Source: an uncultured Lachnospiraceae bacterium (GTDB lineage: Bacteria > Bacillota > Clostridia > Lachnospirales > Lachnospiraceae). From it: DNA of 35,457 nucleotides. The first letter of the stretch is position 1; the number at the start of each line of letters is the position of its first letter. The stretch is from positions 1 to 35,457 of the forward strand of contig CANTEW010000028.1 in the NCBI GenBank assembly GCA_947652925.1, read 5' to 3'. Under the pieces are notes generated by a model. That model had not been told where the DNA came from. It saw nothing but the letters and a program-made list of their open reading frames with translations, and made no database searches. Made by a program: the position numbers and the translations under genes. Positions 1 to 35,457 of this stretch are shown one piece after another.

Positions 1-31
1 TCAGACTGTAGACAAAGTACTGTATTCATGA

Positions 32-69
32 CCGCCTCTCTGATATAATGGAAGATATCAGGAAGGCGG
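32..69 (+). promoter_or_regulatory. Internal IS promoter inside a hairpin covering the transposase ribosome site
   Basis: An extended -10 box TGATATAAT lies at 41-49, upstream of a GGAAGG ribosome site at 61-66. The same stretch can fold: CCGCCT (32-37) pairs with AGGCGG (64-69), and TGATAT (41-46) pairs with ATATCA (55-60). Only transcripts entering from outside the element contain both arms, so read-through RNA would hide the ribosome site while the element's own transcript would not. This protective layout is known from other IS families; its operation here is inferred. Confidence 0.55.
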
Positions 70-77
70 TGTTTTTT

Positions 78-1583
78 ATGATGACAAAAAAGATAGATAA
101 GAAGAGGGACCAGATGATGGTCTTCTGTATGGATGATATGGTCCCCCAGGAGCACTCACTCCGGCTGATCGACGGGGCCATCGACTGGAGTTTTATCTAT
201 GACCTTGTGGAGGAGAGATACTGCCATGACAACGGACGACCGAGCATGGACCCGGTCATGCTGATCAAGATCCCTTTTATACAATACCTCTATGGGATCC
301 GGAGCATGCGCCAGACCATCCGTGAGATCGAGGTGAACGTCGCCTATAGATGGTCTTTAGGACTGGACATGATGGATCCAGTCCCGCATTTTTCTACCTT
401 TGGAAAGGACTACACCCGCCGTTTCAAGGATACGGACCTCTTCGAGCAGATCTTTGCCCATATCCTGGGGCAGTGTATGGATGCTGGCCTGGTGGATACC
501 AGCCAGATCTTTGTAGACGCCACCCATGTAAAGGCATGCGCAAATGGTAAGAAGATGAAGGAGCAGGCCGCGCATGAGCAGGCCCTATGGTATGAGGAGG
601 GACTGAAGGAGGAGATCGCACAGGACCGGGAACGTCATGGAAAGAGACCGTTGAGAGACAGAGACCGTGATGACCCGCCATCCGGTGGGAGTGCCGGTGG
701 TGATAGTGGCAGGACCCGCAAGTGCAGCACAACTGACCCAGAGAGTGGCTGGTTTAGGAAAGGGGAACATAAACACGTCTTTGCCTATGCCATGCAGACC
801 GCCTGTGACAGGAACGGATGGATACTGGGGTATACTGTCCATCCCGGGGATGAGCATGACAGCCGCACTTTTAAACCGTTGTATGATAAGATAAAAGGAT
901 ACGCGCCAGAGATGGTCATCATGGACGCCGGATACCGGACGCCGGCGATCGCCCATGAGCTGCTCACGGACGGTATCCTGCCATTGCTGCCTTATAAACG
1001 GCCGATGACAAAAAAAGGGTTTTTTAAGAAACATGAGTATGTATATGACGAGTACTACGACTGTTATATCTGCCCAGAAGATCACATCCTGACATACCGG
1101 GCGACGGACAGGGAGGGGTATAAGGAGTATAAGAGTTGTGCAGACCACTGCGCCCACTGCCCGAGCCTCAGGAGATGTACCCACAGCAAGAGCCATGTCA
1201 AGACGGTCACCAGGCATGTGTGGGAAGAGTATATGGAGACGGTGGAGGACATCCGCCATACCCGCGGGGACAGGGAGATCTATGCCCGGAGGAAGGAGAC
1301 CATCGAGCGGATCTTCGGGACTGCGAAAGAACAGCACGGGTCCCGTTATACACAGTACATAGGGAAGGCTCGGATGGAGATGAAAGCCGGACTCACCTTT
1401 GCGTGCATGGATTTGAAGAAACTGGCAAGGATCCTTGCCAGAAAGGGGCGAGGGGGACTACCGTCCAAGGGATGTCTACGTATTTTAAAGAAGATATATC
1501 TCACGATAAAAGAGAGGTGTTGGAGTTTTGCTCTGACACCTCTCTTTGTCTACAGTCTGAAACACGCTCTAGAGCGTGTTTGA
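78..1583 (+). CDS. IS1182-family DDE transposase
   Basis: The gene encodes a transposase of about 501 residues. The N-terminal half matches the DUF772-type domain of IS1182/IS5-like enzymes (EVNVAYRWSLGL and PHFSTFGKDYTRRF are typical). Catalytic acids fit FVDATHVKA (first D), VIMDAGYRTP (second D) and RKETIERIFGTAKE (E). Between the second D and the E lies a Cys/His cluster (YICPEDH, CADHCAHCPSLRRCTH), the zinc-ribbon-like insert common in IS1182 enzymes. ATG 78 (or 81) is chosen because GGAAGG lies upstream; an in-frame ATG at 48 precedes the ribosome site. The reading frame runs through the right inverted repeat, and its stop codon (1581-1583) is in the flanking repeat, so the last seven or so residues are borrowed from the insertion site. 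The gene appears intact and the element potentially active. Confidence 0.9.
   Translation: MMTKKIDKKRDQMMVFCMDDMVPQEHSLRLIDGAIDWSFIYDLVEERYCHDNGRPSMDPVMLIKIPFIQYLYGIRSMRQTIREIEVNVAYRWSLGLDMMDPVPHFSTFGKDYTRRFKDTDLFEQIFAHILGQCMDAGLVDTSQIFVDATHVKACANGKKMKEQAAHEQALWYEEGLKEEIAQDRERHGKRPLRDRDRDDPPSGGSAGGDSGRTRKCSTTDPESGWFRKGEHKHVFAYAMQTACDRNGWILGYTVHPGDEHDSRTFKPLYDKIKGYAPEMVIMDAGYRTPAIAHELLTDGILPLLPYKRPMTKKGFFKKHEYVYDEYYDCYICPEDHILTYRATDREGYKEYKSCADHCAHCPSLRRCTHSKSHVKTVTRHVWEEYMETVEDIRHTRGDREIYARRKETIERIFGTAKEQHGSRYTQYIGKARMEMKAGLTFACMDLKKLARILARKGRGGLPSKGCLRILKKIYLTIKERCWSFALTPLFVYSLKHALERV
1511..1545 (+). terminator. Hairpin near the right end of the IS1182 element
   Basis: AGAGAGGTGT (1511-1520) pairs perfectly with ACACCTCTCT (1536-1545), followed by TTTG. 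It lies inside the 3' end of the transposase reading frame, just before the right inverted repeat. It may terminate or slow transcription leaving the element. The T-run is short, so terminator function is uncertain. Confidence 0.4.
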
Positions 1584-2562
1584 AAATTAAAAAATATACA
1601 AAACACACGTTTCCATAATCCCTATCTTATGGTATCATCTAACTAAAAGGAGGCATTATGAAAAAACGTTATGAACTATCCGACCAAGAATGGGGACAGA
1701 TCGCTGGGTTATCTCCAAAAGAAAATACTGGGAAACGCGGACGTCCATCAAAAGATAACAGGATCATGCTCAACGCAATGGTATGGATTGTACGCAGTGG
1801 CGCCCCATGGCGTGACCTCCCGGAACGTTATGGTCCATGGGAGACTGTATATAGCAGGTTCAGTAAATGGATCGATGATGGGATCCTTGATAACATCTTC
1901 CGTATACTCAGCCTTGAGGCTGAGTTGGAGGATCTATCTATAGATGCTTCTATTGTACAGGCACATCAGCACAGCGCAGGTGCTAAAAAAGGGGGCTTCC
2001 CAATGAGATAAGGGCACAGCCGCGGCGGTGCCAGTACGAAGATCCACGCAGCCGTAAACTCTTACGGATACCCCGTATACCTGCTCCTCAGCGAAGGACA
2101 GCGTGATGACATCACTATGGCCATACCACTCTTGGAACATATAGAGCTGGAAGGCTGCCGTGTACTCGCGGACAAGGGCTATGACAGCAATACCTTGATA
2201 GACTGTATCTATGGCCAGGGTGCTGAGCCTGTGATCCCATCCAGGAAAGGGGCAAAGTTTGAACGTCGCTGCGACTGGTGGCTGTATAAAGAACGCCATC
2301 TGGTCGAAAAACTTTTTTTTAAGATTGAAGGCGTTCCGAAGGATCGCAACACGTTATGATAAATATGCATTTACATATATGGGATTTTTGTGCATCGCCT
2401 CTATCTTGATCTGGATAAGATAGACCACTGTTCAAAAAATAAAGTTTGTAAAAACTCTTTTTTGCATGCTCTTTTATACATAATATACAACTTTTGCGAA
2501 TATCATCTTATCTTATTTTGTGTATATTTTCTATAAAAAAATATTTTTCAAACACACTCTAG
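1569..2562 (+). mobile_element. IS5-family (IS427-like) insertion sequence, decayed
   Basis: The ends are CTAGAGCGTGTTTGAAAA at 1569-1586 and TTTTTCAAACACACTCTAG at 2544-2562, inverted with one mismatch over about 18 bp and flanked or ended by CTAG. AT-rich sequence inside both ends (AAATATACAAAA left, TTTTGTGTATATTTT right) is also roughly complementary. The element holds a transposase gene split by lesions. The same terminal sequence is found on several gene-free repeats in this window, which makes this IS the likely source of the transposase that moved them. A CTAG/TA target fits the IS427 group of the IS5 family. From 2424 to the right end and on to 2630 I see no gene. Confidence 0.8.
1658..2423 (+). 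pseudogene. IS5-family transposase, disrupted
   Basis: A first segment (1658-2011) encodes the N-terminal domain (RYELSDQEWGQIAGL, SGAPWRDLPERYGPW, typical of IS5/IS427 enzymes) and the first catalytic D in LSIDASIVQAHQHSAG. It ends at a TAA (2009-2011) shortly after a run of A and G. The same frame continues with GHSRGGASTKIHA, VLADKGYDSN (second D) and YKERHLVEKLFF (E) to 2359. After about 2332 the expected C-terminus (FRRIATRYDKYAFTYMGF) is in another frame and ends at 2423. IS427-type elements can use programmed frameshifting at the first junction, but the in-frame TAA plus a second shift makes inactivity more likely. An AGGAGG ribosome site precedes the ATG. Confidence 0.8.
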
Positions 2563-2630
2563 CACACATTTGATCATATATATTCCATTATTTGATGTGA
2601 TATAGTATAATGCTGTTATGGATAATCCGC

Positions 2631-2754
2631 TTTAGAGCGTGTTTGAAAACCGCTTTCTGTCAACTGTATGTCACACTTTGTCCCAAAGGGGGATGATATG
2701 GAAAATCTGTCTGAATGAGGAGCAGATTTTCCGCAGAGTAGGGCGTGCAGATGG
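2631..2754 (+). repeat. MITE-like repeat, copy with only a left end
   Basis: It starts TTTAGAGCGTGTTTGAAAA and continues with blocks shared with the complete copy at 34583-34748: GCTTT-TGTCAAC-GTA-GTCACA near the left end, GATCTGTC/ATCTGTCTGAATGA in the middle, and CCGCAGAGTAGGGCGTGCAGATGG (against CCGCAAAGTGGGGCGTACGGATGG) near the right. The right inverted repeat is not recognisable; the sequence runs into the leader of the His-rich gene at 2795. Confidence 0.7.
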
Positions 2755-2794
2755 AGAGCATAGCCTATGATAAAAATTCAGGAGGGATCAAAAA

Positions 2795-3229
2795 ATGAGT
2801 GGATCACATGAAAGTTGTGACGGGCATCATATTCATGAACATCACCATGGACATCGTCATGGGGGCAGCAAGGTGATGATGGGAAGTGCAGATGGACATA
2901 TCCTGGGGACGATGACTGCCTATACCCCGGCATCTCTGCCTTTGGCTGAGATGAATATGAAGCTGTCTATGAAAGATGTTGTTGTTTTTGTAAAGGAACA
3001 CGGCGGTGTCCCGCTGCAGGTCAAAGCCAGTTTGAAAGATACGGCCGCTACTGTCCTCCTCAATATGGTCGGGTCGGAGATCTTTCATTCGGAATATGCA
3101 GAGAGTACGGAGACGGATGCGACAAGGGTAAAATGTAAACTGTTGGTAATAGCAGATGGATTGGATGCTGATCTGTTGAAGGGGGCACTTGAGACTTATA
3201 TGGGTTATTTTATGGATAATTCGTTTTAG
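2795..3229 (+). CDS. Small His-rich protein of unknown function
   Basis: The product has 144 residues. The first 25 contain a dense run of histidines (GHHIHEHHHGHRHGG), a likely metal-binding segment. The rest is a compact soluble-looking domain with no signal peptide or membrane segment; I do not recognise its family. An AGGAGG ribosome site lies at 2781-2786, well spaced from ATG 2795. The gene sits alone between two repeats: a MITE-like copy ends in its leader, and its TAG stop (3227-3229) is the first triplet of the next repeat. The last codons plus repeat start (ATGGATAATTCGTTTTAG...) are nearly duplicated at 2619-2652, just before the upstream repeat, suggesting a lost tandem copy or a flank duplication. 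A metal-storage or metal-sensing role is only a guess from the histidines. Confidence 0.65.
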   Translation: MSGSHESCDGHHIHEHHHGHRHGGSKVMMGSADGHILGTMTAYTPASLPLAEMNMKLSMKDVVVFVKEHGGVPLQVKASLKDTAATVLLNMVGSEIFHSEYAESTETDATRVKCKLLVIADGLDADLLKGALETYMGYFMDNSF

Positions 3230-3456
3230 GGCGTGTTTTAAAACCCTCTAAATTTTGTAAATAATACGAACATTTGGTACGGTCCATGGCCGCTCAGGCC
3301 TTTGGATGTGTACTTTTCTACGAGAAAAGTACCAAAAGCGCCGGGAGATCACGGATCTCACCCGGATCCCTTAGAACGCTTTTTGAAAGTCAGGTAGCCT
3401 ATTATCTGGAAATTTGCGGTGATCAAAGGGGATCTTAGTTTTTAAAACACGTTTTA
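3227..3456 (+). repeat. MITE-like repeat with hairpin core
   Basis: The ends are degenerate inverted repeats: TAGGGCGTGTTTTAAAA at the left (3227-3243) and TTTTAAAACACGTTTTA at the right, related to the AGAGCGTGTTTGAAAA end family. Inside is a hairpin GTACTTTTCT-ACG-AGAAAAGTAC (about 3310-3332), then CCAAAAGCGCCGGGAGATCAC with a second dyad. This core (about 3286-3388) reappears reversed at about 10941-11040. No gene lies between 3230 and 3513. Confidence 0.65.
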
Positions 3457-3474
3457 GCACGGTCAGAAATGCAT

Positions 3475-3515
3475 AAAAACAGGTATGTAAGATCGATCTT
3501 ACATACCTGTTTTTT
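3475..3515. terminator. Bidirectional terminator after the Met transporter operon
   Basis: A perfect 20-bp inverted repeat centred between 3494 and 3495 (AAAAACAGGTATGTAAGATC and its complement) is bordered by A5 and T6 tracts. It can therefore work in either direction. It lies directly after the stop of metI on the minus strand. Confidence 0.9.
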
Positions 3516-4176
3516 ATGCCCGGCGTTTATCCAGCCGTTTTGATAACATCATCCCCAGTCCCTGCAGGAGTTGGACCAGGAGTACTAATATGACGATGGT
3601 CACTAACATGACATCCGTCTGGTATCGGTAATATCCATATCGGATAGCGATGTCTCCCAGACCACCGCCGCCCACGACACCTGCCATTGCAGAATAGCCC
3701 AGGATGGTGCCGATGGCGATCGTGACGCCGACCAGTAGGGATGTCCTTGCTTCTGCGAGCAGCACTTTCCAGATGATGGAGGTTGTATTGGCTCCCATGC
3801 TCATGGCGGCTTCGATCACGCCGCGGTCTACTTCTTTTAATGAAGATTCAACCATTCGTGCGATAAAAGGTGCGGCGGCGATCACTAGAGGTACGACTGT
3901 CGCGCTGGGACCATAGCTTTTTCCTACGATGGCCTTTGTTATCGGTATCACTAAGATCAAGAGGATCAGGAAAGGGATACTCCTCACCAGGTTTGCGATG
4001 AAGTCCAGTATCTTATATAAGAAAGCGTTAGGCCGGATCCCTTCTTTATCAGTCACTGCCAGCAGGATCCCCATGGGCAGTCCTAAGATATAGCCGAACA
4101 GTGTGGACATAAGAGTCATATACAGGGTATCCACGGTCCCGTCCACCAACATAGTGATCATTTCATTATCCCACAT
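3514..4176 (-). CDS. metI: MetI-type ABC transporter permease (methionine family)
   Basis: This is the membrane subunit of a methionine-type importer, 220 residues with about five hydrophobic segments. The family motif is visible as EAAMSMGANTTSIIWKVLLAEA, the EAA loop that contacts the ATPase, and the C-terminal half has the typical GYSAMAGVVGGGGLGDIA. ATG 4176 is preferred over a GTG at 4194 because GGAGG precedes it by about 8 nt. The gene overlaps the end of metN by 11 nt, implying translational coupling. It is the last gene of a leftward operon (binding protein, ATPase, permease) and ends in a strong terminator. The substrate could be methionine or another sulfur amino acid. Confidence 0.93.
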   Translation of the reverse strand: MWDNEMITMLVDGTVDTLYMTLMSTLFGYILGLPMGILLAVTDKEGIRPNAFLYKILDFIANLVRSIPFLILLILVIPITKAIVGKSYGPSATVVPLVIAAAPFIARMVESSLKEVDRGVIEAAMSMGANTTSIIWKVLLAEARTSLLVGVTIAIGTILGYSAMAGVVGGGGLGDIAIRYGYYRYQTDVMLVTIVILVLLVQLLQGLGMMLSKRLDKRRA

Positions 4177-5173
4177 CTTCCAATTCCTCCACACCCAATT
4201 TTTCCTGCCTAAAATATTCGACCATCTTGTCCGCTGTCAATCGATCTTCCGGTAACTGGAGGATCATCTCACCTTCTGCCTTTCCATTTATATTTTTTGT
4301 ATCTGCATAAAGGATGTTCAGCGGTGTTTTGTATAAAAGGACCACATTGCCGATCACAGGCTCAAAAGACGATTGTCCAGAAAAAGTGATCCTCACCAGT
4401 CGTTTTCCATGCATCTGTTTGATCTGGCTGCCGGCATTTAGGATCAGTCTCCGTGCTGCTTCTGTCTTGGGTGCATGGAAGAGGGCTTCTACACTCCCGG
4501 ATTCTGCCAGTTTCCCATGATCCAGGACTGCCACATGGCTGCAGATCTCTTGGATGACGCTCATCTCATGGGTGATCACCACGATGGTGATCCCAAAGTC
4601 CTGGTTGATCTTTTTGAGCAGTGCGAGGATCGACTTTGTTGTCTGGGGATCTAATGCACTGGTGGCTTCGTCACAGAGCAGTATCTCTGGGTCGGAGGCT
4701 AGCACACGGGCGATCGCCACTCGTTGTTTCTGACCGCCTGACAGCTGGGCGGGGTAGGACCTTGCCTTTTCTTCCAGGCCCACTGTTTTCAGGAATTCCA
4801 GGGCGCGTTTCCTTGCCTCTTTCTTTTTCATGCCGGCGATCTCCATGGGGAAACACACATTGTCCAGCACAGTCCGCTGCATGAGCAGATTAAAATGCTG
4901 GAAGATCATGCCTATCTTCTGGCGTGTTTTGCGCAGCTCAGCTTCTGAAAGGTCAGGAAGGTTTTTATCCCCTATAAATACTTTTCCGGAGGATGGGCGT
5001 TCCAATAGGTTCAGACATCGCACCAATGTACTTTTTCCCGCACCGGAAAGCCCGATGATCCCAAAGATATCCCCTTTTTCGATGGAAAAGTTGACGTCAT
5101 CTACGGCAGCGGTCTCCCCTGCGCTGGATTGAAATACCTTTTTTAAATGTTCTACTTTAATGATCGGTCCCAT
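4166..5173 (-). CDS. metN: MetN-type ABC transporter ATPase with NIL domain
   Basis: This is the ATP-hydrolysing subunit, 335 residues, the usual MetN length. It shows Walker A GLSGAGKST, the Q-loop IFQHFNLL, signature LSGGQKQR, Walker B ILLCDEATSALDP and H-loop VITHEM. The last ~90 residues (from about KRLVRITFSGQSSFEPV) look like the NIL domain, which in this family binds methionine inside the cell and inhibits transport. AAGGAG precedes ATG 5173. The stop overlaps the metI start. The gene follows the binding-protein gene after a 159-nt gap holding a stable stem-loop. Confidence 0.95.
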   Translation of the reverse strand: MGPIIKVEHLKKVFQSSAGETAAVDDVNFSIEKGDIFGIIGLSGAGKSTLVRCLNLLERPSSGKVFIGDKNLPDLSEAELRKTRQKIGMIFQHFNLLMQRTVLDNVCFPMEIAGMKKKEARKRALEFLKTVGLEEKARSYPAQLSGGQKQRVAIARVLASDPEILLCDEATSALDPQTTKSILALLKKINQDFGITIVVITHEMSVIQEICSHVAVLDHGKLAESGSVEALFHAPKTEAARRLILNAGSQIKQMHGKRLVRITFSGQSSFEPVIGNVVLLYKTPLNILYADTKNINGKAEGEMILQLPEDRLTADKMVEYFRQEKLGVEELEDVG

Positions 5174-5285
5174 TTTATCTTACTCCTTATGTATGTGGGT
5201 CGGTGGCATTGCTGATCGAGGACGATGCAGCGCGGGTGCAAAAGATGGATATTTACTGCTGAGAGATCGATGCAATGCTGTAGTA

Positions 5286-5315
5286 GATCGGGGATACGCA
5301 GCTGTATCCCCGATC
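5286..5315 (-). promoter_or_regulatory. Intercistronic stem-loop between the binding-protein gene and metN
   Basis: GATCGGGGATAC (5286-5297) pairs perfectly with GTATCCCCGATC (5304-5315) around a 6-nt loop. It lies just after the stop of the binding-protein gene on the minus strand and has no T-run. Such structures often protect upstream mRNA or reduce read-through, raising binding protein relative to ATPase and permease. That role is inferred. Confidence 0.55.
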
Positions 5316-5332
5316 GGTCGTCTTACACTGTT

Positions 5333-7009
5333 TTATTCTTCGAATGGGATGACTGCCCCATCGTATGTGTCCTCGATATATGTCTTGATCTCATCAGATG
5401 TTAAGGCATTTATCAATGCCTGGATGCCGTCTGTTGACTCATTGCCTTCTTTGACTGCGATGACATTCACATAAGTCTTAGCGGCTTCGGAATCTGATGT
5501 TTCATAAGCGATAGCGTCTTTGGCCACAGAGAAACCAGCCTGGAGCGCATAGTTTCCGTTCAGTACCACGTAAGCTACTTCGTCTTTGACCCTGGATACC
5601 TGGGCGGCTTCCAGTTCCTGGATCTGGACATCGTGGGGATTCTCTTCAATGTCTTTTACAGTGGCTGCCAGACCTGCGCCCTCTTTCAATGTGATTACGC
5701 CGTTGGCTTCCAGGAGCAGCAATGCCCTTGCTTCATTTGTTGTATCGTTGGGTACTGCGATCACGTCTCCTTTTTCCAGATCATCCAGAGATGTTTTGGT
5801 CCCCGGGTAGATGCCGAACGGTTCATAATGGATGCCGCCGGCGTTGACCAGGTGTGTGCCCTGTTCATTGTTGAAATCGTCCAGATAGGGGATGTGCTGG
5901 AAGTAGTTTGCGTCAAATTCTCCATTTTCCACCACCAGATTTGGCTGTACATAGTCGTCAAATACGGTTATCTCAAGATCCCATCCCTCTTTTTTCAGGA
6001 TCTCTTTTGCCTCTTCTAAGATCTCAGCATGAGGTGTAGAAGAAGCTGCGACGGTGATACTGCCCTTGTCTTCAGCAGGAGCTTCGTCAGCAGTATCGGC
6101 CGGTGTTGTCTCTTCAGGCTCTGCTGCATCGCCCTCTAATACACCGCCTTCTACGACTAAGCTGTCAGCATCCACTTCTGTGCCGTAGACTGGTTCCAGA
6201 GTCTCTTTGTAATCCGCATGGAAGAAATCTTCGCCGGCCAGCAGCCTGATCTCCTGGTTGATCCAGTCTCTCAATGTGTTGTTTCCTTTGGATACAGCCG
6301 GAGCGATGGTGTCCAGATCCCCCAGGGATTGGATGCCTACAGAGAAGCCCTCATTCTGGAGAGCCCAGGCGAGGAGTTCTGTATTATCGGTAGAGAGAGC
6401 ATCTCCTCTGCCGTCTAACAGGGCATTGTAGGCTTCTGTATACTGATCGAATTTGAGGAGTTCTACGTCTGGGTAGTTTTCTGTAAAATATGTTTCTGCG
6501 GTGGTGCCTTTTGCCACGATCAGCTTTTTGCCTTTTAAGTCTTCAGGTTTTGTGATCAGGGAATCATCCGGTGAGACGACCCCCAGGGCGACTTTCATGT
6601 AAGGCAGTGCAAAGTCTACAGACTGGGCACGCTCATCTGTCACTGTAAAGTTCGCGAGGATCACATCGACTTTTCCTGATTCTAAGTACTCCACACGACT
6701 TGCAGGTTCTGTGGATACATAGATCAGTTTGACGCCCAGGTCTTCGGCCAGCCGTTTGGCAAAATATATGTCGTAGCCTTGATATTCACCGTTCTCATCC
6801 ACATATCCGAATGGGTTTTTGTCACTGAATACCCCGATGGTGATCTTCCCGCTCTCTTTTATCTCATCCAGGGTGCGGTATATGCCCTCACTTTCTTCTT
6901 CTTTTTCTGTTCCTGCCGTCTGGCTCTCTGTGTCTTCTTTTTTTCCGCATCCGGTGAGCGATGCAAAGACGAGGATGAACGCCAGCAGCAATGAGACTGC
7001 TTTCTTCAT
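5333..7009 (-). CDS. Lipoprotein fusing an amino-acid-type (SBP_bac_3) and a MetQ/NlpA-type binding domain
   Basis: The product has 558 residues, about twice a normal binding protein. A signal peptide with lipobox LTGC anchors it to the membrane. Residues ~45-275 are an SBP_bac_3 domain (GKITIGVFSDKNPFGYVD, GYDIYFAKRLAEDLGVKL, VDVILANFTVTDERA), normally paired with His/Gln/Cys-type permeases. An acidic Pro/Glu/Asp linker (~276-315) leads to a NlpA/MetQ domain (ITVAASSTPHAEILE, FDANYFQHIPYLDDFN, AVPNDTTNEARALLLLE), normally paired with MetNI. Both domains appear complete. The gene leads the operon with metN and metI, the only permease genes beside it, so two binding folds seem to feed one MetNI pore. 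AAGGAAGGAG precedes the ATG and a consensus promoter lies upstream. Likely ligands are methionine and a related amino acid such as cystine; this is inference. Confidence 0.9.
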   Translation of the reverse strand: MKKAVSLLLAFILVFASLTGCGKKEDTESQTAGTEKEEESEGIYRTLDEIKESGKITIGVFSDKNPFGYVDENGEYQGYDIYFAKRLAEDLGVKLIYVSTEPASRVEYLESGKVDVILANFTVTDERAQSVDFALPYMKVALGVVSPDDSLITKPEDLKGKKLIVAKGTTAETYFTENYPDVELLKFDQYTEAYNALLDGRGDALSTDNTELLAWALQNEGFSVGIQSLGDLDTIAPAVSKGNNTLRDWINQEIRLLAGEDFFHADYKETLEPVYGTEVDADSLVVEGGVLEGDAAEPEETTPADTADEAPAEDKGSITVAASSTPHAEILEEAKEILKKEGWDLEITVFDDYVQPNLVVENGEFDANYFQHIPYLDDFNNEQGTHLVNAGGIHYEPFGIYPGTKTSLDDLEKGDVIAVPNDTTNEARALLLLEANGVITLKEGAGLAATVKDIEENPHDVQIQELEAAQVSRVKDEVAYVVLNGNYALQAGFSVAKDAIAYETSDSEAAKTYVNVIAVKEGNESTDGIQALINALTSDEIKTYIEDTYDGAVIPFEE

Positions 7010-7039
7010 GATAAGCTCCTTCCTTGATTTAGATATATT

Positions 7040-7067
7040 AAAAACCGCCGTGGATGGCTGGGTTTTT
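7040..7067 (-). promoter_or_regulatory. Stem-loop in the leader of the Met transporter operon
   Basis: On the minus strand AAAAACC pairs with GGTTTTT around an inner GCC/GGC stem, ending in T5. It lies between the promoter and the start codon of the fused binding-protein gene, so it could act as a small attenuator. The sequence does not match a SAM riboswitch or T-box that I can recognise. Confidence 0.35.
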
Positions 7068-7089
7068 ACTGGATATTACATATATTTCA

Positions 7090-7133
7090 TACTAATTTAG
7101 TAGGATTATAACAGTGCATTCTTATCCTGTCAA
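7090..7133 (-). promoter_or_regulatory. Consensus promoter and palindromic operator candidate for the Met transporter operon
   Basis: On the minus strand, TTGACA (7128-7133 on the plus strand) is followed after exactly 17 nt by TATAAT (7105-7110). Immediately downstream, at the expected transcription start, is the dyad TACTAAATTAGTA (7090-7102). An AT-rich palindrome there is well placed for a repressor. Given the sulfur-uptake genes on both sides, an Rrf2/CymR-type sulfur regulator is a reasonable guess but is not shown. Confidence 0.75.
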
Positions 7134-7169
7134 TATATAATACATATTTTAATAAATTTGACTTGTTTC

Positions 7170-7307
7170 GTCAAGCTGATATACTTTGAGTGATACTGGA
7201 CAACAAACGTTTGCTTAAAAATGGGTTGAATCTTGGATAGCCATGTGATAATATGTCCAGTGTCAAGTGAATATACTTTGAAAATATACGGGACAATCGT
7301 TTGATCT
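7170..7307 (+). promoter_or_regulatory. Promoter of the sulfate operon flanked by long direct repeats
   Basis: A promoter TTGAAT (7226-7231), 17 nt, TAATAT (7249-7254) faces the sulfate operon. On each side is an imperfect direct repeat of about 42 bp: GTCAAG...ATATACTTTGA...ATAC-GGACAA...CGTTTG begins at about 7170 and again at about 7262. An inverted pair, GATACTGGACA (7192-7202) and TGTCCAGTGTC (7254-7264), links the repeats. The arrangement suggests a regulator binding upstream and downstream of the promoter, possibly with looping. Confidence 0.5.
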
Positions 7308-7322
7308 ATGGAGGCGGATATC

Positions 7323-8348
7323 ATGAAGAAGATAGTTGCATGGATGTTAGGGACTACGATGACAGTTTCTCTGTTATTTACGGGATGCGGCGGCGGGAGT
7401 GATGCCAAAGAAGCCAGTGCCGGGACAGAGCTTTTGAACGTTTCTTATGACCCTACCCGGGAGTTTTATGCAAAATATAATGAACTATTTGCGGAACACT
7501 GGAAAGAAGAGGGCGGGGAGGATATCAACGTGACCCAGTCCCACGGCGGTTCCGGTTCCCAGGCGCGTTCGGTGATCGAGGGAAATGAAGCGGATGTGGT
7601 AACGCTGGCTCTCGCTCATGATGTGACAGCCATAGAGGAAGCGGGGCTGATCGAGAGCGGCTGGCTGGATGAATTTGACCAGGACAGTTCACCGTATACT
7701 TCTACGATCGTATTCCTGGTGCGCAAAGGCAATGAGAAGGAAATAAAAGACTGGGGGGACCTGGTCAAGGACGGTGTGGAAGTGATCACGCCCAATCCGA
7801 AGACTTCCGGCGGAGCCTGTTGGAATTTCCTCGCCGCCTGGGCTTATCAGCAGGAGCAGGATGGAAACGATGAGGAAAAGACGAAAGAGTTTATGGAGAA
7901 ACTCTACGAGAATGTACTGGTCCTGGATTCCGGTGCCCGGGGCGCCACCAATACTTTCGTGGAAAACGGCCAGGGGGATGTGCTGATCGCCTGGGAAAAT
8001 GAGGCCTATCTGTCCATGGAAGAATATCCGGACGAGTATGAGATCGTCACTCCCAGTGTGAGTATCTTAGCCCAGCCCTCTGTGGCAGTGGTGGACAGCA
8101 ATGCGAAAGAACACGGCACAGAAGAGGCGGCTAGAGCATATCTGGAATATCTGTATAGTGATGAAGCACAGAGACTGGCGGGAGAGAATCATTACCGTCC
8201 GTCAAATGAGGAGATCCTGCAGGAATTCTCCGATCAGTTCGATCTGGATATGAACCTTGTCACGATCGATGATTTCGGCGGGTGGGATGAAGCTTATGAG
8301 ACATATTTTAATGACGGTGCGATCTTCGATGAGATCTATGGAGGATGA
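7323..8348 (+). CDS. Sulfate/thiosulfate-binding lipoprotein (Sbp/CysP type)
   Basis: This extracellular binding protein (341 residues) delivers sulfate or thiosulfate to the CysTW pore. MKKIVAWMLG starts a signal peptide ending in lipobox LFTGC (Cys22). Family hallmarks follow: LNVSYDPTREFYAKYNELF near the mature N-terminus, QSHGGSGSQARSVIEG (sulfate-binding Ser/Gly loop), GDVLIAWENEAY and the late NHYRPSNEEI. ATG 7323 is chosen over an ATG at 7308 because GGAGG lies between them at the right distance. It is the first gene of a four-gene operon; its stop nearly touches the next start. CysP and Sbp cannot be told apart by eye. Confidence 0.93.
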   Translation: MKKIVAWMLGTTMTVSLLFTGCGGGSDAKEASAGTELLNVSYDPTREFYAKYNELFAEHWKEEGGEDINVTQSHGGSGSQARSVIEGNEADVVTLALAHDVTAIEEAGLIESGWLDEFDQDSSPYTSTIVFLVRKGNEKEIKDWGDLVKDGVEVITPNPKTSGGACWNFLAAWAYQQEQDGNDEEKTKEFMEKLYENVLVLDSGARGATNTFVENGQGDVLIAWENEAYLSMEEYPDEYEIVTPSVSILAQPSVAVVDSNAKEHGTEEAARAYLEYLYSDEAQRLAGENHYRPSNEEILQEFSDQFDLDMNLVTIDDFGGWDEAYETYFNDGAIFDEIYGG

Positions 8349-8359
8349 CAGGGGTTTTT

Positions 8360-9211
8360 ATGGAACAGCATATCGTAAAAGTTAAAAATAAAAAAGGTGT
8401 GCGGGTGATCCCGGGTTTCGGCCTTTCCATGGGCGTGACCCTGGCTATGCTGGGGTGTCTGGTGCTGATCCCGCTGGCCTCTATCTTCTTGAGTGCCAGC
8501 CGGTTAGGATTTGGGGAATTTATAGGAGTGGTCACATCCCGCCAGGTTGTCTCCGGCTATGTGGTCAGCCTGTCCTGTGCTTTTTTGGCCGCTCTGGTAA
8601 ATGCTGTGTTCGGCATTGTCCTTGCCTGGGTCCTGGTGCGCTATGAGTTCCCGGGCAAACGGCTGATGGATGGGATGATCGAGCTTCCGTTCGCCCTGCC
8701 CACTGCGGTGGCGGGGATCGCGCTCACTTATCTCTATTCTGACCAGGGGTGGATCGGTTCTCTTTTTGCTAAAGTGGGCATCAAGATCGCCTATACCCGT
8801 ATCGGCATCACCATCGCTATGGTGTTCGTGGGGATCCCGTTTGTTGTGAGGGCGGTGCAGCCAGTGCTGGAGAAACTGGATCGGCAGTATGAGGAAGCGG
8901 CGATGATGCTGGGGGCAAATAAACCATACACATTTTTCAGAGTCATCCTGCCGGAATTGTTCCCGGCGCTGCTGGCTGGTTTCGGCCTTGCCTTTGCCCG
9001 AGGTATCGGGGAATATGGGAGCGTGGTGTTCATCGCGGGGAATATCCCTTATAAGACACAGATCGCCCCTCTGCTGATCATGACGAAGCTGGAGCAGTAT
9101 AAGTATGCAGACGCTACGGCGATCGCGTTGGTGCTGCTGCTCATATCTTTCCTGCTGATGTTCCTGATCAATTCTATACAGATCTATATGCAGAGGTTCA
9201 GTAAAGCGTAA
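8360..9211 (+). CDS. cysT: Sulfate ABC transporter permease CysT
   Basis: One of two membrane subunits of the sulfate/thiosulfate importer, about 283 residues with six predicted hydrophobic segments. The binding-protein-dependent permease motif is clear: EEAAMMLGANKPYTFFRVILPELFPAL, and LPFALPTAVAGIALTYLY is typical of CysT. ATG 8360 has AGGGG just upstream; an ATG at 8345 that overlaps the previous stop is possible but too close to GGAGG. It sits between the binding protein and CysW genes. Confidence 0.93.
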   Translation: MEQHIVKVKNKKGVRVIPGFGLSMGVTLAMLGCLVLIPLASIFLSASRLGFGEFIGVVTSRQVVSGYVVSLSCAFLAALVNAVFGIVLAWVLVRYEFPGKRLMDGMIELPFALPTAVAGIALTYLYSDQGWIGSLFAKVGIKIAYTRIGITIAMVFVGIPFVVRAVQPVLEKLDRQYEEAAMMLGANKPYTFFRVILPELFPALLAGFGLAFARGIGEYGSVVFIAGNIPYKTQIAPLLIMTKLEQYKYADATAIALVLLLISFLLMFLINSIQIYMQRFSKA

Positions 9212-9235
9212 AAGGCAGATATATGGAGAGTTGTT

Positions 9236-10123
9236 ATGGCAGATAAGAATGAAAAAGATCTTGACCGGGATCTGGTGGGGGACGGTATCCATTCCATACA
9301 GAAAGTGATCCAGCCGCATAAAGCGTATTCCCGTCCGGTGATCAAATACATATTGATAGGTGTGAGCGTGCTGTTTCTGGCGGTCATGCTGGGGATCCCG
9401 CTGATCGTGGTGGCGGTCAATGCATTGAGCGACGGATGGGCGGCATATAAGGAGGCAGTGCTGGATGAGTATACAGTGAAGGCCCTGCTGCTCACTTTGC
9501 TGGCAACAGTGTCTGCGGTGGCGGTGAATACGGTGTTCGGGGTATTTGCTGCGTACCTGTTGTCCAAGTTTTATTTTAAAGGACGGCAGATCCTCGCTAC
9601 GCTGATCGATATCCCTTTTTCTATCTCACCGGTCATCGCAGGTCTGGTCTTTATCCTGACTTTCGGCAATATCGGCTGGATGGGGGATTTTCTGAAGGCA
9701 CACGATATCAAGATTGTGTTCGCTGTGCCGGGAGTGATCCTCGCGACTATCTTTGTCACGTTCCCATTTGTGTTCAGGGAATTATTCCCGGTGCTGAATG
9801 CACAGGGGAAGGATGAGGAAGAGGCGGCGGCGTTGATGGGAGCCGGTGGGTTTACGATCTTTCGGCGGATCACATTCCCACATATCAGATGGGCGCTCCT
9901 TTATGGGGTCATCTTATGTACAGCCAGGGCGATGGGGGAATTTGGCGCGGTGTCTGTGATCTCCGGCCATCTGAGGGGCAAGACGAACACCCTTCCCCTC
10001 CATGTGGAGATCTTGTACAATGAGTTTAATACTACAGCGGCATTTGCGGTCTCGTCTATATTGGTGATCCTTGCGGTGTTGATCTTGATCGCGAGAAATA
10101 TTGTGGAATGGAAACGGAAGTAG
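9236..10123 (+). CDS. cysW: Sulfate ABC transporter permease CysW
   Basis: The second membrane subunit, 295 residues. It starts with a hydrophilic tail of about 35 residues, then about six membrane segments. DIPFSISPVIAGLVFILTFG and EEEAAALMGAGGFTIFRRITFPHI (the EAA loop) are typical of CysW. GGAGAG precedes ATG 9236. It forms the pore with CysT and docks on CysA. Confidence 0.93.
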   Translation: MADKNEKDLDRDLVGDGIHSIQKVIQPHKAYSRPVIKYILIGVSVLFLAVMLGIPLIVVAVNALSDGWAAYKEAVLDEYTVKALLLTLLATVSAVAVNTVFGVFAAYLLSKFYFKGRQILATLIDIPFSISPVIAGLVFILTFGNIGWMGDFLKAHDIKIVFAVPGVILATIFVTFPFVFRELFPVLNAQGKDEEEAAALMGAGGFTIFRRITFPHIRWALLYGVILCTARAMGEFGAVSVISGHLRGKTNTLPLHVEILYNEFNTTAAFAVSSILVILAVLILIARNIVEWKRK

Positions 10124-10138
10124 AGGGAGAGAACGGTT

Positions 10139-10876
10139 ATGTATGTGGAGATGAGACATATCACCAAGACATTTGACGGTTTCCAGGCATCCAGGGATGT
10201 GAGTTTTGGTATTGAGAAAGGGTTTCTGGCGGCGCTGCTGGGACCCAGCGGGAGTGGGAAGACCACGATCCTGCGGATGATCGCGGGGCTTGACAGACCG
10301 GATGAAGGAGATATCCTGATCGATGGGACCCGCGTGAACGACCTGCCTGGGAGTAAGCGGGGGATCGGGTTTGTTTTTCAGAATTATGCACTGTTCCGAT
10401 ATATGACCGTGGCGGATAATATCGCTTTTGGCCTGGAAGTGCAGAAGAAGAGTAAGAGTGAGATCAAGAGCAGGGTGGATGAACTCCTGGAACTGATCGC
10501 TATGAAAGATCTGGGAAAGCGTTATCCGCATCAGTTATCCGGCGGCCAGCGCCAGCGCGTGGCTTTTGCCAGGGCTCTTGCGCCGGATCCCCAGCTCCTC
10601 TTGCTGGATGAGCCTTTTGCGGCCATCGACGCCAAGGTGCGCCGAGAGCTGCGTACCTGGCTGCGGGAGATGATCGAGCGGGTGGGGGTCACCAGTATCT
10701 TTGTGACCCACGATCAGGAGGAGGCCATGGAGGTGGCGGATCTTGTGATCCTCACGAACCAGGGGCGGATCGAGCAGATCGGGAGTCCGAGAGAGATCTG
10801 CCTGCAGCCCCAGACAGATTTTGTGAGAGATTTTATCGATGCCAAGAGATTTGAAGCACTGATGGATATAGTCTGA
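10139..10876 (+). CDS. cysA: Sulfate ABC transporter ATPase CysA, short form
   Basis: This ATPase drives the importer. It shows Walker A GPSGSGKTT, Q-loop VFQNYALF, signature LSGGQRQR, Walker B LLLLDEPFAAID and H-loop VTHDQEEA. At 245 residues it lacks the C-terminal regulatory (TOBE-like) domain of the ~350-residue CysA of enterobacteria. GGGAGAG precedes the ATG. The TGA stop (10874-10876) lies within a repeat start (GTCTGAAAACCTCA) also found at the end of the ABC exporter gene at 32575, so the present C-terminus may have been set by repeat insertion. Confidence 0.93.
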   Translation: MYVEMRHITKTFDGFQASRDVSFGIEKGFLAALLGPSGSGKTTILRMIAGLDRPDEGDILIDGTRVNDLPGSKRGIGFVFQNYALFRYMTVADNIAFGLEVQKKSKSEIKSRVDELLELIAMKDLGKRYPHQLSGGQRQRVAFARALAPDPQLLLLDEPFAAIDAKVRRELRTWLREMIERVGVTSIFVTHDQEEAMEVADLVILTNQGRIEQIGSPREICLQPQTDFVRDFIDAKRFEALMDIV

Positions 10877-11060
10877 AAACCTCAGATATCCTTAGATCCA
10901 TAGAAGATTTACAGAAAATAAAAATGAGTATATTCCAAAAACAGCGTTTTAAAGGGCCCGGGGGAGATATGTGATCCCCCGGTGCTTTTGGTATTTTTCT
11001 CGCGGAAAAGTACATAGAAAAGATCTGAGCGGTGGCGGTCTTCGAACACGCTCTCAACTT
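10871..11060 (+). repeat. Composite MITE-like repeat after the sulfate operon
   Basis: The left 45 bp (GTCTGAAAACCTCAGATATC...TTTACAGA) match 32570-32614. The following core, about 10941-11040, is the reverse complement of the core at 3286-3388: shared blocks include GTGCTTTTGGTA, CTCG-GGAAAAGTACA and TCTGAGCGG. The right end reads CGAACACGCTCTCAA, a degenerate form of the CAAACACGCTCTAG end. A perfect hairpin CCGGGGGA/TCCCCCGG (10958-10965/10975-10982) followed by TGCTTTT may also end cysA transcription. No gene lies between 10877 and 11158. Confidence 0.6.
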
Positions 11061-11117
11061 TTTCAAAGGGCGGGGCGGCTATTTTATCATCCAAGTTTCT
11101 GTACTTTTTTAGATCTT

Positions 11118-11128
11118 TTTGTTATAAT
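11118..11128 (+). promoter_or_regulatory. Extended -10 promoter of the Wadjet operon
   Basis: TTTTTGTTATAAT ends at 11128 and contains TGn before a perfect TATAAT (11123-11128), 31 nt before the TTG start of jetD. No good -35 box is seen, which fits extended -10 promoters. The promoter starts soon after the repeat at 10871-11060. Confidence 0.6.
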
Positions 11129-11158
11129 CTGCATAGATCAAGGAAAGGATTTTTTGTA

Positions 11159-12163
11159 TTGAAAAGGATCTCGTTAGAAGATATTTTTGTAAAACATCCG
11201 GATAAGGCGTATGGAGGGATATACGATCTGATCCGCGGACAGTTGGACGCCGGGGTGTTAAGACCGGTCAAAGCTTCCGGGACGAACGGTAAGAGTCCGG
11301 CTCTGTACCGGGAATACTGGGTCGTTGAAAAGCCGAAGGACTATAGCGCCCTGGAAGAGGAATTAAAATACGGCCTCCATCCCCTTATATCCGTGGACCA
11401 TTATCTTTCCCATCTGGAGACATATGAGCAGGACAGGGTGTGGGTGCGGATGCTGAGCGACTATCTGAAAGACAGGCGGTCATCTTTGGAGCATCAGGGG
11501 TCGGTGAATGAGAGGAGCTTTGAGATCTGGGGACAGGAGAAATTCCTGACGAAAGGGCCGGGAAAGAAGATCTTAAAGAGATGCGGTCTGGATCTTAGTC
11601 TCCTAAATGTTTATGAGACAGTGGAACCGCTGGCTTATTATTCTTACACCCGCCAGGCGCCCCAAGATCTGCTGATCCTGGAGAATAAAGATACTTTTTA
11701 CAGCATGCGGCGGCATATGCTGGGAGGAGACAGCAGGATCTTCGGAATGGAGGTGGGGACGCTGATCTACGGCGGGGGCAAGCGGATCTTGCGGTCTTTT
11801 AAAGATCTTGAGATCTGCGCGGAGCCCTATATGCGGGAAAAGGCCAACAGGATCTATTATTTTGGCGATCTGGATCATGAGGGGGTCAGGATTTACGAAA
11901 GCCTGGCCAGGATGTTCGAGGGCAGATGGGAGATCCAGCCTTTTTGCCGGGCATACGAGAAGATGCTGGAAAAGGCGCAGAGGATGGCACAGCTCCCGCA
12001 GACAAAGGAACAGCAGGAGCGGGATATGTCGGGAGTCTTCTTTTCTTATTTTTCGGATGCTGTGCAGAGGCAGATGCTAAAGATCTTGGATAAAGGACTC
12101 TATATCCCCCAGGAGATCATTAATATCTCAGATCTGTCGGAGGAGGGATGCGGTTGTGGATAA
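11159..12163 (+). CDS. jetD: Wadjet system protein JetD (DUF2220, TOPRIM nuclease)
   Basis: JetD is the nuclease subunit of Wadjet, which cuts small circular plasmid DNA after the SMC-like complex JetABC has extruded it. The product has 334 residues. The C-terminal half shows a TOPRIM-like centre: ILENKDTF (acidic E175) and YYFGDLDHEGVRIYE with the DxD pair D237/D239. The N-terminal half (DLIRGQLDAGVLRPVKASGTNG) is a small winged-helix-like region typical of short JetD proteins. The start is TTG 11159, with AGGAAAGG upstream. It is the first gene of the set here, whereas many Wadjet operons list jetD last. A remnant of another gene separates it from jetA. Confidence 0.85.
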   Translation: MKRISLEDIFVKHPDKAYGGIYDLIRGQLDAGVLRPVKASGTNGKSPALYREYWVVEKPKDYSALEEELKYGLHPLISVDHYLSHLETYEQDRVWVRMLSDYLKDRRSSLEHQGSVNERSFEIWGQEKFLTKGPGKKILKRCGLDLSLLNVYETVEPLAYYSYTRQAPQDLLILENKDTFYSMRRHMLGGDSRIFGMEVGTLIYGGGKRILRSFKDLEICAEPYMREKANRIYYFGDLDHEGVRIYESLARMFEGRWEIQPFCRAYEKMLEKAQRMAQLPQTKEQQERDMSGVFFSYFSDAVQRQMLKILDKGLYIPQEIINISDLSEEGCGCG

Positions 12164-12290
12164 CAGGGTCTTTGATGATGCATTTTGCACGATCTATAGA
12201 GAAGATGCCAGAACTGGTCGTCCCGCTGATCAACGAAGTCTTTCACACATGTTAGCCGGATGATGTGGAAATGGGCCAGTTGAGGAATGA
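12155..12290 (+). pseudogene. Remnant of an Rpn-family (PDDEXK) nuclease/transposase-like gene
   Basis: Across shifting frames the translation reads DNRVFDDAF, then MPELVVPLINEVFHT, then PDDVEMGQLRNE, separated by a stop and a frame change. From memory this order matches the N-terminus of Rpn-family recombination-promoting nucleases abundant in Lachnospiraceae. Only the first ~45 codons are recognisable. The stretch from 12290 to the jetA start (12408) is open in the jetA frame but has no recognisable domain and no ribosome site until AGGGGG at 12395-12400. Confidence 0.5.
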
Positions 12291-12407
12291 GTGTCCGTGT
12301 TGTATCTGAGGGATACGTCCTATACACCAGATCATCTGGAAATGGATGTCACCATGCCGGATGGAGTACTAGGGAGGAAGGCAGGGCAGAAGAAAGGGGG
12401 CCGGGCC

Positions 12408-14033
12408 ATGCAGTACGATTTTTTGAAGCAGTTTCCCAGGAGGATGAAGAATGTAGGGATGTATGCAACACTGGTACAGAATTGTGTGCAGAAGACCACA
12501 TGGAAACAATACGGGTTTACCACAGCGGATGAACAGATCAACCTGGTCTTTACGGTCATGTTGTATATCATGGAGCAGTCTCTGAGAGAAGAGGCCTGTA
12601 CCATAGACGACATAGGCGCTTATATCGATGCGGTGGATATGCAGTATCTGGATAAGCGTCTGTCTTATGGAGAATGCTGTCAGCTGGGGGATTTTATCGT
12701 GAATAATATCTTGTCCAATGAGGGGCGGGTGATGTATTTTGGCGGGTTTGATTATGAAAAGAAAGATTACCAGGTCATGCACATCAGTTATGTCGCCAAC
12801 AAGATCATCTATGTGGATCATGAAATAAAACGCACATCTTATTATCTGACAGATGACGGATACAGTCTTTTACTCTCCACTCTGGAAATTGAAAATAATA
12901 TGAAGCTCTCCATCCATGAGATGATCTTCCAGATGCATCTGGAGAAACAGAGCTATGACAAAGCTGTGGATGAGATCAAGCATATCTTTAACCGTATGCG
13001 CATCCAGATGCAGAAGATCCGGGAGACTATGGAGCGGATCCGCCGGAACGCATTGGATTATTCGGTCAAAGATTATGAAGAGATCCTTGTGGAAGATCTG
13101 GGCACCATCGAGGACACCAGGCAGAAATTCCAGGATTACCGGGAGATGGTACACAAGCGGGCCAAAGAGCTTGAAGAGGAAAATATCAATGTAAAGAAGC
13201 TCAGTGGAAAAGATGAGGAGAAGCTGGGATACTTGCGGGTGATCGAGATATATCTGGACCGGACGATCGAAGAACATCAGAAGATCTTAAGCGGCCATTT
13301 TGATCTGAAAGCTCTGTACACCAAGGAATTGGAGTCTTTGTCGCAATTGTCGCTGATCAAGCGTTTTTCTCTGCGGACGGGATTGTATGATAAGATCTTA
13401 GAGCGGCCCCAGGCTCTGGGGGATCTGGATCATTTCCTGCGGCCGCTGTTCAACCAGGATGTGGGCAAGACCTATAACCTGAACAAGGCTTTCCAGCTGC
13501 AAAGGCCCATACGAAAGGGAAAGAGAGAAGAGCTGGAGGAAGAGCTGGACTTTGACGAGGAAAAATGGCAGCAGGAGCAGAGAGCGCGCCATCTTGAGAA
13601 ACAGAGACAGTATCAGGAGAGTCTGGGTTATCTTCTGGAGCGGGCGGCAGAGAAGGGTGAGATCACGTTGGAGGAGATCAGCAGCCGGGTGGCTGGGACG
13701 GAGCAGGAACGGAGACTGCTGATACCCAATGTACAGATCTTCAAAGAGATCATGGTAGAACTGATCAGGAACCGCCGGATCCATATCCAGGCGTTGCAGA
13801 GAGAGCGCCGGGACTTCATCCAGGAGGCAGCGGGTGGGTTCCAGTTAAACGATATGCTGCTCAAGCTGCTTGATAAGGCGCCGTCTGGGCAGACGGTCAC
13901 TGAGATAGAGGTAGAGCGCCTGGAAGATGGGAAAACAGTGGTCTTTGAAGGGGTCAGGGATGAGGACGGGGAACAGAAGATCGTACGCTGTTCCAATGTG
14001 CATATCCGGCTGACCAGAGAGGGGAGAGGGTGA
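12408..14033 (+). CDS. jetA: Wadjet system protein JetA (kleisin-like)
   Basis: JetA is the kleisin-like subunit that closes the SMC ring of the Wadjet complex. The product has 541 residues, starting MQYDFLKQFPRR. It has a helical N-terminal region, a long coiled-coil-rich middle (IKHIFNRMRIQMQKIRETMERI; many K/E/Q heptads from ~170 to 300) and a C-terminal winged-helix-like part. This suits the type II-like JetA family (DUF5716 as I recall). ATG 12408 is preferred over an ATG at 12291 because AGGGGG precedes it by 7 nt and similarity starts there. JetB follows after 6 nt. Confidence 0.8.
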   Translation: MQYDFLKQFPRRMKNVGMYATLVQNCVQKTTWKQYGFTTADEQINLVFTVMLYIMEQSLREEACTIDDIGAYIDAVDMQYLDKRLSYGECCQLGDFIVNNILSNEGRVMYFGGFDYEKKDYQVMHISYVANKIIYVDHEIKRTSYYLTDDGYSLLLSTLEIENNMKLSIHEMIFQMHLEKQSYDKAVDEIKHIFNRMRIQMQKIRETMERIRRNALDYSVKDYEEILVEDLGTIEDTRQKFQDYREMVHKRAKELEEENINVKKLSGKDEEKLGYLRVIEIYLDRTIEEHQKILSGHFDLKALYTKELESLSQLSLIKRFSLRTGLYDKILERPQALGDLDHFLRPLFNQDVGKTYNLNKAFQLQRPIRKGKREELEEELDFDEEKWQQEQRARHLEKQRQYQESLGYLLERAAEKGEITLEEISSRVAGTEQERRLLIPNVQIFKEIMVELIRNRRIHIQALQRERRDFIQEAAGGFQLNDMLLKLLDKAPSGQTVTEIEVERLEDGKTVVFEGVRDEDGEQKIVRCSNVHIRLTREGRG

Positions 14034-14039
14034 TACAGT

Positions 14040-14755
14040 ATGGCATATGAATGGGAAGATATCAGAGCCAGCCAGGAGATCTTCTATCATCTCCTGGAAT
14101 GCCGCCAGCTGCGGGAGGAGGACGAGCCGCTTTTGTACCAGGCGTACACCCAGCGGGAAGAAGTGCAGAACCTGGTCAAATCCCAGGGGGAGGCGGCCGA
14201 CAGCATGATCGAGCGCTATGGGAACGTGGTCTATCTGATCCCAAAAGAAGAAAATAATCTCCTGGGCTATTCCAAAGCCCAGTTGAAAGCGGTCCTGTGC
14301 AGGTCTGGGGCTACAGACAAAGATTTCTACCTGTCCCAGTTCGTGGTCCTGACACTTTTGGTGGAATTTTATGACGGGCAGGGCAGCAGCAGTAAGACCA
14401 GGGATTATATCCGGGTGGGGGAGCTGCAGAATATCCTCTCCCAGAGGCTGAAAGAGGGGCGGAGAACGGGGAGGAAGAGGAGGAACGGCAGGGGATCGCA
14501 TTTACAGATATGCTGGAAGCGTATGAAGCCCTGCGTTCAGACGACAAAGGTTCCCGGGCCAGGACGACGAAAGAAGGATTCCTGCACAATATCCTGGTCT
14601 TTCTCCAGAGACAGGGGCTTGTGGATTATGTGGAACGGGATGAGATGATCAAGACGACGAAGAAACTGGATGATCTGATGGACTGGAACCTGCTCAACCA
14701 GAACCATTACCAAAGGGTATTGCGCGTGTTAGGCGTCATAGGAGATGAGAGATGA
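14040..14755 (+). pseudogene. jetB: Wadjet system protein JetB, apparent -1 frameshift in a G tract
   Basis: JetB is the KITE-like winged-helix subunit bridging JetA and JetC. The frame from 14040 (MAYEWEDIRASQEIFYHLLE) runs well to about residue 139, ...LQNILSQRLKEG. Then it turns into an Arg-rich stretch unlike the family. One base over, the sequence continues sensibly as ENGEEEEERQGIAFTDMLEAYEAL through ...LRVLGVIGDER, stopping at 14755 where jetC starts (ATGA overlap). Adding one G to the GGGG at 14456-14459 restores a single ~238-residue protein. Explanations are a sequencing error in the homopolymer, a phase-variable tract, translational slippage or a true inactivating mutation. Without JetB the Wadjet complex would probably not work. 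Confidence 0.75.
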
Positions 14756-17700
14756 GCAAGATCAACGCGGTGCGTTTTATCAATTTAAATTACGATGACC
14801 AGTCCATCCGTATCAGTGATGAGACTTTCCATCTGAATGGGGAGAGTACACTGTTCTCTTTGAGGAACGGCGGAGGAAAATCAGTCCTGGTGCAGATGCT
14901 GACAGCTCCTTTTGTCCACAAACGGTACAGGGATGCCAAGGACCGTCCTTTTGAGAGTTATTTTACCACGGCAAAACCCTCTTTTATCCTGGTGGAATGG
15001 GCGCTTGACCAGGGGGCGGGCTATGTGCTCACAGGGATGATGGTGCGCAGGAGCCAGGAAGCCGGGGAGCAGGTATCGGAAAACCTGGAGGTGATCGATA
15101 TCATCTGTGAGTACCAAAAGCCCTGCGCCCAGGATATCCATCACCTACCTGTTGTGGAAAGAGGAAAAAAAGAGATCCGGCTCAAGAGCTTTTCCGCCTG
15201 CTGCCAGCTCTTTGAGTCTTTTAAAAAAGATAAGAAAGACCCTTCCGTCCATTTTTTCTATTACGATATGCTCAATGCCGCCCAGTCCCGGCAGTATTTT
15301 GAGAAGTTAAAAGAATACCAGATCTATCACAAGGAGTGGGAGACGATCATCAAGAAGATCAATCTGAAGGAGTCAGGCCTCTCGGAACTTTTTAATGACT
15401 GCCGGGATGAGAAAGGCCTGGTGGAGAAATGGTTCCTGGAGGCGGTGGAGAGCAAACTGAATAAAGGGAAAGACCGGATCAAAGAATTCCAGTCCCTCCT
15501 GGAGAAATATGTGACACTCTACAAAGACAACCAGACCCAGATACAGCGCAAAGATATGATCTGCCGTTTTCGGGAAGAAGCTGTGCAGCTTAGGGAGAGA
15601 GCGGAGGTCTATCAGAGAGCGGGAGAGGCAGAGAGGCGGCAGGAAGGACTGATCATCGCTTTTGCCGGGGAGATCATGCGCCTGCGCCAAGAAGTACAGG
15701 CAGAACAGGAGGAGGTCTTGGAGATGATCCAACAGATCCGCAGGCAGATAGAGAGGGCGGCCTATGAAAAAGTATCTGCTGAACTGTATGGATTGGAAGA
15801 AAAACAGAGATATCAGGTCAATGACCGGGAGATGCTGGAGATGGAGCGGGAAGCTCTGGACAGGGAGATGAGGACTGTGGAAAAGAAGATCCATCTCCTC
15901 ATCTGTGCCCGATGGCAGGAGCAGGCCGACGAGGAAGAGCGGGAATGGCAGGTGGCAAAAGAACGGCTCACCCTGCACAGGAAAAAAGCGCAGGATCTGG
16001 AACCAGAGCAGCAAGGCTTGGGTTATACATTGAAGTGCCATTATCAGGGGCTGGTGCAGGAAAACCAGGAGGCATACAGAAAAAACCGGGAGGCGGCATC
16101 GCAGACGGACCGGGAGCTGTGCCAGGAGAAAGAAAAGCTGGAGACCCTGCGAAAAGAGCTTCTGGATACGGTATCCAGGCGTGGTTCCCTCTGTTCACAG
16201 GTGGAAGCTTACAGCCAGCAGGAAGAAGTTTACAATAGCCGTTATCAGGAGCAGCTCATGCGCAATATCCTGGGAGGATATGAGCCGGGATTCATGGAAA
16301 ACAGGATGTCCGCATACCAGAGGACCCTGGAGGAGGACACCCGCCGCCGGACGGATCTAAAGAAAGAACAGGAGGAACTCAGGAACAGCCAGCACGTTCT
16401 GGAACGCACTCGGGAAGACTTGCGGGAGGATCTGCGGCGCAGCAGGACGGACAAAGAACAGGAGGGAGCGAAAAAGGCGCATTTTGACCAGGAGTTGGAA
16501 GAGAGGCGGGTCATCCTCCAGTACCTGGGACTGGGGGAGAAGGAGCTGTTCGATCTGGATAAGATCCTGGATGTATCTGGCCGGAAATTAGCAGAGATCG
16601 GGGATATACGGCGCGATCTGGAAAAGAGAGAGAACGAACTACAGAAGGGATACCTGCGTCTGACCCAGGGGAAGGTCCTGGAACTTTCGGAGGGATTTGA
16701 AGCCATGCTCCGGGAACTGGGCATCCCGATCGTCTACGGCATGGAATGGCTGAAGAAGAACGGCCATACTGAAGAGGAGGACAAAAGAATGGTGGCAGAG
16801 TATCCGTTCCTGCCCTATTCTCTGCTCTTATCCAGGCAGGAGCTGGAAAAACTCTCCCGTTATGGGGACGGCGTCTATACTTCCGCCCCAGTCCCGATCT
16901 TTTTGCGGGAGGGATTGGATCACAGACCTTCCAGAGAGGATGGAGAGGCGACGGGTCCGGTGATACGTATGCCCCAGGTGCATTTCTATGTGCTGTTTAA
17001 CGAAAATCTGCTCGATGAGAAAAAACTGCAGCTCCTTGTCCAGGAAAAAGAGGGGCAGATACGGAAACTCCAGGAGAGCATCCGTATCCGCGACCTGGAA
17101 TACAGGGAATATTTTTCCCGGCAGGAGTGTGTGAAAAACCAGTCCGTGACCAAAAAGGGATATGAGAAAACGAAGAAGGCTATCAAAGAGTGCGAGACCC
17201 AGATCCAGAGAGCAGACGGACAGCTCATGAGAACGGCGCAGGAGCTGGCGGGATTGGAAGGAGAGGCACAGAGGCTGGAGGCCACCCTCAAAAAAGCCGA
17301 TCAGGATATCCAGTGGCAGGAACGACGGCTGGAAGACTATACTCTGTTATGTCAGGCCTATGGGGAGTATACCGGCTATAGAAAAGAACTGGGGCAATGT
17401 GAAAAAGAGATAGAGCGTCTGACGAACAGGCAGGAGCTGGCCGAGAGTTCTTGTGAAGAGCTGCAGGAGAGACAGCGCACCCTGGATGCGGACAGAGAAG
17501 TCCTGCGCGTAGAAAAAAAGGAGCTGGAGAGCTGTCTGCGCCAGTATGAGTCCTACGAAAGAGCAGAGATACAGACCGGCGATATCCGGGAACTGGAAGT
17601 CCGCTACCAGGCGATCACCGCCGGCATGACCCAGGAGATCCAGGAATTGGAAAAACAGCAGCAGAGTGCTGCCAAGAGGTACGCAAGGACGCTGGGAGAG

Positions 17701-19167
17701 CTGGAACACCAGCAGGAGAGATACGGTCTGCAAGACAGGGAATGGGAGGGGATCCGCTACAGCCGCAGAGAAGAATCCCATCTGGAGGGCATCCGGAAGG
17801 AAAAAGAGGACAGATACCAGGAAAAAGACAGACTCTGGAATGAGGCGAAGACCGCTATCGCTGTCATAGACGGACAGATATCTGCCTGTCGGAAGAAAAT
17901 GCTGGAGGAATGCGGACAAGAGATACCTTTGCCCAGGGAAGAGATCCAAGACCTGGATCACGAAGCCCGGAGAAACCAACTGGTGTTCCAGGAAAAAGAA
18001 GCCCAAGAGCAGGCAGACCGCATCAACATCCGCCTGCAGAGCTACGATGAGAACCTCACTGCGCTGGCGGAATATACAGAAACGGAGCCTGCCGAAGAGA
18101 TGGAATGGGAGCAGGATCTTCGGAAGATGGATGCAGGAGCACTCCGCAAGTGCAAAGGCATCCTGCTCCGTGACTTGCATCAGAGACAGAGAGAACGGCA
18201 GGAGGCACGGGACGATCTGGTACAGGTGTTGAACCAGGTGGTGCGTATGGAAGAGTTCCAGGAAGGATTTTTCAAAAAACATCTGGAATCTATGATCAGG
18301 CTGGTACACGACCCGGCAAAAGTCCTGCTTCAGTTGACTACGGCGCTCCAGTCCTATGACAGTATGATGGAGAAGCTGGAAGTAGATATCTCCATGGTGG
18401 AAAAGGAAAAACAGAAGATCGTGGAACTGTTCTTTGAACATGTCCGGGAGATCCATCAGGATCTGGGGCAGATCGACCGCAATTCTACGATCATGATCCG
18501 GGAAAAACCTGTGAAGATGCTGAAGATCCAGATACCGGAATGGGAAGAGAATGAAAGTCTGTACATGGTACGGCTGCAAGACCTGATCGACGAGGTCACC
18601 CGAAAAGGGCTGGAACTCTTCGAACGCAATGAGAACGCCCAGGAATATCTCGGTACACAGATCACCACCCGGAATCTGTACGACGCAGTAGTGGGCATCG
18701 GTAATGTGCAGATCCGTCTCTACAAGATCGAAGAGCAGAGAGAATATGCGATCACCTGGGCGGAAGTGGCGCGCAATTCCGGCGGGGAGGGATTCCTCTC
18801 AGCGTTTGTCATCTTATCCAGCCTCCTGTATTATATGCGCAAAGACGGATCGGATATCTTTGCGGATAAAAACGAGGGGAAAGTACTCCTGATGGACAAT
18901 CCCTTCGCCCAGACCAACGCGGTGCATCTCTTAAGACCGCTCATGGATATGGCAAAGAGATCCAATACCCAGCTCATATGTCTCACCGGACTGGGCGGCG
19001 ACTCCATCTATGACCGTTTTGACAATATATACGTGCTGAATCTTCTGGCGGCCAGCCTGCGTACCGGGACGCAGTATCTGCGGGCAGAACACATCCAGGG
19101 CAGAGAGCCGGAAGAGATGGTGGTATCCCGGATCCAGGTGGAGGGACAGCAGGAACTGCTGTTTTAG
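14752..19167 (+). CDS. jetC: Wadjet system protein JetC (SMC-like ATPase)
   Basis: JetC is the SMC-like motor that extrudes plasmid DNA loops. The product has 1471 residues. The N-terminal head has Walker A in LRNGGGKSVLVQML (~38-50). Two long coiled-coil arms, rich in E/Q/K/R (~230-650 and ~770-1150), flank a hinge-like region around 670-760 (GIPIVYGMEWLKKNGHT, AEYPFLPYSLLLS). The C-terminal head has the signature ARNSGGEGFLSAFVILSSLL and Walker B KVLLMDNPFAQTNAVHL followed by a D-loop. Start overlaps the jetB stop (ATGA). It is the longest gene in the window and appears intact. Confidence 0.9.
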   Translation: MSKINAVRFINLNYDDQSIRISDETFHLNGESTLFSLRNGGGKSVLVQMLTAPFVHKRYRDAKDRPFESYFTTAKPSFILVEWALDQGAGYVLTGMMVRRSQEAGEQVSENLEVIDIICEYQKPCAQDIHHLPVVERGKKEIRLKSFSACCQLFESFKKDKKDPSVHFFYYDMLNAAQSRQYFEKLKEYQIYHKEWETIIKKINLKESGLSELFNDCRDEKGLVEKWFLEAVESKLNKGKDRIKEFQSLLEKYVTLYKDNQTQIQRKDMICRFREEAVQLRERAEVYQRAGEAERRQEGLIIAFAGEIMRLRQEVQAEQEEVLEMIQQIRRQIERAAYEKVSAELYGLEEKQRYQVNDREMLEMEREALDREMRTVEKKIHLLICARWQEQADEEEREWQVAKERLTLHRKKAQDLEPEQQGLGYTLKCHYQGLVQENQEAYRKNREAASQTDRELCQEKEKLETLRKELLDTVSRRGSLCSQVEAYSQQEEVYNSRYQEQLMRNILGGYEPGFMENRMSAYQRTLEEDTRRRTDLKKEQEELRNSQHVLERTREDLREDLRRSRTDKEQEGAKKAHFDQELEERRVILQYLGLGEKELFDLDKILDVSGRKLAEIGDIRRDLEKRENELQKGYLRLTQGKVLELSEGFEAMLRELGIPIVYGMEWLKKNGHTEEEDKRMVAEYPFLPYSLLLSRQELEKLSRYGDGVYTSAPVPIFLREGLDHRPSREDGEATGPVIRMPQVHFYVLFNENLLDEKKLQLLVQEKEGQIRKLQESIRIRDLEYREYFSRQECVKNQSVTKKGYEKTKKAIKECETQIQRADGQLMRTAQELAGLEGEAQRLEATLKKADQDIQWQERRLEDYTLLCQAYGEYTGYRKELGQCEKEIERLTNRQELAESSCEELQERQRTLDADREVLRVEKKELESCLRQYESYERAEIQTGDIRELEVRYQAITAGMTQEIQELEKQQQSAAKRYARTLGELEHQQERYGLQDREWEGIRYSRREESHLEGIRKEKEDRYQEKDRLWNEAKTAIAVIDGQISACRKKMLEECGQEIPLPREEIQDLDHEARRNQLVFQEKEAQEQADRINIRLQSYDENLTALAEYTETEPAEEMEWEQDLRKMDAGALRKCKGILLRDLHQRQRERQEARDDLVQVLNQVVRMEEFQEGFFKKHLESMIRLVHDPAKVLLQLTTALQSYDSMMEKLEVDISMVEKEKQKIVELFFEHVREIHQDLGQIDRNSTIMIREKPVKMLKIQIPEWEENESLYMVRLQDLIDEVTRKGLELFERNENAQEYLGTQITTRNLYDAVVGIGNVQIRLYKIEEQREYAITWAEVARNSGGEGFLSAFVILSSLLYYMRKDGSDIFADKNEGKVLLMDNPFAQTNAVHLLRPLMDMAKRSNTQLICLTGLGGDSIYDRFDNIYVLNLLAASLRTGTQYLRAEHIQGREPEEMVVSRIQVEGQQELLF

Positions 19168-19176
19168 GACAAGATC

Positions 19177-19746
19177 ATGATAAAAGAAATGCATATCACA
19201 GACGGGCAGACGGTCATACCCATACAGGTCATCCGTTCCGGGCGCAAGACCCTGGCTCTGGAGATCAAAGACGACCTGGTGGTGCGGGCCAGGATCCCGG
19301 CGGGTGTCACAGATGGGCAGCTAAAAGGATTCGTGGCCAAGAATGAAGGATGGATCTGTAAAAAATATAAAGAGATGCGGGCGCGTATGGAAAAACGCCC
19401 GCCTACACCGCGCCCAATGCCCACAAAAGAAGAGCAACAGAAGATCCTGGAGAAGATCGCCGGGCGGGTCAGCCATTATGAGAAAGTCATGGGCCTTTCC
19501 TGTAATAAGATCACAGTCAGGGACCAAAAGACCCGCTGGGGGAGCTGCAGCAGTAAAGGAAATCTGAATCTCAACTACAAACTGGCCTACATGCCTCAAA
19601 AGATCCTGGATTATGTAGTGGTCCATGAGCTGGCACATCTAAGGCATATGGATCATTCCAGGGAATTCTGGGCGCTGGTGGAAACATATCTGCCGGACTT
19701 TAAAGAGTGCCGGAAATGGCTGAAAGAGAATGGCAGTGCGTATTGA
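19177..19746 (+). CDS. YgjP-like zinc metallopeptidase (DUF45/M48-like)
   Basis: The product has 189 residues. The zinc site HELAHLRHMDHSREFW is complete: HExxH (H150, E151, H154) with a third ligand at H160. KTRWGSCSSKGNLNLNYKL just before it is the hallmark of the YgjP/WLM (DUF45) family. The gene starts 9 nt after jetC and is probably co-transcribed with the Wadjet genes. This family is also a frequent neighbour of type I restriction systems. A link to defence is inferred from position; in many genomes it stands alone. No strong terminator follows in the 97-nt gap to 19844. Confidence 0.9.
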   Translation: MIKEMHITDGQTVIPIQVIRSGRKTLALEIKDDLVVRARIPAGVTDGQLKGFVAKNEGWICKKYKEMRARMEKRPPTPRPMPTKEEQQKILEKIAGRVSHYEKVMGLSCNKITVRDQKTRWGSCSSKGNLNLNYKLAYMPQKILDYVVVHELAHLRHMDHSREFWALVETYLPDFKECRKWLKENGSAY

Positions 19747-19843
19747 AAGTCCATAGATAGATCACAAAAAGATCGTCATCCCATCACAATTTAGGCATAC
19801 TTTTTCTTTAATATATATCCAGATATATCGAAGGGAGAGCGTG

Positions 19844-22066
19844 ATGGAGCGGAAGGGAAAAAAGAAAAGAAGACGGCTGATCCTTACAGGCGCAGGTCTT
19901 CTGGCAGTGTTTTTGGCGACAGGGGGCGTTTATTTTTTATCTCATCTGAAAAAAACACAGGCGGCAGTCCCGGCGCAGGCGGTCAGTGTAAATGCCTGTA
20001 AGGGGACGTTGTCAGCAACGATCGTGGGCAGCGGCCATCTGCAGAGTGCAGGGGCACAGGATATCCAGGTGCCGGTAGGGCTGTCTATAGAGACCGTGAC
20101 CGTTGAGACGGGGGATACAGTGAGCGCCGGGGATGTGCTGGCCCTGGTGGATGAGACAGCGCTGGCGGCAGAGATCGGGCAGATACAGGAGATGATCTCA
20201 CAGCTGGATGGGCAGTTAGGTGAGAAGGCCAAAGAGACAGATCCTCAGACAGTCACCAGCAAAGTGGAAGGCCGGGTCAAGGCAGTCTATGCGGGGGCGG
20301 GCGACACGGTGGCGGATGTGATGGTATCTGATGGGGCGCTCCTCCTGTTGTCCCTGGACGGGAAGATGGCAGTCCAGATCCAGGGTGCAGCTGAGGCGGC
20401 CGTGGGGGATACCGTGTCTGTGGCACTCTCCGGCGGGACAACGGTCAGTGGGACAGTGGAGAGCGCTACGGGCAGCACGGTGACAGTCGCCCTTACAGAC
20501 CAGGGGCCAGACTTAGGTGACACGGTGACGGTGTACGACAGCGCCGGCCAGGCGTGGGGAACGGGTATCTTGTATGTCCATCAGCCCCTGGAGATCACAG
20601 GCACATCCGGCCAGGTAGCGGCCGTCCATGTGACGGAAGATCAGTGGGTGGAGGTAGGGGCGGATCTGCTCACCCTTACGGACGTACCTGTCTCGGCAGG
20701 CTATCAGGAACTCCTTGCCGTCCGCACGGTCTATAAAGAAAAACTGAAGGAGCTGTTAGCCCTGGCAGAGGGCTGTGCGATCACAGCGCCTATAGATGGA
20801 GTGGTCGAGAGTGTTGGGCTCACGGAGGGGAGTACTACGGCGGCTTCCACTGACGGGAGTACGTCCAGAGAAGAGTCTTCGGCAGAGGGGAGTACGTCTA
20901 TACCGGCCACGGGGATGTCTTCATCCGGGCAGGACGCCCAAAATGTTGATCGGAGGAGCATCTGTCAAGTATATCCAATAAGGTTGAGTACAAATTTGAA
21001 TACAAGTATATCTATGTCTGATGCAAGATCTCTCCCGGAGAACGCGGATAAGGCGGACGATCAGGACAGCAGCGGGGAGCGGACAGGGGATGTCAGTGCA
21101 AATGACCAGGGGACGGAAGAAGACGGGCAGATAGAAGGCCAGTCACAGGAAAGATCAGGTGAGCAGCAGGATAAAGAGGAAGAACAGGTGAACGCCCAGA
21201 GCGAGTTGAAAGAAGAAAGCCAGCAGATCCTAGGCGGTCAGCAGAGTACGATCCAGGATACAGGCCAGGGCCAAGGCACGCAGAAAGACGCAGACCAGGA
21301 TGCCGGCCAGGCGCAGACCCTCCAGCAGAGCGGAGGTGTTGTGCAGGGAGCTTCCGATGACAGTACAGAGGATATGGAAGATACGGATGGTATCACACAG
21401 GATGTATCTGACATATCAGATATACAGAGTCTGCAGGAGCAGATGACGGGATTTACGATCGCCGTGCAGGATCACATGATCCTTTCCGTGGAGATAGACG
21501 AGCTGGATATCTTATCTGTGGAAGAGGGACAGAAGGTGCAGATCACCATGGATGCCGCGGAAGGACAGATCTTTTCCGGGGAGGTCACGAAGGTATCCGA
21601 CAGTACTTCCGGCAGCGATGGCTCTGCAAAGTTTGCGGTGGAGGTCACAGTGCCGAAGGATGCTGCCATGCGTGTGGGTATGAGCGCCCAGGCGACGATC
21701 GTCACAGAGGAGAGAGAGGATGTGGTGGTCATCCCGGCGGATGCTGTGCAGGAACGGGGGCGGGATGTATTTGTCTATACACAGTATGATCCCCAGAGCG
21801 GTTCGCTTTCCGGTGAAACAAAGATAGAGACAGGGATGTCCGATGGGGAGAGAGTGGAGACCACAAGCGGATTGTCAGAGGGTGATCTGGTCTATTATAC
21901 AAAGATAGAGAGCCAGCCGTCACAAGAGGATACCCGGACAGAGAAGACGGACGGTATGCCGGGCTTTGATATGGATGGCGGCGGCCATCCGGACGGAGGT
22001 CTCGGGGGAGGCATGCCGGGAGGAGCCGCACCTGGCGGGGCACCGGGTATGCCGGGAGGACAGTGA
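19844..22066 (+). CDS. MacA/HlyD-type membrane fusion protein with a large acidic Gln-rich insert
   Basis: This adaptor of an ABC exporter (740 residues) begins with a basic segment and one membrane anchor (LILTGAGLLAVFLATGGVYFL). Lipoyl/barrel-sandwich halves are visible: QDIQVPVGLSIETVTVETGDTV and CAITAPIDGVVESVGLTEGS. The beta-barrel part returns after ~525 (VQDHMILSVEIDELDILSVEEGQKV, VVIPADAVQERGRDVFVY). Between lie about 200 residues (~330-525) rich in S, T, E, D, Q and G, far longer than the usual hairpin. The C-terminus is Gly/Pro/Met-rich (GGHPDGG...GGAPGMPGGQ). A patch near 20946-21020 is AT-rich and basic, unlike its surroundings. Start ATG 19844 (or GTG 19841) follows AAGGGAG. It runs directly into the permease gene. 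Confidence 0.85.
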   Translation: MERKGKKKRRRLILTGAGLLAVFLATGGVYFLSHLKKTQAAVPAQAVSVNACKGTLSATIVGSGHLQSAGAQDIQVPVGLSIETVTVETGDTVSAGDVLALVDETALAAEIGQIQEMISQLDGQLGEKAKETDPQTVTSKVEGRVKAVYAGAGDTVADVMVSDGALLLLSLDGKMAVQIQGAAEAAVGDTVSVALSGGTTVSGTVESATGSTVTVALTDQGPDLGDTVTVYDSAGQAWGTGILYVHQPLEITGTSGQVAAVHVTEDQWVEVGADLLTLTDVPVSAGYQELLAVRTVYKEKLKELLALAEGCAITAPIDGVVESVGLTEGSTTAASTDGSTSREESSAEGSTSIPATGMSSSGQDAQNVDRRSICQVYPIRLSTNLNTSISMSDARSLPENADKADDQDSSGERTGDVSANDQGTEEDGQIEGQSQERSGEQQDKEEEQVNAQSELKEESQQILGGQQSTIQDTGQGQGTQKDADQDAGQAQTLQQSGGVVQGASDDSTEDMEDTDGITQDVSDISDIQSLQEQMTGFTIAVQDHMILSVEIDELDILSVEEGQKVQITMDAAEGQIFSGEVTKVSDSTSGSDGSAKFAVEVTVPKDAAMRVGMSAQATIVTEEREDVVVIPADAVQERGRDVFVYTQYDPQSGSLSGETKIETGMSDGERVETTSGLSEGDLVYYTKIESQPSQEDTRTEKTDGMPGFDMDGGGHPDGGLGGGMPGGAAPGGAPGMPGGQ

Positions 22067-22068
22067 TC

Positions 22069-23256
22069 ATGAGAGGTTTTATGTTCTTACAGTCGGTGAA
22101 AATGGCCGGGCACGCTGTCTTATCGAATAAACTGCGCTCTTTCCTCACCATGCTGGGGATCATCATCGGGGTCGTCTCTCTGGTGGTGCTGGTCTCCCTG
22201 GTGGATGGCGCGTCCTCAGCAGTCGCAGATGAGATCGCCAGCATGGGCAAAGACCTTTTGACCGTAAATATCTCAGATGATAAGGGCAGTCCTTTGAAGT
22301 TAAAAGAGCTGGAGCAGGTGGAAGACCTGGAGGAGATCTCCCTTGCGGCGCCTTTGGGGCAGTCCAGCGCCACAGGAGAATACGGAGGCACCAGCAACCG
22401 CATGACTTTATATGGGACAACGGCGGCCTATAGTGAGATCCAGGGAATGGAAGTGGCGGCGGGGAGGTTTTTGAAGACTTTTGATGTGGAGGCGCATACC
22501 TTTGTGGCTGTGATCAGCCAGACAGCGGCGGAAGAGTTTTTTGGATCTGGCCAGACTGTGGGGGAGTACCTGGGTATAAATGGAAAGAGCTTCCTCGTCA
22601 TAGGGGTGCTGGCGGAGGAGGGGACAGTGAAGGGGGATACTTCTGAACGCCTGGAAGCCTATATCCCTTATACGACGCTGCAGCGTGTGGCAGAGGGGGT
22701 CTCGGGGGTGACAGGTTTTTCCGCCAAAGCGACGGATGAGGAAGATATCAGTCCTGCGGAAAATGCGCTCAATGCCCTGCTTTTGGAAAGATTTTCCCAG
22801 GATGAGGAGGCTTTTACCATTGTCAGCCAATCCACCCTTATGGAGACGATGGGCAGTGTGGATCATACTTTTGCCCTGCTGCTGGGCGGCATCGCGGGGA
22901 TCTCGCTGTTGGTGGGCGGTATCGGGATCATGAATATCATGCTTGTATCAGTGACAGAGAGGACAAGGGAGATCGGGATCCGGAAGGCTATCGGGGCTAC
23001 GAGAGAGAGCATCATGCTCCAATTTATGATGGAGGCGCTGCTGATCAGTCTGGCAGGGTGCGGGATCGGGGTGGCATTTTCCTGGATGATCGTGCAGGGT
23101 ATCTCTCTTGTGACGGAGAAGACTTTTCACTTGTCAGGGCAGGTGTTGTTGGCCGCAGTGGGCTTTTCAGCAGCCATCGGCCTGGGTTTTGGTCTTTATC
23201 CGGCGGGCAAAGCGGCGAAAAAACAGCCGATCGAAGCGCTCAGACACAGGGGATGA
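22069..23256 (+). CDS. MacB-type ABC permease (FtsX domain), no ATPase domain
   Basis: The product has 395 residues. N-terminal SVKMAGHAVLSNKLRSFLTMLGIIIGV is the classic MacB_PCD start. A periplasmic-type domain follows (~60-265), then three membrane segments with GGIGIMNIMLVSVTERTREIGIRKAIGAT, the FtsX hallmark, and a closing YPAGKAAKKQPIEALRH. ATG 22069 is favoured by GGGAGGA 9 nt upstream; a GTG at 22063 overlaps the previous stop. MacB-like systems of this group usually have a separate ATPase gene between adaptor and permease; none is present here, so the ATPase must be encoded elsewhere or has been lost. Confidence 0.92.
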   Translation: MRGFMFLQSVKMAGHAVLSNKLRSFLTMLGIIIGVVSLVVLVSLVDGASSAVADEIASMGKDLLTVNISDDKGSPLKLKELEQVEDLEEISLAAPLGQSSATGEYGGTSNRMTLYGTTAAYSEIQGMEVAAGRFLKTFDVEAHTFVAVISQTAAEEFFGSGQTVGEYLGINGKSFLVIGVLAEEGTVKGDTSERLEAYIPYTTLQRVAEGVSGVTGFSAKATDEEDISPAENALNALLLERFSQDEEAFTIVSQSTLMETMGSVDHTFALLLGGIAGISLLVGGIGIMNIMLVSVTERTREIGIRKAIGATRESIMLQFMMEALLISLAGCGIGVAFSWMIVQGISLVTEKTFHLSGQVLLAAVGFSAAIGLGFGLYPAGKAAKKQPIEALRHRG

Positions 23257-23265
23257 AAGATAAAC

Positions 23266-23303
23266 AACGGGACAGCATAGCAGATGATCTATGCTGTCCC
23301 GTT
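23266..23303. terminator. Terminator between convergent genes
   Basis: AACGGGACAGCATAG (23266-23280) pairs perfectly with CTATGCTGTCCCGTT (23289-23303), followed by TTG on the plus strand and preceded by AAAC, giving a short T stretch on the minus strand. It lies in the 55-nt gap between the stop codons of the permease and the TrpB-like gene and likely serves both. Confidence 0.85.
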
Positions 23304-23311
23304 TTGGGCTA

Positions 23312-24688
23312 TCATTGGATCCCGGGGATCTTCGGCAGTTTTGCGAAACTGGCTTCTAATTCTTTATCGGTAGGGATATAGTCGTTCATGGTGTGGTCCA
23401 TATAAGACTGGTATGCCACCATATCAAAATATCCGGTCCCGGTCAATCCGAAGAGGATGGTCTTGGCTTCTCCGGTCTCTCTGCATCTGAGCGCTTCCTG
23501 GACGGCGCCGTAGATGGCATGTGCAGATTCCGGTGCAGGGAGGATGGTCTCCTGTTTTGCGAATTGTATCGCGGTCTCGAAGATCTTTGTCTGCTCCGCA
23601 GAGATGGCCTTCATGTATCCATCGTGATATAATTTTGACAGGATCGGGGACATGCCATGATAGCGCAGGCCTCCCGCATGGTTGGCGGACGGGATGAAGT
23701 CACAGCCCAGGGTATACATCCTGGCCATGGGGGTCACTTTTCCGGTATCGCAGAAATCGTAGGCGTATCTGCCACGGGTCAGGGACGGGCAGGAAGCGGG
23801 TTCTACGGCGATGATCCGCGGATCGGTCTTACCGGTCAGTTTATCCCGCATAAACGGCGCGATCAGTCCGCCCAGATTGGAGCCGCCTCCGGCACAGCCC
23901 ACGATGATGTCCGGGTATTCATCGATCATCTGCATGGCCAGGAGACTTTCTTCGCCGATGATGGATTGATGGAGCAGGACCTGGTTCAGCACAGATCCAA
24001 GGACATATTTGTAACCTTCTGTGGTCACGGCTTTTTCCACAGCCTCGGAGATGGCACAGCCAAGGCTTCCCGTTGTGCCTGGGTTTTCCGCCAGGATCTT
24101 CCGGCCTACCTGGGTGGTATCGCTGGGGCTGGGGATGATGTCCGCATCAAAGGTCTGGATGACGGATTTGCGGAAAGGTTTCTGTTCATATGAACATTTT
24201 ACCATGTAGACGGTCAGGGGCAGATGGAAAAAGGAGCAGGCTTCCGCCAATGCCGTTCCCCACTGCCCGGCGCCAGTCTCGGTGGTCACGCCTTTTAGAT
24301 CCTGTTTTTTGGCATAATAAGCCTGGGCTACAGCGGAATTGAGTTTATGGCTCCCGGATGTATTGTTGCCCTCGAATTTGTAATAGATCTTGGCCGGAGT
24401 ATCCAGCTTTTTTTCCAGGTTATAAGCACGGATCAAAGGAGAGGGACGATACATCCGGTAAAACTCCTGGATCTCTTCCGGGATGGGGATGTAGCGGGTG
24501 GTGTTGTCCATCTCTTGATGGGCCAGTTCTTTACAGAAGACCGGGTAGAGGTCTTCCTCAGTGGCGGGTTTTCCGGTGGCGGGATCTATGAGCGGATCGG
24601 GCAGCTCTTTCATGTCTGCACGCAGGTTGTACCATTGAGTGGGCATCTGGTCTTCACGCAGATAGATCCTATGGGGTACTTTATTCAT
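23312..24688 (-). CDS. TrpB-like PLP enzyme (TrpB2-type tryptophan synthase beta)
   Basis: The product has 458 residues, longer than standard TrpB (~400), as usual for TrpB2. YKFEGNNTSGSHKLNSAVAQAYYA holds the PLP lysine (K115); TETGAGQWGTALA and the phosphate-binding VGCAGGGSNLGGLIAP are typical. It would condense indole (or a related substrate) with serine to give tryptophan. No trpA or other trp gene is nearby, which is common for TrpB2. ATG 24688 is chosen because GAAAGGAACC precedes it; the frame is open for 48 more codons with no domain. A consensus promoter lies upstream. Confidence 0.93.
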   Translation of the reverse strand: MNKVPHRIYLREDQMPTQWYNLRADMKELPDPLIDPATGKPATEEDLYPVFCKELAHQEMDNTTRYIPIPEEIQEFYRMYRPSPLIRAYNLEKKLDTPAKIYYKFEGNNTSGSHKLNSAVAQAYYAKKQDLKGVTTETGAGQWGTALAEACSFFHLPLTVYMVKCSYEQKPFRKSVIQTFDADIIPSPSDTTQVGRKILAENPGTTGSLGCAISEAVEKAVTTEGYKYVLGSVLNQVLLHQSIIGEESLLAMQMIDEYPDIIVGCAGGGSNLGGLIAPFMRDKLTGKTDPRIIAVEPASCPSLTRGRYAYDFCDTGKVTPMARMYTLGCDFIPSANHAGGLRYHGMSPILSKLYHDGYMKAISAEQTKIFETAIQFAKQETILPAPESAHAIYGAVQEALRCRETGEAKTILFGLTGTGYFDMVAYQSYMDHTMNDYIPTDKELEASFAKLPKIPGIQ

Positions 24689-24772
24689 ATCTAATGGGTT
24701 CCTTTCTTCGGTCTGATCCAGATCAGTCCATAAGTTCTGGTTGAAGATATGGCTGCATCTGGACTCTATAAT

Positions 24773-24801
24773 AGTATAAGGAAGGCTGGTGGATTTGTCA
24801 A
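24773..24801 (-). promoter_or_regulatory. Promoter of the TrpB-like gene
   Basis: On the minus strand TTGACA (24796-24801) is followed after 17 nt by TATACT (24773-24778). The leader to ATG 24688 is about 80 nt. I see no T-box or trp leader-peptide pattern in it. Confidence 0.8.
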
Positions 24802-24910
24802 AAGTTTTTCGAAACTTGTTCTGATAAAGCACTCTAGGATCAGTGCAATGCAGGGAGGATGCGTGTCATGGCCTGTGGAAGATCAGGCCTTGGACGGATA
24901 AGGAAAAAAA

Positions 24911-24939
24911 CTGACAGGGATAACGGGATGTGGTATACT
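24911..24939 (+). promoter_or_regulatory. Promoter abutted by a MITE-like repeat
   Basis: CTGACA (24911-24916), 17 nt, TATACT (24934-24939), with TGG before the -10, giving an extended -10. The repeat at 24938-24998 overlaps the last two bases of the -10, so transcription of the 25051 operon should begin inside the repeat. The rest of 24833-24910 shows no gene. Confidence 0.65.
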
Positions 24940-24998
24940 AGAGTGTGTTTGAAAGTGTGATTTACGGTTGACATAAAGCATTTTTCAAACACACTCTA
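24938..24998. repeat. 61-bp MITE-like repeat, internally deleted form
   Basis: Left end CTAGAGTGTGTTTGAAA and right end TTTCAAACACACTCTA are inverted copies. Read on the minus strand the interior is TGCTTTATGTCAACCGTAA-TCACA, nearly identical to the left interior of the 166-bp copy at 34583-34748. It is therefore a shortened derivative of the same family in reverse orientation. As RNA it would form a hairpin in the leader of the 25051 gene. Confidence 0.8.
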
Positions 24999-25050
24999 AA
25001 GATATATTTAGAGAGATGGCGGCATCTGTTTTGGAGGATAGGGAGAGAGA

Positions 25051-25734
25051 ATGGGAAAAAGACGAAGGTTATGTATCTTTATCATCATTTTTTTGCTGTA
25101 CAGCATAATGGTCGCGGGTGTATTTTATCAGGCAGGGTATAAGAGTGCCTATGGAGGCATGGAGAGTCCTGGATCGGTCCTTGACTTCCAGACGTTTTAT
25201 GCGAGTATCTCAGATATCCAGGATCATGTGCTGACCGTGAAAGGGATGAGAGTGAACGATATAAATTTCAGAGGCGACTTTGTCCTGTCCCTCACAGATG
25301 AGACAAAGATCATCTGGAGAGGTACGGATATCCCATTGGATGATCTGGAGGTGGGCGCGCACATAGCGGTCACGTTTACCGGCGGAGTGATGGAGAGCGA
25401 TCCGGCCCAGATAACACAGGTGGCTCAGATCCAAGCGTTAGACGATCAGATAAGGGGATCGGCGCCTGCTGAGGAACAGGCGGCTGAGGTCACGTCTGAG
25501 CAGGTGAAAAAGCTGACGCCCTCCATGACTTGCGCCGATGTCATCGAGGCGCTGGGGGATACGCGGGATATTGGGAGTGGGAACTATATATTGGAATATG
25601 AAGTTGACGGGGGATATCTCCTCCGGATCTCTTTTGCAGGAGACGATGCACAGTTAGGGACTACAGGAGACGGGCTTCTGGATGATATGATCCCCTGCGA
25701 TAGGGCACGTGGACAAAAAGTTGATGGGGGATGA
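25051..25734 (+). CDS. Membrane-anchored protein with OB-like domain, unknown function
   Basis: The product has 227 residues. A basic start (MGKRRR) and one hydrophobic segment (LCIFIIIFLLYSIMVAGVFY) anchor it with the bulk outside. Residues ~50-125 (DHVLTVKGMRVND...FVLSLTDETKIIWRG...GAHIAVTFTG) resemble the small OB-like folds of DUF3221-type proteins. The C-terminal part (LTPSMTCADVIEALGDTRDIG...YEVDGGYLLRISF) looks like a SmpA/BLIP-like repeat. Both readings are tentative. It precedes the response regulator by 25 nt and is probably co-transcribed with the two-component genes, so it may be an accessory sensor or immunity factor. Confidence 0.6.
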   Translation: MGKRRRLCIFIIIFLLYSIMVAGVFYQAGYKSAYGGMESPGSVLDFQTFYASISDIQDHVLTVKGMRVNDINFRGDFVLSLTDETKIIWRGTDIPLDDLEVGAHIAVTFTGGVMESDPAQITQVAQIQALDDQIRGSAPAEEQAAEVTSEQVKKLTPSMTCADVIEALGDTRDIGSGNYILEYEVDGGYLLRISFAGDDAQLGTTGDGLLDDMIPCDRARGQKVDGG

Positions 25735-25759
25735 TACGAAAAGTCAGGAGGGATGTTCC

Positions 25760-26464
25760 ATGTATTATATCCTGGTGGTAGACGACGAGCCATCTGTGCA
25801 GAGAGAATTGAGGTCATTGTTAGAAAATGCCGGATATCGTGCGGATATTGTGGAGGATTTTACATGTATCCCAGAATATGTACAAAAAGTACGACCCGAT
25901 CTGATCCTTTTGGATGTGGCGTTGCCGGGTGCAGATGGGATCACCTTATGTTCCAAGATACGGATGATGTCAGATGTCCCCATTATCTTTATCACTTCGC
26001 AGAGCTCTTCCTCCGCAGAATTGGAATGTATGATGACTGGCGGCGATGATTTTATAGAAAAGCCTTATCGACCTGCCGTACTATTGGCGCATATTGCTGC
26101 AGTACTGCGGAGAGTTTCCGGGAGATCCCAGAACAAAGTACTCGTCTTTCACGGGATAGTACTGGATCTGTTGGATGGCACGATACAGTATGAAAAAAAG
26201 AAAGTTGAACTTTCGAAAAATGAACTACATATCTTATCTTATTTTTTTACACATAAAGGGGAGATCGTGTCAAGAGAGGATCTTATAAATGCTCTGTGGG
26301 ATAATGAGAGCTTTGTGGATGATAATACATTGAGTGTGAATATCAGGAGGATCCGCCGGAAGTTAGAGGATATCGGGATAAAGGACTTGATACAGACAAA
26401 GAGAGGGATGGGATACCGATTGAAGATGAGGGAGAGGGAAGATGAGGCTGAGGGATCACTATAA
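25760..26464 (+). CDS. BceR-like response regulator (OmpR family)
   Basis: The product has 234 residues: receiver domain with acidic pocket D9/D10, phospho-acceptor D52 (LILLDVALPG), conserved TSQSS and K (EKPY), then a winged-helix DNA-binding domain (VELSKNELHILSYFFTHKGEIVSREDLI, DDNTLSVNIRRIRRKL, KRGMGYRL). ATG 25760 follows AGGAGG. The histidine kinase gene overlaps its end by 23 nt. Partner type and linked transporters point to the Bce class that responds to peptide antibiotics. The direct repeats at 27480-27517 are a candidate target. Confidence 0.92.
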   Translation: MYYILVVDDEPSVQRELRSLLENAGYRADIVEDFTCIPEYVQKVRPDLILLDVALPGADGITLCSKIRMMSDVPIIFITSQSSSSAELECMMTGGDDFIEKPYRPAVLLAHIAAVLRRVSGRSQNKVLVFHGIVLDLLDGTIQYEKKKVELSKNELHILSYFFTHKGEIVSREDLINALWDNESFVDDNTLSVNIRRIRRKLEDIGIKDLIQTKRGMGYRLKMREREDEAEGSL

Positions 26465-27449
26465 GGATAGAGTGACAAAGATATTGGGGGCATTGGTCGT
26501 TCTGGCTATCTTATCAGGATTTTTATATATTGTAGGAAATACTTTTGCAACTATTTTTCTGATGGATGGGACGGTCATCGGTATATGGATGATAGAGGAT
26601 CTGATCGGGTGGCACAGAAGGAAAAGATATTTTAAAATGATCTGGGAACGGGTAGAAGATATAGAACAACCTTGGTTGATCGCTGAACTTCTGCCCGTTT
26701 CTTATCGTGCGGAGGATAGAGCATATCAGGGATTACTGAGGATGGCAGGGAGTTCCGCTATAGAGCGGATCCGTGAGATAGAGGATAGAGAAAGGGAATA
26801 TCAAGAATATATTGAGGAATGGATACATGAAGTGAAAGCGCCGATCACCTCTATCCGGCTCATCATAGAAAATCAGATCAAGAACGACCCTGTGCTAAAA
26901 AGGGATTTCGATATGGAATTGGGGAGGATCGAGAATGATGTAGAACGCGCGCTATACTATGCGCGCTCAGGACAAGTCTATAAAGATTATCTGATACAGA
27001 AGTTGGATCTGCATCGTGTCTTAGTCAAGGCGATCGATAAGAACCGGACTATGATCATGAACAGTTCTGTCAGCGTTCATGTTGAGTGTGCGGATGATCT
27101 TTATATCTATGGAGATGAAAAATGGCTGCTCTTCATCATAAGCCAGATCCTTTTAAATTCCGTAAAGTACCGATGTAAGGAAAATGCAAAGATCATCTTG
27201 TCATGTACAGATAAAGAGAAAAGGATCATCCTGAAGATATGGGATAATGGGACGGGGATAAAGGAAGAGGAACTGCCGAGGATCTTCGAAAAAGGTTTTA
27301 CGGGGAGTAATGGAAGGAAAAATGAGCGCTCTACCGGGATCGGGTTATATTTGGTCAAAAAGTTATGTGAGAAGTTAGATATAGAAGTGTGGGCTGGATC
27401 TATATACAGGAGATCTACATCCATCTATCTCTCACTCCCGGTAGAGTAA
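26442..27449 (+). CDS. BceS-like intramembrane-sensing histidine kinase
   Basis: The product has 335 residues. Two membrane helices (~13-32 and ~36-56) with almost no external loop mark the intramembrane-sensing type. The H-box is EEWIHEVKAPITSIR (H129), followed by N-box ILLNSVKY, G-boxes WDNGTGIKEEELPRIFEKGF and STGIGLYLVKKL. Such kinases sense through a BceAB-type transporter rather than directly; the likely partners here are the BceB-type (27585) and BceA-type (32660) genes. A perfect 14-bp palindrome ATCTCTTAAGAGAT follows at 27456-27469. Confidence 0.92.
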   Translation: MRLRDHYKDRVTKILGALVVLAILSGFLYIVGNTFATIFLMDGTVIGIWMIEDLIGWHRRKRYFKMIWERVEDIEQPWLIAELLPVSYRAEDRAYQGLLRMAGSSAIERIREIEDREREYQEYIEEWIHEVKAPITSIRLIIENQIKNDPVLKRDFDMELGRIENDVERALYYARSGQVYKDYLIQKLDLHRVLVKAIDKNRTMIMNSSVSVHVECADDLYIYGDEKWLLFIISQILLNSVKYRCKENAKIILSCTDKEKRIILKIWDNGTGIKEEELPRIFEKGFTGSNGRKNERSTGIGLYLVKKLCEKLDIEVWAGSIYRRSTSIYLSLPVE

Positions 27450-27479
27450 AAAAGGATCTCTTAAGAGATAACGATATAT

Positions 27480-27554
27480 TTCAGGTTATGTGACAAGATC
27501 GTAAGATTCAGGTAATGAAAATCAATAGGTGGTCTTCGCGGTCAGTGGTATACT
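27480..27554 (+). promoter_or_regulatory. Candidate regulated promoter with direct repeats
   Basis: TTCAGGTTATG (27480-27490) and TTCAGGTAATG (27507-27517) are direct repeats 27 bp apart. About 30 nt later is TGGTATACT with an extended -10 (27549-27554). The position, directly after the two-component genes and before the transporter/maturase genes, suits a response-regulator site. No clear -35 box is seen, as often at activated promoters. Confidence 0.45.
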
Positions 27555-27584
27555 GTCTGTATCCGGAAGGGCCATAAAGGAAGG

Positions 27585-29277
27585 ATGGTGCTGATCGCAG
27601 CGATGATGTCCGCATTTGATCCGTTGTTTTTTTCAAAAGAAGTCCAAAAAAATTGTGAGACAGTTTTGTTCGTATTCTTGGGGACCGCCACCATACTGAT
27701 CGCTATGGTCACAGCATGGCTGGTCTATCATATGATGCGGCGGTCGTTAAAAGTACGCAGCAGAGAATTGGGGCTTTATATGCTGTTTGGCGTGGAAAAG
27801 GCAGAGATATCCAGGATCATCCGGAAAGAAATGATACTTATGGCGGGAATGGCATATATACCTGGGATCGTAGCAGGAAAAATACTGGAACAGTTCCTGA
27901 TGGTGATTTTCTTCCATATGTTCCGGACAGAATATGTGCTTAAGTTAGATCTTCGATCAAAGACGATCTGTTTTACAGCGATGCTATATCTTTTCTGCCA
28001 TCTGCCCGCGTTGCTAAAGGTGAAAAAAACGATCAAAAAAATGGATATCCGGCAGTTAAATGAAGGGCAGGAGATAAATGGATCCGGCATAAAGAGAGCT
28101 GGCAGGAAATACAAAAGACACAGGGTCAGAAAATGGCTTCTGAAAGGAGATCGTCTATTCCTATGCAGGGCGATAGGCTCTGAGATGTATACTATGCGAA
28201 AAAAGATCGTATCCGTTATGCTATTTTTAACGATCGCTATCGCAGGGAGTACGGTGGCCATGATGTATACAGACTATCAAAACCATCAGATTGATTCAGA
28301 ATACCCGTTTGATGTGATGATATATCATCAGACGCCAAAACCTGAGTTTTGGCGTGAAAAGGCTATATTGGAAAGAGAGGCAGGGATCCAGTCATCCCAT
28401 GGATACATTATATATCAAGATGGCAGCAGTGTTATGAATGAATGGCTTTATATGCACTTGATGTACTTTGGGGATCGCTTTATCAGCGGGGATGGCACAT
28501 TTGACCCAGAAGGACTGGAGACTGATGAAGGGGATTACGACGTTTACTATCCGTATGATACATATATGAAGGTGAGCGACTATAACGTATTGTTGCAAAT
28601 GCTCGGTGAAAAGCCGGTCAGGTTACGGGGGGACGGATACATCCTGCAGATCAAGAGGAGATTGGAACCTGAACTTACGGATGAGATACGGGGAAGGACG
28701 CTCTTGTGCGGGCAAAAAGAACTGCACAGTGGACCTGGGGCAAAATGGACACAACGGCGCAGATTACGTCTTGGTGATCCCAGATGACGCCGCAGACCAT
28801 ATGGCACCATATTATTCTGTACTGGCTGCATTTACAGACGAAGAGGCGACGGGAGCATTGTTTGATAGATTAAAGGATGTATCTGACGGGGATGAGGGAC
28901 TTTATTGGGGGAGTAACCACAGTATTTTATATGTCAGCCCGATCTTGCTGAAAAAACAAGTAGAGACAAAATTAAAAGCAACGATCGTTCCTTTTATATT
29001 TTCTTGCGCATATGTGAGCATTGTGTTTTTGTGTGTATCGATCTCTTTTTTTGCCTCCCATCTGATCCCGTTGGGTATGGCGCTGATCCCCGGCTGCCTG
29101 ATCGCGTACCGTGCGAGCAAGGGTTTTATCTTAGCTACAGGGCTGCGTACAGTATGGGTCAGATATGTACTTTTGTCATTCTTGTGGGTGCTGATGCTGT
29201 ATATCCTTTATTTCATTCTTACAGATATATTTTTCAGGAGGAACATACATCATGGAAAGGACGGAGGACTGTTATGA
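27585..29277 (+). pseudogene. BceB-type permease, N-terminally shortened and frameshifted
   Basis: BceB-type permeases have ~650 residues and ten membrane helices and act with BceA in peptide-antibiotic sensing and resistance. Here the first segment (27585-28787) begins VLIAAMMSAFDPLFFSKEV, which aligns with the end of the usual first helix; the customary ~25 residues before it (LRNxxRSxxDY type) are absent. RSRELGLYMLFGVEKAEISRIIRKE is the FtsX hallmark. At about 28715-28745 the frame must shift: the rest (GHNGADYVLVIPDDAADH to the C-terminal helices) is one base over and stops at 29277. ATG 27585 abuts AAAGGAAGG, so initiation is doubtful. The ATPase gene that normally precedes BceB is missing here. 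The maturase gene overlaps the stop (ATGA). Confidence 0.75.
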
Positions 29278-30647
29278 GACCATCTTATTACAACCACATT
29301 ATCGAAAACAAAACAGGGAGCGGAGACGCCCTGTATTACAATATGCGCACAGGGAGCCTGGCACATATGAAAGCCGAAGAGCATTGCCAGTTTCAGGCAT
29401 ATGCGGCGGAGAGGAAAGAGATCGCAGACCCTAGATTTTTAGAGGATCTGAAACATTGTGGTTTTTTGGTGGAGGACGATCTGGATGAAAAAAAGGATAT
29501 CAAGCTGCGTATGTTGGAGGCGAGATCTGATACATCCGTATTGTCACTGACGATCGCGCCTACAATGGAGTGTGATCTTCGTTGTGTGTATTGTTACGAG
29601 AGTGGGCGTCACAGCGATGGGTATATGACAGAGGATGTCTGTGATGATATCTGCAGACTGGTGGAAATGGAAGCGCCCCATTTGGAAAGATTGGTGGTCG
29701 TATGGTATGGCGGGGAACCGTTATTAGCGATCAGACAGATAGAAGAGCTGACAGATAAAATAAAAAGTATCTGCAGCAAATATGATATAGGATATTCGGC
29801 AAGTATCGTTACGAATGGTCATCTTCTCACCGAGGAAGTCTGCGATAAGCTATTGGGGTCGGATATCACAGAGGTCCAGATAACGTTGGATGGGGATGCT
29901 GATACCCATAATAGCAGAAGGCCGCTGGCGACTGGCGGGGACACATATGGGACGATACTCGCAAATTTAGAAAAGATCCACGGAAAGATCGCGATCGCGA
30001 TCCGGATCAACATAGATAAGGAAAATCAGGATAAGGTCCAGGATGTGATAGAGGGATTGAAAGAAAGAAATATCTACGAGGATGTATTCTGCTATCTTGG
30101 ACAGGTAACGCCTGTAAATGGGGTATATGAGGATCGCAAGTGCCTGTCTACAGAAATATATTCCAAGATCGGACTCGATCTCTGGCTGAAAGATCCTGTG
30201 TCTTTGGAAGCTTTTTATCCGTTGCCAATGGGGAATTATTGTGGGGCAGATCATACACAGAGTTATGTGATCGATGCAAAGGGAGATATGTATAAATGCT
30301 GGAGTGATATTGGGATCATGGAGCGCCGTATGGGGACTGTCAAAGAGTGGGTGGATCCTCAAAAAAGATCCGATATCAGCGATGCACAGTCGCAGCAGAT
30401 AATATCCAGTTATATGCTATACGATCCCACAGAAGATGAAAAATGCGGCGCATGCAGATTTATGCCAATATGTATGGGCGGATGCCCTCATAGCAGGATA
30501 GAAAAAAATCAATCATGCGAGCAGTACCGCTATGATCTGAGCGAGTACCTGCAGGCATATGCAGAAAGAGTATTGAATGAAAGGAGGGGAGCGCATGAAG
30601 ATCTTAGTCCAGCCGCAGAGCAAGAAAAGGACACGGGAGTTATGTAG
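29274..30647 (+). CDS. Radical SAM/SPASM peptide maturase
   Basis: The product has 457 residues. An N-terminal ~85-residue region (RPSYYNHIIENKTGSGDALYYN) has the size of a RiPP recognition element. The radical SAM cluster motif CDLRCVYCYE (C100, C104, C107) is followed by YGGEPLL and SIVTNGHLL. The C-terminal SPASM region has further cysteines (YCGADHTQ..., MYKCW, CGACRFMPICMGGCPHSR, SCEQY) for auxiliary Fe-S clusters. Such enzymes install thioether or carbon-carbon cross-links in precursor peptides. ATG 29274 overlaps the permease stop; GGAGG lies upstream. Its 3' end overlaps the small Cys-containing peptide gene by 53 nt, its probable substrate. The Clo7bot-type maturases are a possible relative, from memory. 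Confidence 0.93.
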   Translation: MRPSYYNHIIENKTGSGDALYYNMRTGSLAHMKAEEHCQFQAYAAERKEIADPRFLEDLKHCGFLVEDDLDEKKDIKLRMLEARSDTSVLSLTIAPTMECDLRCVYCYESGRHSDGYMTEDVCDDICRLVEMEAPHLERLVVVWYGGEPLLAIRQIEELTDKIKSICSKYDIGYSASIVTNGHLLTEEVCDKLLGSDITEVQITLDGDADTHNSRRPLATGGDTYGTILANLEKIHGKIAIAIRINIDKENQDKVQDVIEGLKERNIYEDVFCYLGQVTPVNGVYEDRKCLSTEIYSKIGLDLWLKDPVSLEAFYPLPMGNYCGADHTQSYVIDAKGDMYKCWSDIGIMERRMGTVKEWVDPQKRSDISDAQSQQIISSYMLYDPTEDEKCGACRFMPICMGGCPHSRIEKNQSCEQYRYDLSEYLQAYAERVLNERRGAHEDLSPAAEQEKDTGVM

Positions 30648-30768
30648 ATATACTTGTCCTGTATATAATACTGGAACAAAAGGCATGAAAAAACTCATCA
30701 AGAAGTTTCTCAAGAAAAAATATAGACATGGGAAGCATCGGGGGAGAGTCTGCTGGTATGGCAATTAA
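30595..30768 (+). CDS. Putative RiPP precursor peptide, cationic with three Cys
   Basis: A 57-residue peptide with an excellent ribosome site (AAAGGAGGGG, 6 nt before ATG 30595). The start MKILVQPQSKKR and CRYTC (C17, C21) recall Clo7bot-type Cys-rich precursors; this is from memory and tentative. The second half is a strongly basic, amphipathic-looking stretch (KGMKKLIKKFLKKKYRHGK) and the end is RVCWYGN (C53). There are no Asp residues and one Glu. Most RiPP leaders are acidic, so leader and core limits are unclear. Cross-links from C17, C21 or C53 by the adjacent maturase, and export by the ABC protein at 30947, are inferred. It overlaps the maturase gene and a longer start at 30577 is less likely. 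Confidence 0.7.
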   Translation: MKILVQPQSKKRTRELCRYTCPVYNTGTKGMKKLIKKFLKKKYRHGKHRGRVCWYGN

Positions 30769-30794
30769 TATACCTTCAGATCGAAGGAGATCAA

Positions 30795-30893
30795 ATGAGG
30801 GACGATGACATCATATTGGAAATATCTGTGCTGGTCAATGCCTCCTGGGCACTGGCCAGCTTAGTACTCCATCCGGTCAGAGCAGGACTCTGA
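30795..30893 (+). CDS. 32-residue small ORF, possible peptide
   Basis: GAAGGAGA (30783-30790) lies 4 nt before ATG 30795. The reading frame gives MRDDDIILEISVLVNASWAL followed by ASLVLHPVRAGL. It is acidic at the start and hydrophobic later, the opposite of the neighbouring precursor, and has no Cys. The stop lies in the loop of the hairpin at 30865-30912. It may be a second substrate, a membrane peptide, a leader peptide controlling the exporter, or chance. The remaining sequence between 30769 and 30946 has only the hairpin and a repeat end. Confidence 0.4.
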   Translation: MRDDDIILEISVLVNASWALASLVLHPVRAGL

Positions 30894-30912
30894 TCTCTGG
30901 CCGGATGGAGTA
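30865..30912 (+). promoter_or_regulatory. Long hairpin before the ABC exporter gene
   Basis: TACTCCATCCGGTCAGAG (30865-30882) pairs with CTCTGGCCGGATGGAGTA (30895-30912) over 18 bp with one G-T pair and a 12-nt loop. No T-run follows, so a simple terminator is unlikely; an mRNA stabiliser or attenuator between precursor and exporter is more plausible. The following bases start a repeat end. Confidence 0.6.
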
Positions 30913-30931
30913 TTAGAGTGTGTTTGGAAAA
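30913..30931 (+). repeat. Single end of the MITE/IS5 repeat family
   Basis: TTAGAGTGTGTTTGGAAAA matches the common element end with one change. No partner end is seen before the exporter gene, so this is a solo or eroded end. Confidence 0.55.
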
Positions 30932-30946
30932 AAGGGGAGCGGAGAT

Positions 30947-32575
30947 ATGAAGATCCAGACTCTTTTGAAGGAAGAGATCCTATCTATGAAAAGAGCCATT
31001 GCCGTTTATTTTTTGGTTTTATCAGGAACCTTGCTCTTACAGTTGCTGGTCCCGTATGTAAGCGGCGCATATATAGATTCTCTAGAGAGAGAACAACCCA
31101 TGATCCTGGCGTTTATAGGGGTGATGGCATTTTTGGATGTATTTTCTGCATTGCTGGAATATGGGATGGCATATCTGATGACAAGATTGGATAACACATT
31201 TTTGTATAAAATATGTAATAGGATGTTTCAAAAAATATACGATGCATCCCTTTCTTTTTCCCAGAGCAGAGATGCTGCTTTTTTGACAGATCAGATCACC
31301 GGGGATGCGGCGGTCGTTACGGGATTTGTATTAAATAGCCTTCCGGATATCGCGTATGACATGGTCCTTTTGTCTGTGAGTACTCTATTTATATTTCATG
31401 TGGATCTGCTATTGGGGTCGCTGATCACTCTGACGATCCCAATATATCTTTTTATCTATTGGAGATCAGAAAAAAGGATGTATGAAAACGAATATAGATA
31501 CAAAGAGGCAGAGAATGCTCATACGGCTAAGGGGATGGAACAGATATGCTGCGTGCGATCTGTAAAAGAAAATGGCGTATCAAAAGAGATGGAAGAAAGG
31601 TTTGCGCGTTCATTCCGTCGAATGTTAAAAAGTGCTGTGGACCAGGTAAAGACACAATATCTTTTTTCTGATATGAATCAGCTTATCATGGTATCATGCT
31701 ATCTGTTCACCATGGGGATCGGTGGTCATAATGTTGTGATCGGAAGGATATCGATAGGATCTTTCACGATCATCAACACTTATGTGGACATGATGTTATC
31801 GACTGCTATAGATATCATCGATCTTTTCGGGAGTTATCCAAAAGTAAAAGTCGCGGCAGACCGTATGGATGCATTATTGACAGAGTGTCGAAAAGTTTCT
31901 CCATACGATGAGAGGGCAGAGAGTCTGGGAGAAAATGGTATAAGTTCGTTAAGACTTGAGGATATCTCATTTTCGTTTGGAGAGAGATACTTATTCAGGC
32001 GATTGTCGGCAGAGTTTAAGAAAGGCAGGATCTATGGGATAGTGGGTGAAAATGGGTCGGGAAAATCCACATTGCTGGATGTGATGCTCGGCCTGTACCC
32101 TGGAGATCATGAGGGGGAGATCTTTTATAACGGGATCAATATAAGAGATCTCAGCAGTGATGAGATCGTGAGACTGAATGTTGCTTTTTTAGGACAGCAC
32201 ACACAACGGATCGACATCTCTCCGAAAGGATATCTGCGTTTTGGGGTCGATGGATACGATCCAGATCGGGAGAAAAGACTGATCCGGTATTTTTGGGGGG
32301 ATCAAGAGCTTGATATTGGAGAAGAAGGGAGCATTGCGCAATGTTCCGGTGGGGAGATGCAAAAACTGGAGCTGATACGCGTTTTTCAAAAAGACCGAAC
32401 GCTGACAATATTAGATGAGCCTACAAACGGATCAGATGCAGAAACAGTACAACGGCTTATCCATTTGATCGAGCAGGCAAAGAAAGATCATATTTTTATC
32501 ATCGTGTCGCATGATAAAAAGATACTGGATATATGTGATGAAAAAATAGAACTTGGCAGATCAGAGTGTGTCTGA
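30947..32575 (+). CDS. ABC exporter with fused membrane and ATPase domains
   Basis: The product has 542 residues. The N-terminal ~300 have about six membrane helices (ABC exporter type 1 fold, no peptidase domain). The ATPase part has Walker A GENGSGKST, Q-loop FLGQHTQ, signature CSGGEMQKLELIR, Walker B LTILDEPTNGSD and H-loop IVSHDK. Position after the putative precursor suggests export of the modified peptide; leader cleavage would need another protease. ATG 30947 is chosen because AGGGGAG precedes it; an in-frame GTG at 30920 is inside a repeat end. The last codons and TGA stop (GAGTGTGTCTGA) coincide with a repeat end, so the C-terminus ECV is probably repeat-derived. Confidence 0.9.
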   Translation: MKIQTLLKEEILSMKRAIAVYFLVLSGTLLLQLLVPYVSGAYIDSLEREQPMILAFIGVMAFLDVFSALLEYGMAYLMTRLDNTFLYKICNRMFQKIYDASLSFSQSRDAAFLTDQITGDAAVVTGFVLNSLPDIAYDMVLLSVSTLFIFHVDLLLGSLITLTIPIYLFIYWRSEKRMYENEYRYKEAENAHTAKGMEQICCVRSVKENGVSKEMEERFARSFRRMLKSAVDQVKTQYLFSDMNQLIMVSCYLFTMGIGGHNVVIGRISIGSFTIINTYVDMMLSTAIDIIDLFGSYPKVKVAADRMDALLTECRKVSPYDERAESLGENGISSLRLEDISFSFGERYLFRRLSAEFKKGRIYGIVGENGSGKSTLLDVMLGLYPGDHEGEIFYNGINIRDLSSDEIVRLNVAFLGQHTQRIDISPKGYLRFGVDGYDPDREKRLIRYFWGDQELDIGEEGSIAQCSGGEMQKLELIRVFQKDRTLTILDEPTNGSDAETVQRLIHLIEQAKKDHIFIIVSHDKKILDICDEKIELGRSECV

Positions 32576-32616
32576 AAACCTCATATATCTTTAGGTCATA
32601 GGAGATCTACAGATGA
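32562..32616 (+). repeat. Repeat end shared with the region after cysA
   Basis: AGAGTGTGTCTGAAAACCTCATATATC...ATCTACAGATGA matches 10871-10918 closely over about 45 bp. It begins inside the exporter gene and supplies its stop codon. No partner end is seen before the ATPase gene at 32660. Confidence 0.65.
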
Positions 32617-32659
32617 TAGATGAACACATCCTAAAGGGTTGTAGAAAGGAAAAGACAGG

Positions 32660-33442
32660 ATGCAGGCATATATCAAGGTGGTGGATGTTGAGAAATATCA
32701 TGGAAGTTCGGGAAGTATCACTAAAGCGATAGACAGGGTCAGTTTTGAGATCGAAAAAGGGGGATTTATCGCGATCATGGGGGGATCCGGTTCTGGGAAG
32801 ACAACATTGCTGAACATGATCGCCACGATCGACACTGTTACCGCGGGACATATATATTTTGAGGGAGAGGATATCACAAAGATGAACGAGGAGGAGCGGA
32901 GCGGGTTCAGGAAAGGAGATCTAGGTTTTATATTCCAGGATCTGGACCTGTTGGATATTATGACATTGGAGGAAAATATCTATCTGCCATCGATCCTTAA
33001 GAAAGAAGGGAGCGATCATATCGTAAAACGGGCGAGGGAGATCATGGATATATTGGGTATCAGACAAGTTGGGGACAAATACCCATATCAAGTATCCGTC
33101 GGACAGCGGCGGCGATGTTCCTGTGCCAGAGCACTTGTGAACGATCCTAAGTTTATTTTGGCGGATGAACCGACAGACGCCCTTGATGTCCAGAATCCAG
33201 AAAATTTAATGGGATCACTTTTGGAGATCAATGACAGATTTAAGACGACTATATTGATGGTCACGCACGATCCATTCGCTGCAAGCTACTGTGACCGTGT
33301 CTTATTTTTGGAAAAAGGAAAGATATCTTATGAGTTATATCGGGGAGCAAGAAAAAGGGAGGAGAATCTCCAGGCTATCCTGGATGCGCAGAAAAGCATA
33401 AGGTCTTGTCGTTCCAGTGGCGGTTGGATCCCAAGCAGATGA
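32660..33442 (+). CDS. BceA-like ABC ATPase with altered signature motif
   Basis: The product has 260 residues. Walker A GGSGSGKTT (41-49), Q-loop IFQDLDLLD, Walker B FILADEPTDALD and H-loop MVTHDP are present. The signature normally VSGGQ in this group reads VSVGQ (145-149) followed by RRRCSCARAL, with a Gly-to-Val change at a residue that contacts ATP. The last ~15 residues (RSCRSSGGWIPSR) look like read-through tail. It is the natural partner of the BceB-type permease at 27585, but the two are separated by the maturase, precursor and exporter genes, and order is inverted from the usual A-then-B. Activity is doubtful. GAAAGGAAAAG precedes the ATG. Confidence 0.85.
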   Translation: MQAYIKVVDVEKYHGSSGSITKAIDRVSFEIEKGGFIAIMGGSGSGKTTLLNMIATIDTVTAGHIYFEGEDITKMNEEERSGFRKGDLGFIFQDLDLLDIMTLEENIYLPSILKKEGSDHIVKRAREIMDILGIRQVGDKYPYQVSVGQRRRCSCARALVNDPKFILADEPTDALDVQNPENLMGSLLEINDRFKTTILMVTHDPFAASYCDRVLFLEKGKISYELYRGARKREENLQAILDAQKSIRSCRSSGGWIPSR

Positions 33443-33677
33443 TCTGAACGCTTATCCGCCAGCTATGCAAGCCCATCTTACATGGAGTGAGAAGTAGATC
33501 ACGCGGATCTCAGGCGGATAAGGGAACTTCAGAAAGAGAACTGACAGCAGAATAGGAGACAGAATAAGGCGAAGCGGAGGGAGGAAGAAATTTAATGGGG
33601 ATCTGATAGAAATATGAGTGCGATCATGGTATTCTGTTAGTGGTAAAGAATGAAGATCGCAAAGGAGACAAAACTAT
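33443..33677 (+). other. Intergenic stretch with a spaced inverted repeat
   Basis: CTTATCCGCC (33451-33460) and GGCGGATAAG (33513-33522) are perfect inverted copies 52 nt apart; with weak pairing in between they could form a terminator-like structure for the ATPase gene. No gene is seen. AAAGGAGA at 33661-33668 is the ribosome site of the next gene. Confidence 0.4.
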
Positions 33678-34235
33678 ATGGCAAAACAGTTAAAGAAAAG
33701 ACCGATTGAAAAAGAACTGAAATTCTTAGCTGACTTTGAACTATACGGCGTGTTGATGTTTGCAGGAATGTATTTTGCAACAAAGTTTATTGTCGATATG
33801 GACTTTGGAAAGAACGCGTTCAAATTGAATTGGATCTCGTTTTATCCATTGTTGATATTTTCTGTCATAGTAATAGAGGGCAGCTTCTATTGGCGTAATA
33901 AGTTAAGGATGGTGAGAAAAAAAACGGCGTTAAGTAATTTTGAAATTGGCAGGATCTACAGTAAGATAAGATGGATAAATGTAATTTTATTAACAGTCTA
34001 TCTGCCGATGATCATTATTGCGGTTTTTGAAAAAGAAGATCTATCTGGAGTGATCGTTGGGATCTTACTGTATTTTATGGCGGTAATAGAACAGATCAAT
34101 TATTTTCATATCAGGCTTTCTTATGAGACGGTAAATGGCAGTCTTTTAGTTATTGAGCCTTTAAAAAAACTTTTTACTGGAACTGGAAAACGTTCACGAT
34201 TGCGGAAGGATATTGATACTTATTTGAAAGGTTGA
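33678..34235 (+). CDS. Four-helix membrane protein of unknown function
   Basis: The product has 185 residues. Hydrophobic segments lie at about 22-42 (LYGVLMFAGMYFATKFIV), 52-70 (FYPLLIFSVIVIEGSFYW), 96-114 (VILLTVYLPMIIIAVF) and 121-140 (LSGVIVGILLYFMAVIEQ). Both ends are basic and probably cytoplasmic. I do not recognise the family. Position after the RiPP/transport genes makes an immunity role possible but unproven; the preceding 235-nt gap suggests its own promoter. Ribosome site AAAGGAGA is well placed. Confidence 0.7.
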   Translation: MAKQLKKRPIEKELKFLADFELYGVLMFAGMYFATKFIVDMDFGKNAFKLNWISFYPLLIFSVIVIEGSFYWRNKLRMVRKKTALSNFEIGRIYSKIRWINVILLTVYLPMIIIAVFEKEDLSGVIVGILLYFMAVIEQINYFHIRLSYETVNGSLLVIEPLKKLFTGTGKRSRLRKDIDTYLKG

Positions 34236-34505
34236 CTCCCAGTTTGTTTAAACCACCATGACCACGATCACAATAGGATATGTCGCACAGCGTCAGAGCG
34301 TATAGAAGACCAGTGTAGTGACAAGGCGATCTCTGTAACAAAATCCTGCTGACTATATGATCAAAAAATGATCTTTGGATATAGCGGCTTCAGTTTGATA
34401 CGTGCATTTTCTGCGGTAAACTGCCAGTGCCGCCGCTCCTGCGGCGGGGAATGCTTGGTATAGGGAGGCTTTTGTATAGGATGTTCAGGTTATCCATCAC
34501 AAGGA
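34236..34505 (+). other. Non-coding stretch before the intron remnant
   Basis: No gene is recognisable. A tight hairpin CCGCCGC-TCCT-GCGGCGG lies at 34430-34447 and may be a leftover intron domain stem. The 5' end of the intron could not be located. Confidence 0.35.
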
Positions 34506-35108
34506 CCCAAGGAAGAGAAAGGCAAGGTCAGAAAATTAGGACTACCAACAGTTGTAGACCAGCTGATCTAGCAGGCGGTTACCTAGAGCGTGTTTGAAAA
34601 ATGCTTTATGTCAACCGTAAGTCACAATTTGTGGGAGATCTGTCCCGAATGAAGGCGGCGTAGCGGGCTACGGCAACTGAATAAGGGACAGATATACCGC
34701 AAAGTGGGGCGTACGGATGGCGTGAATGATTTTTCAAACACGCTCTAGGAACTGACGCCGCTGTTCGAGCCACAGTTATGAGTATTGCAGAACGGATCCT
34801 TTGAGAGATCGGAGGAAGGCGTGCCGCAGGGCGGCCCACGAAATCCATTGTGTGGAAACGTGATGCTGAATGGACTGGATAAAGGACTGGAAAGCAGAGA
34901 ACACCGGTTCGTGAGGTATGCGGACGACACACTGATATCCTGCAAGGGCAGAAAGGGTGCGGAGAGGACGCTTGCAAACATCATCCCACTTATAGAGGGA
35001 GAACTATTCCTGAAAGTGAACCGAGTCAAGACTACAGTAACCCATGTCAGCAAGACAAAATACCTGGGATATATCTCCATGCTTGACTATTATCTGAAAG
35101 TATCGTGA
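34506..35108 (+). pseudogene. Group II intron reverse transcriptase, deleted and interrupted
   Basis: The first part reads PKEEKGKVRKLGLPTVVDQLI then a stop, then QAVT, the conserved finger region of intron reverse transcriptases. At that point a 166-bp repeat is inserted (34583-34748). Translation resumes with ELTPLFEPQ, then a deletion removes the central fingers/palm portion. The frame from about 34785 gives SEEGVPQGGPRNPLCGNVMLN, the catalytic YADD and KVNRVKTTVTHVSKTKYLGY, ending at 35108. Maturase and endonuclease domains are missing. The gene is clearly dead. Confidence 0.85.
34583..34748. repeat. Complete 166-bp MITE-like element
   Basis: Perfect 20-bp inverted ends: CTAGAGCGTGTTTGAAAAAT (34583-34602) and its complement (34729-34748). 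The interior has no ORF; it contains GCTTTATGTCAACCGTAAGTCACA and CCGCAAAGTGGGGCGTACGG, both shared with other copies. It splits the reverse transcriptase at QAVT/ELTP, so the insertion event can be read directly: the site before insertion was probably ACCTAGGAA with duplication of TA or CTAG. Confidence 0.9.
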
Positions 35109-35118
35109 AAATTATTGG

Positions 35119-35194
35119 ACCGCTGTATACCGAACGGTATGTACAGTGGTGTGGGAGGTCGGCTGCTCAATTAATGGGTAGCCTCCTACCCGAT
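35119..35194 (+). ncRNA. Group II intron 3' end, domains V and VI
   Basis: 35119-35150 folds like domain V: ACCGCTGTA/TACAGTGGT outer stem, a 2-nt TG bulge, TACC/GGTA inner stem and a GAAC loop, 32 nt in all. It is followed by a domain VI-like hairpin GGGAGG...CCTCC (35153-35186) and CCTACCCGAT near the expected 3' splice site. It lies just after the reverse transcriptase remnant, as expected. Confidence 0.75.
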
Positions 35195-35457
35195 ACAAAT
35201 TTGTACGGGAAAAGAAACAATATATGAAAAAGACATAAAAGCCATCTCATGTACAGCTGCATTTCCCGATGAAATCCTAACGTGTTATATTACACTGTAC
35301 TCTGTACAATGTTTCATCGGATTTGATCGTACAGAGCTGATCTTATTTCTCTATAAATTGAAGATTCTAATAGTTTGATCAGAAGTTGATCCGTAATAAA
35401 AACATATTTAGCAATAAATATTATGAACAAGCATTAAGATAGCATCATGGCTTATCC
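35195..35457. other. AT-rich tail without recognisable gene
   Basis: A 9-bp inverted repeat CCGATGAAA (from about 35268) / TTTCATCGG (to about 35320) spans a region with TGTACAGCTG and CTGTACAATG words. No coding frame or RNA gene is recognisable up to the window end. Confidence 0.3.

What the first reader, a model, noticed from the sequence alone, without database searches (positions are those of the whole stretch)
25760..33442. RiPP locus with a highly cationic Cys-containing precursor and Bce-type sensing genes
Seen: a radical SAM/SPASM maturase gene (CxxxCxxC plus SPASM cysteines) overlaps a 57-codon peptide gene with a strong ribosome site, followed by an ABC exporter. A BceRS-like two-component system precedes them, and BceB- and BceA-like transporter genes bracket them. 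The peptide has CRYTC near its start, a Lys/Arg-rich amphipathic stretch and a C-terminal RVCWYGN. Known: SPASM maturases next to short Cys peptides are typical of ranthi-/sactipeptide-like RiPPs; Bce systems respond to peptide antibiotics. Inferred: the locus makes and senses its own antimicrobial peptide. A basic rather than acidic precursor, with Cys at both ends of a helix-like core, is not a class I can name.
Basis: partly seen in the sequence, partly recalled or inferred. Interest (0 to 1): 0.75.

Follow-up and report, generated by a model that had tools for sequence, protein, structure and literature searches.

The report
Cationic radical-SAM peptide with Bce sensor
A bacterium carries a small gene cluster that most likely makes, exports and senses an unusually positively charged, enzyme-modified peptide of an apparently undescribed kind, although in this particular genome the sensing and self-protection pump looks broken.

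Summary
A response regulator, a kinase, a BceB-like permease, a radical SAM/SPASM maturase, an overlapping 57-codon peptide gene, a peptidase-less ABC exporter and a BceA-like ATPase follow each other on one strand. The same order recurs in a second genome of the genus (maturase 73%, peptide 70% identical), so the peptide is a real gene and probably the maturase's substrate. Its first seven residues fit M-x-Φ-[ILV]-x-x-P, a pattern found in small ORFs directly behind the maturase in all six genomes of its clade and in 10 of 40 maturase loci. The cores differ completely. The nearest named kind is Clo7bot, but both Clo7bot models fail here: a sister family. In the clade, Asn/Asp stands four residues after Cys more often than chance (6 of 15), the PapB-type ranthipeptide spacing, noticed after the fact. 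A Bce-type operator-like site lies ahead of the permease gene, so production may sit in the sensor's own feedback loop. New point: in the window BceB is broken and the BceA signature altered, so this copy probably no longer senses or protects; the relative's copy looks whole. No chemistry or activity was tested.

The parts
25760..26464 (+). OmpR/PhoB-type response regulator (BceR-like)
   Evidence: Response_reg + Trans_reg_C; 84% identical to L048 copy, dN/dS 0.087
26442..27449 (+). Histidine kinase with N-terminal membrane segments close together and no extracellular domain (BceS/SapS-like)
   Evidence: SapS model 185.5 bits, cut-off 550; hydrophobic segments at residues 14-32 and 30-48 in the window (they overlap, the second just over threshold), 14-32 and 37-55 in L048
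27488..27505 (.). Bce-type response-regulator operator-like inverted repeat ahead of the permease gene
   Evidence: 1 mismatch to AnnTTACnAnnnnGTnAG (consensus in PMC10858260), only place in the window (both strands of it, 1.16 matches expected by chance); same place in L048
27585..28787 (+). BceB-like FtsX permease, first piece (broken gene)
   Evidence: FtsX domain; 70% identical to L048 BceB residues 24-409
28606..29277 (+). BceB-like permease, second piece in another frame (broken gene, internal loss)
   Evidence: 77-82% identical to L048 BceB residues 410-527 and 562-632
29274..30647 (+). Radical SAM/SPASM peptide maturase
   Evidence: TIGR04334 298.3 bits (cut-off 600), SPASM TIGR04085 59.9 bits (cut-off 27); Radical_SAM; tree
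30595..30768 (+). 57-residue precursor peptide: leader MKILVQP, CX3CX3N head, cationic amphipathic stretch, C-terminal GKHRGRVCWYGN
   Evidence: 70% identical partner in L048, dN/dS 0.225; leader pattern in relatives; net charge +17
30830..30916 (+). Two stem-loops between precursor and exporter genes
   Evidence: fold of 30790-30930: -64.8 kcal/mol, z -6.5; hairpin of different sequence at the same place in L048, z -4.75 (coordinates)
30947..32575 (+). ABC exporter (membrane + ATPase domain), no peptidase domain found
   Evidence: ABC_membrane + ABC_tran, no peptidase family; Walker A GENGSGKS, signature CSGGE; 68% identical to L048
32660..33442 (+). BceA-like ABC ATPase, signature motif altered (VSVGQ; relative has VSGGQ)
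   Evidence: L_ocin_972_ABC/LolD-type best hits; alignment and outgroup comparison

Best explanation
A RiPP operon. The 57-residue precursor is held through its first seven residues (MKILVQP) by the radical SAM/SPASM maturase, which joins cysteines to residues nearby. The likeliest bonds are Cys21-Asn25 and Cys53-Asn57, non-alpha thioethers of the ranthipeptide kind. The product is a cross-linked head, a strongly cationic amphipathic helix and a conserved C-terminal knob; a peptidase-less ABC exporter sends it out. It acts on membranes or cell-wall intermediates of competitors. BceAB takes it off the producer's own envelope and in doing so drives the kinase and response regulator, which turn on the operon from the operator ahead of bceB, so the peptide induces its own synthesis and immunity together. 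In the window's genome BceB and probably BceA are damaged, so the loop is open there and the cluster is decaying or silent; the relative keeps it whole. Shown: gene content, conserved order, leader pattern, operator-like site, the damage. Inferred: substrate pairing, bond type, activity, regulation.
For: Maturase family and motifs. Same seven-gene order in L048. Leader-pattern ORFs with a ribosome site lie near maturases at 16 per 57,904 strand-bases against 5 per 573,830 elsewhere; 10 of 40 loci sense, 0 of 40 antisense. All six rows of the maturase clade (SH-aLRT 99) have one behind the maturase (window; others). Cys-X3-[Asp/Asn] 6 of 15, shuffles 1.5, P 0.001, 0.011 allowing for 7 offsets; PapB uses Cys-X3-Asp/Glu (PMC9413430, passages), NxxcA bonds Cys to Asn (PMC8326336, passages). 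Net charge +17; hydrophobic moment of residues 28-45 0.55 (shuffles reach it in 1.8%), L004 0.49 (8.6%). Kinase without outer domain; relative's BceB with ~250 residues between two membrane segments. Operator-like site in both genomes. Damage to BceB and BceA.
Against: No chemistry, expression or activity data. The leader pattern was fixed after I had read the ORF lists of the same loci, and 30 of 40 loci do not show it. The Cys-X3-[Asp/Asn] excess was noticed after looking, rests on six peptides, is absent in L013, and is not seen in 21 precursors I picked from the wider group (19 of 110 at offset 4, 23 of 112 at offset 3). An operator-like site at one mismatch is not rare (1.16 expected in the window, 0.72 in L048). 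A BceB hit occurs in 1 of 20 neighbourhoods, kinase hits in 2, regulator hits in 4, so Bce sensing is not a general trait. No leader protease recognised in the cassette. Peptide dN/dS rests on 57 codons; a cruder count gave Fisher P 0.08. BceA by count shows no excess of window changes (2 against 2). SCIFF ranthipeptides are listed with quorum sensing (PMC8326336), so killing is not a given.
Confidence: 0.6

Rival explanations
1. The peptide is a signal rather than a toxin: the modified cationic peptide works as a pheromone through BceRSAB, and killing is incidental or absent.
For: The operator-like site lies ahead of the genes that make the peptide, and SCIFF ranthipeptides are listed with quorum sensing (PMC8326336, passages).
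Against: Net charge +17 and an amphipathic segment fit membrane action; Bce modules are described as sensing and detoxifying peptide antibiotics (PMC10858260 and PMC10314905, passages).
Confidence: 0.2
2. The biosynthesis genes were inserted by chance into an unrelated Bce resistance operon, and the Bce module answers some other peptide.
For: BceB hits accompany the maturase in only 1 of 20 neighbourhoods, while an exporter hit of 528-551 residues does so in 10 of 20; the Bce genes bracket the biosynthesis genes.
Against: In L048 bceB-maturase and maturase-peptide overlap by 4 bases and exporter-bceA by 16; the order is unchanged at synonymous distances of about 0.8-1.7.
Confidence: 0.15
3. 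The maturase makes a different bond: alpha-carbon thioethers (sactipeptide), or an aromatic cross-link at CWYGN, rather than Cys-Asn beta-thioethers.
For: The model hits are all below cut-off apart from the general SPASM domain among the 25 shown, so they do not settle the chemistry; the C-terminal block GKHRGRVCWYGN with Trp and Tyr is identical in both genomes.
Against: Cys-X3-[Asp/Asn] excess in the clade; within the clade's precursors a Trp-Tyr pair occurs only in this pair of genomes.
Confidence: 0.3
4. In the window's genome the locus is a dying remnant with no present role.
For: BceB in three aligned pieces; BceA signature glycine, and a residue four further on, changed where L048 and four outgroups agree; maturase 16 residues longer than the relative's, running into the peptide gene; exporter departs from four agreeing outgroups at 3 places where L048 does not, against 0 the other way.
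Against: Maturase shows no clear excess of changes (7 against 6 departures from four agreeing relatives; 27 against 20 with L005 alone); BceA by count 2 against 2; exporter motifs are intact; peptide frame and conserved blocks are kept.
Confidence: 0.5

Closest known systems
Clo7bot systems (NCBIfam TIGR04334 maturase CtpM, TIGR04333 Cys-rich peptide)
   Same: Maturase is the best-scoring NCBIfam model here (298 bits); precursors begin with a seven-residue pattern ending in Pro (MKFIKKP, MKYIVKP against MKILVQP), first Cys at residue 15-17, Cys often spaced by four.
   Different: Both curated cut-offs fail: 298 against 600 for the maturase, no hit for the peptide, while L042 and L070 pass both. 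One precursor behind the maturase instead of an array before it; 3 Cys and a polycationic tail instead of a Cys-rich core; separate clade.
PapA/PapB-type ranthipeptides
   Same: Radical SAM/SPASM maturase; Asn/Asp four residues after Cys in the clade; PapB joins Cys to Asp/Glu in Cys-X3-Asp/Glu (PMC9413430, passages).
   Different: PapB model 130.8 bits against cut-off 340; acceptor would be Asn here; PapA itself was not fetched or compared; chemistry unproven.
NxxcA (Streptococcus)
   Same: Cys-Asn thioether as precedent (PMC8326336, passages).
   Different: There Asn20 precedes Cys23; here Asn follows Cys by four residues. Sequences not compared.
BceRSAB modules of Gram-positive bacteria
   Same: Regulator, kinase without sensing domain, permease with a large outer part (in L048), ATPase, operator-like site ahead of the permease gene.
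   Different: RiPP biosynthesis and export genes lie between bceB and bceA; in the window the permease is broken.
Epipeptide locus yydFGHIJ of Bacillus subtilis
   Same: Radical-SAM-made antimicrobial peptide with a postulated immunity ABC transporter (PMC7026026, passages).
   Different: Epimerisation is described as the sole modification; protease YydH present; response through LiaRS; the text does not contain 'Bce'.

Membership tests
Clo7bot | Maturase above TIGR04334 cut-off (600 bits) | tested here: not met
   298.3; L004 329.1, other four clade members 284-312; controls L042 775.3 and L070 727.5 pass
Clo7bot | Precursor above TIGR04333 cut-off (31 bits) | tested here: not met
   No TIGR04333 hit listed for the window, L004, L005, L012, L013, L039 or two L014 peptides with E limit 10 (HMMER's filters drop most above 0.1); two control peptides score 39
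Radical SAM/SPASM RiPP | CX3CX2C radical SAM domain plus SPASM domain beside a conserved small precursor gene | tested here: met
   PF04055 56.1 bits over 29.5, TIGR04085 59.9 over 27; precursor conserved
Ranthipeptide | Cys-X3-Asp/Glu(-Asn) pairs in the core | tested here: inconclusive
   6 of 15 against 1.5 in shuffles, post hoc; no excess in a 21-precursor set
Ranthipeptide | Thioether from Cys to a beta or gamma carbon | not testable with these tools
   needs mass spectrometry or NMR
Sactipeptide | Thioether from Cys to an alpha carbon | not testable with these tools
   needs mass spectrometry or NMR
Bce module | Kinase with two membrane helices and no extracellular sensing domain | tested here: met
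   hydrophobic segments close together within the first 55 residues in window and L048, by a simple hydropathy scan
Bce module | Intact BceB permease with a large extracellular domain | tested here: not met
   window gene in three aligned pieces; in L048 one 633-residue frame, ~250 residues between two membrane segments
Bce module | Operator ahead of transporter genes | tested here: inconclusive
   one mismatch to the published consensus in both genomes, but about one such match is expected by chance

The most novel reading that the evidence does not exclude
A new ranthipeptide-like class: a leader of the Clo7bot-like kind drives Cys-to-Asn thioethers (CX3N) at both ends of a polycationic helix, giving a stapled head-helix-knob antimicrobial peptide whose own Bce flux sensor controls its biosynthesis genes, so that immunity load and production form one feedback loop.
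Probability: 0.3. Interest if true: 0.75.

Novelty: new variant of a known kind. Interest (0 to 1): 0.5.

Why it matters
It suggests one leader rule (M-x-Φ-[ILV]-x-x-P) for a group of radical SAM/SPASM maturases around and beside Clo7bot, which finds precursors as short as 25 residues. It also offers a compact case in which a peptide's immunity pump, sensor and biosynthesis appear wired together, with a whole copy and a naturally broken copy to compare. If the CX3N bonds are real, Asn would be an acceptor four residues after Cys, which the passages I read do not describe.

Tried and rejected
Clo7bot membership: rejected on two curated cut-offs. PapB, SCIFF, lachnocin and the other specific maturase models among the 25 shown: all below cut-off. 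Precursor relatives in plasmids, phages and viral contigs: none; in solved structures only chance-level hits, best E 1.2. Maturase relatives in genome contigs by patterns: one distant locus. Viral contigs: two distant loci, not followed. Plasmids: six records under 40% identity, two of them opened. Further members of the six-row clade: none in 38, 16, 145 and 1 genomes, partly searched before. Both cassette flanks in four other genomes of the genus: 0 of 4 each, with no positive control. A second small ORF after the precursor (window 30795 on): by eye it shares only its first codons with L048 and runs into the hairpin; not taken as a gene. Structure prediction: never ran. Literature: 'Clo7bot' 0 papers; 'radical SAM' with 'BceAB' 2 papers, seen as listing, neither titled on such a locus; seen as listings; passages only of PMC3128592, PMC10858260, PMC7026026, PMC8326336, PMC9413430, PMC10314905. 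No paper was read whole.

Rows dropped: searches left out L010 (match at 2.6e-41, an oversight), L002 and repeat loci; one search was given 41 loci and lost L021 (broken maturase frame), so 40. The tree also left out L034, a near-copy of L033, and added L070, L071 and the window, so 42 rows. It is the quick kind with one support value, 21 open forks and several long branches. One search used 21 precursors picked by me (near-duplicates in L042 and L070 left out); one search used six (L004 left out as near-copy of the window). One search used the 20 neighbourhoods, several cut short by contig ends; 8 of its 16 near hits lie in L048, L049 and L061, which suggested the pattern first. A regular expression picked a wrong place as L048's BceA signature; the alignment is what I use.
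Full report
What is there. Family scans agree: Response_reg and Trans_reg_C; HATPase; FtsX; Radical_SAM and SPASM; ABC_membrane plus ABC_tran with no peptidase family; ABC_tran. The peptide matches no Pfam or NCBIfam model (best chance-level hit E 0.058).

Is the peptide real? Of five genomes of the genus, two have the maturase at E 1e-30 or better: the window's own and G001. In G001 (L004/L048) the full cassette recurs in the same order: regulator, kinase, a 633-residue permease, maturase, a 57-residue peptide starting at a GTG inside a 4-base overlap, exporter, ATPase. Identities are 84, 74, 70-80, 73, 70, 68 and 76% for regulator, kinase, permease pieces, maturase, peptide, exporter and ATPase, with dN/dS of 0.06-0.23. 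The peptide has 0.225 on 57 codons, and a cruder count gave P 0.08 for fewer replacement changes. Two blocks, YTCPVYNTG and GKHRGRVCWYGN, are identical in both.

Leader rule. Searching 397 family, 392 order and 391 class genomes, each drawn from a larger group, gave 7, 24 and 10 with a maturase match at thresholds 1e-40, 1e-60 and 1e-60 (the window's own genome is one of each count, G324 recurs). Small ORFs with a ribosome site whose first seven residues fit M-x-[IVYFML]-[ILVM]-x-x-P lie on the maturase strand in 10 of 40 loci, on the other strand in 0 of 40. In 20 larger neighbourhoods they number 16 in 57,904 strand-bases near maturases and 5 in 573,830 elsewhere, three of those five being Cys-rich peptides of the same look. 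I fixed the pattern after reading the ORF lists of the same loci, so these counts describe rather than test; 8 of the 16 lie in the three neighbourhoods that suggested it first, and without those three the counts are 8 near and 2 elsewhere (read). In a tree of 42 maturases the window and L004 are sisters (100), and with L005, L012, L013 and L014 they form a clade (99). All six have such a peptide behind the maturase (window, the rest). Cores differ wholly, from 25 residues (L014) to the window's 57. In this clade only the window, L004 and L005 carry polycationic tails: Lys+Arg after residue 7 is 0.34 and 0.41 in window and L005 against 0.08-0.22 in the four other precursors, and net charge is +17, +15 and +15 against -1 to +3.

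What chemistry? In six unlike precursors of the clade, Asp or Asn stands four residues after Cys in 6 of 15 cases against 1.5 in shuffles (P 0.001; 0.011 allowing for seven offsets). The window has C21-PVY-N25 and C53-WYG-N57, and both it and L005 have CX3CX3N. PapB joins Cys to Asp or Glu in Cys-X3-Asp/Glu (PMC9413430, passages), and NxxcA joins Cys to Asn (PMC8326336, passages). A wider set of 21 precursors shows no such excess but does favour Cys-Cys spacing of four (39 of 87 in 19 of them). This is a lead, not proof of a bond.

Sensing. By a simple hydropathy scan the kinase has its membrane segments close together and no outer domain, and the relative's permease has about 250 residues between two membrane segments. 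Published accounts describe Bce kinases as lacking a sensing domain, with BceAB as sensor and detoxifier (PMC10858260, passages), and functional BceAB as needed to activate the kinase (PMC10314905, passages). Between kinase and permease genes both genomes have a conserved block with a site that fits the published consensus AnnTTACnAnnnnGTnAG with one mismatch: the only such place in the window, one of two in L048. By chance 1.16 and 0.72 matches are expected, so place and conservation, not rarity, carry the argument. The genes after it follow with short gaps or overlaps in L048, apart from the stretch between peptide and exporter, where both genomes have a hairpin of unlike sequence (z -6.5 and -4.75).

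Damage in the window. The relative's permease aligns to the window in three pieces, residues 24-409, 410-527 and 562-632, with a change of frame between the first two. The BceA signature reads VSVGQ for VSGGQ, the glycine and a residue four further on differing where L048 and four outgroups agree; by count, however, window-only and L048-only departures are equal (2 and 2), so the case rests on where the change falls. The maturase shows no clear decay (7 against 6 departures from four agreeing relatives, 27 against 20 with L005 alone). The exporter keeps its motifs but has 3 window-only departures against 0. Own-genome permease matches elsewhere are weak (24% identity). So this copy has probably lost sensing and self-protection through its own module, while the relative's copy looks whole. 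An assembly fault cannot be ruled out without reads, though several separate changes make it unlikely.

Place among known things. The best model is the Clo7bot maturase at half its cut-off; Clo7bot loci L042 and L070 pass both the maturase and the peptide cut-off, and the window clade passes neither. In 20 neighbourhoods an exporter hit of 528-551 residues occurs in 10, a BceB hit in 1, kinase hits in 2 and regulator hits in 4. I therefore call it a new variant of radical SAM/SPASM RiPP systems: a sister group of Clo7bot with shared leader logic, an unusual polycationic product and a Bce module of its own. No paper in the library holds the word Clo7bot, and the two that hold both 'radical SAM' and 'BceAB' are, by their listing, not about such a locus.

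Noticed in passing
window 1571, 2545, 2634, 24940, 24982, 30915, 32563, 34585, 34731 (9 of 11 matches); L048 121, 5700, 5846, 8374 (4 of 7): Repeat AGAG[TC]GTGT[TC]TGAAAA: 11 matches with up to 3 mismatches in the window against 1.0 by chance, 7 in L048 against 0.5, some as inverted pairs and beside hairpins; one overlaps the end of ORF 48-1583 (transposase-like by recall, not tested), and ~162-bp units at 34585-34746 and L048 5700-5861 align: probably a small mobile element.
   Followed up: partly
window 35299-35346, - strand: uup cis-regulatory RNA, 51.5 bits over a gathering score of 36.8.
   Followed up: no
window 33678-34235 and 25051-25734: Flanking ORFs not found in four other genomes of the genus (no positive control); the first has three membrane segments and no Pfam or NCBIfam hit.
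   Followed up: partly
L061 (holds the L042 region), before the maturase at 9163: Array of at least eight Clo7bot-type precursors starting MK[YF][IV]V[KEN]P.
   Followed up: partly
L015, L016, L017, L020, L022: Small Cys-containing ORFs beside these maturases start MxYLI/V or MxFLV, mostly with Gly or another residue where Pro stands in the clade, and are longer: perhaps a variant of the same leader.
   Followed up: no
L046 618-992 and 1011-1379: Two 122-124-residue peptides before a maturase, built of repeated N-A-C-G and G-x-C units.
   Followed up: no
L071 (Sarcina sp. JB2 plasmid p8, NZ_CP051762.1): A 10-kb plasmid with a related maturase next to an MFS transporter.
   Followed up: no
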